64,000 bases of DNA, taken from the NCBI GenBank assembly GCA_943788145.1, contig CALSPD010000008.1:1-64000 (forward strand), written 5' to 3'. The DNA is from an uncultured Flavobacteriales bacterium. GTDB taxonomy: Bacteria; Bacteroidota; Bacteroidia; Flavobacteriales_G; Salibacteraceae. Below the pieces are notes generated by a model. That model was given only the letters and a program-made list of their open reading frames with translations, was not told the origin of the DNA and did no database searches. The first letter of the stretch is position 1; every line of letters starts with the position of its first letter. Position numbers and translations under genes: made by a program. Below are positions 1 through 64,000 of this stretch, one piece after another.

Positions 1-3000
1 GACGAATACAAAAGCTTTGAAAACGGATTTCCATCGAACGAGAATAAGAGTCGAGATTTAAATGACCCCGAAAATTTCTCCGTTTTCGGGCGAATACCTG
101 AAGGCCAGCAAATCGTTAACGCATTTGATAACAATCCGGCAACACGTGAATTTCAGGATGTAGGATTGGAAGGACTGCGTGACGAAGAAGAACGCGTTTT
201 TTTCGATGATGCTTATGTGAAACCGCTGCAAAACAAATATGGAGCGGGATCCTCAATTGTACAGAAGTATCTCCAAGATCCGTCTCATGACAATTACAAC
301 TTCTATCGAGATGACGATTATGATAGACAAGAGAAAAACATTTTACAGCGATATAAGTACTACAATGGGCAAGAGGGTAACAGCCCAACCTCAGAGCAAT
401 CTCAACAGTTAAACGCACAAGGATATCCAACGAGTGCTTCGCCTATTCCAGATGCGGAAGACATTAACCGGGACAATACGCTCGATAACGTAGAGTCATA
501 CTTTCAGTACAAGGTGGATATCTCACCAGAGGCATTGGCTTCTGAAGGTCGAAACTATATCAATGCGATTGTTGATGCTGAACCTCAAGGTCAGTCAGGC
601 GAAACGGTTCGTTGGATTCAGTTCAAGATTCCAATTCGAGATTTTGAATCACGGGTAGGAAACATTCAAGATTTCCGATCCATTCGCTTTATGCGGGTTT
701 ATATGCAAGGATTTGAAAAACCAGTTTATTTGAGATTCGCTCGTTTAGAACTTGTTCGTGGTGAATGGAGGCGATATACGGGCGACTTGGATGAAGAAGG
801 TGACAACATTGCCGATGATCCAAATATCCTTTTCAATATCGGTGCTGTAAACATTGAAGAAAATGCAGAGAAAGAGCCCGTAAACTATGTTTTACCTCCC
901 CAATTACAGCGAGAAATTCAAGCAGGATCTCCAAACCTTGCGCAGCAAAACGAGCAATCGTTGGCATTGCAAGTTCAAGGACTAGAAGATGGTAAGGCAC
1001 AGGCAGCATTTAGAAATATCCAAATGGATATGCGGTCTTTTAAGAAAATGCAAATGTTTGTGCACGCTGAGTCCATGCCCGAGTGCGATCAAGTTGATGA
1101 CGATGATTTACGTGTCTTTATTCGGGTCGGAACCGATTTTACCGAAAACTACTATGAGTATGAATCGCCTGTAACGATTACACCCGAAGGCAGTTATCAA
1201 AACGATGTCATTTCGGATCAGGAACGTGTTTGGCCTCTGGAGAATAACATTGTCATCGACTTTGAAGATCTATTTGCTACGAAGCGCGAGCGAAATGAAA
1301 AACTCGGTGAAGGAGGGGGAGTGCTGTTGAATCAACGCTATTTGAAAAATTTAGAGGCGGGAAGAAAAATATATGTAGTAGGGAATCCAAATCTTGCCGA
1401 TGCTCGAGTAGTCATGATTGGGGTCCGAAACCCTGCCAAGAAAGGAAATCCCTTGGATGACGGAATGCCGAAATGCGTGGAGGTTTGGGCCAATGAGCTC
1501 CGACTTACCCATTTTGATCAAAATGGCGGTGAAGCGGCAATGGCTCGAATATCAGCCAACCTAGCAGATTTTGCCACGGTGAGCCTTGCAGGCAGCATTA
1601 CTACACCAGGCTGGGGTGCGCTAGAATCAAAAGTTAGTGAACGACAGCGGGAAACCATCACCAATTTAGACGCATCTGCTCAGGTCCAACTGGATAAGTT
1701 TCTTCCAGAAGAAATAGGGTTAAAAGTTCCAATGTATGTCGGTTATTCTCAAAACGCAAGCACACCACAATTTGCCCCTGCCGAGCCTGATACGCCAATG
1801 GATGTTTATCTAGAAGAACGCAGCTTCGATGAAAAGGATAGTTTGTTGGAAATATCGCAGAAAGTCACAGAACGAAAGAGTTTGAACTTCACCAATGTTC
1901 GAAAAGAGAAGACAAGCGAAGGAAAATCGCATTTCTATGATGTCTCGAATTTGTCGGCAACATATGCCTATACGGAAATGAAGTATCGAGATTACAACAC
2001 AGAATACGACTACACTAAGAATTATAGGGGAGGCTTGGCGTATAGTTTTTCGTCCAGTCCAAAGTCTATTGAACCCTTTAAAAAGGTTGGCTTTGTCAAA
2101 AAATCAAAGTATTTGAGATTGGTGAAAGATTTCAATTTTACGCTAGCTCCTAAAACAGTCGCGGTTAGGAATGAATTTGATAGAATGTATGGCGAGCGGA
2201 AAATCAGAAACCTTAATTCAGAAGCGACAGTTTCGCAACCTCCATTTGTAAATAAAGCCTTCAATTGGAATCGGCAGTATAACCTATCATATGATTTGAG
2301 CAAGGCCATTAAAATCGATTTTAGCGCAAACAATCGAGCCTTAGTGCGAGAGTATGAAGGGGAGCGAATCGCCCGACCAGGAGACCTGTCCACGAAGTTC
2401 GATCCCGAACAGGACGGAGCCGGGGGAGTCGTTTATGACCCTACTACGGGGCAACCGACTTACAGTTATGAGTTACATAAAGATTCTTTGATAAGCAGCC
2501 TGAAGGATTTAGGTATGACTACGAACTATAACCATAATGCTAGTGTCTCCTACAATGTGCCGTTAAGCAAGATTCCAATGCTAGATTGGACGAGTTTAAC
2601 CACCAGATATACGGGAACGTTCGATTGGCAGCGTGGCCCATTGCTAGAGCCGGGAATTGATGACACGCTTGGACATACCATATCAAACGGACAACAAATT
2701 CAAGTTAATGGATCTTTGAACATGCTCAGTCTCTACAATAAAGTGCCGTATCTACGGGATATTAATCGAGGAAAAACGAATAAGCCAAAATCTTCAAAAC
2801 GCAGTTTGTCGGCAGACGAGAAAGCGACTGACAAAACGGAAGGCGGTGAGGGCGGAGACGAAAAAGAAAAGAAAGAGAAGGATCAATCCATTGTGAAAGG
2901 GGCGCTTAGAGCAGTGATGGCTGTTAAGAGCCTTTCGGGAACATATACGCTCAACAGAGGAAACACGCTACCCGGATTTGGCGGGCAAACTGATGTGATG

Positions 3001-4281
3001 GGAATGGACCTTGGAGCGGATCGGAGTCATGGTCGAGAACTGCTAACTTACGGTGCTCCTGGTTGGGGGTTTCTATTTGGTCAGCAGGAAGATTTTAGCG
3101 GTACTTCCGAACATTTTGCGGATTATGCGGGCAACGAAAAGCGATGGCTGGTTCAGAATCCGAACCTTTTTAATCCTTATTTGAGAAGTAGGAGTGAACA
3201 ATTGAATTTCCGCGCCAGTGTACAACCGGCAAAAGACCTAAGAATAGACCTGACTGCAAATGAAAGTCGGTCTCAAAACTTCAGCGAATATTTCAAATAC
3301 GATTCAACGGGAAATTGGTCTAGCGGAAATACGTTGCTGGAGACGGGGAATTATAGCGCTTCTATTATCTCCATTAAAACGGCTTTTGAATCCATCGATT
3401 CGTCAAACTACACGATCTATAATCAATTTCTTAAGAATCGGGTTACCGTTTCTCAGCGATTAGGCGATAAGGCAGGTATAATGTCACGCGACCCCGGAGG
3501 CTACACGATCGGATACGACAGTGCGCACCAAGATGTAATTATTCCAGCCTTTTTTGCCGCATACTCGGGACAAACCGCAGGTGATGTAAGCACCAATCCG
3601 CTAAAAACGTTGATGCTTCCAAATTGGAGGATTAACTACACAGGATTGAATAAGCTGGAATTCATGAAAAAATACTTCAAGAGCTTTAGTATTAATCATG
3701 CCTATCGCTCGACCTATACAGTAGGCGGCTATCAACGCTCAGTAGCCACAACCGACACCTTTGAACTGACTCAAAGAATTCAACCCAAGTATATCATTTC
3801 GCAAGTATCCATTTCAGAGCAGTTTTCCCCATTGATCAACTTTGATATGACTTGGCAAAACAGTCTTTTAACTCGATTTGAGATCAAAAAGGATCGAAAT
3901 ATTATGTTGAGCACTTCGAATGGTCAGATTACAGAAATTGGAAATTTGGAGTATGTGATTGGTTCGGGATATACGCTGAATAAACTCAAACTGCCATTTT
4001 TGATTCGTGGCAATACGGTCACGAGTGATTTGATTCTACGGGCAGATTTCAGTATCAGAAACTCAACAACCATCATTCGGAAAATTGTTGAAAACGAAAC
4101 ACAAGTTACGGCTGGGCAGCGAGTATATTCTTTAAAAATCACAGGCGATTATTCGCTAACAAAGTCGCTGAATTTGCGTCTATTCTACGATTGGGTGGCC
4201 AATCGCCCTGCTATTTCTAACTCTTTTCCAACTTCAAATGTCAACGCAGGATTCAGTCTTAGATTTACCCTTTCAGGTTAA
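1..4281 (+). CDS. sprA: SprA-type T9SS outer-membrane translocon, 3' part (partial)
   Basis: The reading frame is open from base 1, so the gene begins before the window; about 1427 C-terminal residues of a protein usually near 2300-2400 residues are visible. SprA (Sov in Porphyromonas) is the giant outer-membrane beta-barrel through which type IX secretion cargo leaves the cell, and is needed for gliding in flavobacteria. The visible part is rich in alternating aromatic/polar strands, has a lysine/glutamate-rich loop near 2800-2890, and ends in a strand with a typical barrel C-terminus (RLTFLS-like pattern). The following gcvH, vanZ-like and tonB genes are the usual flavobacterial neighbours of sprA, which supports the call. 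An internal in-frame TTG near 166 is not the real start. Confidence 0.93.
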   Translation, partial: DEYKSFENGFPSNENKSRDLNDPENFSVFGRIPEGQQIVNAFDNNPATREFQDVGLEGLRDEEERVFFDDAYVKPLQNKYGAGSSIVQKYLQDPSHDNYNFYRDDDYDRQEKNILQRYKYYNGQEGNSPTSEQSQQLNAQGYPTSASPIPDAEDINRDNTLDNVESYFQYKVDISPEALASEGRNYINAIVDAEPQGQSGETVRWIQFKIPIRDFESRVGNIQDFRSIRFMRVYMQGFEKPVYLRFARLELVRGEWRRYTGDLDEEGDNIADDPNILFNIGAVNIEENAEKEPVNYVLPPQLQREIQAGSPNLAQQNEQSLALQVQGLEDGKAQAAFRNIQMDMRSFKKMQMFVHAESMPECDQVDDDDLRVFIRVGTDFTENYYEYESPVTITPEGSYQNDVISDQERVWPLENNIVIDFEDLFATKRERNEKLGEGGGVLLNQRYLKNLEAGRKIYVVGNPNLADARVVMIGVRNPAKKGNPLDDGMPKCVEVWANELRLTHFDQNGGEAAMARISANLADFATVSLAGSITTPGWGALESKVSERQRETITNLDASAQVQLDKFLPEEIGLKVPMYVGYSQNASTPQFAPAEPDTPMDVYLEERSFDEKDSLLEISQKVTERKSLNFTNVRKEKTSEGKSHFYDVSNLSATYAYTEMKYRDYNTEYDYTKNYRGGLAYSFSSSPKSIEPFKKVGFVKKSKYLRLVKDFNFTLAPKTVAVRNEFDRMYGERKIRNLNSEATVSQPPFVNKAFNWNRQYNLSYDLSKAIKIDFSANNRALVREYEGERIARPGDLSTKFDPEQDGAGGVVYDPTTGQPTYSYELHKDSLISSLKDLGMTTNYNHNASVSYNVPLSKIPMLDWTSLTTRYTGTFDWQRGPLLEPGIDDTLGHTISNGQQIQVNGSLNMLSLYNKVPYLRDINRGKTNKPKSSKRSLSADEKATDKTEGGEGGDEKEKKEKDQSIVKGALRAVMAVKSLSGTYTLNRGNTLPGFGGQTDVMGMDLGADRSHGRELLTYGAPGWGFLFGQQEDFSGTSEHFADYAGNEKRWLVQNPNLFNPYLRSRSEQLNFRASVQPAKDLRIDLTANESRSQNFSEYFKYDSTGNWSSGNTLLETGNYSASIISIKTAFESIDSSNYTIYNQFLKNRVTVSQRLGDKAGIMSRDPGGYTIGYDSAHQDVIIPAFFAAYSGQTAGDVSTNPLKTLMLPNWRINYTGLNKLEFMKKYFKSFSINHAYRSTYTVGGYQRSVATTDTFELTQRIQPKYIISQVSISEQFSPLINFDMTWQNSLLTRFEIKKDRNIMLSTSNGQITEIGNLEYVIGSGYTLNKLKLPFLIRGNTVTSDLILRADFSIRNSTTIIRKIVENETQVTAGQRVYSLKITGDYSLTKSLNLRLFYDWVANRPAISNSFPTSNVNAGFSLRFTLSG

Positions 4282-4341
4282 TCAATTGCCATAGGCTTAT
4301 CCTGATTCAACTTTTATATTTGCCTCAAAGTAGAACCTTAT

Positions 4342-4722
4342 ATGAATATTCCTGCCGACCTAAAATATACCAAAGATCACGAGTGGATTAAAGTTGATGG
4401 AAGCACTGCAACTATTGGCGTTACGGACTACGCTCAAAGCGAATTGGGCGATGTAGTTTACGTTGAAATCGAAACTGAAGGCGAAGATCTAGCTAAAGAG
4501 GAAGTGTTTGGAACGGTTGAAGCCGTTAAAACCGTCTCTGATCTATTTATGCCAGTGAGTGGAACAGTAACTTCAATCAATGAACGATTAAGTGACGAAC
4601 CAGATCTGGTTAATAAAGATCCATATGGCGAAGGTTGGATGATAAAAGTAAATATGAGCGACCTTTCTGAGCTGGAAGCGCTTATGTCAGCTGACGAGTA
4701 TAAGTCTGAAGTAGGAGCTTAA
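4342..4722 (+). CDS. gcvH: Glycine cleavage system H protein
   Basis: Lipoyl carrier protein of the glycine cleavage complex; it shuttles the aminomethyl group between the P, T and L proteins in the cytoplasm. The 126-residue length is normal. The conserved HEW motif lies at residues 13-15 and the lipoyl-lysine is K63 in the GTVEAVKTVSDL motif. It starts 60 bases after sprA, with a TATATTTG -7-like box at 4315-4322. Its stop overlaps the start of the next gene by one base (TAATG), which suggests translational coupling. The link to sprA is positional; H protein itself is not part of secretion. Confidence 0.97.
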   Translation: MNIPADLKYTKDHEWIKVDGSTATIGVTDYAQSELGDVVYVEIETEGEDLAKEEVFGTVEAVKTVSDLFMPVSGTVTSINERLSDEPDLVNKDPYGEGWMIKVNMSDLSELEALMSADEYKSEVGA

Positions 4723-5099
4723 TGTTTCTGAAGCATAATGCTTTAGGAATAATTTGGGCCCTTTTTATTTTGGTCCTTTGCGGGATTCCGGGCGACCAGT
4801 TTAAAGACGCCAAGCACGAGCACTTAGATAAGGTGATTCACATCATTCTGTTTGGCGTACTATTTCTGCTTTTGGTTGTTGGGTTTATTAAACAAAGAGC
4901 TTATGGCTTCTTGAGGAGTTCTGTGATTCCTAAGGTATCGGTCATTTGTGTTGTTTACGGAATCATGATTGAACTCGCTCAATGGTTGATTTTCACAGGT
5001 AGAAGTCTGGAGGTGAGTGACGTCCTTGCGAATGCTGTAGGAGTCGGTTTCGGACTCGGAATTTTTTATCTGGTCTACGGCCGAGCCTCATATACTTAA
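4722..5099 (+). CDS. VanZ-like family membrane protein
   Basis: A 125-residue integral membrane protein with four predicted hydrophobic segments (about residues 7-20, 38-57, 70-90 and 100-120). The DKVIHIILFG stretch and the later ELAQ...GRSLEVSDVLANAVG stretch match the VanZ-like family pattern. The family is named after the teicoplanin-resistance protein VanZ, but its role in flavobacteria is unknown. It overlaps gcvH by one base and lies in the conserved sprA-gcvH-vanZ-tonB order. Resistance should not be inferred from this name. Confidence 0.85.
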   Translation: MFLKHNALGIIWALFILVLCGIPGDQFKDAKHEHLDKVIHIILFGVLFLLLVVGFIKQRAYGFLRSSVIPKVSVICVVYGIMIELAQWLIFTGRSLEVSDVLANAVGVGFGLGIFYLVYGRASYT

Positions 5100-5189
5100 C
5101 CGTTAAATAATTGAACGGAAGATTTAACGTTAATGATAGCTTAAAAAGAAATCAACTGATTATTTTGGTCGCATAAAATCCATCGAACT

Positions 5190-5864
5190 ATGGAATTGAA
5201 AAAAAATCCGGAAGCCAATCTTGAAAACAAGAAAGGCGTTTACTTTTTAATAGGACTGTTGCTCTCCTTGGGCGTAGTGTTAGTCGCATTTGAATGGACT
5301 CAATACGAAGGAGAAGTGGATGGACTTGGATCATTAGATATCGTTCTTGAAGAAGAGGAAATGATTCCAATTACTCAACAACAACCGCCCCCACCCCCAC
5401 CACCCCCACCACAAACGACCATCATTGAAATCGTTGAAGATGACGAAGAGATTGAAGATGAGTTGGAAATCGAGGATACGGAGATGGACGAGAATGATGT
5501 AATCGATTTTGTCGAAATGCCAGAAGAGGTGGCCGAAGCTCCACAAATTTTCCACATCGTGGAAGAACAACCAGAATTTCCAGGCGGTCAAGCTGAGCTG
5601 ATGAAGTGGTTAAGTTCAAAAACAAAATATCCACCTATTGCAAAGGACGCTGGAATTACTGGAGTTGTTTACGTGCAGTTTGTTGTGCGTGAGGATGGTA
5701 AGGTTGACCCAGATGATATTACGATTTTGAGAGGTGTGCATCCAGCTTTGGATAACGAAGCCATTCGGGTAGTGAAAAGCATGCCAGCGTGGAAACCAGG
5801 ACGCCAAAGAGGTAAAGCGGTACCTGTTTATTACAAACTTCCATTCAGATTTAATCTGAAATAA
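5190..5864 (+). CDS. tonB: Energy transducer TonB
   Basis: Couples the proton-motive force of the ExbB/ExbD motor to outer-membrane TonB-dependent receptors. The 224 residues run in the order: short cytoplasmic N-terminus, one membrane anchor at about 17-35, a periplasmic spacer with a run of nine prolines (about 66-74) followed by a strongly acidic stretch (about 80-115), and a C-terminal TonB domain from about 130. The domain has EEQPEFPGG, YPPIAKDAGITGVVYVQF and the closing MPAWKPGRQRGKAVPVYYKLP pattern. A TATTTTG-like -7 box is found upstream. A hairpin terminator follows at 5885. The acidic, rather than basic, linker is notable beside classical TonB. Confidence 0.93.
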   Translation: MELKKNPEANLENKKGVYFLIGLLLSLGVVLVAFEWTQYEGEVDGLGSLDIVLEEEEMIPITQQQPPPPPPPPPQTTIIEIVEDDEEIEDELEIEDTEMDENDVIDFVEMPEEVAEAPQIFHIVEEQPEFPGGQAELMKWLSSKTKYPPIAKDAGITGVVYVQFVVREDGKVDPDDITILRGVHPALDNEAIRVVKSMPAWKPGRQRGKAVPVYYKLPFRFNLK

Positions 5865-5884
5865 GACTTTTTAATCTAAGTTAA

Positions 5885-5915
5885 GGGCCTGAATATTTTG
5901 TATTCGGGCCTTTTT
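5885..5915 (+). terminator. Rho-independent terminator after tonB
   Basis: A ten-base-pair stem (GGCC, one G-T wobble, GAATA pairing with TATTC-G-GGCC) with a short TTTTG loop is followed by five Ts. It lies 20 bases after the tonB stop and fits an intrinsic terminator. Confidence 0.85.
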
Positions 5916-6013
5916 ATTTCCATTCGGTTTACGATTTGAACCGTATTCTCATTCTAGTTCGAAAAGTATACGAAGGGCATGGTTATAGTGTTTTTACGGG
6001 AAACAATTTAACC

Positions 6014-6682
6014 ATGAAAAGACAGAAAAAAAATTCAACCCCGGAGCGACTGCTACTGGGGTTGGCGATGGGCCTAGCCGGCTCACTTTGCGCTCTTGAA
6101 TATGGGCGTCCGTTAATCGAGCAGCATAAATACTTAGGGGCTATTGAGGAATCAATAAGCTATATGGAAGATCTACCTCCATTAACTTTTCCAAAACCAA
6201 AACAGCAAATGGAGCCTGAAATAGTTAAGTCTAAACCCAACACAACTGAATTTGCCATTTTAGAGGAACCCATTGAATATTTGGATGACCGAAAGGATTT
6301 ACCAGAATTCGATTTTGATAATTTGGATTTGAATCAGGTGGAAAACGGAGACGCTCCTGGTATAGATCTCGTTCTTCCATTTTTTAAAATAGAGAAGCAT
6401 CCAGAGTATAAGGATTTGTCTGTGTTTTTAGGAAGGAATCTGCGTTTTCCAAAACGAATGAAGGCTCAAGGTATGGAAGGTACAGTAGGCGTTGAATTTA
6501 TTATCGGTACCGATGGAATGATACGCCATGAATCGATAAAAATTCTTGGTAGCCCTCATCCCGACTTCAGCCGAGAAGTTATTCGTGTAATGAAGCTGAT
6601 GCCAGCTTGGACGCCAGGTGAACAAAGGGGAAAGAAAGTAGCCGTTATGCATCGACTACCCATTAATTTCAAATTGGAGTAA
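6014..6682 (+). CDS. TonB-like protein with C-terminal TonB domain
   Basis: A second TonB-family protein directly after tonB. The ATG at 6014 gives a compact 222-residue protein with a basic N-terminus and one weak membrane anchor (about residues 12-30); an in-frame TTG at 5936 would add 26 residues without a recognisable feature. The C-terminal domain (about 130-222) has FPKRMKAQGMEGTVGVEFI and MPAWTPGEQRGKKVAVMHRLP, parallel to the first TonB. The linker has no proline run. It probably arose by duplication and may serve another receptor set. Convergent with cysN, whose stop codon begins at the next base. Confidence 0.8.
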   Translation: MKRQKKNSTPERLLLGLAMGLAGSLCALEYGRPLIEQHKYLGAIEESISYMEDLPPLTFPKPKQQMEPEIVKSKPNTTEFAILEEPIEYLDDRKDLPEFDFDNLDLNQVENGDAPGIDLVLPFFKIEKHPEYKDLSVFLGRNLRFPKRMKAQGMEGTVGVEFIIGTDGMIRHESIKILGSPHPDFSREVIRVMKLMPAWTPGEQRGKKVAVMHRLPINFKLE

Positions 6683-7960
6683 TTAAATAAGCATTCCCGC
6701 GCCAACCGTTTCGTTGGTCGCCTCATCGATAAGGATTAGACTGCCCGTGTTTCGATTGCGCTGATACCGGTCTGTAAATAACGGAATGGTCGTGCGAATC
6801 TTAATCCGGGCAATGTCATTCATCTGAATGTCTTTGTCTTCCTCTAGGCGATGCAATGAATTGATGTCCACTTTGTATTTAATCTCCTTAACGATGCAAC
6901 GCGCATCTCGGGTAGTATGCTTGATTGCATACTTACCGTTTAACTGGATCGGGCGTTGACTCATCCAACAAATCATCATTTCATGATCTTGCGAAACATT
7001 AGGCTGATTGTTTGTTCTGACAATCATATCCCCGCGGCTGACGTCAATGTCATTTTCAAGCATAATCGTACATGACATAGGAGGAAAAGCTTCGGTAATT
7101 TCTCCGTCATAACTATCTATCTTCATGATCTTTGAAGTAAAACCAGAAGGAAGAACAGTCACTTCGTCTCCTTTTTTGAAAACTCCTCCGGCAACACGGC
7201 CTGCATAACCACGGTAATCGTGATACTCCGTGGTTTGAGGTCGAATAACAGTTTGAACAGGGAAACGACAGTCAACCAAGTTTTGATCACTCGCAATATG
7301 AACGGTTTCCAGCGTGTATAGGAGCGTTGAACCTTGAAACCAGTCCATTTTTGTGGATCGATCTACAACATTATCTCCAAATAATGCGCTGATTGGAATA
7401 TAGCTGATATCGCTTACCTCAAGCTTCGAGGTGAAATCTTCGAGTTGTTTTTTGATTTTATCAAAAACCTCCTTGGAGTAATCAACCAAATCCATTTTGT
7501 TGATGCAGTAAACAACATGCTTTATACCCAATAATGAGGCAATAAAGCTATGTCGAGCTGTTTGTTCGACCAAGCCATGACGCGCATCAACCAAAATGAT
7601 AGCTAGGTTAGCTGTGCTTGCTCCAGTTACCATGTTTCGAGTATACTGAATGTGACCCGGAGTATCAGCAATTATGAATTTACGCTTTGGTGTAGCGAAA
7701 TAACGATAGGCCACGTCAATCGTGATTCCTTGCTCGCGTTCAGAACGAAGGCCGTCTGTAAGTAAGGCTAAATTAACCTCACCCGTTCCGCCAATTCGCT
7801 TACTAGCCTTCTCCATGGCCTCCATTTGATCTTGGAAGATGGCCTTACTATCATAAAGTAATCGGCCAATTAGAGTGCTTTTACCGTCATCTACACTACC
7901 TGCCGTAGTGAATCGGAGTAACTCCATGTCTAAATAACCTGCTGTGCTCGTATCGCTCAT
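6683..7960 (-). CDS. cysN: Sulfate adenylyltransferase subunit 1 (GTPase)
   Basis: Large regulatory subunit of ATP sulfurylase; GTP hydrolysis drives formation of APS from ATP and sulfate together with CysD. The 425 residues carry the EF-Tu-like G motifs: GSVDDGKST (G1, about residues 21-29), DTPGH (G3), NKMD (G4), then two beta-barrel domains. There is no fused APS-kinase domain; the kinase is encoded separately by cysC upstream. It is the last gene of a cysC-cysD-cysN unit, 59 bases after cysD. Confidence 0.96.
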   Translation of the reverse strand: MSDTSTAGYLDMELLRFTTAGSVDDGKSTLIGRLLYDSKAIFQDQMEAMEKASKRIGGTGEVNLALLTDGLRSEREQGITIDVAYRYFATPKRKFIIADTPGHIQYTRNMVTGASTANLAIILVDARHGLVEQTARHSFIASLLGIKHVVYCINKMDLVDYSKEVFDKIKKQLEDFTSKLEVSDISYIPISALFGDNVVDRSTKMDWFQGSTLLYTLETVHIASDQNLVDCRFPVQTVIRPQTTEYHDYRGYAGRVAGGVFKKGDEVTVLPSGFTSKIMKIDSYDGEITEAFPPMSCTIMLENDIDVSRGDMIVRTNNQPNVSQDHEMMICWMSQRPIQLNGKYAIKHTTRDARCIVKEIKYKVDINSLHRLEEDKDIQMNDIARIKIRTTIPLFTDRYQRNRNTGSLILIDEATNETVGAGMLI

Positions 7961-8019
7961 CTGAACTTTTATTATCTAATGTCTATAACTAATGTTTTGG
8001 CTGGCTGATCCTACTTCGT

Positions 8020-8922
8020 CTAGAAGTAGCCTTGCTTTTTTCGGTCTTCCATTGCCGCTTCAGATCGCTTATCATCAGCGCGTGTGCCGCGTTCAGTGGT
8101 GCGAGTAGCTGCAACCTCTTCAATGATCTTCTCAAGATTGTCAGCGGGTGACTCAACAGCTCCAGTGCAACTCATATCGCCAATGGTTCGGAACCTCACG
8201 ATCCGCTTTTCGATTTTTTCTTCTGGTCTTCTTCGCATGAATTCACCATCGGCATAAATTACTCCATCTCTCATGAAAGTATCACGCTCATGTGAAAAAT
8301 ATAGGGTCGGTAAATCAATCTCCTCATGAAGTATATATTGCCAAACATCCATTTCAGTCCAGTTGCTAATCGGGAAAATTCGAAAATTTTCACCCATATT
8401 TTTCATCCCATTGAAGATGTTCCAAAGTTCAGGTCTTTGATTTTTTGGATCCCATTGGCCAAACTCATCGCGGTGTGAAAAGAAACGTTCCTTGGCTCTA
8501 GCCTTTTCTTCATCTCTTCGAGCTCCTCCCATACAAGCATCGAACTTGTACTTTTCAATGGTGTCAAGTAAGGTGACAGTTTGCAAGCCGTTTCGGCTGG
8601 CATTGTAGCCTGTTTCCTCTACTGATTTCCCTTCGTCAATACTCTGCTGTACTGACCCTACGATTAATTCAACTCCATCTTTTGCGATAAGCGCATCTCT
8701 AAATTGAATGGTTTCAGGGAAATTGTGTCCGGTGTCTACATGAACCAATGGAAAAGGAATTTTGCCTGGCCAGAACGCCTTTTTAGCTAGGTGATAGCAT
8801 AAAATGCTGTCCTTGCCCCCTGAGAATAATAAAGCTGGGTTTTCGAATTGAGCTACTACCTCACGAATGACGTATATGGCTTCCGATTCAAGCTCTTTTA
8901 AATGCGTTAAGTTGTATTTCAT
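8020..8922 (-). CDS. cysD: Sulfate adenylyltransferase subunit 2
   Basis: Catalytic subunit of ATP sulfurylase (ATP + sulfate to APS + pyrophosphate), an N-type ATP pyrophosphatase. The 300-residue length is typical. The PP-loop SGGKDS is at about residues 34-39, followed by HVDTGHNFPET and the C-terminal RRRPEEK..RFRTIGD..CTGAVES pattern. Its ATG overlaps the cysC stop (ATGA at 8919-8922), so the two are probably translationally coupled. Confidence 0.97.
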   Translation of the reverse strand: MKYNLTHLKELESEAIYVIREVVAQFENPALLFSGGKDSILCYHLAKKAFWPGKIPFPLVHVDTGHNFPETIQFRDALIAKDGVELIVGSVQQSIDEGKSVEETGYNASRNGLQTVTLLDTIEKYKFDACMGGARRDEEKARAKERFFSHRDEFGQWDPKNQRPELWNIFNGMKNMGENFRIFPISNWTEMDVWQYILHEEIDLPTLYFSHERDTFMRDGVIYADGEFMRRRPEEKIEKRIVRFRTIGDMSCTGAVESPADNLEKIIEEVAATRTTERGTRADDKRSEAAMEDRKKQGYF

Positions 8923-9530
8923 GATGGTAGCTTAATGTAGGGTAGAAGCTTCTCATAAAGTTCGCTTCCACTTTCCTCAATGGTTTTTCCTGTCGTTTTT
9001 ATTTCAATGTGCGGATGCTCAGGCACCTCGAAAGGTGCTGATATACCTGTGAAATTCTTGATTTGTCCTGCTCTTGCTTTAGCATATAAACCTTTCACAT
9101 CACGCTGCTCACATTCTTCAATTGGTGTATTGATGAATACTTCTATGAAATCTGAGTCACCGATTATTTTCTTAGCATGTTCGCGAATTTCTCTTGTAGG
9201 GCTAACAAAACTGTTCACACAAATGATTCCGCAATCCACGAAGAGTTTTGAAACCTCTGCGATTCTTCTTATGTTTTCCGTTCTATCTGCCTCGGCAAAA
9301 CCAAGATCGCTGTTGAGTCCGGTTCGGATATTGTCGCCATCTAGAAGTTTTGAAAACCCGCCTTTACGCAAGAGTTGATTTTCAAGGTGTTTGGCCAAGG
9401 TGGTCTTTCCAGATCCACTCAGGCCTGTCATCCAAACTACGCATGATTTCTGTTTCAGGAAGCTTTCTTTTTCTTCCCGTGAAATGATTTCATCAAATAC
9501 GCTATAAACGTTATTTCCTTCGTCCTTCAT
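8919..9530 (-). CDS. cysC: Adenylylsulfate kinase
   Basis: Phosphorylates APS to PAPS. The 203-residue protein has the Walker A motif GLSGSGKTT (about 36-44), the DGDNIRTGLNSDLGF motif and the FINTPIEECEQRDVKGLYAKAR substrate lid. It is the first gene of the minus-strand sulfate activation operon; a TACATTTG -7-like box lies on the minus strand at 9541-9548. No PAPS reductase or sulfite reductase is in the window, so PAPS could feed either assimilation or sulfation of surface glycans. Confidence 0.95.
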   Translation of the reverse strand: MKDEGNNVYSVFDEIISREEKESFLKQKSCVVWMTGLSGSGKTTLAKHLENQLLRKGGFSKLLDGDNIRTGLNSDLGFAEADRTENIRRIAEVSKLFVDCGIICVNSFVSPTREIREHAKKIIGDSDFIEVFINTPIEECEQRDVKGLYAKARAGQIKNFTGISAPFEVPEHPHIEIKTTGKTIEESGSELYEKLLPYIKLPS

Positions 9531-9586
9531 AAATGAGCGCGCAAATGTAGTTATCCTGCTTTGGATTTTCGATGCATTTGGCTAGT

Positions 9587-9612
9587 TTGCAACAGTCGGT
9601 TTTATAGCTTTG
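9587..9612 (+). promoter_or_regulatory. Possible promoter of deoC
   Basis: A TTG at 9587-9589 and TAGCTTTG at 9605-9612 (15-base spacing) resemble the Bacteroidota sigma-A pattern TTG/TAnnTTTG, a few bases before the deoC ATG. The spacing is shorter than usual. Confidence 0.4.
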
Positions 9613-9619
9613 ATGCCAG

Positions 9620-10534
9620 ATGAATTCAAAAGATTTACTCAAGAATTTTAAGAGCGTCCCCGTTGATTTAATGGGCGTAAACGATCGAATTGCACGGATA
9701 AAAAGTAGAAGTGTTAAGGCGGAAGCAAAGATCCAAGGCCTTCATATGGCTTTGAATATGATTGACTTAACAACGCTAGAAGGTGCTGATACTCCAAATA
9801 AGGTTCGCCAATTGTGCTATAAGGCCATGCATCCCCATGATCAAATGAATGGAATTCCAACCGTAGCAGCAGTTTGTGTTTATCCATCGTTAGTGAGAAC
9901 AGCCAAGGAAGCTTTGAAGGATTCCGATGTGAAAGTGGCCGCTGTTTCAACGTATTTTCCAAGCGGCCAATCTACCCTGGAAATCAAATTGAAAGAGACT
10001 CAATATGCCATTGATGAAGGAGCGGATGAAATCGACATGGTCATATCAAGAAGGGAGTTTCTTCAGGGCAATTATGAATATGTGCTGAGTGAGATTATCT
10101 CGGTTAAGGAGCTTTGTCATAAAAATAATGTTCGATTAAAAGTCATTTTAGAAACCGGTGAAATTGGGTCTTTGGATGAGGTGCGAAAGGCGAGTGATAT
10201 TGCCTTATTAGCCAATCCAGATTTCATCAAGACAAGTACAGGTAAAATTGGTCAAGCGGCCAACATGCAGGTTACTTTAGTCATGTTGCAAGCTATTTGG
10301 GATCATTATCAAAAAACGGGTGTTCAAGTGGGGATGAAACCTGCTGGGGGTATATCCGATGCTAAATCGGCCCTGCATTATTTGATCATGGTTAAGGAAA
10401 TTCTCGGAGCCGAATGGCTGTCTAATAAATGGTTTCGTTTTGGGGCGAGTCGCCTAGCAAATGATGTTTTAATGCAATTGGCAAAACAGGAATCTGGAGT
10501 TTATCAAGCTCCTCAATATTTCTCAAAAGACTAA
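9620..10534 (+). CDS. deoC: Deoxyribose-phosphate aldolase
   Basis: Class I aldolase that splits 2-deoxyribose-5-phosphate into glyceraldehyde-3-phosphate and acetaldehyde in deoxynucleoside breakdown. At 304 residues it is the longer form common in Bacteroidota. The Schiff-base lysine lies in FIKTSTGKIG, with a second active-site lysine in GMKPAGGI; EIDMVISRREF and KVILETGEI are also conserved. The stop is two bases from the aldehyde dehydrogenase start, so acetaldehyde produced here may be oxidised by the next enzyme; that link is inferred from position. Confidence 0.95.
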   Translation: MNSKDLLKNFKSVPVDLMGVNDRIARIKSRSVKAEAKIQGLHMALNMIDLTTLEGADTPNKVRQLCYKAMHPHDQMNGIPTVAAVCVYPSLVRTAKEALKDSDVKVAAVSTYFPSGQSTLEIKLKETQYAIDEGADEIDMVISRREFLQGNYEYVLSEIISVKELCHKNNVRLKVILETGEIGSLDEVRKASDIALLANPDFIKTSTGKIGQAANMQVTLVMLQAIWDHYQKTGVQVGMKPAGGISDAKSALHYLIMVKEILGAEWLSNKWFRFGASRLANDVLMQLAKQESGVYQAPQYFSKD

Positions 10535-10536
10535 AT

Positions 10537-11977
10537 ATGGAAGATTGGAATTTAAGTCCAGCACCTGAAAGTGCTTCGCATATTCAATTCAAAAAGCGAT
10601 ACGACCTCTTTATAAATGGCGCATTTCAAAAGCCAAACTCAAAGCAGTATTTCGCGACTATCAATCCTGCCACCGATGAGGTTATTGCTGAAGTGGCTGA
10701 GGCGAATGCTAATGATGTGGATAGTGCAATGAAGGCTGCTGCCGAAGCGCATAAGTCATGGAGCAAACTTTCCGGAGCCGAACGAGGAAAATACATCTAC
10801 CGCATTGCACGAATGATTCAAGAAAAAAGTCGCGAGTTTGCGGTGATTGAATCATTAGATGGTGGAAAACCAATTCGGGAGTCACGCGATATTGATATTC
10901 CATTGGCTGCCGCACATTTCTTTTATTATGCCGGTTGGGCAGACAAGCTGGAATATGCGTTTCCCATGCGAAAACCTAAATCGCTTGGAGTTGCAGCTCA
11001 AATCATTCCGTGGAATTTCCCCTTATTGATGGCGGCTTGGAAAATTGCCCCAGCATTAGCTTGTGGAAAATACAGTCGTTTTGAAGCCAGCAGAGACAAC
11101 ACCGCTAACGGCATTGAAATTAGCTGAGATTATTCAAGAAGCTGGGTTACCACCGGGCGTGGTTAACATCATTACTGGGGCTGGCTCTACTGGCGCTGAA
11201 ATGTGTGCTCATCCAATCCCAAATAAACTGGCGTTTACAGGTTCTACCGAGGTAGGGAAGTTGATTTACAAAGCCGCCCTAGAAGGGAATAAGAAAGTGA
11301 CCCTAGAATTGGGAGGAAAGGCCGCGAACATCATTTTTGATGATGCACCCATCGAAGCCGCTGTGGAAGGTATAATCAATGGAATTTACTTCAACCAAGG
11401 CCACGTATGTTGCGCTGGTTCGCGTTTGTTTGTTCAAGAAACGGTTTACGAAGAGGTTTTGGCCAAATTGAAGAAACGAATGGACACCTTGATCATAGGT
11501 GATCCAATGGATAAAAACACGGATATAGGAGCGATCAATTCGAAAGATCAACTGCAAACGATAGAACGATATCTGAAAATTGGAAAAGAAGAGGGAGCAG
11601 AGATTTATCAACTAAAATGCAAGCTGCCGAAAAAAGGCAATTGGTGTCCACCAACGCTTTTTACGAATGTGGCTCAAAGCAATCGTATCGCTCAGGAAGA
11701 AATCTTTGGACCCGTTTTGGCCATCCAGACTTTCCGAACGATAGAAGAAGTGATCGATAAGGCGAACAATACTCCTTACGGATTATCGGCCGGTGTTTGG
11801 ACGGATAAAGGATCGAAGATTTTCCAATTAACCAAGGGGCTTAAAGCCGGGGTGGTTTGGGCGAACACCTATAATAAATTTGATCCTACTAGTCCATTTG
11901 GAGGAAATAAAGAAAGCGGTTTTGGTCGCGAGGGTGGAATTCACGGTTTGGAGGCATATTTAAAATTTGAGGGTTAA
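10537..11977 (+). CDS. Aldehyde dehydrogenase (NAD-dependent), interrupted by one-base indel
   Basis: Oxidises an aldehyde, by context acetaldehyde from DeoC, to the acid. The frame breaks at 11067-11070, where GGAAAATACA should read GGAAATACA; removing one A restores LACG-NTVVLKPAETTPL and gives 479 residues, a normal family length. Motifs are QIIPWNFPLLMAAWK (cofactor binding), VTLELGGK (general-base Glu) and FNQGHVCCAGSR (nucleophilic Cys), then EEIFGPV and the C-terminal SPFGGNKESGFGREGG. The first half reads 10537-11127 and the second from about 11063. A sequencing error is likelier than real inactivation because both halves are fully conserved. Confidence 0.9.
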
Positions 11978-11979
11978 CC

Positions 11980-12014
11980 ACAAAGGGCACTAAGGCCTCG
12001 CAAAGGATGCGGAG
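11980..12014 (+). repeat. Left arm of mirrored repeat bracketing the GxxExxY gene
   Basis: Four related hexamers, ACAAAG (11980), ACTAAG (11989), GCAAAG (12000) and GCGGAG (12009), are spaced 9-11-9 bases and end exactly at the GxxExxY ATG. The arm is an imperfect inverted copy of the sequence at 12400-12435. Confidence 0.75.
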
Positions 12015-12398
12015 ATGACGGAAAATGAAATTTCATATATAGTAATTGGATGCGCGATTGACGTGCATAAGGCTCTCGGGCCGGGACTCTTAGAAAACGC
12101 AAATCAGGAGTGTCTTTTTTACAAATTGAAAAAGAAAGGCTTAGTCGTAGAAAAGGAAAAATCCATGCCTCTTGTTTTCGAAGAAGTAAGGCTCGATGTT
12201 GGCTATAGGATTGACCTACTTGTAGAGAATAAATTGATTATTGAATTGAAGAGCGTGGACGTATTAAATGACATTCATTTGGCTCAAGTTCTCACTTATC
12301 TGAAACTAGGTGACTTTCGATTAGGATTACTGATCAATTTTAATGTTGACATATTAAAAAAAGGCATCATGCGTGTTGTCAATAAATTGGAAGATTAA
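12015..12398 (+). CDS. GxxExxY family protein (PD-(D/E)XK nuclease-like)
   Basis: 127 residues. The N-terminal VIGCAIDVHKALGPGLLENANQECL matches the GxxExxY family; the later YRIDLLVENKLIIELKSV has the D...ExK spacing of the PD-(D/E)XK nuclease superfamily (PDDEXK_3). Biochemical function is not established. The gene sits between two aldehyde dehydrogenase genes that are often adjacent in relatives, and mirrored short repeats touch both its start and its stop codon, so it looks like an inserted module. No transposase is present. The ATG at 12015 follows the left repeat directly and leaves no room for a conventional leader. Confidence 0.88.
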   Translation: MTENEISYIVIGCAIDVHKALGPGLLENANQECLFYKLKKKGLVVEKEKSMPLVFEEVRLDVGYRIDLLVENKLIIELKSVDVLNDIHLAQVLTYLKLGDFRLGLLINFNVDILKKGIMRVVNKLED

Positions 12399-12399
12399 A

Positions 12400-12435
12400 C
12401 TCCGCGAAATTTGCGCAATGCTTTGCGCACTTTGC
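12400..12435 (+). repeat. Right arm of mirrored repeat bracketing the GxxExxY gene
   Basis: Hexamers CTCCGC (12400), ATTTGC (12409), CTTTGC (12421) and CTTTGC (12430), spaced 9-12-9, are complementary in order to the left-arm units. The arm begins one base after the stop codon. Confidence 0.75.
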
Positions 12436-12451
12436 GGTAAATAAAAAATGT

Positions 12452-13318
12452 ATGACGAGACTTAATATTCAAAAGACCTACAAGATTTTCATTGGTGGCA
12501 AATTTCCAAGAACGGAGTCCGGTAGATTCTATCCAATCAACAATTCGAAAGGTGAACTCATTGCTAATATGTGTTTATCATCTCGGAAAGACTTTCGAAA
12601 TGCGGTTGTTTCAGCTAGAAAAGCACAATCGGGTTGGGCATCGTTGACGGCCTACAATCGAAGCCAGATATTATATCGCTTGGCAGAAATGCTCGAAACC
12701 AGGCGAGCATCCTTCATCGAAGAAATGTTGCTGCTCGATTTGTCAAAGAAGCAAGCCGAAGCCGAAGTGGATGGCGCCATCGATCGTTTGGTTTATTACG
12801 CTGGTTGGTGCGATAAATACACGGCTGTATTCAGTTCTGTGAATCCAACAGCGAGTGCTCATTTCAATTTTTCAGTGCACGAACCAACGGGTGTTGTGGC
12901 GGCCATCGCTCCAGAACATTCTCCACTATTCGGATTGATTTCTGTTGTAGCACCGGCTATTGCAGGCGGAAATGCTGTGATAGTGCTGGCCTCAGAAACT
13001 AAGGCAACATCATCCATCAGTTTTGCGGAAGTAGTTCAAAATTCAGATGTTCCTGGAGGGGTAATTAACCTGCTCACGGGAAACATGGCTGAACTGGCTC
13101 TACACATGGCTTCTCATATGGATGTAAATGCATTCGTAATCGCCCGAAAAGGACTGGCTGAAGCTTCGAAAATGGCCGTTGTTGAGAATGTGAAGCGCAT
13201 GATCGACTGGACCGGAAAAATGAATATTCAAGATCCGTATAAAATGCTTGAACTTCAAGAAGTGAAAACTACTTGGCATCCTGTGCAGACCAGTGCTACG
13301 GGTGGCGGTGGATATTAA
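12452..13318 (+). CDS. Truncated aldehyde dehydrogenase homologue lacking the catalytic domain
   Basis: 288 residues that align with the N-terminal, cofactor-binding half of aldehyde dehydrogenases: IGGKFPRTESGRFYPI, YYAGWCDKYTAVF, EPTGVVAAIAPEHSPL, and VPGGVINLLTGN. It then runs to a short tail ending in GGGGY. The nucleophilic Cys region and the ELGGK motif are absent and the frame is clean, so this is probably a stable short family member rather than a broken copy; similar short partners next to a full ALDH and deoC are known in Bacteroidota and Actinobacteria. It may be a structural or regulatory subunit of a hetero-oligomer, which is inference. Confidence 0.8.
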   Translation: MTRLNIQKTYKIFIGGKFPRTESGRFYPINNSKGELIANMCLSSRKDFRNAVVSARKAQSGWASLTAYNRSQILYRLAEMLETRRASFIEEMLLLDLSKKQAEAEVDGAIDRLVYYAGWCDKYTAVFSSVNPTASAHFNFSVHEPTGVVAAIAPEHSPLFGLISVVAPAIAGGNAVIVLASETKATSSISFAEVVQNSDVPGGVINLLTGNMAELALHMASHMDVNAFVIARKGLAEASKMAVVENVKRMIDWTGKMNIQDPYKMLELQEVKTTWHPVQTSATGGGGY

Positions 13319-13406
13319 CTGAAACGGAACGATTTCCCATAGGTAAATATGCCCATGCCTTTTTGACCATTCCACTGATTTAGATTAAACTTCTATCCTT
13401 GCACCC

Positions 13407-14189
13407 ATGAAATTTGAACGACTTTTAATTGAGGCCTCTTTGAAGGCAGGAGCTGAAATCATGAAGGTGTATACCCGTGATTTTGATGTGGAAACGAAGG
13501 ATGACAAGAGCCCTTTAACCGAAGCCGACAAAAACAGCCATTTGGCCATCATGTCTTTTTTAGAACAAACGGGACTGCCGATTTTAAGTGAAGAAGGCAA
13601 GCACATGGATTATTCTGGGCGAAAAAGCTGGAATCAGTTTTGGTTGGTTGATCCATTAGATGGAACAAAAGAGTTTGTAAAAAAGAATGGTGAGTTCACC
13701 GTCAATATCGCTTTGATTGAAAATGGATTGCCCATTTACGGCATTATTTACGCCCCCGTTTTAAAGAAACTGTTTGTTGGAAACGTGGGTCACGAAGCTT
13801 GGATAGCGGAAAACGTAGCAACCGATACATCGGTCGATTCCATTCTTGCAAGCAAGATTTCAATTCCAAAAACAAAACCTTCATCACCTTATATCGTTGT
13901 TGCGAGCAGGAGTCATTTTAGCCCTGAAACTCAAGAATATGTGGATGAGCTGACAAAAACAAAGGGTGACATTGACTTTGCGTCAATGGGTTCGAGTCTT
14001 AAAATTTGCTTGGTTGCCGAAGGTGCAGCTGATATTTACCCTCGATTTGGACCTACGATGGAGTGGGACACGGGAGCTGGACATGCCATAGCCAAAGCTG
14101 CCGGAAAAATGGTGACGGATCATGCAACTGGGAAGGAAATGCGTTACAATAAAGAAAACCTGTTGAACAACTGGTTTATAGTCGAATAA
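13407..14189 (+). CDS. cysQ: 3'(2'),5'-bisphosphate nucleotidase CysQ
   Basis: Mg-dependent phosphatase of the inositol monophosphatase fold; it degrades PAP left over when PAPS is used, which links it to the cysCDN genes 4 kb away. The 260 residues show the metal-binding DKSPLTEADKNSH, EEGKHMDYSGR, WLVDPLDGTKEFV and the C-terminal MEWDTGAGHAI motif. It is convergent with the exporter ATPase gene, with two bases between the stops. Confidence 0.92.
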   Translation: MKFERLLIEASLKAGAEIMKVYTRDFDVETKDDKSPLTEADKNSHLAIMSFLEQTGLPILSEEGKHMDYSGRKSWNQFWLVDPLDGTKEFVKKNGEFTVNIALIENGLPIYGIIYAPVLKKLFVGNVGHEAWIAENVATDTSVDSILASKISIPKTKPSSPYIVVASRSHFSPETQEYVDELTKTKGDIDFASMGSSLKICLVAEGAADIYPRFGPTMEWDTGAGHAIAKAAGKMVTDHATGKEMRYNKENLLNNWFIVE

Positions 14190-14191
14190 AG

Positions 14192-14869
14192 CTAGTTTTC
14201 GATTTTACCATCTCGCATTCTAACAATTCTTTCGGCTCGTTGAGCCACTTCTTCTTCGTGCGTCACCATAATGATGGTGTTTCCAGCTTGATGCAATTCA
14301 TAAAATAGATCTAGAATTTCCTCCGAAGTTTTTGAATCGAGGTTTCCTGTTGGTTCATCTGCTAAAATGATGGATGGATTATTAATCAAAGCGCGGGCGA
14401 TGGCGACACGTTGGCGCTGACCTCCGGAAAGTTCGTTAGGTTTATGATGTCCACGATCGCTCAGTCCTACGCGATTGATCACGCGTTGAGCGGCTTCGAT
14501 GCGTTCGGTTTTTGACTTTCCAGCATAGATAAGCGGTAGCGCCACATTTTCTAATGCCGTGTACTTAGGCAACAAATTGAACGTTTGGAAAACAAAACCG
14601 ATCTCCGCATTCCGAATTTCGGCTAATTGTTCGTCATCGGCTCCACTTACATTTAGGCCATTCAACACATATTCACCGCAAGTTGCGGTGTCCAAGCAAC
14701 CTAAAATGTTCATTAACGTGGATTTACCAGATCCCGATGGCCCCATCAAAGCAATGAACTCACCTTTATTGAATTCTAAGTTAAGCCCTTTTAAAACCTC
14801 GACACTGAAAGCGCCCATTTCATAGGTTTTGCCGACCTCAGTTAGCGATATGATGGGATGGTTAGTCAA
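14192..14869 (-). CDS. ABC transporter ATP-binding protein (MacB/LolD-like)
   Basis: 225-residue ATPase that powers the permease encoded upstream. Walker [10 protein letters not shown] (about 43-51), Q-loop [10 protein letters not shown], signature [15 protein letters not shown] and Walker [13 protein letters not shown] are all intact. It is the last gene of a four-gene minus-strand unit (adaptor, permease, TolC, ATPase) and overlaps the TolC gene by eight bases. The substrate is not visible from sequence. Confidence 0.93.
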
Positions 14870-16310
14870 TACTTAAAGGTTGATTTGTTTTAAAATCATA
14901 ATGTGTGAGCTTTCGAATTTCGAAATAAGCAGCCCAATAGTTGTTGAGTGTAGCCACATAGTCCATACGGGCTTCCGTTTTTCGAGCTACAGCACTGTTC
15001 AGTTCGAGTAAATCAATTTTACCAATCATGAATCGTTGCCGAGTCACTTCATAACCCTTGTTAGCCACTTCATCGGCTCTACGCGCAATATCCACTTGGT
15101 TTTGAAGTAAAATGAAATTGCTGACCCGTTCAAAAACAAGTTGCTCCAAAGCAATTTGGTTAAGGCTAAGTTGGTCAGACAATATCTCTCGATTGAGCTG
15201 CGCTAAGTCCGTTCGGGTTTTATTCAGGCCAAATTGATACAAGGGAACATCGAGCTCAACTACAAGGAGCTGCCGGTCTTGCGTATTATTGATCACATCG
15301 CTTAGATGAGCTCCGCTTTGAGTTAAGCCATAGCTTCCGAAAAGGCTTACGGTAGGGCGTGTGTTAGCTCTAGATCGCGCAATTTCTCGTTCGGCATCTA
15401 ACAGCTGCAACTCATAATTATCGAAATCCGACATGTTTTCACGAGCAAGTAGCAGTGCTTGTTCAATGCTTACATCTACCTTGTTGATGGTAGTGTTTGG
15501 AGTCGGGTTTGCATCGCCAAGGTCATCGTTGAGGAATTGCTCCATACGCATTTTAGTTAGCCGCAAGTTGAATTCCGTTTGTTGGAGGCTGATATCTGAA
15601 TTCAGGGCGTTGAGCTCTGCTTGGAGTAAATCGTTCTCAGCAATTTTACCCATTTCAAATCGCCCTTTGCTGATCTGAAAGATCGTGTCGTTGTGGTTTT
15701 TAAAAATAAGGGCGAGCTCATATTGCATTTCAGCCGTAAGCCAGTTGTAATAATACCGAACAGCTTGAATAGAAACATCTTCCTTGTTTTCGAGGTTTCG
15801 TTGTTCGGCCACTTGAAGCCGCAATGGTTCAGTTTTTCGCGACCATTTATACGGATTAAAACCAAAGAGCGGTTGAGAAAGTCCGAAGCTGACTGGATTT
15901 CCCAGATAGGTAGTGTTCGCATTGTTTCCAAACAAATCAATGCGCTGTAAACTCGGATTGAAATACACATTACCACCTGTCCATATGAGCGGTTGATTGA
16001 TGGTTAAACCAGCGTTGCTAAACATTTGACTTCGTTGAACAAATCCGTCCGTTCCATCGGGTTTTGTGATTTTATCTAACGATCTATTTAAATTAGGCAG
16101 CGTAGCGTTGATGCCAATAGATGGCAACATCGATTTGTAAAAGATGTCGTAATTGAATTTGCTTGCAGCAAAATTCGAAGCATACATCCGACTTTGGGTG
16201 CTCTGTTTTTGAGCCAGTTCAATCACTTCTTCCAACGAAATGTAAGTCTGAGAATACCCCAACAAAGGCAAGTAAAAGACCAGCGAAACAATTGATATAA
16301 TCTTATTCAT
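14862..16310 (-). CDS. TolC family outer-membrane efflux protein
   Basis: Outer-membrane exit duct of the tripartite exporter. Starting at the ATG at 16310 gives a signal peptide ([20 protein letters not shown]) followed by the duplicated helical/strand repeats typical of the family; an upstream in-frame start would add 19 residues without signal-peptide features. The mature protein is about 460 residues. Its start overlaps the permease stop by eight bases. Placing the duct between permease and ATPase is a common layout in Bacteroidota. Confidence 0.9.
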
Positions 16311-17649
16311 AGCGCAGGGATTGAACGGGGTCTCTATCGGATGCGTTTTTTGCTGGGAAATAGCCAAAAATCACTCCTACTAACGCAGAAACGGTAAAGG
16401 AAAAAATCACGGATGAGGGCGAAATGATGGTTTGAATGTCAAATAAAGACTGAATCAAGTAAGCGATCGAAAAGCCAAGAATTACACCCAATATACCGCC
16501 ACCAACACTAATGATCAGCGCCTCGAACATAAACTGCATTCTGATGTCGCTCTTTTTTGCACCTATGGCCATCCGAACGCCAATCTCGCGGATTCGCTCC
16601 ATGACTGAGGCGAGCATAATATTCATAATGCCAATGCCGCCAATCAAGAGGGAAATGCCGGCTATCGCACCGAGAACTAAGTTGAAAATCTTTTTAGTGT
16701 TTTGTTGTTGTTTCAACAGGAGCTCGGGCACTTTAATTTCAAAATCTTTGCGATTGTTGTGCATCAATAAAAGCTTCCGTTCCAGCCATTGAACCGTTGG
16801 GGCAATTCGAGAGGCGTCATCCACCTGAACTGTGATTTTTGATAATTGATGGTGATCTTGTTTTTCTTTTGTATCCGTACTAGTGGCATCTTCATCGCCT
16901 TCAGATTCATGAGCCGCATTGATCATTTGCTCTGTGATAAGGTGCTTGTTTTTATATCGAAGCAACAAGGTTTGTATCGGCACCAATACTTCATTCGCGT
17001 AGCGACTTACGCCCATGGCTTCTAATTCCTTTCCTGCAACCGATTTTCCACTCAACACTCCAACAACGGTGTACCAAACCCCTCCACATTTAATTTGCTT
17101 ATTGATGGGGTCGATACCTGGGAAAAGTCGCATTCTCAATGCATTACCGATCACACAAACAGCCTTGTTTTCTTTAACCTGTTTTGAGTTGAACACTTGA
17201 CCTTCGCCAAATTCGAGATTAAACACTCGGAAGAAATCTGGGTTTACCCCTATGATTGAGCTGTTTATGCGTTTTCCATTGGCCACAATGGCGAGCTCAT
17301 ATTTTATTTCTGGACAGATACTCGTAATGTCCGGAATAGTCAGGGCAATATTCTCTACATCGTTTAAGCTTAGTCCAGGCGAATACTTTTTTTTCTGTTT
17401 ACTCCCTTCCTCACTGTCTTCATCTTCGCCTTCAAAAGGTTGAATGACAATGTTGTTTGATCCGACCAACTTCATCATATCCATGACTTCCTTCTCCGCA
17501 CCATTGCCAACCGCAAGCATGCTGATCACTGCGGCAACACCGAAAATGATCCCTAAAGCAGTTAAAGTCGACCGCATTTTATTCGACCGCACAGCCTCAA
17601 GGGCAACCAGCAGATTATAGAGCCAAACATGAAGGCGGAAATGCTTCAT
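16303..17649 (-). CDS. MacB-like ABC transporter permease (FtsX family)
   Basis: 448 residues with the MacB topology: one N-terminal membrane segment (about 22-45; LEAVRSNKMRSTLTALGIIFG motif), a large periplasmic domain (about 50-310), and three C-terminal membrane segments (about 325-350, 375-400 and 410-435). The periplasmic domain has an unusual charged insert rich in D, E and K near 80-95 and another near 245-265. The gene follows the adaptor by three bases. It moves substrate mechanically from periplasm to the TolC duct in the MacB model. Confidence 0.92.
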   Translation of the reverse strand: MKHFRLHVWLYNLLVALEAVRSNKMRSTLTALGIIFGVAAVISMLAVGNGAEKEVMDMMKLVGSNNIVIQPFEGEDEDSEEGSKQKKKYSPGLSLNDVENIALTIPDITSICPEIKYELAIVANGKRINSSIIGVNPDFFRVFNLEFGEGQVFNSKQVKENKAVCVIGNALRMRLFPGIDPINKQIKCGGVWYTVVGVLSGKSVAGKELEAMGVSRYANEVLVPIQTLLLRYKNKHLITEQMINAAHESEGDEDATSTDTKEKQDHHQLSKITVQVDDASRIAPTVQWLERKLLLMHNNRKDFEIKVPELLLKQQQNTKKIFNLVLGAIAGISLLIGGIGIMNIMLASVMERIREIGVRMAIGAKKSDIRMQFMFEALIISVGGGILGVILGFSIAYLIQSLFDIQTIISPSSVIFSFTVSALVGVIFGYFPAKNASDRDPVQSLRYE

Positions 17650-17652
17650 GAT

Positions 17653-18912
17653 TTAGTTTGAGCTTACTTCTTTCACGTTAAGATAAATAGTGTCGCTAAC
17701 GATTTCACCACTTGGCACAATCAACACTTCTTCGTTCACGGTCAGTCCTTCGACAATGATGATGTAGTTGTCATTCGATTCTCCCGTTTTCACTTCCTTC
17801 AGCTTCAAGCCACCAATACCATCTTGATAAACGGCTTTCATGTCACCTATCGAATAGACGGCTTCTATAGGTAAGTAAAGTACATTGGTAAAGCTCGCAA
17901 CGTCAATTTCATTGCTGGTCGTCATTGCTGGCCTCAAAATACTGTCGCTTTCAAGGAGCTCGATGGTGACTTCAAAAACCTTTGCATCGGTGTTTGGCAT
18001 TTGTTCTCCAACGTTTGCCACTGCGGTGATTTTACCTTCAAATTGGTGATCAGCAAAAGCGTCAATGCCAATCCGAACAGATTGTCCAATTTTTACTTTG
18101 CTGATATCCACCTCGTTCACGTAAGTCACGGAAACCATAGTGGATAGATTTGGCAATGTGGCCACAATCGGGTTCCACGTTGAAACACGCGACCCAACCT
18201 GAATTTTCTTCCCATCCCAATCGCGATGATAAATGACCATTCCTCGTTTTGGCGCGTTGATGGTGAATTCCCCTAACAGCTTTTGGGTGAATTCATAATT
18301 GTTTTTGATTTGTGAATAGGAGGCAAAAACCTCGTTTGTCTTGGCCTCTGCTTGCTCCACACGCAATTTGTAATTTTCAACCGATTGAAGGTATTCTCTA
18401 TCGGCCTTTTCCATGTCGATTTGAGCCTGTCGTTGCACAGTCGGAGCCTCATATATTGATTGGCCATAAATGAGCTTTTTCTCCTCCATGCCATATTTTA
18501 AGTTGATGAGGTTGTTTCGAGCCTCTCTCAATGTCAAGGATGTATCTAGTTTTTGAGCTATGTATTGCGATTGAGCTTGGTCTAGTTCTGACGCGTAGTT
18601 TTTTACCTTATCCGCTACTTCCGTTCGATCAAGCGTTGCAATGTAATTTCCGGAATCGACTATGGTTCCCTCAGCCACCATATCGGTAATGTTTGTTTGC
18701 CAAATATTTGCTTTACGCATGCCAGCCGGCCCCATGATTTTTTCAGATTCCTTAGCCTGAAGTTCACCAGTGGTTTTGACACTTATATCTAACTTACCTT
18801 GTTGAACCGTTGCTGTTGCCTGAATGCTGTCAGGGTCTTTCTGAAAGAAAAAGTAGAGGGCAACAATTACTAGGATACCAGCACTTATCCACAGAATTTT
18901 ACGGTTAGGCAT
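17653..18912 (-). CDS. Periplasmic adaptor (HlyD/MacA family)
   Basis: First gene of the exporter unit. 419 residues: an N-terminal anchor (about 5-23), a split barrel-sandwich lipoyl-like domain around a long coiled-coil hairpin (about 100-205, rich in Q, E, K and R), then beta-barrel and membrane-proximal domains (VSVTYVNEVDISKVKIGQSVRI; FTNVLYLPIEAVYSIGDMKAVY). It joins the permease to TolC. About 110 bases separate it from the next minus-strand gene upstream. Confidence 0.92.
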   Translation of the reverse strand: MPNRKILWISAGILVIVALYFFFQKDPDSIQATATVQQGKLDISVKTTGELQAKESEKIMGPAGMRKANIWQTNITDMVAEGTIVDSGNYIATLDRTEVADKVKNYASELDQAQSQYIAQKLDTSLTLREARNNLINLKYGMEEKKLIYGQSIYEAPTVQRQAQIDMEKADREYLQSVENYKLRVEQAEAKTNEVFASYSQIKNNYEFTQKLLGEFTINAPKRGMVIYHRDWDGKKIQVGSRVSTWNPIVATLPNLSTMVSVTYVNEVDISKVKIGQSVRIGIDAFADHQFEGKITAVANVGEQMPNTDAKVFEVTIELLESDSILRPAMTTSNEIDVASFTNVLYLPIEAVYSIGDMKAVYQDGIGGLKLKEVKTGESNDNYIIIVEGLTVNEEVLIVPSGEIVSDTIYLNVKEVSSN

Positions 18913-19022
18913 AGTTGTATTTGTTTGGGGTGCTCAATATATTGATAGTCAGGGTTAAAAATCGAGTTCTTCAGAACATTTAATAACTATTAGCAATTAA
19001 ATCTGTTCGGTAAATTCAAGAC

Positions 19023-22000
19023 TTATCGCATCAATTCCAGTTTCTTCGTCACTATTCGCCCATCCGCAAGAATGCATTGTATTAAGTATGTGCCAGAATC
19101 CATTGACGTTAGATCGAAACTAAGTTCGAAGGAATTGTTCCCATCGATAGACTTTATTAATGACCCGTTCATGTCTGAAATAGCAACATTTAAAACGGGT
19201 TGGTCGCATTTTATGGTCGTATTTCCCAAGCTAGGATTTGGGAAAAGTGAAACATGAACTGGCTTGATATCGATTGACTCTAAACCAACAATTCTTGGAA
19301 ATAAGCTCACATTATCCATAATGGTAAGATTAGATATCACTTCATTATGACTGCATGCAAAAACGCCAATTTCAATTTCAGATGTCATAGGAATCGTAAC
19401 TGATTCCACCAATGACCACTGGTCGCCATTTGCAGACATGTAACCTTTAAAGTCGTTCCCAGATCGACTCAATTTAAGCCAGTAAGGCATTCCGATTCCT
19501 TCAATGTTTGCGTTCTCCGAATTACCGAAAGCCGTGCTGCGCCACTGCAAAGCAACACCATTACTCGGAGTCATGCAGAGCATTGCGTGCTGAGATTGAG
19601 CCGTTCGAGATTGTCGCATCATTAATCCAGACTTTGCCCAGCCGCTTGTGTTTCCAACCTGCGTAACCCGTGCTATTATATCAAGATCGCCAGCTATAGG
19701 TTGACTGATGAAATACATTTGATCTGAAGTCCCCCAAACATCGGTTCCAGTGGACGTGATGAAAATTTCTTGTGTGGCAGGATTAAAACAATGGCTTCCT
19801 TCATTTGCATTGCTGCCAACATCGTTGGCCTCCCAAACTTCAGGCAACTGTTTTCCCTCAACTTCGAAGCGCGTAGGAATGGAATAAAGCCCTCTTTCCG
19901 ATCCGCAAAAGGAAGCAACTCTTACCTCATAGGTTTGGCAATGTTCTAACCATTTTAACCAATATTCATTGCCACTCGTTGAAGTTGTAATCCAATTTGT
20001 ACTTCGGGTATTTCTATACTGAATGCTGACGCTGTCGCTTCCGCTCCAGCTGCATTTTGTCGCAATTCCATCTTGTTCGAGGGTGAAATCTGCTGGGGGT
20101 TCACAACCGTTCGAAGTGAATAAAGAAGTCTCAAAAACGCCCCGACCGTAATATGAAACCCGCAATTTTCGCCCAACACTTACATCATCATACAACATGA
20201 AATCCGTAATGTTGGCAATGGTTGGAAGACCTTGGTTGAACGCCTTCCAATCGGACATCTCCTTGTTTCGATAATAAACACCAATGGCAGTTGCTAGATA
20301 AACGGATTCATCGTTTCGAGCGCTGTCTAAAAACATCTTTTTAACGTTAACCGAGGGTAGGGTGCCGGTGATATTTTCCCAGTTTACACCATCATCATAT
20401 GTTCGATAAACTTTTGTGCCGAGTGCTACATACATGATTTTATCGTCATTGATGTCCATTGCCAAACTGGATGAATTACCCGAACCAGTTCCAAGTTCGA
20501 TGGCATCGAAAACGGGTTCAGCATCCAATGCATTGTGCGTTTTATAAATCCGGTTGTTGAGCATAATTACGGCAACGATTTCCGGATTTCGAGGATGAAT
20601 TTGAATCGATTTGACTTGAAATCCTTCATCATGAACCAATTCCCATTCGGGGTTTGGGTCGCTTAAATTGGTCGTTCGAAAAAGTTGGGTAGTTCCAGCA
20701 AAAGCTAAGTCATAGTTTCGATGAGTAAAGGCCATCTGCAAGTTATTGCTCGATTGAACTGCTGGCAATCCAAAATCTTGATTTCCGCCATTCACAGGAT
20801 TTCTACGTTCAAGACCATCGTGATAATACACATATCCATTGGGGGTGAAATCGAAGCTCATTGCCGTGTACCAATCTCCACCTCTATTCGTAAACCAACC
20901 ATCGTTTTTATGGTACAATTCTCCGTTGTCTTGTGTGCCAATGCTAATGATATCTTGTTGAGTTGGACTTGTTGCTGCATGCACGGCTTCGGTCGCTTCT
21001 AGTCCATCACTCTTGATTTGCCAGTTTGAACCCCCATCTTCACTGAGCCAAATTCCACCATCATTTACATTAAACATCATATCGGTATGGTAGGGCGAAA
21101 ATTCCATTCCATGCATGTCTGTGTGGACCACCAGCCACCAATCGGTGAGTTTAGTCCAATCAACCCCGCCATTGGTGCTTTTCCAAACCACATGCGCCAC
21201 CACGTAGAGAATGTCTTCATCGGTCGGATCAGCGCACATTCCAAAATTGTAGTTTCCTTGACCACCTCCATCTTCGTTATAGCCGACTAAACTTTGAGCT
21301 GGATTATGATAAACGGTTGAAAAGCTTAGCCCAGCATCATCCGATCGAAAAACCGTTCCTTCGTCCTTTATCATGCTGGCGTAGACAACATCTTCATTGG
21401 CTGCGGAAATTGCAAGGCGCATTCCGCCACCATCGCCACCTCCAGGCACAGCGATGCCATTGGTAATTTCGGTCCAAGTTTCACCCTTATCAGCAGATCT
21501 GTAGAATTCAGAGCGGGTAACTGCGTAATAAATACTGTCATTTTCAGGATGCTTTTTCATGTCTGTGAAAGCCTTGTTCGCTAGTTTTTCAACCCAAGAA
21601 ATTCCGCCATCCGTAGTTTTAAAAATTCCGCCATTTGTAGCAGCAACAAGTTTCAGGTGATCTTGAGGATCCATGATCAATTCAACAGCCATTCGGTTGG
21701 CGAGGCCTGTTGTGTACTGGTCCCAGCTAATACCTCCGTTTGTACTCTTCCAAATTCCGAATCCAGATGAATAATAATTCGGATCGCCTGTTCCAACATA
21801 TAGGATCTGATCGTTCGTGTGATCTATGCAAACAGATGCGAGTTGTGTGTGTGGCATGCTGTCCGTACCCAGCACAGTCCAATTTTCACCTAAGTTATTG
21901 GATCGGTACAAACCGCCTGAAGCAGACGTGGCATAGAGCACTTCTGAATTCGTTGGGTGAAATTTTATTTGAGTGATTCTGCCAATGCCATTGATTTGTC

Positions 22001-22124
22001 CACTGACGTTGTCAGGAAAGGCGATTGGTCCAAGTGATTTCCAGTCGGCATCTTGAGCGCAAAGATTCGGAGCAATACATCCTAAAAATATCCCGAAGAT
22101 GAAGGTAATTTTAGTGTACATCAT
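19023..22124 (-). CDS. Secreted BNR/sortilin-like repeat protein with T9SS type A sorting domain
   Basis: 1033 residues from the ATG that overlaps the previous stop (ATGA, 22121-22124). A signal peptide ends near LCAQ; BNR/sortilin-type beta-propeller repeats follow (GNWTVLG-like, WKSTNGGISWDQY, FKTTDGGISWVEK, YRSADKGETWTEI), then a fibronectin-III-like domain (about 680-760), a concanavalin-like DUF1349-type domain (about 770-950), and a C-terminal sorting domain (LFPNPSLGNTTI...NGSLIKSI...SGTYLIQCI) that directs export through the T9SS. The protein is probably at the surface or released. The ligand is unknown; peptidase residues were not seen. Confidence 0.85.
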   Translation of the reverse strand: MMYTKITFIFGIFLGCIAPNLCAQDADWKSLGPIAFPDNVSGQINGIGRITQIKFHPTNSEVLYATSASGGLYRSNNLGENWTVLGTDSMPHTQLASVCIDHTNDQILYVGTGDPNYYSSGFGIWKSTNGGISWDQYTTGLANRMAVELIMDPQDHLKLVAATNGGIFKTTDGGISWVEKLANKAFTDMKKHPENDSIYYAVTRSEFYRSADKGETWTEITNGIAVPGGGDGGGMRLAISAANEDVVYASMIKDEGTVFRSDDAGLSFSTVYHNPAQSLVGYNEDGGGQGNYNFGMCADPTDEDILYVVAHVVWKSTNGGVDWTKLTDWWLVVHTDMHGMEFSPYHTDMMFNVNDGGIWLSEDGGSNWQIKSDGLEATEAVHAATSPTQQDIISIGTQDNGELYHKNDGWFTNRGGDWYTAMSFDFTPNGYVYYHDGLERRNPVNGGNQDFGLPAVQSSNNLQMAFTHRNYDLAFAGTTQLFRTTNLSDPNPEWELVHDEGFQVKSIQIHPRNPEIVAVIMLNNRIYKTHNALDAEPVFDAIELGTGSGNSSSLAMDINDDKIMYVALGTKVYRTYDDGVNWENITGTLPSVNVKKMFLDSARNDESVYLATAIGVYYRNKEMSDWKAFNQGLPTIANITDFMLYDDVSVGRKLRVSYYGRGVFETSLFTSNGCEPPADFTLEQDGIATKCSWSGSDSVSIQYRNTRSTNWITTSTSGNEYWLKWLEHCQTYEVRVASFCGSERGLYSIPTRFEVEGKQLPEVWEANDVGSNANEGSHCFNPATQEIFITSTGTDVWGTSDQMYFISQPIAGDLDIIARVTQVGNTSGWAKSGLMMRQSRTAQSQHAMLCMTPSNGVALQWRSTAFGNSENANIEGIGMPYWLKLSRSGNDFKGYMSANGDQWSLVESVTIPMTSEIEIGVFACSHNEVISNLTIMDNVSLFPRIVGLESIDIKPVHVSLFPNPSLGNTTIKCDQPVLNVAISDMNGSLIKSIDGNNSFELSFDLTSMDSGTYLIQCILADGRIVTKKLELMR

Positions 22125-22573
22125 TTTCGGGTTTTTTCCTTTTTCCAAATTTCCAATTGCTGATCTTTAGTCAAAATGCTTCCATCATCTTGCACATACG
22201 GTTCAACTTCCATTTTCCAGAAATCAAAGCGTTTATATCCATCAAGTATCGCTTGATCGGTTTCTTTTTCTCTTCGAAACATACGTTTGATAAATCGAGT
22301 TTCGGTGCGATCTTCAAGGTGTTCTTCTGATAGAACGGCATCTCTTTTTAATGGCTTCTCGTTTTTCTCCCAATACAATTCATACGCTCGTATGGTTTGA
22401 AAATAATTCGCATTAGGATCATCCATCATCTTTAGCCAATCTGCATTCACTCGATAATGTCTATCCGATTTAGGCATTTCTATGGGCAATGATTGGGAGA
22501 ACCCAATGGAATAGATCATGCTAAACAGCAGAATTGAGGCTGGGGTCGCGTATTTACTTGACGGAAAGTTCAT
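22121..22573 (-). CDS. Small secreted partner of sortilin-like protein (unknown function)
   Basis: The ATG at 22573 gives 150 residues with a signal peptide (MNFPSSKYATPASILLFSMIYSIGFSQS, positions 1-28) and a charged mature part containing NADWLKMMDDPNANYFQTIRAYELYW. I recall this pattern beside sortilin-type T9SS proteins in Bacteroidota, but no function is known. It overlaps the downstream gene by four bases (ATGA), implying coupled translation. A longer start at 22660 would bury the signal peptide and is unlikely. Confidence 0.7.
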   Translation of the reverse strand: MNFPSSKYATPASILLFSMIYSIGFSQSLPIEMPKSDRHYRVNADWLKMMDDPNANYFQTIRAYELYWEKNEKPLKRDAVLSEEHLEDRTETRFIKRMFRREKETDQAILDGYKRFDFWKMEVEPYVQDDGSILTKDQQLEIWKKEKTRK

Positions 22574-22666
22574 GTGAGCAAAAATGGGAAAAGCAAGGCG
22601 ATTCTGTGAAAACAATTCCTTAGAAGAACATATCACAAGTTCGGCCGTAAGCAAGCCCAATAAATT

Positions 22667-22674
22667 TATCTTTG
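22667..22674 (+). promoter_or_regulatory. TATCTTTG -7 box just before gmd
   Basis: A full TAnnTTTG match ends six bases before the gmd ATG at 22681, so transcription would start at or next to the ATG. No clear TTG is seen at the normal -33 spacing. Confidence 0.45.
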
Positions 22675-22680
22675 ACGCCT

Positions 22681-23769
22681 ATGTCAAAAGTCGCATTAAT
22701 TACGGGTGTTACAGGTCAAGATGGCGCCTATTTATCGGAGTTGTTACTTGAGAAAGGTTATGTGGTTCACGGGGTGAAACGTAGGAGTAGTATGTTCAAT
22801 ACGGAACGCATCGACCACCTTTATCAAGATCCACACGAAAAAAATCTCAGGTTCCATCTTCATTATGGCGATCTGACGGATAGTACAAACTTGATCCGGA
22901 TTGTTCAAGAAACGCAGCCGGATGAGATTTACAATCTTGCCGCACAAAGTCACGTGATGGTTTCCTTTGAGACACCAGAATATACGGCTAACGCAGATGC
23001 ACTTGGAACCCTTCGCTTATTGGAAGCGATTCGAATTTTAGGTTTGACAAAAAAGACCAAATTTTACCAAGCTTCTACATCAGAACTGTATGGACTAGTG
23101 CAAGAGGTTCCGCAATCTGAAACGACTCCATTTTACCCTCGAAGTCCGTATGCAGTGGCGAAACTCTATGCCTTTTGGATATGTAAAAACTACAGAGAAG
23201 CTTATGGGATTTTTGCCAGCAATGGTATTTTATTCAATCATGAGTCTCCGCTTCGAGGTGAGACTTTCGTTACCCGAAAAATTACTCGGGCGGTTGCAAA
23301 ATATAAACTAGGGCTTCAGAAGCAGTTATTCTTGGGAAACCTAGACGCGAAACGCGACTGGGGCCACGCGCAAGATTACGTAGAAGGAATGTGGCGCATG
23401 TTGCAACAAGAGAAATCGGATGATTTTGTGCTCGCAACTGGAACAACCATTACAGTTCGATCATTTGTTGAGCTTTCATTTAAGGAAGTTGGCGTTTCCA
23501 TTGAGTGGACTGGAGAAGGAGTCAACGAAAAAGGCACGGATAAAGCCACTGGTGAGGTCATTGTTGAAGTAGATCCAAAATATTTCAGACCTACCGAAGT
23601 TGATCTCTTGATCGGAGATGCCACTAAGGCAAAAGAAATTTTAGGATGGGAACCAAAGCGCACGGTTGAGGAACTTTGTAGCGATATGGTCAGGGCAGAC
23701 TTAGAACGTTTCACCCGCGATAAGCATCTAATGGAGGCTGGGCACAACGTGATTCAATCGCATGAATAA
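22681..23769 (+). CDS. gmd: GDP-mannose 4,6-dehydratase
   Basis: First step of GDP-L-fucose synthesis: GDP-mannose to GDP-4-keto-6-deoxymannose. An extended short-chain dehydrogenase of about 362 residues. The NADP-binding [10 protein letters not shown] lies at the N-terminus, NLAAQSHV, the catalytic STSELYG and SPYAVAK (Tyr-xxx-Lys), and the [16 protein letters not shown] motif are intact. Start chosen at 22681; an in-frame TTG nine bases upstream lies inside the -7 box. Its stop overlaps fcl by one base. Confidence 0.95.
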
Positions 23770-24713
23770 TGAAAAAACAAGATAAAATTTTTGTCGCTGG
23801 CCATCGTGGCATGGTGGGCTCGGCTATTGTGCGAGCGCTCCAGAATGAAGGCTTTGAAAATATTTTGACACGAACCTCGACAGAGGTTAATCTGAAGGAC
23901 CAAGGTCAAGTAAATGCCTTCTTCGAAACTGAAAAACCTGACTATGTTTTCATGGCCGCGGCTAAGGTGGGCGGTATTGTAGCCAACAATACTTATCGAG
24001 CTCAGTTCTTGTATGAAAACTTAATGATCGAGGCCAATGTGGTTCATGCTTCATACGTCCACCAGGTTAAGAAAATGCTTTTCTTGGGTTCAAGTTGCAT
24101 ATATCCCAAACTAGCCCCTCAGCCCTTGAAAGAGGAGTATTTACTTCAAGGATATTTGGAGGAAACGAACGAACCGTATGCGATTGCGAAAATCGCTGGA
24201 ATAAAAATGTGCGAGGCCTACAGAGATCAATATGGTTGCAACTTTATTTCGGCCATGCCGACTAATTTATATGGCCCCAATGATAACTATGATTTGCAAA
24301 ATTCTCATGTGCTGCCTGCGCTACTGCGAAAATTTCACTCGGCCAAGCTGAATAATGACGCGCGAGTTGAAATATGGGGTACGGGCAAGCCACTTCGTGA
24401 GTTTATGCATGTCGATGACTTGGCCAGTGCGTGCATGTTTTTGATGAAATCCTATGACGAAAAGCAATTCGTGAATGTTGGTGTGGGATCGGATGTGTCG
24501 ATAAAAGAACTTGCCGAAATGGTTGCGAAAGTTGTTGGGTTTACCGGACAGTTAATGTTCAACACAACTAAGCCAGATGGCACGCCACGAAAGTTAATGG
24601 ATGTGTCAAAACTTCACAATTTGGGGTGGAAACATCAAATTGAATTGTTTGATGGCATATCGTCTGTTTACAACTCGGTAAAAGACAGAGAACCATTTGT
24701 CATTTCAGCCTAA
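23769..24713 (+). CDS. fcl: GDP-L-fucose synthase
   Basis: Epimerase/reductase that turns GDP-4-keto-6-deoxymannose into GDP-L-fucose with NADPH. 314 residues; [11 protein letters not shown] (nucleotide binding), [17 protein letters not shown] (catalytic Tyr and Lys) and [16 protein letters not shown] are characteristic. It is coupled to gmd by a TAATG overlap. The fucose-type sugar probably enters the surface polysaccharide made by the following genes. Confidence 0.95.
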
Positions 24714-24723
24714 TTTAGCGTTT

Positions 24724-26304
24724 ATGCTAAGGTCGATTTCCATCGTTGTGTTCGTTTCTTCTATGATGTCGCTATCGGCTCAGGATCAACGCGCATATAT
24801 AATGGTGCCTTTGAACTACCAGCAGACGAATTTGATTCAGGCGAATACTGCTCGAAATGAACAATTAAAACCTACAGGGTTTGCGCCTTATTTAGTCGAG
24901 ATAAAGGAACTTGATTCCATCCTTGATGTGGATACCAAAAACTGGTCGCGAAAGGAATATGACAGTTGGGTTTTACGAAAACTAAAGAACGAACACCTTT
25001 TTGAAGTGCATACCAAGGATTTCAATCTTCAAGGTGATGCTGCACTCAATTTGGAATTAAACCCTAAGAAGGATGCCACTGGTAGAAACGCGTATACCAA
25101 CACCAGAGGGTATGTTTTTAATGGAACGGTGGGGTCTCGTATTTTTTTTAGCACAAGTTTTTATGAAACACAGTCAATTTTTCCGGTTTACATGGATAGT
25201 GTGGTTTCTAGACGAGGAGCTTTTAACAACGGACCTGATCCGGAACGAGGCTCGGTTCCCGGTTATGGACGTTGGAAAGGGTACAACACTTCTTCAAGTT
25301 ATGACTATGACTACACCTTAGCCACAGGTAGTTTTGGTGTTCGATTATACGACAATAGCTTTTTGCAATTTGGACATGACAAGCAGTTTGTTGGTTATGG
25401 ATATCGTTCTATTCTGCTCTCTGATGCATCTACCCCTTATCCTTTTCTCAGGGCGCAGTTCAGCTTTTGGCAAAATCGCATTACATACACGACCACCTGG
25501 GCTGTGTTACAGTCTTTGGATCGGATAGCACCAAAATCCTATAATTCGAAAGAAGTTATGTTCAGGCGATTGGGTGCGCGGTTTTCTTACTTGAGTTTTC
25601 AACCCGCTTCATGGTTTAGCTTAGGTTTATTTGATGGAACCACTTGGACTTGGCGAGGCAACAGTAGTCCAGCCAGCATTGAGTATTACACGCCTCAGGC
25701 ATTCTTATACACTGGAAATGGAATCAGAAATCACATTTCGGGACTAAATGGTCAAGTCACACTTTTTAAAATGCTGCAGGGCTATGGTCAATATGCTATC
25801 AATCATGGAGGACGTGGTCAAGCCGCCCAACTTGGTGTCAAGTTATTTGGCCCCGTTCGAAATATGATCATCCAACTTGAATACAATAAAGTTGGACAAT
25901 CATTTTACTACTCTTCTGCCGATTCGAATGCGACAACCTTCATTGATGAACCCTTGCAAAAGGGAACCAATGAATTGGATTATTACCAGCATAATGATTT
26001 GATCTTGGGTCATCCGATGGGCGTAGCGCTGGATGAAGTTATTGTGAAAACGAGTTATCAATTACGCGATTTTATGGCGAGTTTCTCCATGAACTACACG
26101 CGTCAGAATGCAGTGAATAATCCAAAAACGATTCGTTTCCTTCAAATTGAAGGGGGTTATATCATTAATCCAAAATCGAATGCGCAAATCGTAGGTGGAT
26201 TGATTCAACGCAGTGAGGTCACTCCAAATTCAGCTCAGTTGAATGAGCTCTATCCTTACATAGCATTCAGAACCAATATTTTTAATCGATACCTAGATTT
26301 TTAG
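24724..26304 (+). CDS. Capsule assembly Wzi-like outer-membrane protein (first copy)
   Basis: 526 residues from the ATG at 24724, giving a signal peptide that ends near SLSAQ. The mature protein is aromatic and strand-rich, with GSFGVRLYDNSFLQFGHDKQFVGYGYRS (spread over about 205-232) and other segments like the capsule assembly Wzi family barrel, which anchors polysaccharide at the outer membrane. It follows fcl by ten bases and precedes a sugar-phosphate transferase by three, so it is in the polysaccharide operon. An upstream TTG at 24697 was not chosen. Confidence 0.8.
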   Translation: MLRSISIVVFVSSMMSLSAQDQRAYIMVPLNYQQTNLIQANTARNEQLKPTGFAPYLVEIKELDSILDVDTKNWSRKEYDSWVLRKLKNEHLFEVHTKDFNLQGDAALNLELNPKKDATGRNAYTNTRGYVFNGTVGSRIFFSTSFYETQSIFPVYMDSVVSRRGAFNNGPDPERGSVPGYGRWKGYNTSSSYDYDYTLATGSFGVRLYDNSFLQFGHDKQFVGYGYRSILLSDASTPYPFLRAQFSFWQNRITYTTTWAVLQSLDRIAPKSYNSKEVMFRRLGARFSYLSFQPASWFSLGLFDGTTWTWRGNSSPASIEYYTPQAFLYTGNGIRNHISGLNGQVTLFKMLQGYGQYAINHGGRGQAAQLGVKLFGPVRNMIIQLEYNKVGQSFYYSSADSNATTFIDEPLQKGTNELDYYQHNDLILGHPMGVALDEVIVKTSYQLRDFMASFSMNYTRQNAVNNPKTIRFLQIEGGYIINPKSNAQIVGGLIQRSEVTPNSAQLNELYPYIAFRTNIFNRYLDF

Positions 26305-26307
26305 ACT

Positions 26308-27396
26308 ATGATCAACATTTTATTGGCTTTTGGAACATCGCTAATGGTTTCTATTTTAACTTTCCCTTCGTTGATCAAAATCGCATACCTCAAGCGATTA
26401 GTTGACGAGCCAGGTGAGGCGAGGAAACTTCACTTTAGACGCATCCCAACCATAGGCGGTATTATCATTTTTGCGGGAACGCTTTTTTCGTACCTCATGT
26501 GGTATCCCTTCGGAGAGATGGGAAATGTGGGTGAAATGGGGCGAGCGCTTAAAGATTTTCAATACATCGGTGCGAGTATGATTATCCTGTTTTTTATCGG
26601 GATAAAGGATGATATAATCGGCACTGCACCAGTTAAAAAGCTTGCTGGACACCTTGTTGTGGCGTTCATACTTGTTATAATGGGAGACATCCGAATTACC
26701 AGTATGCACGGCATTTTTGGCATTTATGAATTGCCAGAGTGGGGTGGAATTTTCTTGTCATTTTTGACTTACACGGTTGTTGTGAATGCAATCAACTTAA
26801 TTGATGGAGTAGATGGATTAGCAGGAGGAATTGGAGTCATCGCTTCCGTGGCCATGGGGTCTTGGTTTTTCTTCGCAGGAGCTATTGAACATGCTGTCTT
26901 AGCCTTTGCAACGGCCGGTTCATTAATTGGGTTCTTGGTGTACAATTTTTCACCCGCTAAGATATTCATGGGAGATAGTGGATCGTTGACCATCGGGCTT
27001 GTTCTTTCTGTACTTGCCATAAAGCTTATCGAACACCCTATTGACAAGGTTCCAAACGAATTACTTGGAATATCAAAACCAGTATTCGCTATGGCTGCAC
27101 TTGTATATCCGCTGACCGATACCCTGCGCATCTTCATCTATCGCATCATGCGAGGAATGTCTCCTTTCGCTGCCGATCGTAATCACATTCACCACCGCTT
27201 GTTGGATCTCGGATATGGTCAAAGGAGAACGGTTTTATTGATCTATGCCTCATCCATTTTCATCATAATGTTAAGCACAAGTTTGCATGAAAACCCAAGC
27301 GTAGTACTGGTTATTACGGGTGTAGTCTCTATTGTAATTTCTCAATTGCCCGGAATATTGGTCATTTTTAAAAAACGTAGAGAAACTAAAACGTGA
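26308..27396 (+). CDS. WecA-like undecaprenyl-phosphate sugar-1-phosphate transferase
   Basis: Polytopic membrane enzyme (about 10 segments, 362 residues) of the MraY/WecA family; it loads the first sugar phosphate onto undecaprenyl phosphate for polysaccharide assembly. Motifs: [31 protein letters not shown] with the catalytic Asp cluster, [11 protein letters not shown] and the WecA-type DRNHIHHRL. The histidine-rich motif argues for WecA rather than MraY. It lies between two Wzi-like genes and overlaps the second by four bases (GTGA). Confidence 0.9.
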
Positions 27397-28982
27397 GGTT
27401 TTTATTCGCCATAGTATCATCGGTGATAAGCGTTATGACATTTGCGCAGGATGCGCGCGTGCCACTTAATATCTATTCTACTTGGAAGGCTGAACGGAAT
27501 ATGAGTGATTCGGCTTTTTCTGTTCACCCAGAAATGAAACCTTATAGCACGTGGACTACTCAGAAATTTGAGGAATACGATGGCGAAGACAAACATTGGC
27601 GATATGCATCATATCGGTTGAAGGAACATAAAAACTATGTTGAGATTTCACCTCGTGTTAATGCCACAGGAACAAGCGAGTCAGGTAAGTCAGCTGGTCT
27701 TGCGCTCGAATCTTATCTCGGAGCCAATATTTCTGCTGATTTACAGAATAAACTAAAGCTTAATGCCGATGTAATTGCTGGATACAATGAGCCTGTGTCT
27801 TACCTTTCTAAAATTACTGATAGTCTGCACGCTGTTCCTGGTTATAGCTATGCGAATAGACAAGGCGGGTTTGGATATCACCAGTCAACAATCAATCTGA
27901 CATGGCATCCTAGCGATAGAGTGGAGTTAAGCGCTGGAAGGGGAAAGCACTTTATCGGTGAAGGATATCGGTCGCTTTTTTTAAGCGATTATGCGCCAAA
28001 CTACAATTTCTTGAAAACAGACATCAACGTTTGGCGCATTAAATACATGGTGCTTTACACGCAAATGCGGTCTCCTGAAAGCTATCCCAGCGCTTTTTAT
28101 CCATTGAAGAACAAATATGCATCGATGCACTATTTGAGTTTGAATGTCACTAAATGGTGTAGCGTTGGAGCCTTCGAAGCCGTAGTTTGGGAATCGGAAG
28201 ACTCTGTTCAAAACAGAGAATTTGATATAAACTACGCCAATCCCATCATCTTTTTTCGACCAATTGAATATGGTCTTGGTTCCTCAGATAACAGTTTGCT
28301 TGGATTCAGTTCAACGATTCGCCCAGCAAAAGGTCTCTCCTTATACGGTCAATTAGTGCTTGATGAGTTTGTAATGAAGGAAGTCTTGGCACCAGTTTTC
28401 GCCAAAGTTTATCCTGATTCAGTAATAAAGAATGGCTGGTTTGGCAATAAACAAGCTTTTCAATTGGGCATTAAGTACCACAACCCTTTTGGTTGGAGAA
28501 ACGCAACCGTCCTAGCCGAGGTTAATGTCGTTAGGCCATACACTTACAGTCATGCCAATCAAAATCAAACTTATACGCACTTGGCTCATCCTTTGGCTCA
28601 TCCTTTTGGCTCAAATGTTATTGAATGGGTTGCAGTAGCTATGTGGCAACCTACGGATGCATGGAATTTTGGGTTACGAACGAATTATGCTCGCAAGGGG
28701 TATACAACATCATTAAGAAACATGGGCGAAGATCCTGCTCGAAGTAGTGCCGATATTATTAGTTCTGGACCCACACACGGATTGTATATGCTCCAAGGAC
28801 GCTTGGTTGATGTAGGCAATGTTCGCCTTGAAGCTGCTTATACCCTAATCGATCGTTGGAATTTACGTTTGGAGAGTGCATTGCATTATCGATCCGAAAG
28901 AACTTCCTTGGGCTCTAATGATAGCTTTATGTTTAGCCTGGGCATTCGAACCGCCCTTTGGAATGACTACAAAGATTTGTAG
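27393..28982 (+). CDS. Capsule assembly Wzi-like outer-membrane protein (second copy)
   Basis: 529 residues beginning at GTG inside the previous gene's end; signal peptide up to about TFAQ. Shares with the first copy the order of segments (SPRVNATG..., [37 protein letters not shown]) although overall identity is low. Near 28578-28612 the DNA carries a short tandem repeat of TTGGCTCATCC, which encodes a duplicated LAHP. Two diverged Wzi-like proteins in one operon may act on different glycans or form a pair. Confidence 0.78.
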
Positions 28983-28994
28983 GCTTTAGCTTGC

Positions 28995-30479
28995 TTATTC
29001 GCACCGCTTTCCTTCAATCAACGATTTGTAACTCTTTTCCATTTTCGGCATCCCATCTTTATTAAATGCGAATAAAGCGCCTTCTGAAAAAGCACATTGT
29101 TGGTCGGAAGGTAACGACTCGAAAAGGGTTTCGAAAATTTTTGGGGCATCGCTTATTTGCGCGTTTTCCGAAAACAGGGCTTCCGTAAAGGCCCAGCCAT
29201 AGCCAAATGCAAGTTCCTGCTTATGGAGCGAGTTTTCATTTATGAGTTTTGTTAATCGTTCTGGATCATCCCCAATTTTGGTTGCTAAAACCCAGCCCGC
29301 TGCTTCATATGACATCGAATTTTCCTGTCGCGCTGCAATTATTTCAGAAATGTATCCGATGACCCCAAAACTTAAAACGACAGGAAGAAAAAGGCGGCCG
29401 AGGTTAAACTTGGAATATCCGGCAATAACCACAAGGGCAAAAAGCGGTAAAATGTAAGTGAGGTGCCGATAATACATATAGTTAGTTCGATCGATGTGGG
29501 GCTCATAAAATGGACTCAATGCATAGGCTATGAGAAAAGCGAAAACCCAACTAAAAGAAAGTATCCTAGCTCTTTGAGTTCCTTTGGTTTTCGAAGGGAT
29601 AAGGATGTTTAAAAAGCCCAATAAACTTATCCATACCCATAAGCTTCTTATTTGACTATTGCTAAACATCAAGAAACTAGGTAGAAGTGATGACCCGGGT
29701 AGGCTATCGATAAAAACTAAGTAAAGGTTTTTATAAGTCGAGGGATCTTGAAGATAATGGTATCCCAGTCCGCGAATGGTCGTGTGTGAAAAACCCGAAA
29801 GATGAAATCCCGCATCGAATGAAGTCCGAACAAAGACGTGAAGTGCAATAATAGCAATGAATCCAATGGCTAGGTTAACGAAAAAAGCTCCCCTTTTCTT
29901 GATGTACCATAGATAGCCAATAAAAACAGGAATCAATACTAAGTTGTTGTAGCTAAACCAAGTCGTCAGCCCAATGAAAACACCTATGGCCCATGGTTTT
30001 AGTTTATCGGTAAGGGATAGGTGAAGCAATAAAAACGGAGTGAAACTTGAAAGCGAATGCAATCCAAAATTTACGGAGGACCATGGGAGAATCGATGGTA
30101 ACGAAAAGATCGTCCAGATTCCGAAAATCCAAAAGACTCGTTTATCGAAGTGCTTTTGCACTACCCAAAGTTGTACAAACCGAGCAAGGGCATCTACCCC
30201 AAATGCCACCCAAACTAAGGATTGTTTTACTCCGAAAAATTTAAAACAAATTGCAAGAAGAGAAAGAATTATAGATCCGCCTTCATGTGGGTAATGAATC
30301 AATTGATCGTAGCCTTTTAATCCATTGGAAACGACATCGGTTATCATCATTTCCCAAGCTAAATGATCTGGCGCTCCAAACCACAATTGAGTTTTTAGGG
30401 CGTAAATCAACCGAGCCGCGCTGCCAAGAACGACAATAAAAATAACATAAAGTAAGGGCTGACGAACTAGTAATTTCAT
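28995..30479 (-). CDS. Polytopic membrane protein, probable GT-C-type glycosyltransferase
   Basis: 494 residues with about ten hydrophobic segments and a C-terminal soluble part of about 100 residues. The N-terminal LIYALKTQLWFGAPDHL followed by HYPHEGG places charged and acidic residues in the first extracytoplasmic loop, as GT-C enzymes do, but no diagnostic motif fixes the family. It is transcribed against the Wzi operon (13 bases between stops). Neighbouring polysaccharide genes suggest a sugar transfer role; a function is not proven. Confidence 0.5.
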   Translation of the reverse strand: MKLLVRQPLLYVIFIVVLGSAARLIYALKTQLWFGAPDHLAWEMMITDVVSNGLKGYDQLIHYPHEGGSIILSLLAICFKFFGVKQSLVWVAFGVDALARFVQLWVVQKHFDKRVFWIFGIWTIFSLPSILPWSSVNFGLHSLSSFTPFLLLHLSLTDKLKPWAIGVFIGLTTWFSYNNLVLIPVFIGYLWYIKKRGAFFVNLAIGFIAIIALHVFVRTSFDAGFHLSGFSHTTIRGLGYHYLQDPSTYKNLYLVFIDSLPGSSLLPSFLMFSNSQIRSLWVWISLLGFLNILIPSKTKGTQRARILSFSWVFAFLIAYALSPFYEPHIDRTNYMYYRHLTYILPLFALVVIAGYSKFNLGRLFLPVVLSFGVIGYISEIIAARQENSMSYEAAGWVLATKIGDDPERLTKLINENSLHKQELAFGYGWAFTEALFSENAQISDAPKIFETLFESLPSDQQCAFSEGALFAFNKDGMPKMEKSYKSLIEGKRCE

Positions 30480-30515
30480 GTGCTTAGCTCGTGAAAGTAG
30501 GCCTAAAGCAGCATT

Positions 30516-31037
30516 TTAATGCTTTAGTGGTTCAAAATCTAAGACCACAGAATTCATGCAGAAACGCTTATTGGTGGGAGGTGGTCCATCATCAAAAATA
30601 TGCCCCAAATGCCCCTCGCATCGGCCGCATACAACCTCAGTACGAATCATGCCGTGTGTTATATCTCTGTGATACTGAACACTGTTTTTAGACACTGCTT
30701 CAAAGAAACTAGGCCATCCGCATTGGCTGGAAAATTTCGAATCTGAAATGAAAAGATGGTTTCCACAAGCCGCGCAGTAATAATTGCCCAATCCTTCGTA
30801 GTCCCAATACTTACCAGTAAAAGCACGTTCTGTTCCTTTCTCTCGAGAAATGTAATAAACGTCTTCAGGCAAGACCTTTTTCCATTCAGCATCGCTGACA
30901 TTCAATTTAGACATGTCTGTTCTTGAGTAGTAAGGGTTGTTCATTGGATGTTCCGTTTCGTTGGCTGAATTGGTTTGACCACAAGCCGATGCGATCAAAC
31001 TTAAATTGAAGAGGGAAAAATAAAGCAGCTTTTTCAT
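30516..31037 (-). CDS. msrB: Peptide-methionine (R)-S-oxide reductase, lipoprotein
   Basis: Repairs R-methionine sulfoxide. The ATG at 31037 gives 173 residues with a lipoprotein signal (LIASACGQ; Cys about 19), so the enzyme is probably anchored in the periplasm or outer membrane; a start 13 codons upstream adds a non-signal extension. Zinc cysteines are in CAAC and CGRC, the catalytic Cys in RFCMNS, and the CGWPSF motif is present. No msrA is nearby. Confidence 0.92.
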   Translation of the reverse strand: MKKLLYFSLFNLSLIASACGQTNSANETEHPMNNPYYSRTDMSKLNVSDAEWKKVLPEDVYYISREKGTERAFTGKYWDYEGLGNYYCAACGNHLFISDSKFSSQCGWPSFFEAVSKNSVQYHRDITHGMIRTEVVCGRCEGHLGHIFDDGPPPTNKRFCMNSVVLDFEPLKH

Positions 31038-31115
31038 ACAAGTCCTAATGACGGGTTGGAGTACGCAACCTTTCATGTAAAAATAAACAGATCAAACTTG
31101 GAATGGTTCAGGCGT

Positions 31116-32313
31116 TTAATTCGCTTGAAGATCGTCTAGCATTTCTTTGAAAATTGCAGGATAAGTATAATACTCAGAAACTAAGCTTCGTGCACTTAAC
31201 GCTTGATTGCTAGCCTCAACCCTGTTCTCTAAAAGATAAATGATGTGTTCGGCAAATTCAATTTCATTATTCGCGATTCGTACATGATTCCCGTGTTCTA
31301 CCGTTAATCCTTCCACGCCTGAGGTAGTTGAAACAATAGGTAAACCGCGAGACATCGCATCTAGGGTTTTGATTTTCATTCCGCTGCCAAATCTTAGGGG
31401 AACAATCGCTAAAGCAGCTTTTCCCATTTCTGCGGCTAAGTCATCCACAAATCCTAAATACTGAATGCCATCTGTTTGTCGCATTAAACTCATCAAAGAG
31501 CCATCAGCCCCTCTACCACAAACATTCAATTCTGCATTTGGGACTCGCATGAGAATATATTTCCAGCAGTTTCTAATAAACCAAACCAATCCATCACGAT
31601 TTGGCATCCAGCTTAAGGTTGCTCCGAAAAACAAAACAGGTCCGTTAGAAGCAATATTTACTGGCCCTAACTTTAATAGATTTTCATCACCAAGATGTAA
31701 CGTGTTTTTGAGTTTTTCACGCGGAACATCCATGTTATCAGATAAATACACAGCATCATTTGGTGAAGCAAACGTGAATTTTGATTTACGGATAACCCAT
31801 CTTTCAAAAGCTTTTACTCGATTTGCTTCGAGCTGAATGCTTAGTTTTTTAATTGGGTTAAGCTCGAATTGAGCAAAATCTTCCCAAGTTTAAACTCTGC
31901 GTTATGGCTGTGGTAAATCACCTTCGGCACCATCTTAGCGGGAATCATTTCCATCATTTCCAAGTGGTCAATGATCACTACATCAGACGATTCAATGCCC
32001 CATTTCATCATTGACTCAATGGATTTTGAATAAACTCGAAACGCATTAAACGTTGGAAAACTTATCAACGCCATGAAAAATTAAATGCAGTTCGTGGCTT
32101 GTGGTTATTGAACGCTTGCACACTAGCAACTCCTGACCTTTCTCGAAGTTCGGCTAAGTCCTTCGGTCTTTCTTCACCATAGGCGCATAGAACCCGAACT
32201 TCATAATGTTCAGCAAGAAATTTTATCAGCCGAAACGATTTGATTTTCCCGCCACTATCCGCGGGCCAAGGAAGCTCTGTAGTCAGGAATAAAAGCGATT
32301 TTTTAGTTGACAC
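31116..32313 (-). CDS. Glycosyltransferase family 4-like protein, broken by two one-base indels
   Basis: Three frames join into a 399-residue GT4-like enzyme once one base is added at the A run 32076-32080 (FNFF-MALISF) and one near 31883-31888 (FKLW-EDFAQFELNPIKKLS). The N-terminal domain has TTELPWPADSGGKI; the middle has VIYHSHNAEF; the C-terminal domain has VLFFGATLSWMPN, YLGFVDDL, VPLRFGSGMKIKTLDAMSRGLP and ETT/TTSGVEGL. These are typical of retaining glycosyltransferases that use nucleotide sugars. The conserved pieces on all sides favour sequencing error over decay. It is followed downstream by msrB. Confidence 0.85.
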
Positions 32314-32322
32314 TTTGGTGTG

Positions 32323-33576
32323 TTATAGACCAAAAGCCTTTTTAATGTCACTAACCATATTCAACTCCTCCCAAGGAAAAAGCTTCACTTTCTTTTCGAT
32401 CTTTTTACCACTTCCATTCACGAATTCCTTAGTCACTTCCTTGGTCTCTCGGCCCATGTGTCCATAAGCGGCTGTCTCGCTATAAATTGGGCTTCGAAGT
32501 TGGAAGCGTTGCTCAATAGCGTATGGTCGCATATTGAAAATGGATTGAAGCTTTTTAGCAATCTCACCATCTTTCATATTCACTTTAGATGTTCCGTATG
32601 TATTGACATAGAGGCCAACAGGATCGGCAACACCAATTGCATATGCAACTTGAACTAGAATTTCATCGCAAATACCAGCGGCAACTGCATTTTTGGCCAT
32701 GTGACGAGTAGCATAAGCCGCAGATCGATCAACTTTACTTGGATCCTTTCCACTAAACGCACCTCCACCGTGTGCGCCTTTGCCGCCATATGTGTCCACA
32801 ATAATTTTTCTTCCCGTTAAGCCGGTATCACCATGAGGTCCGCCAATCACAAAAATCCCTGTAGGATTAACGTGATATGTAATGTCATTGGTGAATAGGT
32901 TTTGAATATGGGCAGGCAGCTGAGCTTTGACTCGGGGTACAAGTATGTTAATTACATCCGATTTTATCTTGTCCAGCATTGTTTTTTCATCCGTCCAGTC
33001 GTCATGCTGTGTAGATAATACAATTGCAACGATGCGCTGTGGCTGATTGTCATCGCCATATTCGATTGTAACTTGGCTTTTGCTATCGGGTCGGAGATAA
33101 GTCATCTCTTTTCCAGCTTTGCGAATTGCTGCGAGTTCAATCAAAAGCTTGTGACTAAGGTCAGCCGCCAAAGGCATATAGTTGTCGGTTTCATTCGTTG
33201 CATAACCGAACATCATCCCTTGATCGCCAGCGCCCTGTTCCTCCTTGTTTTCGCGATCTACTCCTTGATTTATATCTGGGCTCTGCTCATGGATAGCCGA
33301 AAGCACTCCGCAAGACTTCGCCTCAAACATGTATTCGCTTTTGGTATAACCAATTTTCGTAATCACCTCGCGAGCAATAGATTGAACATCGAGATACGTA
33401 GTTGTCTTAACCTCACCGGCAAGGATTACTTGACCTGTGGTAACGAGGGTTTCGCATGCAACTTTTGACTCTGGATCAAAGGCTAAAAAATGATCAACAA
33501 GTGCGTCTGATATAGCGTCAGCTACTTTGTCTGGGTGGCCTTCAGAAACTGATTCAGATGTAAATAAATATGGCAT
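32323..33576 (-). CDS. metK: S-adenosylmethionine synthetase
   Basis: Makes SAM from methionine and ATP. The ATG at 33576 gives 417 residues starting [20 protein letters not shown]; an upstream start at 33606 would lie in the promoter. Motifs: [12 protein letters not shown] (ATP), [12 protein letters not shown] and [19 protein letters not shown] (phosphate loop). The C-terminal part ends in a lysine-rich segment and [12 protein letters not shown]. AhcY, which recycles the SAH product, is encoded 12 kb away. No SAM riboswitch was recognised upstream. Confidence 0.96.
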
Positions 33577-33603
33577 ATGTATTGGGCGTGTATTCTTTGC
33601 GAG

Positions 33604-33632
33604 CAAAAGTAAGTTTTGAAATAGACTTTCAA
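33604..33632 (-). promoter_or_regulatory. Promoter of metK
   Basis: On the minus strand TTG (33632-33630) is separated by 18 bases from TACTTTTG (33611-33604), a near-ideal Bacteroidota sigma-A promoter. It lies about 28 bases before the metK ATG at 33576. Confidence 0.75.
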
Positions 33633-33688
33633 ACCCAAGAAATCTTGTGAATAATTTAATCAGAGGTTATCCTGACTTTCAATCTTAG

Positions 33689-34596
33689 TTAGCCTGATGT
33701 CAGCTTTTTAAAGATATCCTCTAGTTTTTGTTCATCTTTTTGGATGGTCAAAACATTCAACTGGTTCGCAGTAGCAAATTCAATGATTTTGGGTCTAATG
33801 TCCATATCGGCATTGCTGCCTAAGAGCCATATGTTATCGCCAATTTTCTTGACGTCACTTACACCTGAAATGGTGGTCAATAAATTTACAGCCACGACTT
33901 TGTCAAATTCCACTTTTACCACCTGCGAATGCTGGTAAGACTTTAGGTTTTTAGCATTATCGTTTGCTACGATCACACCTTTGTTAATGATGATTACACG
34001 GTCGCAAATTGCTTCAACTTCTTGCATAATGTGCGTGCTCCACATGACCGTTTTCTCCTTGCCTATAGTTTTAATCAAGTTGCGAATTTCTACAATTTGA
34101 TTTGGATCTAATCCAGTGGTAGGCTCATCTAAAATCAACACGTCTGGCTCGTGAATCATGGCTTGAGCCAATCCGACACGTTGTTTGTAGCCCTTACTAA
34201 GTGCCCCAATTTTCTTATTGCGCTCTAATGATAATCCGACTAAATCTATCATTTGCTCCACCCGGCTGCGAACATTCTTTATATGATGAATGCCAGCCAC
34301 AAATTCTAGATATTCTCGCACATACATTTCCGGATATAGCGGGTTGTTTTCCGGCAAGTAGCCTAGTCGCGATCGAACTTCTAGAGGGCTTTCATTGACG
34401 TCAAATCCGCAAACAGACACGCTGGCCACTCGACTGAGGAATGTAGCACGATATGATTTTCATCATCGTTGATTTACCCGCACCATTTGGACCTAAAAAC
34501 CCAATTAATGCTGCCATTATCGATGTTAAAACTGACCTTATCAAGAGCCTTTTGCGCTCCATAGAGCTTGCTCACACCATTTACTTCAATTGACAT
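33689..34596 (-). CDS. gldA: GldA-like ABC transporter ATP-binding protein, broken by two indels
   Basis: ATPase of the gliding-associated ABC family. From ATG 34596 the frame reads MSIEVNGVSKLYGAQKALDKV, then an extra base near 34504-34509 hides the Walker A motif GFLGPNGAGKST, which appears in the next frame with MMKIISCYIPQSS. A second shift near 34424-34430 leads to SVCGFDVNESPLEVRSRLGYLPENNPLYPEMYVREYL, the LSKGYKQRVGLAQAM signature and LILDEPTTGLDPNQI Walker B. The repaired length is about 301 residues, as for GldA. The gldFG permease genes are not in the window. General ABC-2 type ATPases are related, so GldA is the best but not the only name. Confidence 0.82.
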
Positions 34597-34664
34597 TTGG
34601 CGAATCTAGGGATGAAGGTTGAAAGTTAGCTTTCAGCTTTAGATTTTGACGTAAATTTTATCGA

Positions 34665-35581
34665 CTAATTAGAATCAAACAAGCGAAGCTTATGCTGGAT
34701 TTCAAATCCTTCAATCCCTTGAAGGGCCGCCTGTATGAATGAATAAAATATTGGCGTTGGCTGGAATTTGTTTCTTTTCCAGCAAATCAAACATTCCAAA
34801 AAAAGGCTTTTCCTGTGTAAATAGGGTCGAGCTTAATGGTCGTTTGTTCATGAAACGATCGAATGAAATCAAGTAATTCGTCCGTGTACTTGGCGTAGCC
34901 GCCAAAATGATAGCCGCTAACTATTTGATGACGATGATGATGGATAGCCCCGAATTTAGGGTCGATTTTTAGGATGTCGTCCAAAAGCTTGTCGTGCTTA
35001 TGAATCGGCAATCCAATGATGGATTGCCCTTCATAGGCTGCCTTTACTAGTCCAGCATAAGTGGTTCCAGTACCCATTGCAACAAACACATAATCGAACT
35101 TAGCCGTTCGTTCATCCAAAATAGATTTACAGCCTTCTATTCCTAAATAATTGGCTCCACCTTCTGGAATGACAAAGGCATTTTTATAGGAGCTCAAAAA
35201 TTTCAATTGAAATTCAATTGATTCTTTCAATCGGTACTCGGCCCGGGAAACATACTTCAATTCCATCCCGCATTGCCTAGCAAACCTTAGTGTTGGGTTC
35301 AATACGGTATGCGCTTCACCTCGAATGATTCCGATAGTTTTTATCCCTTTTTTTTGAGCAAATGCTGCAGTCGCAGCAATATGATTTGAGTAGGCACCAC
35401 CAAAAGTGATGATGGTTTCATCTCTATTTTTCAAGGCCGATTCAATGTTGAGTCTAAGCTTGTATAATTTGTTTCCGCTTACAAATTCATCGATTAAATC
35501 ATCGCGCTTAATGGAAATGCTGTATTCCACAGAATTTTTGTGATTAAAAACAATTTCTTGTATTGGGCTGTTTGTTTTCAA
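34665..35581 (-). CDS. PLP-dependent ACC deaminase / D-cysteine desulfhydrase family, broken by two indels
   Basis: Fold type II PLP enzyme; repaired length 304 residues. Main frame 34787-35581 has the lysine motif IKRDDLIDEFVSGNKLYKL, FGGAYSNHIAATAAF (phosphate/substrate loop) and VFVAMGTGTTYAGLVKA. One extra T in the A7 run 34798-34804 moves the end into KAFFGMFDLLEKKQIPANANILFIHTGG, and one extra base near 34724-34727 into LQGIEGFEIQHKLRL, ending at 34665. Substrate (ACC, D-cysteine or another small amino acid) cannot be told from sequence. The C-terminal HTGG motif is conserved, so errors in the read are likelier than decay. Confidence 0.82.
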
Positions 35582-35604
35582 TTGAGCAGTGATTCATTCA
35601 AAAG

Positions 35605-35808
35605 ATGGCAAAGAACGTTATGTTTGGCGGTATGAGTAGTGTAGGAGGGAAATCAAAACTTGACCCAGAGGATTATTATATGAGTGATCTGGGTTTTATT
35701 GTTTTTACTGAGGCTTACCACCTGAAGCGAGGATATTGCTGTAAAAGCGGCTGTAAACATTGTCCTTACGGGTACGATAAAAACACAGGCTCCATTCGAA
35801 AAAAGTAA
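35605..35808 (+). CDS. Small cysteine-rich protein, DUF5522-like
   Basis: 67 residues with YYMSDLGFIVFTEAYHLKRG and CCKSGCKHCPYGY, a Cys pattern that could bind a metal or iron-sulfur centre. The family is widespread in Bacteroidota but has no known role. It is divergent from the ACC-deaminase-like gene, with 23 bases between the starts. Confidence 0.75.
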   Translation: MAKNVMFGGMSSVGGKSKLDPEDYYMSDLGFIVFTEAYHLKRGYCCKSGCKHCPYGYDKNTGSIRKK

Positions 35809-35883
35809 GTCGTCTTGGAAAGAATCAATCTAAATCATTTTTGATTTTATGGAATTTTTAATGCGCATGCATCACGCTGATGT

Positions 35884-36687
35884 ATGCTTTCAAAAAACAC
35901 TTTTTCAAACGCGTTAAAAGATCCACGGAACATTCAAATTCTGTGGTTGTCTTCCTTTTTATTAACGGGAATAATTTGCTTGGATTGGCTTGCAAACGTG
36001 AGCTATTATTTTTTCGTGTTTATCAGTGCTCTGTCTGTCCAAATCCTATTTATTCGCGTTAATCACCTCCCATGGAGCGCACTCAAAAGTGCCGTCATTA
36101 CCTCCTTAGGATTATGCCTATTACTAAAAGTTAATCAACCGATTTTTGGCCTGCTGGCCGGAGCCGTTGCTATAGGGGCCAAGTTTTTGGTTCGTTTAAA
36201 TTCCAAGCATATTTTTAATCCGGCCAACCTTGGAATACTTGTTTTGGTTCTATTAGGAGAAGGCTGGATTTCACCTGGTCAGTGGGGAAACGAAGGTCTG
36301 ATTGTTGTATTCATTGCCATTTGCGGATTGCTTGTAACTATGAAGGTCGGTAGGCTTGATACGGGTTTAAGCTTCTTGACTGTATTGCTAATCGCTGAGT
36401 TTTTAAGGACGGTAGTTTACCAAGGATGGCCGATGGATCATTTCCTTCACACGTTCTCAAGCGGCACCATTTTCCTCTTTGCCTTCTTTATGATTACAGA
36501 TCCAATGACTAGCCCAAATTCGCGCAAAGCGAGGTTGATTTGGGGAGCTTTTTTGGCTTTAACTTCCTTTTGGCTTTCCTCCTTCATGCAACTATATACA
36601 GCTCCTATTTGGGCGCTTTTTATCTGGTCATTATTCACACCAATTTTCGATAAAATCTTTATTCAACCTAAATTTAAATGGATATGA
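35884..36687 (+). CDS. RnfD/NqrB-like membrane protein
   Basis: 267 residues and about nine membrane segments. FNPANLGILVLVLLG and FSSGTIFLFAFFMITDPMTSPNS resemble the conserved second half of RnfD/NqrB, which binds FMN covalently and carries electrons through the membrane. It is shorter than RnfD (about 350), and no other Rnf or Nqr subunit is nearby. The next gene, a DUF2330 protein, overlaps its end (ATGA), so the two likely form a unit, perhaps moving electrons to the periplasm; that role is inference. Confidence 0.72.
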   Translation: MLSKNTFSNALKDPRNIQILWLSSFLLTGIICLDWLANVSYYFFVFISALSVQILFIRVNHLPWSALKSAVITSLGLCLLLKVNQPIFGLLAGAVAIGAKFLVRLNSKHIFNPANLGILVLVLLGEGWISPGQWGNEGLIVVFIAICGLLVTMKVGRLDTGLSFLTVLLIAEFLRTVVYQGWPMDHFLHTFSSGTIFLFAFFMITDPMTSPNSRKARLIWGAFLALTSFWLSSFMQLYTAPIWALFIWSLFTPIFDKIFIQPKFKWI

Positions 36688-38141
36688 AAATTCGTTTCGT
36701 TTCAATTGCGGTGTTGCTCTTAAGCACCTTCCAATCCCAGTCCTTTTGTGGCTTCTTTGTGGCCAAGGCTGGCGCCAATCTTTACAATAAATCTTCGCAG
36801 GTCATCCTGGTCCGTGATGGTGATCGCACCATAGTTACTATGTCCAATGATTTTAAAGGGGATGTAAGAGATTTTGCCATGGTTATCCCCGTTCCAACCG
36901 TTTTAAAGGAACAAGACATTCGAGTCGTTGATCCTACGATTTTTCAGCGCATTGACGATCATACAGCTCCAAGGTTGGCGGAATATTATGACAATAATCC
37001 TTGCGCACCGGTAATTCAGTATGAGACCATGTTAATGAAAAACAGCATGGTTTTGGAATCGAGTGTGTCATTGATGGAAGATGAGGCTGACTATGGCGTT
37101 AAGATTGAAGCGCAATATCAAATCGGGGAATATGATATCTTGATTCTGTCGGCTACCGAGTCAAATGGATTGAAAACATGGTTGGTGAAAAATGGGTATA
37201 GTTTACCACCTAAAGCTGAAGAAGTGCTTGATCCCTACATTAAGAACGACATGAAGTTCTTTGTCGTAAAGCTGAATTTGGAAAAACAACTCGATTCTGA
37301 GTTTGAAGGATTAAGTCCCATCCAGATTTCCTATGAAAGTTCCAAGTTTATGTTGCCAATCCGATTAGGTATGGCCAATGCAGAAGAAGCTCAAGATTTA
37401 ACGATTTATGCATTTACAAGAACAGGGCGCGTTGAGTGCACCAACTATCGAACGATTGAAATGCCTTCCAATCGAGAAATTCCTGAGTTTGCAGAGGCAC
37501 ACTTCGATAAGTTTTATGTTGATGTTTTTGAGAAGCAATATAAAATTGAGAATAGAAGAGGCGTATTTCTTGAGTATGCGTGGGACTTGAGTGCGACCCA
37601 ACCCGTAAAGTGCGATCCTTGCCCCACACCACCCTTGGTTTATGATGATTTGAATAAATCGGGTGTCGGTTGGGTGGCTCAGCAAAGTGGCTGGGGCGAT
37701 TATTCCGGTCAGCTCTTTATAACACGGCTTCATGTGCGATACGATAGGGAAAATTTCCCTCAAGATTTAAGGTTTCAAACAACGCCAAACCGGACACATT
37801 TTCAATGCCGATACATAATAAATCATCCAGCTTCAGGTGATTTGAGCTGCGATGGAGCCATTGAATATTTGGAATCTGTGGTAGATCGAAGGAAAAAGGA
37901 ATTAGAAGAAGTGGAACTATTGGCTGGCTGGAACATTAGTGGATATACCAACTATGTCGCTCCCTATGAAAAGCAATTGAGATTGAAAAAAGGCGAGGAT
38001 TCAAAGAAAGGCAGTGTTTTGCCCATCGGGTTTGATCCAAAAAGCCCCAAATTTCTCCTTTACATATTCCTGTTCATGTTGATTGGTCTATCGGTTCCAT
38101 GGTTGTTTGTTAGAAGGTTAATGAAACAGTACCTCAAATAA
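36684..38141 (+). CDS. DUF2330 domain protein, periplasmic with C-terminal membrane anchor
   Basis: 485 residues from the ATG at 36684 (an in-frame ATG six bases earlier is also possible). Signal peptide up to about FCGF; the DUF2330-type core includes FFVAKAGANLYNKSSQVI, RDFAMVIPVPTVL and the C-terminal part has a Cys pair (VKCDPCPTPP), another Cys near HFQCRY and DLSCDG. A membrane segment lies at about 462-480 with basic residues after it. Start overlaps the RnfD-like stop. The family has no established function. A strong terminator follows at 38150. Confidence 0.8.
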   Translation: MKIRFVSIAVLLLSTFQSQSFCGFFVAKAGANLYNKSSQVILVRDGDRTIVTMSNDFKGDVRDFAMVIPVPTVLKEQDIRVVDPTIFQRIDDHTAPRLAEYYDNNPCAPVIQYETMLMKNSMVLESSVSLMEDEADYGVKIEAQYQIGEYDILILSATESNGLKTWLVKNGYSLPPKAEEVLDPYIKNDMKFFVVKLNLEKQLDSEFEGLSPIQISYESSKFMLPIRLGMANAEEAQDLTIYAFTRTGRVECTNYRTIEMPSNREIPEFAEAHFDKFYVDVFEKQYKIENRRGVFLEYAWDLSATQPVKCDPCPTPPLVYDDLNKSGVGWVAQQSGWGDYSGQLFITRLHVRYDRENFPQDLRFQTTPNRTHFQCRYIINHPASGDLSCDGAIEYLESVVDRRKKELEEVELLAGWNISGYTNYVAPYEKQLRLKKGEDSKKGSVLPIGFDPKSPKFLLYIFLFMLIGLSVPWLFVRRLMKQYLK

Positions 38142-38149
38142 TTTACAAG

Positions 38150-38178
38150 AGACCGAATTCGTTCGGTCTTTTTTTTTT
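38150..38178 (+). terminator. Rho-independent terminator with UUCG loop
   Basis: Perfect eight-base stem AGACCGAA/TTCGGTCT around a TTCG tetraloop, followed by a T run; nine bases after the DUF2330 stop. Confidence 0.93.
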
Positions 38179-38191
38179 CGGTCATTTCTAC

Positions 38192-38222
38192 TTGGTCTTA
38201 AACACATTGACCCGCATCTTTG
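38192..38222 (+). promoter_or_regulatory. Promoter of hutU
   Basis: TTG at 38192-38194, a 20-base spacer and CATCTTTG at 38215-38222 (one mismatch to TAnnTTTG) lie directly after the terminator and 21 bases before the hutU ATG. Confidence 0.6.
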
Positions 38223-38243
38223 GAGCACAATAGTTAGATAACC

Positions 38244-40241
38244 ATGGCCGCGATAATTTTTAAAAGTCAAGTTTCACAGGGTATTCCTCGTGTGCTTCCA
38301 GCCTCAAAGGGAATTAACCCTGCTTTAAGTCATGCCCCAAAACGAAAGGATATTCTATCTGGAGAAGAAAAGAAGCTAGCACTTAAAAATGCCTTGCGAT
38401 ACTTTCCAGAAGATTGGCATCAAGAGCTTCTTTCAGAGTTTTCTCAAGAATTAAATGAATATGGAAGGATTTACATGTATCGGTTTATACCAGATTATGA
38501 AATGTATGCACGTCCTATTGACGAATACCCCGGTAAGTGTCAGCAAGCGCGAGCAATTCAGTTGATGATTCAAAATAATTTGGACCCGCGTGTAGCTCAA
38601 CATCCAGAAGAGTTGATTACCTATGGAGGAAATGGTGCAGTATTTCAAAATTGGGCCCAATACCTCATTACGATGAAGTATTTGAGCGAAATGGGTGAAG
38701 ATCAAACCTTGGTTATGTATAGCGGTCATCCCATGGGTTTGTTTCCATCGCATAAAGAGGCACCTAGAGTGGTAGTTACAAATGGCATGATGATTCCAAA
38801 CTACAGCAAGCCAGACGATTGGGAGAAATATAATGCACTTGGCGTAACTCAATATGGTCAAATGACGGCTGGCAGCTACATGTATATTGGACCTCAGGGA
38901 ATTGTTCACGGAACAACAATTACAGTTTTGAATGCCTGTCGAAAAATAGGATCTGCAGCAGCAGGAAGTCTATTCGTAACGGCCGGATTAGGTGGCATGA
39001 GTGGCGCGCAGCCAAAAGCAGGAAACATTGCTGGGGTTGTGAGTATAACGGCTGAAATTAATCCAGCGGCCGCTTACAAAAGGAAAGAGCAAGGATGGGT
39101 GGATGAAGTTGTTACCGACCCCGACCTAGCAATAGATCGGGCCATAATCTGGATGAATAATAAGGAAGCGCACTCCATTGCCTTCATCGGAAATGTCGTT
39201 ACCCTTTGGGAACGATTGGCGGAAAGAAATATTAAAGTCGATTTGGGTTCTGATCAGACTTCGTTGCATAATCCTTGGGCAGGCGGCTACTATCCGGTAG
39301 ACGTGGGATTCGATGAGGCCAACGAATTAATGGCGAATGATCCAATTCAATTCAAGCGTTTGGTCCAAAGCAGCTTGGTCAGACATGCGGCTGCCGTTAA
39401 TAATCTGGTCGAAAATGGCATGTATTTTTTCGATTATGGCAATGCATTTCTTTTAGAAGCGAGCCGAGCTGGGGCCGATGTGATGGCCGAGAATGGCATT
39501 GATATTAGATATCCATCTTACGTTCAGGATATTCTAGGGCCTATGTGCTTTGACTACGGCTTTGGACCCTTTAGATGGGTATGCGCATCTGGAGAGCCGG
39601 CAGATTTGGAAAAGACCGATCAAATTGCCGGTTTAGTGCTAAAAAAATTGATGGCTGAATCCCCTAATGAAATAAGTCAGCAGATGGCCGATAATGTGAA
39701 ATGGATTGAGGAAGCAGGCAAAAACAAAATGGTTGTTGGGTCTCAAGCCAGAATACTCTACGCAGATGCAAATGGACGAATTTTAATTGCTCAAGCTTTT
39801 AATGAAGCCATTCGGAATGGAGACATTGGGCCTGTAGTTTTGGGTCGAGACCACCATGATGTTTCAGGAACAGACTCACCGTATAGAGAAACAAGCAACA
39901 TTTATGATGGGTCAAAATTTACAGCCGATATGGCCGTGCAAAATTTCGTAGGTGATAGCTTTCGTGGAGCGACTTGGGTAAGCCTTCATAATGGCGGAGG
40001 CGTAGGTTGGGGAGAAGTAATCAATGGTGGTTTTGGTATGCTACTCGATGGAACTTTGGAAGCCGACAGAAGGCTCAAAATGATGTTGCATTGGGATGTT
40101 AATAATGGAATAGCTAGAAGAAGTTGGGCAAGAAATGATGAAGCCATTTTTGCGATTAAGCGAGCCATGGCCGAAGAACCAAAACTCAAAGTGACGCTGC
40201 CAAATATGGTGAATGACGATTTATTAAACTCAGTTGAATAG
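38244..40241 (+). CDS. hutU: Urocanate hydratase
   Basis: Converts urocanate to 4-imidazolone-5-propionate in histidine breakdown, using tightly bound NAD as electrophile. The 665-residue form is longer than the about 560-residue form of pseudomonads and resembles that of Bacteroidota and eukaryotes. Conserved pieces are YGGNGAVFQNWAQY, GLGGMSGAQPKA, TDQTSLHNPWAGGYYP, ILGPMCFDYGFGPFRWVCASG and SLHNGGGVGWGEVINGGFG. No hutH, hutI or hutG is in the window. The stop is one base before the next gene. Confidence 0.96.
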   Translation: MAAIIFKSQVSQGIPRVLPASKGINPALSHAPKRKDILSGEEKKLALKNALRYFPEDWHQELLSEFSQELNEYGRIYMYRFIPDYEMYARPIDEYPGKCQQARAIQLMIQNNLDPRVAQHPEELITYGGNGAVFQNWAQYLITMKYLSEMGEDQTLVMYSGHPMGLFPSHKEAPRVVVTNGMMIPNYSKPDDWEKYNALGVTQYGQMTAGSYMYIGPQGIVHGTTITVLNACRKIGSAAAGSLFVTAGLGGMSGAQPKAGNIAGVVSITAEINPAAAYKRKEQGWVDEVVTDPDLAIDRAIIWMNNKEAHSIAFIGNVVTLWERLAERNIKVDLGSDQTSLHNPWAGGYYPVDVGFDEANELMANDPIQFKRLVQSSLVRHAAAVNNLVENGMYFFDYGNAFLLEASRAGADVMAENGIDIRYPSYVQDILGPMCFDYGFGPFRWVCASGEPADLEKTDQIAGLVLKKLMAESPNEISQQMADNVKWIEEAGKNKMVVGSQARILYADANGRILIAQAFNEAIRNGDIGPVVLGRDHHDVSGTDSPYRETSNIYDGSKFTADMAVQNFVGDSFRGATWVSLHNGGGVGWGEVINGGFGMLLDGTLEADRRLKMMLHWDVNNGIARRSWARNDEAIFAIKRAMAEEPKLKVTLPNMVNDDLLNSVE

Positions 40242-40242
40242 A

Positions 40243-40512
40243 ATGGATGTAACCGTAGAAATCTCCCTGCATCCATTGCGTGCCGATTACGAAGAGATAG
40301 TAATCGATTGTATTGCTCATCTAAAAAAGCGACAAGGAATTGAATTGATTGTTAACCCAACTGCGACACATGTTTACGGACCTATTGAGGTCGTTTTCGA
40401 TGCTTTGAAACAGGAAGTTTCGAGGACATTTAAGACCTATGGTAAGTCCGTATTTGTCTTAAAAATTCTCAATGGAAATCTTAAGGATTCCCTGATGGAT
40501 AAAAATCTTTAG
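40243..40512 (+). CDS. Thiamine-binding-like small protein (YkoF/MTH1187-type fold, tentative)
   Basis: 89 residues from the ATG at 40243, which directly follows the hutU stop; an in-frame TTG at 40234 lies within hutU. MDVTVEISLHPLRADYEEIVIDCI and NPTATHVYGPIEVVFDALKQEV fit the ferredoxin-like small proteins of the thiamine-binding/YkoF group. Position close to a TPP-controlled receptor supports a vitamin B1 link, but a binding ligand cannot be shown from sequence. Confidence 0.6.
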   Translation: MDVTVEISLHPLRADYEEIVIDCIAHLKKRQGIELIVNPTATHVYGPIEVVFDALKQEVSRTFKTYGKSVFVLKILNGNLKDSLMDKNL

Positions 40513-40630
40513 TCGCTAAAAGACGGGCGTGAATAGAATTGACGCAATTTAAATACTTTTGCACATCGAAAAATTAGGGTGGGCTTTATCCTAGAAAGGA
40601 AAAAGTTGTGATCCAAGTAATTACTGATGA

Positions 40631-41230
40631 ATGGAGAACATAGACCAAGAGCAGGAAAATCGACTTTCACGAAATGGTGGGTCAGATAAAAAGCTCGTTA
40701 AATTAGCACTAGTTGGTCCAGAATGTTCTGGAAAAACAACCTTGGCAAAGGCATTGTCTATCGAATGGAACGAGCCCTACGTGGAAGAATATTCTAGAGA
40801 ATATTTGGAAAACCTAGGACGAAATTACAATCAAGATGATTTGTTGGAGATAGCCAAAGGACAGCTTGAGCGAGAATATATAGTGGCCGAGAAAGCCAAT
40901 CATTTTTTAATCTGCGATACAAATACGCTAGTAGTTAAGATTTGGGCAGAGGTTCGCTTTGGCCGAGCTCAAAACTGGATTGAACGTCAGTTTTTAGAAA
41001 AGCCATATCAACTCTATATCCTTTGCGGGCATGAAGGAATTGCTTGGGAATATGATGATTTACGAGAAAATCCAGACGATAGAGAAGATCTTTATGATAA
41101 CTATAAGAAAGCTTTAGTAAAGGCGGGCAAACGATATATCGAGGTGAACGGGACGACTGAAGAAAGACTCGTTCGAATTAAAAAGAGTTTAAAACGAATG
41201 AGGCTGCTGCCAAAAGAAGTATCTGCCTAA
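40631..41230 (+). CDS. NadR-like P-loop kinase
   Basis: 199 residues with Walker A GPECSGKTT (about 30-38), YVEEYSREYLE, FLICDTNTLVVKIWAEVRFG and WEYDDLRENPDDREDL, a pattern of the NadR C-terminal (ribosylnicotinamide kinase-like) family. Bacteroidota often carry this gene beside a PnuC-type transporter; no transporter is seen here. Given the riboswitch and thiamine genes nearby, thiamine is a conceivable substrate, but NAD precursors are the established one for NadR. The gene ends at a terminator, so the downstream riboswitch does not control it. Confidence 0.8.
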   Translation: MENIDQEQENRLSRNGGSDKKLVKLALVGPECSGKTTLAKALSIEWNEPYVEEYSREYLENLGRNYNQDDLLEIAKGQLEREYIVAEKANHFLICDTNTLVVKIWAEVRFGRAQNWIERQFLEKPYQLYILCGHEGIAWEYDDLRENPDDREDLYDNYKKALVKAGKRYIEVNGTTEERLVRIKKSLKRMRLLPKEVSA

Positions 41231-41239
41231 AAAATTGAA

Positions 41240-41269
41240 AGCCTAGAACATTGTTCTAGGCTTTTTTTA
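41240..41269 (+). terminator. Rho-independent terminator after NadR-like kinase gene
   Basis: Nine-base stem AGCCTAGAA/TTCTAGGCT with a five-base loop and a T7 tract; separates the kinase gene from the TPP riboswitch. Confidence 0.92.
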
Positions 41270-41296
41270 TTGGTATTAATCATTAGCATAACTTTG
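41270..41296 (+). promoter_or_regulatory. Promoter for the TPP-riboswitch transcript
   Basis: TTG at 41270-41272 and a full TAACTTTG match at 41289-41296 with 16-base spacing; the transcript would begin near 41300, right at the riboswitch 5' stem. Confidence 0.65.
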
Positions 41297-41300
41297 CACA

Positions 41301-41397
41301 GCTATCTGGGGTGTTTCGCATTGAATGCTGAGACTGAGATTAAACCCATTGAACCTGGCCAGGTAATTCTGGTAAGGGAGACTTTCCGCTTTATAGC
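41301..41397 (+). promoter_or_regulatory. TPP riboswitch (THI element)
   Basis: The core carries GGGGTG (41308-41313), CTGAGA (41328-41333), ACCC (41344-41347), TTGAACCTG and CAGGTAATTCTGGTAAGGGA, the standard TPP aptamer arrangement. GCTAT at 41301-41305 can pair with ATAGC at 41393-41397, closing the outer stem. It lies in the leader of the TonB receptor gene (ATG 41435) and predicts lower expression when TPP is abundant. No obvious T-run terminator is seen, so control of translation is more likely, which is inference. Confidence 0.93.
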
Positions 41398-41434
41398 GTC
41401 AAATCGATCACTCCTTTTAGCCTAAATCTAGTTT

Positions 41435-43861
41435 ATGAAAAGGAGTTTCATTACCATCATCTTGAGTTTAATTGTATGCACTGTTAGTGCACAATTCACT
41501 ATTAACGGAATAATAAAAAACAAAGAAAAGAAACCACTTTCTGGTGCTTCAATTATTGATGCAACAAGTGGGCGAGCTGTTTCAGCTGAAGAAGATGGAA
41601 GCTTTTCGCTGTCAGTCGAAGCGGGGATGCATGTACTTCAAATCGGGTTTTTAGGTTACCAATCCATTCTGGACACGATCAACATTACGAATGATGTAAA
41701 TATGAACTATGCCTTGAATCTCGAGCCGCTACTGGCCGAAGAATTTGTATTAGAGGCCACTCGGGCTGATTTGAAAACACCAATGTCCTTTCAGAATTTG
41801 GATAAATCAGATATTGAGGCGAATAATTTAGGACAAGATTTGCCAATCCTTCTTAATCAATCCATTTCTGCAGTTACGACTTCTGACGCTGGAGCAGGCG
41901 TTGGATATACAGGAATGAGAATTCGCGGTTCAGATGCTTCAAGAATCAATGTAACCGTCAACGGAATACCGCTCAATGACGCTGAATCGCACGGAGTGTT
42001 TTGGGTGAACATGCCAGATTTTGCGAGTTCGACCAGCAGCATTCAAATTCAAAGAGGAATCGGTTCTTCTACCAATGGCGCTGGAGCCTTCGGGGCAAGC
42101 ATTAATCTGAAAACATCCGAGTTTGACAGCAATTCGTTTGTCGAATTCAATAACTCATACGGGTCATTTAATACACGCAAACACAATGTAATCTATAATT
42201 CAGGTTTAATCGATGATCATTTTGTGTTTGAAGGCCGACTTTCTTATATTTCTTCCGATGGTTATATCGATCGATCATCGTCAGACCTACGTTCTTATTA
42301 TTTGTCGTCTGGATATTATCATCAAAAATTCTTGGTGAAGGCCGTGGTTTTTAGTGGTAAGGAATTGACCCATCAAGCGTGGTATGGCACCCCTGAATCT
42401 AGGGTAAAAGGCAATGATCAAGAAATGCTCGAACATGCAGCGAATAATGGCCTTACGAGTGATGAGAAAGCCAATCTTTTAGAAAGTGGTAGGACCTATA
42501 ATTATTATTCATACGATAATGAAATTGATAATTACGGTCAAGATCATTTTCAATTGATCACGGGTTTTCAAATTCTCCCTAAGTTATATCTAAACATCAA
42601 TGGGCATTATACGCGAGGGAAGGGATACTTTGAACAATGGAAACCAAGCAGTCAACTTAGTGATTTTGGGTTCACATTGCCAGTTTTTGGAACGGATACA
42701 ATTTCAACTTCTGATTTGGTGATTCAGCGGTGGTTAGACAACCACTTCTATGGGGGCGTTTATTCCTTCAATTATAAATTAAAATCACTTGAGATTAAAC
42801 TTGGCGGGTCATATAATGAATATTTAGGCGAACATTATGGTAAAGTAGTTTGGGCTGATTACGCATCAACAATTGGAATTGATAATGAATATTACTTCAG
42901 TGATTCAAAAAAGACGGATTTCTCCAATTACTTGAGACTACAGTATCAAATTGGTCGGGTTAGTCTGTATGCGGATGTTCAGCACCGATTCATAGATTAT
43001 AAAAGTGAAGGAATAGACAATGATCTACGACCCATTTTAATTGATCAGGTTTATCATTTTATTAATCCAAAAGCAGGCCTAAGCGTTAGCGTGAATCCAC
43101 AAAACAGTCTTTATTTTTCTTTCGCTCAAGCTAGCAGAGAACCTGTTCGCGGTGATTTTGTCGATGCTGTTGTTAAGCCCAAGCCTGAAAAAATGGCCGA
43201 CTTAGAACTTGGCTGGCGTTATTACCACAAAGCTGTTTCATTTGGGGCTAATGGATATTTCATGAATTACAGCGATCAACTTGTTTTAACTGGCGAGGTA
43301 AATGATGTTGGATCACCGATTCGAACAAACGTCAACAAAAGTTATCGGCTAGGACTGGAAGCCTATGCTGATTTGCGAATGCAAAATGGGATAGAGTGGC
43401 AACCGAATTTAACGGTGAGCCGCAACAAAATACAGCAGTTTCAAGAGCCAATTTATGACTATACAAATGGGTTTGATGTGCAGATTATAGATCATAAGAA
43501 TACAGATATTTCATTTAGCCCATCCTTAATTGTTGGATCTAACTTAGGATACAAATCAGACTTTGGGTTATCCGTTTTTGTGTTGTCAAAATTTGTTGGC
43601 CCTCAGTTCTTAGACAATACATCCTCTGAATCAAGAAAAATTGAAAGCTATTTTGTGAATGATCTCAGAATAAGTTATTCGATCGAATCTAAGTATTGGA
43701 AAAACTTCGAGGCTACCCTATTGATAAACAATTTCCTAAATCAAGAATATGAGTCAAATGGATATACCTACAGCTATATTTATGGAAGTTTGATAACAGA
43801 AAACTTCTACTATCCACAAGCCGGAACAAACTGGATTGCTGGGCTTAAGTGGCGATTCTAG
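41435..43861 (+). CDS. TonB-dependent receptor, probably for thiamine
   Basis: 808 residues: signal peptide ending near VSAQ, a carboxypeptidase-regulatory-like beta-sandwich (about 22-100), a plug domain (about 115-225, with YTGMRIRGSDASRINVTVNGIPLNDAESHGVFW), and a 22-stranded barrel ending in NWIAGLKWRF. Outer-membrane import powered by TonB. The TPP riboswitch in its leader points to thiamine or a derivative as ligand; TPP-controlled receptors of this kind (OMR1) are described for Bacteroidota. Its 3' end overlaps the convergent ThiE-like gene by 17 bases. Confidence 0.9.
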   Translation: MKRSFITIILSLIVCTVSAQFTINGIIKNKEKKPLSGASIIDATSGRAVSAEEDGSFSLSVEAGMHVLQIGFLGYQSILDTINITNDVNMNYALNLEPLLAEEFVLEATRADLKTPMSFQNLDKSDIEANNLGQDLPILLNQSISAVTTSDAGAGVGYTGMRIRGSDASRINVTVNGIPLNDAESHGVFWVNMPDFASSTSSIQIQRGIGSSTNGAGAFGASINLKTSEFDSNSFVEFNNSYGSFNTRKHNVIYNSGLIDDHFVFEGRLSYISSDGYIDRSSSDLRSYYLSSGYYHQKFLVKAVVFSGKELTHQAWYGTPESRVKGNDQEMLEHAANNGLTSDEKANLLESGRTYNYYSYDNEIDNYGQDHFQLITGFQILPKLYLNINGHYTRGKGYFEQWKPSSQLSDFGFTLPVFGTDTISTSDLVIQRWLDNHFYGGVYSFNYKLKSLEIKLGGSYNEYLGEHYGKVVWADYASTIGIDNEYYFSDSKKTDFSNYLRLQYQIGRVSLYADVQHRFIDYKSEGIDNDLRPILIDQVYHFINPKAGLSVSVNPQNSLYFSFAQASREPVRGDFVDAVVKPKPEKMADLELGWRYYHKAVSFGANGYFMNYSDQLVLTGEVNDVGSPIRTNVNKSYRLGLEAYADLRMQNGIEWQPNLTVSRNKIQQFQEPIYDYTNGFDVQIIDHKNTDISFSPSLIVGSNLGYKSDFGLSVFVLSKFVGPQFLDNTSSESRKIESYFVNDLRISYSIESKYWKNFEATLLINNFLNQEYESNGYTYSYIYGSLITENFYYPQAGTNWIAGLKWRF

Positions 43862-44474
43862 GCGAAAAGAATTTTTGAAATTCATTCAAATAATCCTCCC
43901 GAAACTGGCATATATATGAACTGGAAACGCCCATGCCATGAAATCCAATTGATTTCATCATTTCGATGCGATCGGGTCTTATTCCGCCAACAGCAAAAAC
44001 ACGTTGATCCGATTTCTTTATAACTGATCGAATTAGATTCATACCTGATGGTTCTTGGTAGTTAAATCGCGTTTCGTCATTAAATACATTGTTTAATAGA
44101 ACATAATCAAAACTTGATTCACATTCTTTCAAGCTTTGTACACTATGAAATGTGGTGCAAACTAAAGCCCTTGGGTTTTGAACTTTTAGCAAGAAACGTT
44201 TTAGTTTGTTTCGCCAAGAGTTAGATCGATGTCTCCTTCTTAAATGATAGCCTTTTAAACCAAACTTTCGGGCCAATTTATAATGACCGTGAATGACTAT
44301 TCGGCTTCTATATTTTTCAGGAAATGAGGTTATTAGCTCTGAAATTTCGGTGGAGGATAACTTTGGCTTTCGTATATGAAGTGTTTCTAACCCATGATCA
44401 AAGAGGTTGGTGATTCGCTCAACCTCTCCTTCCATTGCCCCCGATGCCGTTATAACGATGACTTCCACTTCCAT
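43845..44474 (-). CDS. ThiE/TenI-like thiamine phosphate synthase family protein
   Basis: 209 residues from the ATG at 44474; an upstream in-frame start would add 11 residues. IVITASGAMEGEVERI, LFDHGLETLHIRKP, and the C-terminal VFAVGGIRPDRIEMMKSIGFHGMGVSS follow the thiamine phosphate synthase TIM-barrel pattern; a middle stretch is unusually basic (RRRHRSNSWRNKLKRF). The family includes TenI, which is an isomerase, so activity is uncertain. The neighbouring TPP-regulated receptor supports a vitamin B1 role. Confidence 0.78.
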   Translation of the reverse strand: MEVEVIVITASGAMEGEVERITNLFDHGLETLHIRKPKLSSTEISELITSFPEKYRSRIVIHGHYKLARKFGLKGYHLRRRHRSNSWRNKLKRFLLKVQNPRALVCTTFHSVQSLKECESSFDYVLLNNVFNDETRFNYQEPSGMNLIRSVIKKSDQRVFAVGGIRPDRIEMMKSIGFHGMGVSSSYICQFREDYLNEFQKFFSPRIAT

Positions 44475-44556
44475 TAGATAATGGGCATAAATACATAAAA
44501 CACTCAAACCAAAGTGTAATCCTATTCCTGCTTTTAAGGGATATGATTGTTTAAAA

Positions 44557-45285
44557 CTAAGCTTTTCCTCTGTTCATCTCATTTATGATGGATGCGCGAA
44601 ATGCTTTACTTTCCTCTATTCCATTGCCAATTACTACCAAATTTGCTCCACTATCCCAGCAGTCAAAAATGTGCGAAACTTCTCGTAATCCTCCGCCCAC
44701 TATCAGCGGAATATTGATGGATTCCGATACTGCCTTTATGGTTGAACCGGCAATCCGATACGTGGCACCCGAACCCGCATCCATGTATATCAGTTTTAAT
44801 CCAAGGGCCTCACCAGCCATGGCTGTGCATGTTGCAATGTCTGTTTTGCTTCGAGGAATAGGTTGCGTATTGCTCATATAGCTTACTGAGGTTGGGTTAC
44901 CGCCATCTATAAGCATATAGCCAGTTGGATTAAGTTTTCTGGAAAGGGACTTTAATTTAGGAGCGGACAGAACATGTTGACCAATCAATAGATCGGGGTT
45001 CCTGCCTGAGATTAATGAAAGCAGTAGGATTTGATCTACTTCATTCGTGAGATGAGTGAAGTGTCCAGGGAATAGAATCAGCGGTACGCTAATTAAGCTT
45101 TTAATGACTCTACACGCTTCGGCAATATTCGAATTAACCACTAGGCTGCCCCCTACAAGTATAAAGTCGGGGTTTAACTCAACAATCTCCCTAGTGAAAT
45201 CTATTAACTCGTCAATACTGTGTTTATCTGGATCTATAAGAACAGCCAGTTTTCTGTCAGTCTTATTTAGGTTTAATTCATTCAT
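44557..45285 (-). CDS. Geranylgeranylglyceryl phosphate synthase family protein
   Basis: 242-residue TIM-barrel prenyltransferase (GGGPS/PcrB family) that joins a polyprenyl chain to sn-glycerol-1-phosphate by an ether bond. VLIDPDKHSIDEL, FILVGGSLV, LFPGHFTHLT, YMDAGSGA and PLIVGGGLR are characteristic. The archaeal-type reaction is known for the Bacteroidota (group II) enzymes, but the physiological product is unclear. The gene overlaps the phosphopantetheinyl transferase gene by eight bases. Confidence 0.92.
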   Translation of the reverse strand: MNELNLNKTDRKLAVLIDPDKHSIDELIDFTREIVELNPDFILVGGSLVVNSNIAEACRVIKSLISVPLILFPGHFTHLTNEVDQILLLSLISGRNPDLLIGQHVLSAPKLKSLSRKLNPTGYMLIDGGNPTSVSYMSNTQPIPRSKTDIATCTAMAGEALGLKLIYMDAGSGATYRIAGSTIKAVSESINIPLIVGGGLREVSHIFDCWDSGANLVVIGNGIEESKAFRASIINEMNRGKA

Positions 45286-45931
45286 CGGTGAATCGCGAAT
45301 CTATGAAGGAGCATAAAGTTTCGTCAAAAAACTTTGTGGAGATTTTAAAAACACCCGAAATTTCAGGATGATTTACATGCCATTTACTAGTAATGGTTTC
45401 TCCCGAGTCTATCGACTTGAGCAAAAGCTGCTCTTTAAAGTGTACGCCTGAAACTCCTAGAATTTTGAATAAACATTCTTTACAACTCCAAATGAAAATG
45501 GCCGGGTTTAACGGTAAATAGCGTTTTGCTCGATCTAGTTCTTCTTGTGTTGTGAATTTACTAACGATTCTGTCTATGTTCCGGTTTCTATTTTCAATGT
45601 CTATGGCCACGGGGTTTGAAATGTGAAAAATAGTGGCGATGTTATCCTGGCAATGGCTAATTGAGATAAATCCTAGCTCATTTATTAAGCTAGGGCGACC
45701 TTCAATTGTGCGATTAATGGAAATGGGTTTTTTTAGTGTGCTGGATAGCAATTGCTGGCTCGAGGCTATTTGTTTGGCACGGTAGGTCGAGCGTTCCAAA
45801 TTTAATTCGGTTTTCTGCGCAATAATTTCATTAATATCTCCAAAAGAAATTAATGCATGGTGTTTGGTTTGGAATTCAGTTATCACGTCAGAATCAGACT
45901 TCGTTTGTATGGCAACTTTTATCTTCGCCAA
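45278..45931 (-). CDS. 4'-phosphopantetheinyl transferase superfamily protein
   Basis: 217 residues. Transfers phosphopantetheine from CoA to a carrier protein. [22 protein letters not shown] (metal-binding Asp/Glu) and [14 protein letters not shown] (W-x-x-KE-x-x-x-K) are the Sfp-type family motifs. No carrier protein is nearby. It is divergent from ahcY; only 14 bases separate the two ATGs, so the promoters must overlap the opposing coding sequences. Confidence 0.9.
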
Positions 45932-45945
45932 ATAATTTTAGAATC

Positions 45946-47257
45946 ATGAGCGAAATTAAAGAGCGATTAGCATATAAGGTAAAGGATATCTCATTGGCCG
46001 ATTGGGGTAGAAAAGAAATGGATTTAGCTGAAGCTGAAATGCCAGGACTAATGTCGCTAAGAGAAGAGTACGGTGTGTCAAAACCATTAAGTGGAGCACG
46101 AATTGCCGGTTGTTTGCATATGACCATTCAAACAGCGGTATTAATTGAAACTTTGGTTGAGCTTGGTGCTGAAGTTACTTGGTCGAGTTGTAATATTTTC
46201 TCAACTCAAGATCATGCAGCAGCAGCCATAGCAGCGGCAGGAATTCCAGTTTATGCTTGGAAGGGAATGTCTGAAGAGGAGTTTGATTGGTGTATCGAGC
46301 AAACGATTTTCGGTTTTGAAGGTGGTAAAAAGCTTAACATGATTTTGGATGACGGAGGAGACTTAACCAATATGGTTTTTGATCGGTACCCTGAGCTTTG
46401 TAAAGACATTAAAGGATTGTCGGAAGAAACTACAACTGGTGTTCATCGATTGTATGAAAGAATGAAGAATGGAACTTTGGTAATGCCAGCCATTAATGTC
46501 AACGATTCAGTTACCAAGTCGAAGTTTGATAACAAATATGGATGTAAAGAATCACTTGTCGATTCCATTAGAAGAGCGACAGACGTAATGATGGCCGGAA
46601 AAGTCGCTGTTGTTGGTGGTTATGGTGATGTTGGTAAAGGATCAGCCGCTTCATTACGAGGTGCAGGGGCTAGGGTGATTGTAACTGAAATTGATCCTAT
46701 TTGCGCTTTGCAAGCTGCCATGGATGGTTTTTGAAGTGAAAAAGATGATTGATGCGGTGGCTGAAGCGGATATAGTTGTGACCGCCACTGGAAATAAGGA
46801 TATCATTCGTAAAGAACATTTCGAACGAATGAAGGACAAAGCCATCTTATGCAACATCGGACACTTTGATAACGAAATTGATGTTGCTTGGTTGAAAGCG
46901 AATTTTTCAAAGAATGAAATAAAACCTCAAGTTGACTTATACACTGCTAAAAACGGCAATCAAATTGTTTTACTAGCAGAGGGAAGATTAGTCAATCTTG
47001 GTTGTGCAACAGGCCACCCTTCTTTTGTGATGTCAAATTCTTTCACCAATCAAACTTTAGCTCAAATTGAACTTTGGACAAATACTGGTGCGTATGAAAA
47101 CAAAGTATATGTGCTTCCAAAGCATTTAGATGAAAAAGTAGCGATGCTGCATCTTGCGAAAATCGGTGTTGTTTTAGATGAATTAAGCGAAGAGCAAGCT
47201 AGTTATATAGGTGTGAGTGTGTCAGGTCCATTCAAGCCAGAAGCTTACAGGTATTAG
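45946..47257 (+). CDS. ahcY: Adenosylhomocysteinase, interrupted by one-base indel
   Basis: NAD-dependent hydrolysis of S-adenosylhomocysteine to adenosine and homocysteine. Start at 45946 gives [21 protein letters not shown]. The frame breaks at the T run 46728-46732, where T5 should be T4; correction joins ...[10 protein letters not shown] to [20 protein letters not shown] and gives 436 residues, the normal length. Motifs: [22 protein letters not shown] (active-site Lys), [18 protein letters not shown] (NAD), and C-terminal FKPEAYRY. Since the gene is central to methyl metabolism and both halves are conserved, a sequencing error is likely. Confidence 0.94.
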
Positions 47258-47271
47258 AAATGTTCGAATTA

Positions 47272-47299
47272 TTAAAAAGGGCCGAAAGGCCCTTTTTAA
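47272..47299. terminator. Bidirectional terminator between ahcY and Rieske-like gene
   Basis: TTAAAAAGGGCC-GAAA-GGCCCTTTTTAA forms a perfect 12-base stem with a GAAA loop, able to work on both strands. The stop codon of the minus-strand gene lies inside the stem. Confidence 0.93.
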
Positions 47300-47719
47300 T
47301 TTGTAATACTCAATCGAACACCATCGAAAGAAGTGGTGTATTGCTTCAACGGATAGGTGGCCGGGCCTTTGACCAATTGGCCATCAAATAAAATCCATTT
47401 TGATCCAGAACACGGGTCTTTGCAAGTAACTCCGCCAGAGTCTACGTCCAGTTGACAATGATCCGAAACCAAATAAGGAGCTTGTCTGTCATAAGCTGCG
47501 ATGATATCAACGGTTGAGCGATGAACAATCATCCCGTTGTATCCTCCATTTAAATAGACCCATCCTCCAATGAAATTTAGGTCGTTATATTGGGCGAGAT
47601 TTATATCAATGTCGATATTTACCGAAATGTCGGGTATAGTGTGTTCGGTGGGTTTTTATCCGACACCCGCTCAATGTAAGTGACCATATAATAATTACGA
47701 CTGAATGAAAGCGAAACAT
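47296..47719 (-). CDS. Rieske-like (2Fe-2S) lipoprotein, interrupted by one-base indel
   Basis: Reading the minus strand from ATG 47719 gives MFRFHSVVIIIWSLTLSGC, a lipoprotein signal with an LSGC lipobox. One base too many in the T run 47653-47657 shifts the frame; correction continues KPTEHTIPDISVNIDIDINL, YLNGGYNGMIVHR, AYDRQAPY and SDHCQLDVDSGGVTCKDPCSGSKWILFDGQ, total 140 residues. The C...C-x-x-C arrangement and GPATYPLKQY resemble small Rieske-type proteins of Bacteroidota, although the usual first Cys-x-His pair is changed (AYDRQAPY has no Cys), so cluster binding is doubtful. The start overlaps the divergent small gene by 15 bases. Confidence 0.72.
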
Positions 47720-48022
47720 TTGTTTAATATAGATTCAAGTTATATCACAAACCTACGCGTAGTTTTAATTTCTTTTGTGCTTTTCTGTCTAATGGTGTGT
47801 GGCTTCGACTCAAACGCACAATCTCGAAAACGGCTTCGAGAACTAGAGAAAATGGAAGAAAGTCACGAGACGGAGGAAGAGACGTCTAACGCTGAAGGCA
47901 TTGCCAGACACATGAGTATTCAGCATAAAAAGACTAGGAAAGAGATGAAAAGGTATAAAAAGCTAAACAAGCAATACAACAATAACAAACGCCCACTTTT
48001 CAGAAAGCGGTCAAGGAGATAA
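47705..48022 (+). CDS. Small secreted basic protein of unknown function
   Basis: 105 residues: a membrane-like signal segment (about 18-36, ending near SNAQ), an acidic middle (EKMEESHETEEETSNAE) and a very basic C-terminus (KKTRKEMKRYKKLNKQY). The pattern is common for small Bacteroidota envelope proteins of unknown role. The start at 47705 overlaps the divergent Rieske-like gene's start, and no later ATG keeps the signal segment. Confidence 0.6.
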   Translation: MKAKHLFNIDSSYITNLRVVLISFVLFCLMVCGFDSNAQSRKRLRELEKMEESHETEEETSNAEGIARHMSIQHKKTRKEMKRYKKLNKQYNNNKRPLFRKRSRR

Positions 48023-48029
48023 TTAGAGC

Positions 48030-48414
48030 ATGGAAGATCCAGGAACATTATTGTATGTGGCATTTGTGATTATAAGTTTAATCGCAGGATATTTCCGAAA
48101 TAGGAAGAAAAAAATGGCTGAAGAGGAGGCCAATGCTCCTTTGGAAATGCCGGAAACTTTCTCAAGAAGCGATGTCGAAGCCAGGATGGAACAACAAAGA
48201 CAACAGCAACTAGAATCAAAAAGGCGACTGGTCGCCATAGAAAATGAAAGCCAGATTGCGATGAGAAAGGCTTCAAAGAAGCGTATAGCGAATGAAGATT
48301 TTATTCATCTAGAAAAATGAGGCTTCTAGTGAAGAAGAAACTAGAGAATTTGAAGAGTTTGATGCTCGTAAAGCCATTATTTACAGTGAAATTATGAATC
48401 CTCCTTACTTATGA
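48030..48414 (+). CDS. Small membrane-anchored protein, interrupted by one-base indel
   Basis: A membrane segment at about residues 5-20 is followed by a charged, helical, Gln-rich cytoplasmic part. One extra A in 48313-48317 ends the frame early; removing it continues NEASSEEETREFEEFDARK and AIIYSEIMNPPYL, 127 residues in all. The AIIYSEI(M/L)N ending is seen in many Bacteroidota proteins of unknown function. The corrected stop overlaps the regulator's ATG (ATGA at 48411-48414), so the pair is probably coupled. Confidence 0.72.
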
Positions 48415-49166
48415 AAAAGCTTAGAACACTAATAGTTGATGACGAAGATTTGGCTCGAAAAAATTTGGAGTTTTTAATTAAAGACTATTGCCCTAATGTC
48501 GAAGTCATAGGTAATGCAGCGAGCGCCAAGGAGGCTGTAAGGTTTTTAAAATCAAATAGTATTGATTTAATGCTACTTGATATCGAAATGCCAAATGGAT
48601 CTGGATTTGAGCTACTTGAGATGATTAAGGATGAAATAAATTTTAAAATCATTTTTATAACGGCTTATCATGAATATGCGCTCAAAGCCTTTAAGTACAG
48701 CGCAACGGACTATATCTTGAAGCCCATAAATCCCGAGGAGTTAGAGGCGGGAATTGCTAAAATACAAGCTGTTTCCAGCACGGAATCAAAGGATAAAATT
48801 GAAACTTTAATAGAAAACGTTCAAAGGCGAGGTGAGCAGTTTAACAAGATTGCATTGCCTTCCATGGAGGGCCTGCAGTTTGTTGCTTTGGATGACGTGA
48901 TCTATTGCGAGTCTCAAGACAATTACACCCAATTTTTTCTAGTGGACGGCAAAAAGATAATGGTTTCAAAAACGATCAAATTTTTTGAAGATGCATTGGA
49001 TGACTCGAAATTTTTCAGGGTTCATAGATCCAATATAATTAACCTCAAGTACATCGATAAATACGTTAAAGGTGAAGGGGGTTATGTAGTCTTAAAGCAA
49101 GGGGCTAGAATACCAGTTTCTAGGCGGAGGAAAGAATCGTTTCTCCAACTATTTCAATATCAATAA
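48411..49166 (+). CDS. LytTR-family response regulator
   Basis: 251 residues. Receiver domain 1-120 with acidic pocket DDED, phospho-acceptor D57 in LLDIEMPNGSGFE and KPINPEEL, then a LytTR DNA-binding domain (about 145-250; YCESQDNYTQFFL, FFRVHRSNIINLKYI). Such regulators usually pair with a LytS-type histidine kinase; none is adjacent. It overlaps the upstream small membrane protein gene by four bases. A target cannot be identified, though the large operon 240 bases downstream is the nearest. Confidence 0.9.
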   Translation: MKKLRTLIVDDEDLARKNLEFLIKDYCPNVEVIGNAASAKEAVRFLKSNSIDLMLLDIEMPNGSGFELLEMIKDEINFKIIFITAYHEYALKAFKYSATDYILKPINPEELEAGIAKIQAVSSTESKDKIETLIENVQRRGEQFNKIALPSMEGLQFVALDDVIYCESQDNYTQFFLVDGKKIMVSKTIKFFEDALDDSKFFRVHRSNIINLKYIDKYVKGEGGYVVLKQGARIPVSRRRKESFLQLFQYQ

Positions 49167-49405
49167 GGTAAACAAGCTACCGAAGTTTCGATGTACCTGA
49201 CCGTTTTCTAAAATGAGATTGTAATGAATGTTAATTCTCCTCAACTTTGAGGAAGTTAAAATGACAAATGAATTGAAAAAAATGAGGTAGAACAAGGGGT
49301 GCAGATACTTTAAAAAAATGTTAACCGTGTTATTACTTTTTTATCTTTACCCGCCATTTTGCAGGCTTATTTAATATCCTGCTAACCTATCAAACGACAG
49401 CAGCA

Positions 49406-52400
49406 ATGAGAAAACTTTTACTTCTAACCTTCGGAATTTTTCTAGCCTCATTAAGTCTCCAAGCCCAAGTTGGTCAAGGAGCAATTAAAGCTACGATAAC
49501 AGACGATAACGGAGATCCATTACCCTTCGCCAACGTATTGGTGAAACAGAATGGAGCACAAATTACGGGAGGACAGTCAGATTTTGATGGAAACGTAAGC
49601 ATCAAGCCGATCACGCCTGGTACATACGACATCGAAATTTCGTCACTCGGATTTGGAACAAAAGGTATTAACGGAGTGCGAGTCACAACGGGAGTAACAA
49701 CCCAGCTGCCAAAGAACCAGACTCAATTATCAACTGCTGCAGAAATGCTTGACATAGTTGAAGTTGTTGAATATGTAGTTCCTCTATTCGAAAAAGGAAG
49801 TTCCAAACAAGAAACGATCACAGCTGATGATATCAAAAAGATGTCTGCTCGAAGTCCAGCTGAATTGGCTGCAACTGCTGGGGGTACATATTCTTCGGAT
49901 AATGGTAACAACTCTCTGAACATTCGTGGTAGCCGTTCGGATGCCAACTATTACTTTATTGATGGTGTTAAGGTTAGGGGAAGCTCTTCGATTCCGAGAG
50001 CCTCTATTGATCAAATCACCGTTATTACTGGAGGACTTCCAGCTAGATATGGAGATGTAACAGGTGGTGTTGTAAGCATTACCACAAGAGGTGTGTCAAG
50101 CGAATACCACGGTGGAGTCGAGTATTTAACTTCAGGTGTTAAGCTTTCTGATAACACATATATTGGTACTGACCCTTACGGCTATAACCTAGTTGAACTT
50201 AGCCTTTCAGGTCCGTTTTTAAGTCGAACAGACTCAAATAATATTAAAAAGCCATTGCTAGGTTTCTTTCTTTCTGGAAACTATACGAGCAATTTAGATC
50301 CACGACCTTCGGCTGTAGGTGCATGGAAAATAAAGGATGATCAGCTAGCGATGCTTAAGGCTGATCCGTTACGTCAAGGTTTTACTGATAACTCGGTTAT
50401 TCCTAATACGGACTATTATCGACTAAATAATTTTGAGCGAGTTAAAGTCAGACCAAATACAAATAATCAAGGAGCCAACCTTTCTGGGAAAGTCACTGTT
50501 GCAACAACTTCTAGCACAGATTTGACTTTTGGTGGTAGCTTAAATTACAGTAAAGGTCAGCGATACGACTACGATCATTCCCTGTTGGATTTCGAGAGTT
50601 ATCCTGAAGAAACAAATCTAGATTGGCGTGTCTATGGGCGTTTTACTCAAAGATTTGATAATGGAGGACAAGCTGGCGATGAATCCTCTGCCAGTTTAAT
50701 TAAAAATGCATTCTATTCCATTCAGGCGGATTACAGTCAGGAGTACTTCAAACGTCAAAACCCAGATCTAAAGGATGATATTTTTAAGTACGGATACATT
50801 GGTAAGTTTCAAACTTTTCAAACTGAAGACTATGCCATTGGTCAGGATAGTATAACTGGTTTATTCGGGCAAATACAACAAACCTATCGAGATACGTTAA
50901 TAACGTTCACTCCGGGAGATGCGAACCCTGAATTGGCAACTTTCACCCAGCGATACTATGAATTGAATGGTTGGGGCGGATTTGATGAAGAAGGTAATCC
51001 GATTTTTGATCCTGAAAAAGTTGCAGCTTTAGCTAATACAAATAACATCCAAAGTGGGGGCGGTCTGATCAATGGTGATAACCTAGACGGACGCTCACGA
51101 AGTGTTTATGGAATGTGGGCTTATAATAATGACGTAACCAATGCACGAGGTGGGGCAACGGATAATTACAGTGAGAACATTACAAATCAGTTTCGAGTCA
51201 CAGCCCAGGGTTCAGCCGATATCAAGAACCACGCGTTTATGTTGGGTTTCGAGTATGAGCAACGAATAGATAGGGCGTATTCTGTTAGTCCTAGAAGCCT
51301 TTGGCAAGTGGCACGTTTACGTTCCAATTCGCATATTTCAGAATTGGATTTCCAAAATCCTCAAATATCTTATCCAGGACCCTACATTACTTATCCACGA
51401 TTGAATGCTTCTCCAGGTGAATATGATGGTTCCAATCCAGATGAATCTCAGGCTTTTATAGATTATAATCTAAGAAAGGCCATCGGTCTTAACCCTGATG
51501 GGGTTGATTATTTGGACATCAATGCCATTGATCCAGACCTTTATGAAATAGAGTATTTCTCAGCCGATGAATTGTATAACGGAGGTAGTTCTTTAGTGTC
51601 ATATTATGGATATGATCCTTATGGAAATAGAACCAAGCAAACTCCAACCTTTGATGATTTCTTCAATGCAAGAGATGAGTATGGGAACTACACAAGACCG
51701 ATAGCTCCGTTTCAGCCAATTTATGTAGCCGGTTATATTGAAGATAAATTTGAGTTTGAAGATTTGATTTTTAACATTGGATTGCGCGTGGATCGTTACG
51801 ATGCGAATCAACAGGTATTAAAGGATAGATACGTTTTATTCCCTACTGTGAAGGCAGGCGAGGACGAGGCAGCCTCACTTTTAGAAGAAGGAACAGTTCG
51901 CCCTTCCAATATTGGTGCAGACTATGTTGTATATGTTGATAATGTCCAAAATCCAAGTGAAATTTTAGGATACCGAAACGGAGATACTTGGTTTAACTCT
52001 CAAGGAGCTGAACTAAGTGACGCAAGTGCTCTTCGCGTTTCAAACGGATTACCGGCACCTTTATTAGTAGACAAGGATGCAACAGGAAGTGTCGATATTA
52101 CTTCTGCTTCATTTGAGGATTATTCTCCTCAGACTAACTTTATGCCTAGGGTGGCCTTTAATTTTCCTATTTCCGATGTGGCAAAGTTCTTTGCTCATTA
52201 TGATATCTTGACTAAGCGTCCGACTGTAGGAAATAGACTAGATCCTTCGGATTACTATTTTCTAGAAAGTCGAGCTAGCAGTGCACAACTAGATAATCCT
52301 GCTTTACAACCAGAAAAAACAATTGATTACGAAATTGGATTTCAGCAAGCATTGACCACTTCAATGGCGCTTACTATTTCTGCTTTCTATAGAGAATCAA

Positions 52401-53194
52401 GAAACTTGGTTTCCTCTACCAGAGTATTTGACGCTTATCCAATTGAGTATGTAAGTTATGCCAATTTGGACTTTGCGACTGTTAAGGGAATGACAGTTGC
52501 CTACGACCTACGCCAGACAAAAAACCTGACTGTTAGAGCTTCTTACACATTACAATTTGCCGAAGGAACAGGTTCTAGCGCAACGACAGGATTAAACCTC
52601 GCTCGCTCTGGACAACCAAATTTGAGAGCTCCAATTCGTTTGTCGTATGACCAACGTCATCAAATTGTTGCCAATGTTGATTATCGTTATGGAGCGGGGA
52701 AAGATTACGATGGTCCTGTAATCGGGAATAATCAGATTTTCAAAAACACCGGAGCGAATATTCAAATTCGCGGTGGTTCGGGAGTTCCTTACAATCCTCA
52801 AAGCAATTTTACTTCATCAGTACTCTTTACAAATAGTCCTTCTTCGTTGCAAAAAGGCGCTATCAACAGTGCTAGTCTTCCATGGTCATTCCGATTCGAC
52901 CTGAATCTTGACCGAGACTTTACCTACAAAAAAGAGGGGGGAAAGCAGGAATACTATTTTAATGTTTACCTACAAGTTTTGAATTTGCTAAATACTCGAA
53001 ATATCAATGGTGTTTATAGAGCCACAGGTAATCCAGATGATGATGGTTATTTAAACTCAGCGTTCGGATTGCAGTTTGCTGGGGAGCAAAACAGCCCAAT
53101 GGCATTTCAAGAGTATTATACAATGAAACTGTGGGATCCCACCCAATGGCAGTTACCAAGAAGATTTAGAATAGGAGTAAGGGTTAACTTCTAA
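49406..53194 (+). CDS. TonB-dependent receptor with carboxypeptidase-regulatory domain
   Basis: 1262 residues. Signal peptide ending near LQAQ, a carboxypeptidase-regulatory-like domain (about 25-110), a plug (about 125-235; SLNIRGSRSDANYYFIDGVKVRG) and a large barrel ending in RRFRIGVRVNF. No SusD-like gene follows; instead a giant CTD protein gene starts 13 bases later. The 239-base upstream region holds a short palindrome (CCTCAA/TTGAGG, 49238-49252) and T-rich sequence but no clean promoter. Ligand unknown; it may import a substrate or take part in export or assembly of its neighbour. Confidence 0.87.
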   Translation: MRKLLLLTFGIFLASLSLQAQVGQGAIKATITDDNGDPLPFANVLVKQNGAQITGGQSDFDGNVSIKPITPGTYDIEISSLGFGTKGINGVRVTTGVTTQLPKNQTQLSTAAEMLDIVEVVEYVVPLFEKGSSKQETITADDIKKMSARSPAELAATAGGTYSSDNGNNSLNIRGSRSDANYYFIDGVKVRGSSSIPRASIDQITVITGGLPARYGDVTGGVVSITTRGVSSEYHGGVEYLTSGVKLSDNTYIGTDPYGYNLVELSLSGPFLSRTDSNNIKKPLLGFFLSGNYTSNLDPRPSAVGAWKIKDDQLAMLKADPLRQGFTDNSVIPNTDYYRLNNFERVKVRPNTNNQGANLSGKVTVATTSSTDLTFGGSLNYSKGQRYDYDHSLLDFESYPEETNLDWRVYGRFTQRFDNGGQAGDESSASLIKNAFYSIQADYSQEYFKRQNPDLKDDIFKYGYIGKFQTFQTEDYAIGQDSITGLFGQIQQTYRDTLITFTPGDANPELATFTQRYYELNGWGGFDEEGNPIFDPEKVAALANTNNIQSGGGLINGDNLDGRSRSVYGMWAYNNDVTNARGGATDNYSENITNQFRVTAQGSADIKNHAFMLGFEYEQRIDRAYSVSPRSLWQVARLRSNSHISELDFQNPQISYPGPYITYPRLNASPGEYDGSNPDESQAFIDYNLRKAIGLNPDGVDYLDINAIDPDLYEIEYFSADELYNGGSSLVSYYGYDPYGNRTKQTPTFDDFFNARDEYGNYTRPIAPFQPIYVAGYIEDKFEFEDLIFNIGLRVDRYDANQQVLKDRYVLFPTVKAGEDEAASLLEEGTVRPSNIGADYVVYVDNVQNPSEILGYRNGDTWFNSQGAELSDASALRVSNGLPAPLLVDKDATGSVDITSASFEDYSPQTNFMPRVAFNFPISDVAKFFAHYDILTKRPTVGNRLDPSDYYFLESRASSAQLDNPALQPEKTIDYEIGFQQALTTSMALTISAFYRESRNLVSSTRVFDAYPIEYVSYANLDFATVKGMTVAYDLRQTKNLTVRASYTLQFAEGTGSSATTGLNLARSGQPNLRAPIRLSYDQRHQIVANVDYRYGAGKDYDGPVIGNNQIFKNTGANIQIRGGSGVPYNPQSNFTSSVLFTNSPSSLQKGAINSASLPWSFRFDLNLDRDFTYKKEGGKQEYYFNVYLQVLNLLNTRNINGVYRATGNPDDDGYLNSAFGLQFAGEQNSPMAFQEYYTMKLWDPTQWQLPRRFRIGVRVNF

Positions 53195-53207
53195 AAGTAT
53201 TTGAAGA

Positions 53208-56200
53208 ATGAAAACAATGAAAACACTTTTAACTAGCGCACTCGTCCTTTTTGTTGCATTAAGTGCAACAGCAGAACGATATAAATACGAGCAGAATAAG
53301 CGTGGCAATGATGCACCTCCGGGCACCGCTGCCAATTGTACGCCTGCCACTTCTTCCACAGAGCTCAACATTAACAATACGAAGGCACTGATTCAAAGTG
53401 GTGGAGATATGTGGTGGGATTTTAATCGTGCTCGATATGAAATTCCTCAAGGTTCTGGGAAAACCAGTTTATTTGCTGGATCACTTTGGTTAGCAGGGCA
53501 AGATGTTTCTGGACAGTTTAAAGTTGCCGCACTTCGATTCCGTCAGGTTGGTAATGATTATTGGACTGGTCCGTTAAGCACTGTTGATGCGGAAATTGAT
53601 CCGGCTACTTGTAAAGAATATGATAAGCATTATGAAACCACTAGATCGATGGTTTCTGAATATGCTGCATGGTGGACAGCTGGTGCAAATGACGCTGCGA
53701 ATGGGACAAACACTCAAGAAGAACTATATCCAGGTTATACGATTCCTTCAGTTATTACAAACTGGCCTGCGCATGGAAGAAACTTTGAGCCGTATAACGA
53801 AGATTACTACCTAGCTCCATTTTACGACAGAAATGGTGATGGTGATTACAATCCTGCTGATGGTGATTATCCCGGTTATGTGCTTTCAGGTAAGAGTGAT
53901 TGCAGTCGAAGGGTGCGAGACATTTATGGTGATCAAAATATTTGGTGGGTGTTCAACGATAAAGGAAACATTCACAGTGAATCAGGTGGTCAGTCCATTG
54001 GAATGGAAATTAGAGCCCAAGCGTTCGCATTCGCTACTACCGATGAGGTTAATAATATGACCTTTTATAATTATGAACTTATTAATCGGTCAACATTCAA
54101 TTTAACGGATACATACTTTGGTCAGTGGGTTGATGGAGACTTAGGAAATGCTCAAGATGATTATGTCGGCTGTGATGTGAAAAGAGGTTTGGGTTATTTC
54201 TATAATGGAGATGATGAAGATCAAGATGCTGGTGGAAATATTGGCTATGGTGTGAATCCTCCGGCTATCGGTCTAGATTTCTTCCAAGGCCCTTTCCAAG
54301 CGAATGATAATCAAGACAATTGTTTATGTGCGGATGATTACGCAGCAGCCATTCAGGAAGATGGTATCATCTATCCAGGTCAAGGTGCTGGTTACGGTGA
54401 TGGAATTGTCGATAATGAGCGTTATGGAATGAGGAAATTCTTATATCACAACAACCAACCTGGCCCTACAGGAGATCCAAATATCGCAACGGATTATTAC
54501 AATATGTTACGTGGCATTTGGAGAGATGGTACACCAATGACATACGGTGGAAACGGTTATGATCCCTCAAATCCAAACGCAATTCCAGCGAACTATATGT
54601 TCCCTGGTGATACAGATCCACAGAATTGGGGTACCAATGGTATTGACCCAGGACCGGGATCATGGACAGAAGTTTCTGCAGGTAACCCTGCAGGAGATAG
54701 AAGGTTTGTTCAATCATCTGGACCGTTTGAATTAGGCCCAGGAGCTGTGAATAATATTACGGTTGGAGTTGTTTGGATGCAAGCTGCATCTGGTGGACGA
54801 CTACAATCTGTAGAAGATATGCGAAAAGCGGATGATAAGACTCAAGCGCTCTTTGATTCATGCTTTGAAATTTTAGATGGCCCTCATGCTCCAGACATTA
54901 CGGTGCAGGAATTGGATAGAGAAATCATCTTAATGCTATCAAATCCTATTAATTCGAATAATTACCAAGAGGCTTATTCGACCATTGATCCCTTCCTTCC
55001 AGCTCCGGATTCTATAGATACAGACGAAGACGGTAAAAGTGATACGCCACTTACTGATAAAGAAAAACAGCTTTTTTCTACCTATGTGTTCGAGGGTTAT
55101 CAAGTCTATCAGTTAGCCGATCAGTCGGTTGGAACAAATGATCTTACTGACCCAGATAAGGCTCGATTGGTTGCACAAGTTGATATTTCTAACAATATCA
55201 CGAAGTTGATTAATTACGAATACGACTCTCAAATTGACGCAGATGTACCTAAACTTAAGGTAAGTGGCGAAAATGTTGGCATTAAACATTCATTTCAGTT
55301 TAAAAATGATGCATTTGCTACAGGGGATGCTAGGTTAATTAATCACAAGACCTACTACTACATGACCGTGGCATACGCTTATAACCAATACGGTGACGGA
55401 TTTGGAAACCTTTCCTACATAGATGGTATTTATGATCCATCTGCTGATCCACCCCGATTGGATGGTCAAAAGCTTCCATACCTCGCGAGTAGAACCTCGC
55501 CAAACGGTCCTGTTAAAGTATATGAGGCAATACCACATCGCATAGAATTAGAAATGGATGGTATTCAATTAAATGCGGAGTATGGAGATGGAGTTGAATT
55601 GACTCGAATTGAAGGTCGAGGAAATGGTGGAAACTTCGCTGTGATCAAGGAAGATTATATGGATACGGCTCGAACGAGTGAATCACTGGAAAGAGTGAAG
55701 TACGAAGCAGGATCTGGTCCTGTTGAAATTAAGGTGGTTGATCCACTAATGATTCAGCCAGGAACTTTTACACTAGCATTTAAAGATTCATCACGAACCC
55801 ACGATTTACAGAATATGTATTGGGAAATATCTGGTGAGGGAATCGAAACGGTTAGTTCTGATCAAGTTATTAAGCAACTGAATGAACAAGTGTTATTTGA
55901 ATTGGGTATTTCAGTTTCCATTGGTTATGGTTATCCTGCACATACTGAAGGGGCGGCAAATAATGGCTACATCGGGTTTGATGTTATCTATACAGATGAA
56001 ACGGATCAGTGGCTCTCCGGAATTGTAGATATTGACGCTGATAGTCGATTCAATTGGATTAAGAGTGGAACTTACATTGCTCCAGCCGCATTAGGTGGAG
56101 GAAAAGATTGGGCTGAAGATGATCACTACGACAATTATATAGCTGATGATCCAGCTGCAACCAATGCACAGCCTCTTGACGAATTTCAAATTTGGGAGAA

Positions 56201-57734
56201 TATTGCAGGAAGAACCTGGTCTCCGTTTTCGTTGGCTAGTTATGATACGACACACCCAATTCCACTTTTTGCAATTAGTGGTGCACCTACGGTGAATTTC
56301 TCCGAGAAAATCTTAAAAGTATCAGGCATTCATAATACACCAAGCGTTGATGTCATTATTACAGGGGATACAAGCAAATGGACGAGATGTCCTGTCTTTG
56401 AGGCAGGTGATAATGGTGAATTGACAAAAGGTAAAGCTGTTCGTGGTGAATTAAGAAGAGGATTGTCTGTTGATAAAATGGGTAGAAATTACCTCGATCC
56501 TGATTTTAACGAAAAAGATGGGAATATGAAGCGCAACGGCACAGCTCAAGTGTTGGGTGATAAAGTATTGCGTCAAACAGACAAGGACTATTTATTCTCG
56601 TTGGGGATTGAAGAGGCCGAATTTCCGAAAATTTCCATGGGAATGGGTTGGTTCCCTGGTTATGCTGTGAATATTGAAACAGGGGAGCGTTTGAATATGG
56701 CATTTTCTGAGAATTCATGGTTAGGAAAAGAAAACGGTGCGGATATGCAGTGGAATCCTACGAGTCGGATTGTCGAAGATTTATTTGGCGAAGTGAGGTT
56801 TGGAGGAATGCATATGATATACGTTTTCAGGCATAACACAGAGGACGGATCGACTCTTGATGATGAGCTTTTAATGCCGGCATACGATGGCGGAGATTTC
56901 GCTTTCAATAAGCTGATAGGTTTTAATTCTCAGATTAGCACGCATATTTTGAATCCGAATGAAGAGGCAAACAAGAATTACTTGGCAGTGATGCGAGCAG
57001 GTGCATGGACGGGCTATCCGCTTCTAAGTGATAATTCTTCTCTTTTTGGAAAGAATGCAAATCCTGAGGATGCAAGCTCACTGAATGATCTCACAATTCG
57101 TCTTCGTTCGACACGGCCTTACGCTCCTTATGCGGCAGGTGAAGGGTTTGAGCTCACATCTACTGGTACTTTGGCAGCTGGAAAGTCATACTATGTGAAA
57201 AGCGGAAAAATAACAGTGATGCGGGCCAATTCGGCCGGTGATACGGTCGACATGACGCTTGGAGCTGGTGATAACTTTACGGCAATCACATCTGACTTTA
57301 CATTGGTTACAGACGTAGCTCAATTGATTGAAACGGTAAATGACGCGCTTCCACTATATAGGTTTAATACAGATGCGTTGGCCCCAACAATTGATAAAGC
57401 CATTGGAACTGAAATGTTGGAGGAAATAACTGTTGTGCCAAATCCATATTACGCTTATTCGTCCTATGAGGCTGGTAGGCTTGATTATGTGGTCAAGGTG
57501 ATTAACTTACCTAAAGAGTGTACGATTAACATTTTTACCGTCAATGGCATTTTAGTTAGAACATTCGAAAAGGATGATGCGACTAAATCTAGCATTGACT
57601 GGGATTTAAAGAATCAAGACAGAATTCCAATTGCTAGTGGCCTTTATATAATTCATATAAACTCCCCTGGGCTTGGTGAAAAAGTAATAAAGTGGTTTGG
57701 AGTGTTAAGACCTATAGATCTAAACTCATTCTAA
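53208..57734 (+). CDS. Giant secreted protein with T9SS-like C-terminal domain, unknown function
   Basis: 1508 residues. Signal peptide up to about ATAE; then a mature chain with GGDMWWDFNRARYEIP, a Ca-binding-like DRNGDGDYNPADGDYPGY, long beta-rich regions, and a further calcium-type DTDEDGKSDT near 605. The end (VVPNPYYAYSSYEAG...VKVINLPKECTINIFTVNGILVRTFEKDD...IASGLYIIHINSPG) resembles a T9SS sorting domain, yet about 15 residues follow it. No enzyme motif was recognised. Position in an operon with a TonB receptor and a PorV-like barrel suggests a surface-exposed part of a complex; that is inference. Confidence 0.8.
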   Translation: MKTMKTLLTSALVLFVALSATAERYKYEQNKRGNDAPPGTAANCTPATSSTELNINNTKALIQSGGDMWWDFNRARYEIPQGSGKTSLFAGSLWLAGQDVSGQFKVAALRFRQVGNDYWTGPLSTVDAEIDPATCKEYDKHYETTRSMVSEYAAWWTAGANDAANGTNTQEELYPGYTIPSVITNWPAHGRNFEPYNEDYYLAPFYDRNGDGDYNPADGDYPGYVLSGKSDCSRRVRDIYGDQNIWWVFNDKGNIHSESGGQSIGMEIRAQAFAFATTDEVNNMTFYNYELINRSTFNLTDTYFGQWVDGDLGNAQDDYVGCDVKRGLGYFYNGDDEDQDAGGNIGYGVNPPAIGLDFFQGPFQANDNQDNCLCADDYAAAIQEDGIIYPGQGAGYGDGIVDNERYGMRKFLYHNNQPGPTGDPNIATDYYNMLRGIWRDGTPMTYGGNGYDPSNPNAIPANYMFPGDTDPQNWGTNGIDPGPGSWTEVSAGNPAGDRRFVQSSGPFELGPGAVNNITVGVVWMQAASGGRLQSVEDMRKADDKTQALFDSCFEILDGPHAPDITVQELDREIILMLSNPINSNNYQEAYSTIDPFLPAPDSIDTDEDGKSDTPLTDKEKQLFSTYVFEGYQVYQLADQSVGTNDLTDPDKARLVAQVDISNNITKLINYEYDSQIDADVPKLKVSGENVGIKHSFQFKNDAFATGDARLINHKTYYYMTVAYAYNQYGDGFGNLSYIDGIYDPSADPPRLDGQKLPYLASRTSPNGPVKVYEAIPHRIELEMDGIQLNAEYGDGVELTRIEGRGNGGNFAVIKEDYMDTARTSESLERVKYEAGSGPVEIKVVDPLMIQPGTFTLAFKDSSRTHDLQNMYWEISGEGIETVSSDQVIKQLNEQVLFELGISVSIGYGYPAHTEGAANNGYIGFDVIYTDETDQWLSGIVDIDADSRFNWIKSGTYIAPAALGGGKDWAEDDHYDNYIADDPAATNAQPLDEFQIWENIAGRTWSPFSLASYDTTHPIPLFAISGAPTVNFSEKILKVSGIHNTPSVDVIITGDTSKWTRCPVFEAGDNGELTKGKAVRGELRRGLSVDKMGRNYLDPDFNEKDGNMKRNGTAQVLGDKVLRQTDKDYLFSLGIEEAEFPKISMGMGWFPGYAVNIETGERLNMAFSENSWLGKENGADMQWNPTSRIVEDLFGEVRFGGMHMIYVFRHNTEDGSTLDDELLMPAYDGGDFAFNKLIGFNSQISTHILNPNEEANKNYLAVMRAGAWTGYPLLSDNSSLFGKNANPEDASSLNDLTIRLRSTRPYAPYAAGEGFELTSTGTLAAGKSYYVKSGKITVMRANSAGDTVDMTLGAGDNFTAITSDFTLVTDVAQLIETVNDALPLYRFNTDALAPTIDKAIGTEMLEEITVVPNPYYAYSSYEAGRLDYVVKVINLPKECTINIFTVNGILVRTFEKDDATKSSIDWDLKNQDRIPIASGLYIIHINSPGLGEKVIKWFGVLRPIDLNSF

Positions 57735-57753
57735 TCAGAAAACTATTGGAGAT

Positions 57754-58851
57754 ATGAAAATGTATAATAAGATATTAACGCTCGGAATTCTTTTGTCTGC
57801 AACCATTGCATACGGAGGAAATAAGGAGCGGATTGGTCAAGCTGGATCTAGTCAATTGTTGATTAATCCTTGGGCAAGTAGTGGAGGAGTTGGAGGTGCG
57901 AATAGCGCGTACTTGAATGGCGTTGAAAGCTTCAACTGGAACATTTCTGGACTTAGTGGGATTAATAGCACGGAGTTGTATTATTCAAACGTGGTTTTGT
58001 TCTCGGGATCGGATATTACCGTAAACTCCCTTGGATTTGGTCAGCGTGTTGGTGAGTCTGCGGTTATGGGTATTTCGGTTAATTCAATGTCATTTGGAGA
58101 TATTCCAATTACTACTACGGCAAATCCAGATGGAGGCCAGGGTACATTTAGTCCACAGTTTTTGAATTTAGCCATTGGTTATTCTAGAACCTTCTCGAAT
58201 AGCATTCAAGGTGGTGGCGCCATACGCATCGTGAGCGAATCCATAAATAATGTCGGAGCTCAAGGAGTAGCTCTTGATGCAGGTATTCGTTATGTAACAG
58301 GTCAGTATGATCGAGCTAAATTTGGTATTTCATTGAGAAATGTTGGACCAAAATTGAAATATTCGGGAGATGGTTTGGCTACCACAGTCCTGCTTCAGGA
58401 TGCTGAGTTTACTGTGAATCAAAGAGCGGAAGGATTTGAAATGCCGGCCTTGTTAAATATTGGAGCTTCTTATGATTTATACCTCTTCGCAGCGACCACT
58501 ACAGAAGAAAGCACTGAAGAAGTATCAGAGGATGACCGACCGTCAGATTATCGATTGACATTGTCTGGAACCTATACATCCAATTCCTTTTCACCAGATC
58601 AAATCCGATTTGGTGCGGAATTCGCTTTTTTAAAGTATCTCGCGGTGAGAGGTGGTCTTGTTTATGAGGAAAATGGATTTTCACCACTTTCTGAGGGACG
58701 CGTTAATTCCAATACGGGACCTACCATGGGTATGTCTTTGATGCTGCCATTTAAGAAAAAGAAAGACACAGGGCTTAACTTCGACTATGCATATCGATTT
58801 GCTAACCCATTAGGAGGTACGCATAGTATTGGTTTGCGACTTAGCATCTAA
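57754..58851 (+). CDS. PorV/PorQ-family outer-membrane barrel protein
   Basis: 365 residues, signal peptide ending near IAYG, then a FadL-like barrel: RIGQAGSSQLLINPWASSGGVGGANSAYLNGVESFNWN (residues 24-61), VNSLGFGQRVGESAVMGISVNSM, GVALDAGIRYVTG and the final LGGTHSIGLRLSI. PorV is the T9SS shuttle that carries CTD cargo from SprA to the attachment complex. As the family also includes PorQ and others, this need not be the housekeeping PorV. It is 19 bases downstream of the giant CTD protein and closes the operon. Confidence 0.85.
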   Translation: MKMYNKILTLGILLSATIAYGGNKERIGQAGSSQLLINPWASSGGVGGANSAYLNGVESFNWNISGLSGINSTELYYSNVVLFSGSDITVNSLGFGQRVGESAVMGISVNSMSFGDIPITTTANPDGGQGTFSPQFLNLAIGYSRTFSNSIQGGGAIRIVSESINNVGAQGVALDAGIRYVTGQYDRAKFGISLRNVGPKLKYSGDGLATTVLLQDAEFTVNQRAEGFEMPALLNIGASYDLYLFAATTTEESTEEVSEDDRPSDYRLTLSGTYTSNSFSPDQIRFGAEFAFLKYLAVRGGLVYEENGFSPLSEGRVNSNTGPTMGMSLMLPFKKKKDTGLNFDYAYRFANPLGGTHSIGLRLSI

Positions 58852-58875
58852 AGGTCCTAATACATACATTTGAAA

Positions 58876-58911
58876 AATGGAATCGTTCGAAAGGCGATTC
58901 CATTCTTATTT
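58876..58911 (+). terminator. Rho-independent terminator after PorV-like gene
   Basis: Ten-base stem AATGGAATCG/CGATTCCATT, nine-base loop, then a T-rich tract; separates the operon from greA. Confidence 0.82.
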
Positions 58912-58936
58912 ATAGAAAGCGATCAAATCACATCAT

Positions 58937-59410
58937 ATGTCTCAAGTAACATATTACACACAGGAAGGGCTTAAGAGATTGCAAGAAGAATTGCAAGAAC
59001 TAACAAGCGTTCAAAGACCTTCAATTTCTGCGCAAATTGCAGAAGCAAGAGATAAGGGTGACCTGTCGGAAAATGCGGAATACGATGCAGCAAAGGAGGC
59101 TCAAGGTCTTTTGGAAATGCGTATTGCCAAACTTCAAGATCTCGTTCGAAACGCTCGAATTGTGGATGAAAGTCAATTAGATAACAGCAAGGTGCTCATT
59201 CTGTCCACGGTAAAATTGAAACACCTTGGTTTAAATAAGGAGTTGATTTATACCATTGTGGCTGAAAACGAAGCTAATCTTAAAGAAGGCAAGATCAGTG
59301 TGGAGTCTCCAATTGGTAAGGGATTGCTTGGAAAGCGTGTAGGAGATATTGCCGAAATTTCTGTGCCGAATGGAGTAATGAAGTTGGAAGTTATTGATAT
59401 TTCACGCTGA
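58937..59410 (+). CDS. greA: Transcription elongation factor GreA
   Basis: Rescues backtracked RNA polymerase by stimulating transcript cleavage. 157 residues: an N-terminal coiled coil (about 1-75; LSENAEYDAAKEAQG with the acidic tip), then the C-terminal FKBP-like domain (ESPIGKGLLGKRVGDIAEISVPNG). The linker has a slight extra loop around LKHLGLNKELI. Its TGA overlaps the HIT gene ATG by one base. Confidence 0.95.
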   Translation: MSQVTYYTQEGLKRLQEELQELTSVQRPSISAQIAEARDKGDLSENAEYDAAKEAQGLLEMRIAKLQDLVRNARIVDESQLDNSKVLILSTVKLKHLGLNKELIYTIVAENEANLKEGKISVESPIGKGLLGKRVGDIAEISVPNGVMKLEVIDISR

Positions 59411-59829
59411 TGAGCTCCGTCTTCACAAAAATTCTCAATGGCGATATTCTTGGCTACATCGTAGCAGAGGATGACGACCATTTTGCTCTTTTGGATATTA
59501 ATCCACTAGCAAATGGGCATACCTTGGTCATACCAAAGCAGGAGGTAGATTACATTTTTGAAATTGAAGATGAACGTTTAGCTAATTATTTTCTTTTCGC
59601 TAAGAAAGTTGCGGCAGCCATAAAAGAGAATGTGAATTGTAAGCGAATCGGTATGTCGGTTATTGGTCTAGAAGTTCCGCACACGCATATTCACTTGGTT
59701 CCGCTAAATACAATGGACGATATAAACTTTTCCAAACAACGGGTCGAAATGAACCAAGAGGAGTTTATTGTACTGGCAAATGCGATTCAGAAAAGCTTTA
59801 CCGGACTCGATCCGGATTCTGACGAATAA
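59410..59829 (+). CDS. HIT family nucleotide hydrolase
   Basis: 139 residues of the histidine-triad superfamily that hydrolyses nucleotide phosphoramidates or dinucleoside polyphosphates. SSVFTKILNGDILGYIV and the HTHIHLVPL triad (about 102-110) are intact. Coupled to greA by a one-base overlap. Its last 32 bases overlap ruvC on the other strand. The name HinT would be too specific. Confidence 0.94.
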   Translation: MSSVFTKILNGDILGYIVAEDDDHFALLDINPLANGHTLVIPKQEVDYIFEIEDERLANYFLFAKKVAAAIKENVNCKRIGMSVIGLEVPHTHIHLVPLNTMDDINFSKQRVEMNQEEFIVLANAIQKSFTGLDPDSDE

Positions 59830-60346
59830 AACTATCCCAGCCTTTTTTTCCTGTACTAGGAATTTTACTTGAAGTTTGGAAATAGTGGCAAATTGCTACT
59901 GCTAATCCGTCCGTGGCATCCAATTGACTTGGTAATTCCTGAATCCCAACCAAAGTCTTGATCATTTGAGCAACCTGTTCTTTTGACGCTGCTCCACTTC
60001 CGGTAATAGACTGCTTGATTTTACGTGGACTGTATTCAGCGATTGGGATATTGCGAATCAAAGCTGCAGCCATCGAAACTCCCTGTGCGCGGCCTAGTTT
60101 AAGCATCGATTGAACGTTTTTACCGAAAAACGGAGCCTCAACAGCGAATTCATCTGGATTGAATTGATCAACAAGGCTGAGAGTACTTTCAAAAATTCGC
60201 TTCAATTTTAGCCCAGGATCCTTCTCTTTAATCTGAACGACACCAAGGCCCTTCGTACTTAAAATATTGTTAGAAATACTCAGAACTCCGTAACCCATAA
60301 CGTTGGTTCCAGGATCAATACCAAGTATTATTTTTTCTTTCACCAC
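59798..60346 (-). CDS. ruvC: Crossover junction endodeoxyribonuclease RuvC
   Basis: Resolves Holliday junctions as a dimer. 182 residues starting at a GTG codon (GTGGTGAAAG; no ATG fits). IILGIDPGTNVMGYGVL has the first catalytic Asp, followed by FAVEAPFFGKNVQSMLKLGRAQG, EYSPRKIKQSITGSGAASKEQV and the C-terminal SQLDATDGLAVAICH with the last acidic residues. It converges on the HIT gene with a 32-base overlap and diverges from the flippase-like gene by 22 bases. Confidence 0.95.
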   Translation of the reverse strand: MVKEKIILGIDPGTNVMGYGVLSISNNILSTKGLGVVQIKEKDPGLKLKRIFESTLSLVDQFNPDEFAVEAPFFGKNVQSMLKLGRAQGVSMAAALIRNIPIAEYSPRKIKQSITGSGAASKEQVAQMIKTLVGIQELPSQLDATDGLAVAICHYFQTSSKIPSTGKKGWDSFIRQNPDRVR

Positions 60347-60368
60347 TTTTGCGACTCTTACTATTTAA

Positions 60369-61421
60369 ATGACCAACAGAATTTCGAAATTAATTCATGC
60401 GTATGCCCAGACTGTAATTACGGGTAAAAGTTCTGAACATCCTACACAGCGAAGTATTCAGTTCATTATTTCTTGGATACTAAAAATTGGGATTTCTGGG
60501 TTGGCATTAGGATATATTTTTCAAAAGCTTCAAGGCGAAACTGTGATTATTGAATCAACGCTGAATGTGTTTTTTGGACTTACGAATATTCAGGTAATGA
60601 CATATACTTTTTTGGCTGCTTTTCTAATTGCCGCCAATTGGGGGCTAGAAATGGTAAAATGGAATCTACTGATTGCTCCAAATTTTGATTCTCGGTGGAC
60701 AACTGCTGTGAAAGGTGTCTTAAGCGGGGCTACATTTGGCATTTTCACACCGAATCGAATAGGTGAATTTGTTGGAAGGATTTTAGCGCTCAATCCTAAG
60801 CAACGCATTTCAGGTTCCGTTTTAAGTTTTGTCAATGGTTTGTCGCAGACACTTGCCACATTGACTTTTGGTGTTATCGGATGTCTTTTTTTACTTGAAT
60901 CCTTGGCGGTAGAATCGCTCGGAGATTTAGCAGTACGGTTGATCCAAGTAACCCTAATTGCATTTTGGGTTCTATGTATGATTCTTTATTTAAACTTGAA
61001 TTTCATCGGGGTTTTGTTTGAGCGGTCGAGCAAGCTGGCATTGTTTACAAAATATTTAGCCCCTGTTTCAAGTCTATCAACTGGGTTGCTCCATAAACTC
61101 TTTGTGCTTTCCATTATTCGATTTGCGACCTTTTTAGGCCAATACTTTCTCCTTTTTAGTTTAATGTTGAGTGAGCCTGATTGGATTATTATTGGCGGGG
61201 CTTCCATGCTTAGTCTGTTCTCGTCAACGGTTTTTTCCTTAGTTCCTGTGCCTGATTTGATTCTCCGAGAGGCAATCGCCTTGAGCTACTTTGGATTGTT
61301 TGAATTTGACCTAGGCATAGTTTCATCGGTGGTCTTTGCCGTTTGGGTTTTAAACATTGCGATTCCGGCCCTTGTCGGTTCTATCGTATTGCTTTCGTAC
61401 CGAATTTTTAGACCTACATGA
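60369..61421 (+). CDS. Lysylphosphatidylglycerol synthase-like TM (flippase-like) protein
   Basis: 350 residues and about eight membrane segments. FGIFTPNRIGEFVGRILAL, SFVNGLSQTLATL and LVPVPDLILREAIALSYF match the YbhN/UPF0104 family (MprF-like membrane domain without a synthase domain). Such proteins are linked to lipid-linked sugar movement or lipid modification, but function is not fixed. It overlaps the following GT2 gene by four bases (ATGA), consistent with a glycan or lipid role. Confidence 0.8.
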   Translation: MTNRISKLIHAYAQTVITGKSSEHPTQRSIQFIISWILKIGISGLALGYIFQKLQGETVIIESTLNVFFGLTNIQVMTYTFLAAFLIAANWGLEMVKWNLLIAPNFDSRWTTAVKGVLSGATFGIFTPNRIGEFVGRILALNPKQRISGSVLSFVNGLSQTLATLTFGVIGCLFLLESLAVESLGDLAVRLIQVTLIAFWVLCMILYLNLNFIGVLFERSSKLALFTKYLAPVSSLSTGLLHKLFVLSIIRFATFLGQYFLLFSLMLSEPDWIIIGGASMLSLFSSTVFSLVPVPDLILREAIALSYFGLFEFDLGIVSSVVFAVWVLNIAIPALVGSIVLLSYRIFRPT

Positions 61422-62521
61422 TCTGGGGATTTTTAATCGCGATGGCCTTATGGATGGCCATATTCCTATTTATTAATCTCAACGTTTCAATTGAAGCCTC
61501 AGAGATAGAACCGAATAATGATAATCAATGTTTAACCATCGTTATTGCTGCACGCAATGAAGAAGGCAATCTTGGCTCCTTGGTTAAATCCATAGCCAAT
61601 CAAACTTGGTTGCCCACCCAATTGGAGATTCGAATTGTCGATGACCACTCCGAAGATGGCACTTACGAAGAGGCGCTTGCGCTGAAGCGATCCTATGAAC
61701 ATTTGAATATTTGTGTGGATATGCTGAAGGAAGGTGGTGGAAAGAAAATGGCATTGAAGCAAGGCTTGCTTAATGTTTCAGACGGATTAATCTATCTTAC
61801 TGATGCTGATGTCTGTTTGAATCCAAACGCCCTTCTAGGCCTATCTAATGCCTTAAATAAGAACAATGCCATGGTTGCTTTCGGAGTTGTATTGATGACA
61901 GAGCAAAAGGGATGGAAGCGGCTTATGACATTAGAAAATTTAAACAATCAAATTATTACGGAAGCTTTTATAAGCTTCCAGCGTCCAATTATGGCCAATG
62001 GGGCGAATATGATGTTTAGATCAAAAACATTGGGTCTATACATTCAATCGCTGAATTCAGGGACTGTCAGTGGAGATGATGTGTTTTTCGCTCAGAGTTT
62101 GACTCAAGGTCAAGTTGTTGAAGCTTTTGATCAACGGTATGCTGTGATCACTGAATCGCCAAAATCATTTCGAGCGTTTATAAATCAAAGAATCCGCTGG
62201 GCAGCCAAATCAACCAATTACGAATCGACTCTTTCAAAATTTTTCGGGGCGCTTATTCTAGGGTTAAACCTTGTTTTTGTTTTTATGATGTTGGCATTGT
62301 TCTTAGTTCAGAATCCTGGCTGGATTCTCATGCTGTTGGTTTTCAAAGTGTTATTGGAATACTCGTTTCATTCCTACTGGTTTCGAAAGTATCAGATCGA
62401 ACACAAGCTTTTTGATGCACTGATTTTAAGTTTAGTATATCCGGTCTATACCACGGTTATCGCAGCATTGGCAATTCTAGGCGTAGGATTTAGCTGGAAG
62501 GGGCGAAGCAATATCCGTTAA
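61418..62521 (+). CDS. Membrane-bound glycosyltransferase family 2
   Basis: 367 residues. N-terminal anchor (about 2-22), GT-A catalytic domain with IVIAARNEEGNLGSLV, RIVDDHSEDGTYEEA, YLTDADVCLNPNALL, SGDDVFFAQSL and the QRIRWAAKSTNY motif, then C-terminal membrane segments. An inverting polymer- or lipid-directed transferase is probable; acceptor unknown. Coupled to the flippase-like gene and convergent with the transporter gene (four-base stop overlap). Confidence 0.88.
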   Translation: MIWGFLIAMALWMAIFLFINLNVSIEASEIEPNNDNQCLTIVIAARNEEGNLGSLVKSIANQTWLPTQLEIRIVDDHSEDGTYEEALALKRSYEHLNICVDMLKEGGGKKMALKQGLLNVSDGLIYLTDADVCLNPNALLGLSNALNKNNAMVAFGVVLMTEQKGWKRLMTLENLNNQIITEAFISFQRPIMANGANMMFRSKTLGLYIQSLNSGTVSGDDVFFAQSLTQGQVVEAFDQRYAVITESPKSFRAFINQRIRWAAKSTNYESTLSKFFGALILGLNLVFVFMMLALFLVQNPGWILMLLVFKVLLEYSFHSYWFRKYQIEHKLFDALILSLVYPVYTTVIAALAILGVGFSWKGRSNIR

Positions 62522-63903
62522 AAAAGCAACAAAAGGCTAGCGAAATAGATGATGAAGCCAACGAAAAACATGATCAAAGTATAGGGTAGAATGTCTTTGG
62601 CTGAAAGCTTCGTTATACCCAATAACGGCAACGCCCAAAAAGGCTGTAGCATGTTCGTTATTTGGTCTCCATAGGCGAGGGCCATCACTGTCTTTCCAAA
62701 AGGTATATTTAACTCAATGGCTGCCTTGATCAGAATTGGACCTTGAATTACCCATTGTCCGCCACCACTTGGAATAAAAATATTGACTAAACCAGCACTT
62801 AAAAAACTGAATATTGGAAAGGTTGTGTCGTTGCTCAACAGAACAAACTGATCGGAAATCGAGGTGACCATGCCGCTTTCTTTGATCAATCCCATTATTC
62901 CAAAATAGATGGGGAACTGAATAAGAATTCCACTTGCTCCGGAAATTGCAGTTTCAATTGATTTGGTGAATGATTCGAAACTGGCATGCAGCCATAAACT
63001 GGCCCCGAAAAGGATTAAATTGATGTTGTTCGGAGTAAAAAAGTCAAGGATAGATGTGCCACCTAGGATCATCTTATAAAAGCAATAGGCTAAGATTATC
63101 GATCCGGTTATTCGGGTTACCCATTTGCTCTTATCGATTCGCTCAGCGCCCACCGGTTTTGTGTCTTTCGACTCGACTAATACGTCAAAAACGGAAAGTT
63201 GGATGATTTCATGCTTCTTTGATGTTCGACCCAGAAGGTATAGCGTAAGCGGAATACAAATAAGGATTACTACACAAGTAATCATGTTTGACGAACTAAA
63301 AACAGTGTCCATCAACTCAATACGTTCGGGTAATAAGGATAGACTTTCTGAAGTCAAAACTCCTGACATTAATAATTGCAGGTTTCCTTGCTCCGCAACT
63401 TTAATCGGTGCTGAACCAGAAATGCCTGCGTGCCAAATCAACAAGGCAGAGTACCCCGCAGCTCCAATGAGCGCGTAATTCAAAGGAATTTTTTTTGCAC
63501 TAAGGCTCTCGCCAACTTTTCGCGCGAATATAGCGCCAAAAATGAGACCGAGACCCCAATTAAATAACCCAACAACTAACGCGCTTAGGCTAACTATTAC
63601 TGCAGCTTGACTAGTTGAATGGCAATGTGATACTAGGCGTTGAATAATAGAGTCAACAACAGAAGTAAGTGCCAACGAATGACCCAATACAAGCATTAGC
63701 ATCATCTGCATAGCAAAAACCAACATGGGGGCATTCCAAAGGCCATCGCTCCACCAACCAAAAGTTTTGGCTAAAGAAATGCTTCCTCCACCATGAACCT
63801 CTAAGGCAAATGCCAATAAAAAACTAAAAAGCGTTAGGATTAAGGCGATGCTAAAGGGAGACGGAAGAAACCGTCTAACCATATTTAAGTATCCCTCAAT
63901 CAA
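62518..63903 (-). CDS. AtoE-like short-chain fatty acid transporter
   Basis: 461 residues, about 11 membrane segments, TIGR00366-type. RRFLPSPFSIALILTLFSFLL, GLFNWGLGLIFGAIFARKV, LIGAAGYSALLIWHAGISGSAP and NIFIPSGGGQWVIQGPI are typical. The start TTG at 63903 gives a normal N-terminus; an ATG seven codons downstream is the alternative. The family imports butyrate or acetoacetate in Escherichia coli (AtoE); substrate here is inferred. It follows ssb by 18 bases. Confidence 0.88.
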   Translation of the reverse strand: MIEGYLNMVRRFLPSPFSIALILTLFSFLLAFALEVHGGGSISLAKTFGWWSDGLWNAPMLVFAMQMMLMLVLGHSLALTSVVDSIIQRLVSHCHSTSQAAVIVSLSALVVGLFNWGLGLIFGAIFARKVGESLSAKKIPLNYALIGAAGYSALLIWHAGISGSAPIKVAEQGNLQLLMSGVLTSESLSLLPERIELMDTVFSSSNMITCVVILICIPLTLYLLGRTSKKHEIIQLSVFDVLVESKDTKPVGAERIDKSKWVTRITGSIILAYCFYKMILGGTSILDFFTPNNINLILFGASLWLHASFESFTKSIETAISGASGILIQFPIYFGIMGLIKESGMVTSISDQFVLLSNDTTFPIFSFLSAGLVNIFIPSGGGQWVIQGPILIKAAIELNIPFGKTVMALAYGDQITNMLQPFWALPLLGITKLSAKDILPYTLIMFFVGFIIYFASLLLLF

Positions 63904-63921
63904 CCTCTGCTCGGTTACGAC

Positions 63922-64000
63922 TTAGAAAGGTAAATCGTCCTCTATAGCATCATCGCTCGTCTCTGGCTCTTCGGGTAATCCCGCATCGCCAAAAGGATCG
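63922..64000 (-). CDS. ssb: Single-stranded DNA-binding protein, C-terminal tail only (partial)
   Basis: The minus strand encodes DPFGDAGLPEEPETSDDA followed by IEDDLPF and a TAA stop at 63924-63922. An acidic, disordered tail ending in DDLPF is the hallmark tip of bacterial SSB that binds partner proteins. The rest lies outside the window. Upstream of the AtoE-like gene and in the same direction. Confidence 0.85.
   Translation of the reverse strand, partial: DPFGDAGLPEEPETSDDAIEDDLPF

Follow-up and report, generated by a model that had tools for sequence, protein, structure and literature searches.

A GxxExxY nuclease gene between matched inverted arms looks like a very small mobile element of a so far undescribed kind

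In REPIN/RAYT systems (REPtrons, TIRtrons), a gene lies between inverted copies of a short repeat, and the same repeat also occurs without the gene in intergenic regions, as pairs or as singletons (PMC3733652). Here we describe a mobile-element-like nuclease cassette of ~465 bp, found in the window (the whole 64-kb stretch of Bacteroidota DNA analysed). Like REPIN/RAYT, it has a nuclease gene flanked by inverted repeats that are also dispersed without the gene, and its repeat families are specific to each element. However, RAYT is an HUH tyrosine transposase that acts on single-stranded hairpins with a GTAG tag, whereas the cassette protein is of the predicted PD-(D/E)XK type. In addition, the repeat of REPIN/RAYT is a hairpin, whereas each arm of the cassette is a direct array of ~7-bp CRCRRAG-type units, and the arms that were read showed no GTAG tag. 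The cassette therefore does not belong to REPIN/RAYT, which relies on an HUH transposase and GTAG hairpins; REPIN/RAYT is the closest working analogy.

Two other kinds of element share features with the cassette. MITEs and IS elements also have terminal inverted repeats, empty sites and internal-deletion derivatives. However, the cassette has no DDE/DEDD transposase, and its arms are iterated words. The 23S rRNA intervening sequences (IVS) with an S23 ORF are likewise inserts of ~430 bp with one small ORF and inverted repeats, and in Coxiella the tandem heptamers ahead of the S23 ORF have already been noted (PMC4990558). Nevertheless, these IVS sit in rRNA and encode another protein, whereas the cassette lies between two aldehyde dehydrogenase (ALDH) genes and a wobble test gave no support for RNA pairing of its arms. 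The open-access literature, searched with the family name, the accessions and the arm sequences, returned neither a function nor arms for GxxExxY. The cassette looks like a very small mobile element of a kind so far undescribed.

The earlier note, made from the sequence alone, had placed left-arm hexamers ACAAAG, ACTAAG, GCAAAG and GCGGAG at 11980, 11989, 12000 and 12009, and right-arm hexamers CTCCGC, ATTTGC, CTTTGC and CTTTGC at 12400, 12409, 12421 and 12430. All of them were found at these positions, and the spacings of 9-11-9 on the left and 9-12-9 on the right, in opposite orientation, were also correct. The ATG, at 12015, follows directly on the last base of the left arm (12014), while a single base separates the TAA, whose last letter is 12398, from the right arm, which begins at 12400. 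Thus, the gene of the window copy is indeed exactly bracketed; as a rule for the family this does not hold, since the arms of homologues often lie tens of bases from the codons. Some homologues have outward-facing arms or lack canonical arms. The outer ends of the element also mirror each other (TTAACC... on the left, ...GCGGTAA on the right), and with these ends counted in, the element extends from about 11974 to 12441, slightly beyond the 11980-12435 first proposed. The left arm (11974..12014, plus strand) comprises the TTAACC end, in which TAA serves as stop codon to the upstream ALDH, followed by CACAAAG, CACTAAG, CGCAAAG and TGCGGAG. The inverted right arm (12400..12441, minus strand) has the minus-strand units ACCGCAAAG, CGCAAAG, CGCAAAT and CGCGGAG, so that each arm consists of four units of ~7 bp. 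The doublet SRCRAAGNNSRCRAAG, with at most one mismatch, has 4 matches in 64 kb against 0.83 expected, a number reached in no shuffle, and its two best matches in the window are the two arms, in opposite orientation. A generic repeat finder did not pick up the arms because their units are degenerate.

The gene between the arms (12015..12398, plus strand, 127 aa) was assigned to the GxxExxY family (TIGR04256 / PF13366, PDDEXK_3), a family named from its motif only, by profile matches. The protein is a full-length member: it matched TIGR04256 over positions 1-116 of 116 (E=6.4e-40, 136.2 bits against a curated cut-off of 35) and PF13366 with E=5.4e-39 (133.6 bits, cut-off 22). In an alignment of 81 homologues, G24, E27, D67, K79, Q91 and N108 are invariant, and E77 and Y95 are conserved in more than 90%. 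The window copy keeps E27, D67, E77, K79, Q91 and Y95. In the name motif G-x-x-E-x-x-Y it retains G24 and E27, and Y30, also conserved in more than 90% of the 81 sequences, is replaced by N. The AlphaFold (AF2) model reached a pLDDT of 95, and the nearest solved fold was Cas4 SSO0001 (4ic1; Foldseek E 2.5e-3, Z 9.8 over 99 residues), with phage-type exonucleases next in the Foldseek ranking; a sequence search found no solved structure of a homologue. The D...ExK residues plus the QxxxY signature in the alignment, together with the RecB/Cas4-type fold of the model, bear out the PD-(D/E)XK-like motifs that had been suspected, and with high confidence we predict a minimal RecB/Cas4-type PD-(D/E)XK nuclease. 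The core fold and this residue set are shared with Cas4 and other RecB-type nucleases. However, Cas4 has ~200 residues, so that the window protein is about 60% of its length; the four Fe-S cysteines of Cas4 are absent (the window protein has two cysteines, none of them in conserved columns), and so is the CRISPR context at this locus.

The dN/dS values were 0.02-0.08 in 10 of 11 measurable homologue pairs, so the protein is under purifying selection. GxxExxY genes were present in 151 of 295 sampled Bacteroidota genomes, often in multiple copies; the window's genome has a single copy. A phage origin was rejected, for neither viral contigs nor phage sequences contained a relative; plasmid relatives amounted to eight records only, each with less than 60% identity. 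An assignment to known defence genes was also rejected, as PADLOC gave only weak Cas4 matches (E 0.008 and 0.019).

The results for the insertion site showed that the gene splits a deoC-ALDH-ALDH group, as had been claimed. The upstream host gene is ALDH 1 (C-terminal part, 11063..11977, plus strand) and the downstream one is ALDH 2 (12452..13318, plus strand, 288 aa), which adjoins ALDH 1 in most congeners with only 4-16 bp between them. In addition, the upstream ALDH is present as two overlapping ORFs (10537-11127 and 11063-11977), and this split (overlap 11063-11127) suggests a frameshift of one base or a fault in the assembly. The ALDH-ALDH gap is clean (4-16 bp) in seven species of the window's genus, carries remnants of arm ends in two congeners (e.g. 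GATTAACCGAAATGGGCGCAAGGTTTTGCGGTAAAA in G004), and is occupied by a full cassette in three congeners, window included, whose GxxExxY lineages are unlike. Furthermore, the gap is shorter than 13 bp in nine more genomes of the same family. Arms and gene were gained and lost together at this site. The GxxExxY protein at the same site in the congener G009 is only 58% identical to that of the window, whereas the flanking ALDHs are 81% and 88% identical; therefore, more than one lineage entered the ALDH junction. The window's protein is closer to occupants of this site from another genus (72%) and from beyond the order (66%). The cassette has been inserted into the narrow space that separates one gene's stop codon from the start codon that follows. 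Target duplications were looked for at the ALDH site, at a Flavobacterium site and at a gene-less element of genus g31; the available empty and filled sites were too diverged for a duplication or an exact cut point to be read.

We then compared 139 homologous GxxExxY loci with readable flanks against 1972 control windows. Inward arms were present on both sides in 70/139 loci and outward arms on both sides in 14/139, while 10 of the 1972 control windows (0.5%) had an arm on either strand. The possibility that homologues lack conserved arms is therefore contradicted by these 70 loci. Inverted matching of the flanks, scored without any motif, exceeded the shuffle threshold in 96/139 loci against 1/139 shuffles. 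The arms vary widely among loci (CGCAAAG, CACAGAG, CACGGAG, CACAGATT and others), and where CRCRRAG arms are missing, the flanks often carry matched arms built from different words (CACGGAG, CACAGATT, CGAATT-type, TTCGTGAAAATTCG). The two commonest spacing triples were 9-12-9 and 9-11-9. Furthermore, left arms vary in step with right arms from locus to locus (rho 0.83 and 0.79). In 41 gene-less pairs, which were picked by hand from the pairs of the repeat-rich genomes described below, with near-identical copies left out, the left-right match was better than in any of 5000 within-genome permutations. The arms are a property of the GxxExxY family. The arm type tracks the GxxExxY protein tree (13 changes, where shuffles gave 29.5 and never fewer than 19), a result to which species relatedness and linkage contribute. 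Since the arm type follows the protein tree, it is plausible that the arms are the putative binding site of the protein itself. As for placement, the left arm begins a median of 13 nt after the upstream stop codon, the right arm ends a median of 17.5 nt ahead of the next ATG, and both neighbours lie on the strand of the GxxExxY gene in 89/121 loci.

A second insertion site was found in Flavobacterium, where, depending on the species, the junction contains a full cassette, a gene-less CACAAAG pair or a clean gap. It also accommodates a gene-less pair of another word (CGCGGATT/ACGGATT). Gene-less arm pairs of an unrelated word (CGCGGATTTAACGGATT) were seen at this junction in L263-L265, L268, L270 and L274. 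A GIY-YIG gene (94 aa; PF01541, E=4e-16) also occupies the Flavobacterium junction that GxxExxY cassettes use elsewhere; it lies in L275 at ~2186-2534 of the reverse complement (minus strand), between inverted arms CATGCTGAAC...TTCAGCATC.

Gene-less arms occur outside this junction as well. In the window's genome, three four-unit arms stand alone, without an adjacent gene. The earlier note would have been undermined by arms widespread without the gene; arms without the gene do exist, but overwhelmingly in genomes that carry it. Among 296 Bacteroidota genomes, at least five doublet repeats were found in 69 GxxExxY-positive and 3 negative genomes. This correlation is not an artefact of the genes' own arms: after subtraction of four doublets per gene, the repeat was still concentrated in gene-positive genomes (28/151 against 3/144 negative ones, p=2e-6). 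Thirty GxxExxY-positive genomes lack the canonical repeat altogether, in part owing to the use of other unit families. Approximately 74 gene-less palindromic pairs were found in 13 of 16 repeat-rich genomes, and in these 16 genomes no gene-less pair had the reversed pattern. Deletion derivatives were also found. In L065 (619-1620), a full cassette is followed by two tandem copies that join the start of the gene to its end and keep the arms. These internally deleted copies are MITE-like, and the spacers between copies are nearly constant. L044 and L020 contain gene-less two-arm modules. Tandem arrangement was also seen on contig C1 of G330 (494334-494739), where arm doublets recur every 185 bp.

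In genus g31, the gene-less pairs sit inside a conventional MITE with 19-bp terminal repeats, and their dispersal is thus probably due to another transposase, that of an IS. The MITE, ~150 bp long with 19-bp ends TAGAAGCCATCTCAAAAAT and a gene-less arm pair inside, was seen at L292, L302, L306, L310 and L313, all in one genome, and at L186, L293, L295, L297 and L299. Its outer ends are constant, and the inner arm sequences vary by species. Meanwhile, five species of one genus (L284-L288) have kept a gene-less arm pair at the same orthologous intergenic position, and in L287 both outer units have changed together (AACTACAAAG / CTTTGTAGTT), which looks compensatory.

The proposal of a mobile nuclease module is well supported: one and the same site is found empty, scarred or filled, with several lineages among its occupants, and there are also dispersed gene-less arm pairs, deletion derivatives and a RecB/Cas4-type PD-(D/E)XK core. 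To our mind the best explanation, with a probability of roughly 0.55, is a REPIN/RAYT-like mobile cassette whose unrelated nuclease acts on its own arms and drives the movement. The GxxExxY protein would recognise the repeated words within its own arms; a placing of two units over roughly two turns of the helix would account for the 9-11/12-9 rhythm. It would then nick or cut at the arms, and host repair or replication would copy the arms with the gene, or the arms alone, into short intergenic gaps. The cassette would thus work like the REPIN/RAYT system, with a RecB/Cas4-like nuclease replacing the HUH tyrosine transposase, and the left-right matching would persist since arms could move together only as a matched pair. 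Points against this reading are the MITE of genus g31, the single gene and three lone arms of the window's genome, and the 30 gene-positive genomes that lack a canonical repeat.

Other explanations have to be weighed against this one. The arms might be recombination or MITE substrates that are moved by host recombination or by IS transposases in trans, the nuclease being cargo with another job, e.g. DNA processing or defence. The g31 pairs, which belong to a MITE with conventional 19-bp TIRs, are in line with such a role; in addition, the constant-spacer tandem arrays in L065 and L044 fit unequal recombination, and the nearest structures are Cas4 and exonucleases, with no transposase among them. 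However, we consider a pure cargo role unlikely, in view of the agreement between arm type and the GxxExxY tree, the concentration of the repeats in gene-carrying genomes, the fact that GxxExxY is the sole ORF between the arms, and the PADLOC defence models, which gave nothing beyond weak Cas4 matches. Alternatively, the nuclease could cut arm pairs that lack the gene, or sites resembling arms, and the gene would be inserted when the break is repaired with a full cassette as template. The arms would then be the homology for repair, and the arm pairs would be targets, not products. Small PD-(D/E)XK homing enzymes are known, the arms offer ready homology, and gene-less pairs and full cassettes share an orthologous junction in different Flavobacterium species. 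Nevertheless, many empty sites are armless (the 4-bp gaps of G001, G006 and G012), the deletion derivatives of L065 keep both gene ends, which points to a direction from full to empty, and the arm pairs of a foreign word at the same Flavobacterium junction (L263-L265) are left unexplained. Homing of this kind is therefore quite improbable.

It is also conceivable that the element functions in RNA, the arms pairing in the transcript so that the insert is processed out of the operon mRNA and insertion into an operon is harmless; the arms would then serve RNA folding and not DNA movement. RNase III removes the intervening sequences of 23S rRNA. When folded as RNA, the window element is predicted to pair its arms (z -3.2), and the cassettes are co-directional in gene runs, as seen in the 89/121 loci with both neighbours on the same strand. 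Furthermore, S23 IVS ORFs of Coxiella combine upstream tandem heptamers with RNase III excision (PMC4990558). However, arm mismatches have no G-U bias in the sense RNA: 80 were wobble-type and 115 were non-pairing transitions, the opposite of the prediction. Selection for an RNA stem was rejected on this negative wobble test. Moreover, the dispersed lone arms and the recurrent insertion would be unexplained, which makes an RNA-level element very unlikely. A known RNA element was also rejected, as no Rfam match was found within 9000-15000 of the window. Finally, the arms might be ordinary intergenic repeats, such as terminators or operators, or chance matches beside an unremarkable gene. The gene-less palindromes of Flavobacterium are terminator-like, and single arms are frequent in some genomes. 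However, 50% of the loci have inward arms on both sides against arms in 0.5% of control windows, and arms and gene are gained and lost together, so that this reading is hardly credible; chance itself is ruled out by the shuffles, the control windows and the homologues.

If GxxExxY proteins are the enzymes of a REPIN-like system, this would explain a very common intergenic repeat family. It would also mean that REP-like elements arose a second time independently, around a Cas4/RecB-type nuclease, and the cassette, at ~465 bp, would rank with the smallest known mobile modules. With empty, scarred and filled sites at hand, the idea of a mobile cassette can be tested directly.

A wider class can be envisaged, although we hold it tentatively and somewhat doubt it. 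The GxxExxY cassettes would then be one branch of an unrecognised class of tiny single-ORF mobile elements with a shared mechanism of insertion and of arm homogenisation. Its members would have a single ORF of ~95-130 codons from unrelated families (PD-(D/E)XK GxxExxY, S23 and GIY-YIG) between inverted arms, and every element would target the gap from a stop codon to the next start codon. The arms of GxxExxY and S23 elements would be arrays of 7-12-bp words, different between elements and matched within them. The S23 parallel bears on the old question of the origin of 23S rRNA intervening sequences.

Armed S23 genes occur in the same genomes as GxxExxY. The idea that four-helix-bundle genes are another cargo of CRCARAG arms was rejected, as 0/28 had both arms. 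Meanwhile, among the S23-type four-helix-bundle genes (TIGR02436, L217-L246), 25/28 had inverted arms above the threshold, against 0/28 control windows. These arms consist of tandem 7-8-bp words, with a period of mostly 7-8 by inspection, and the words are wholly different between elements (GTACTAA, GGTTGAT, TTATGAG, AAGCTTT, CTGAGGTT and others).
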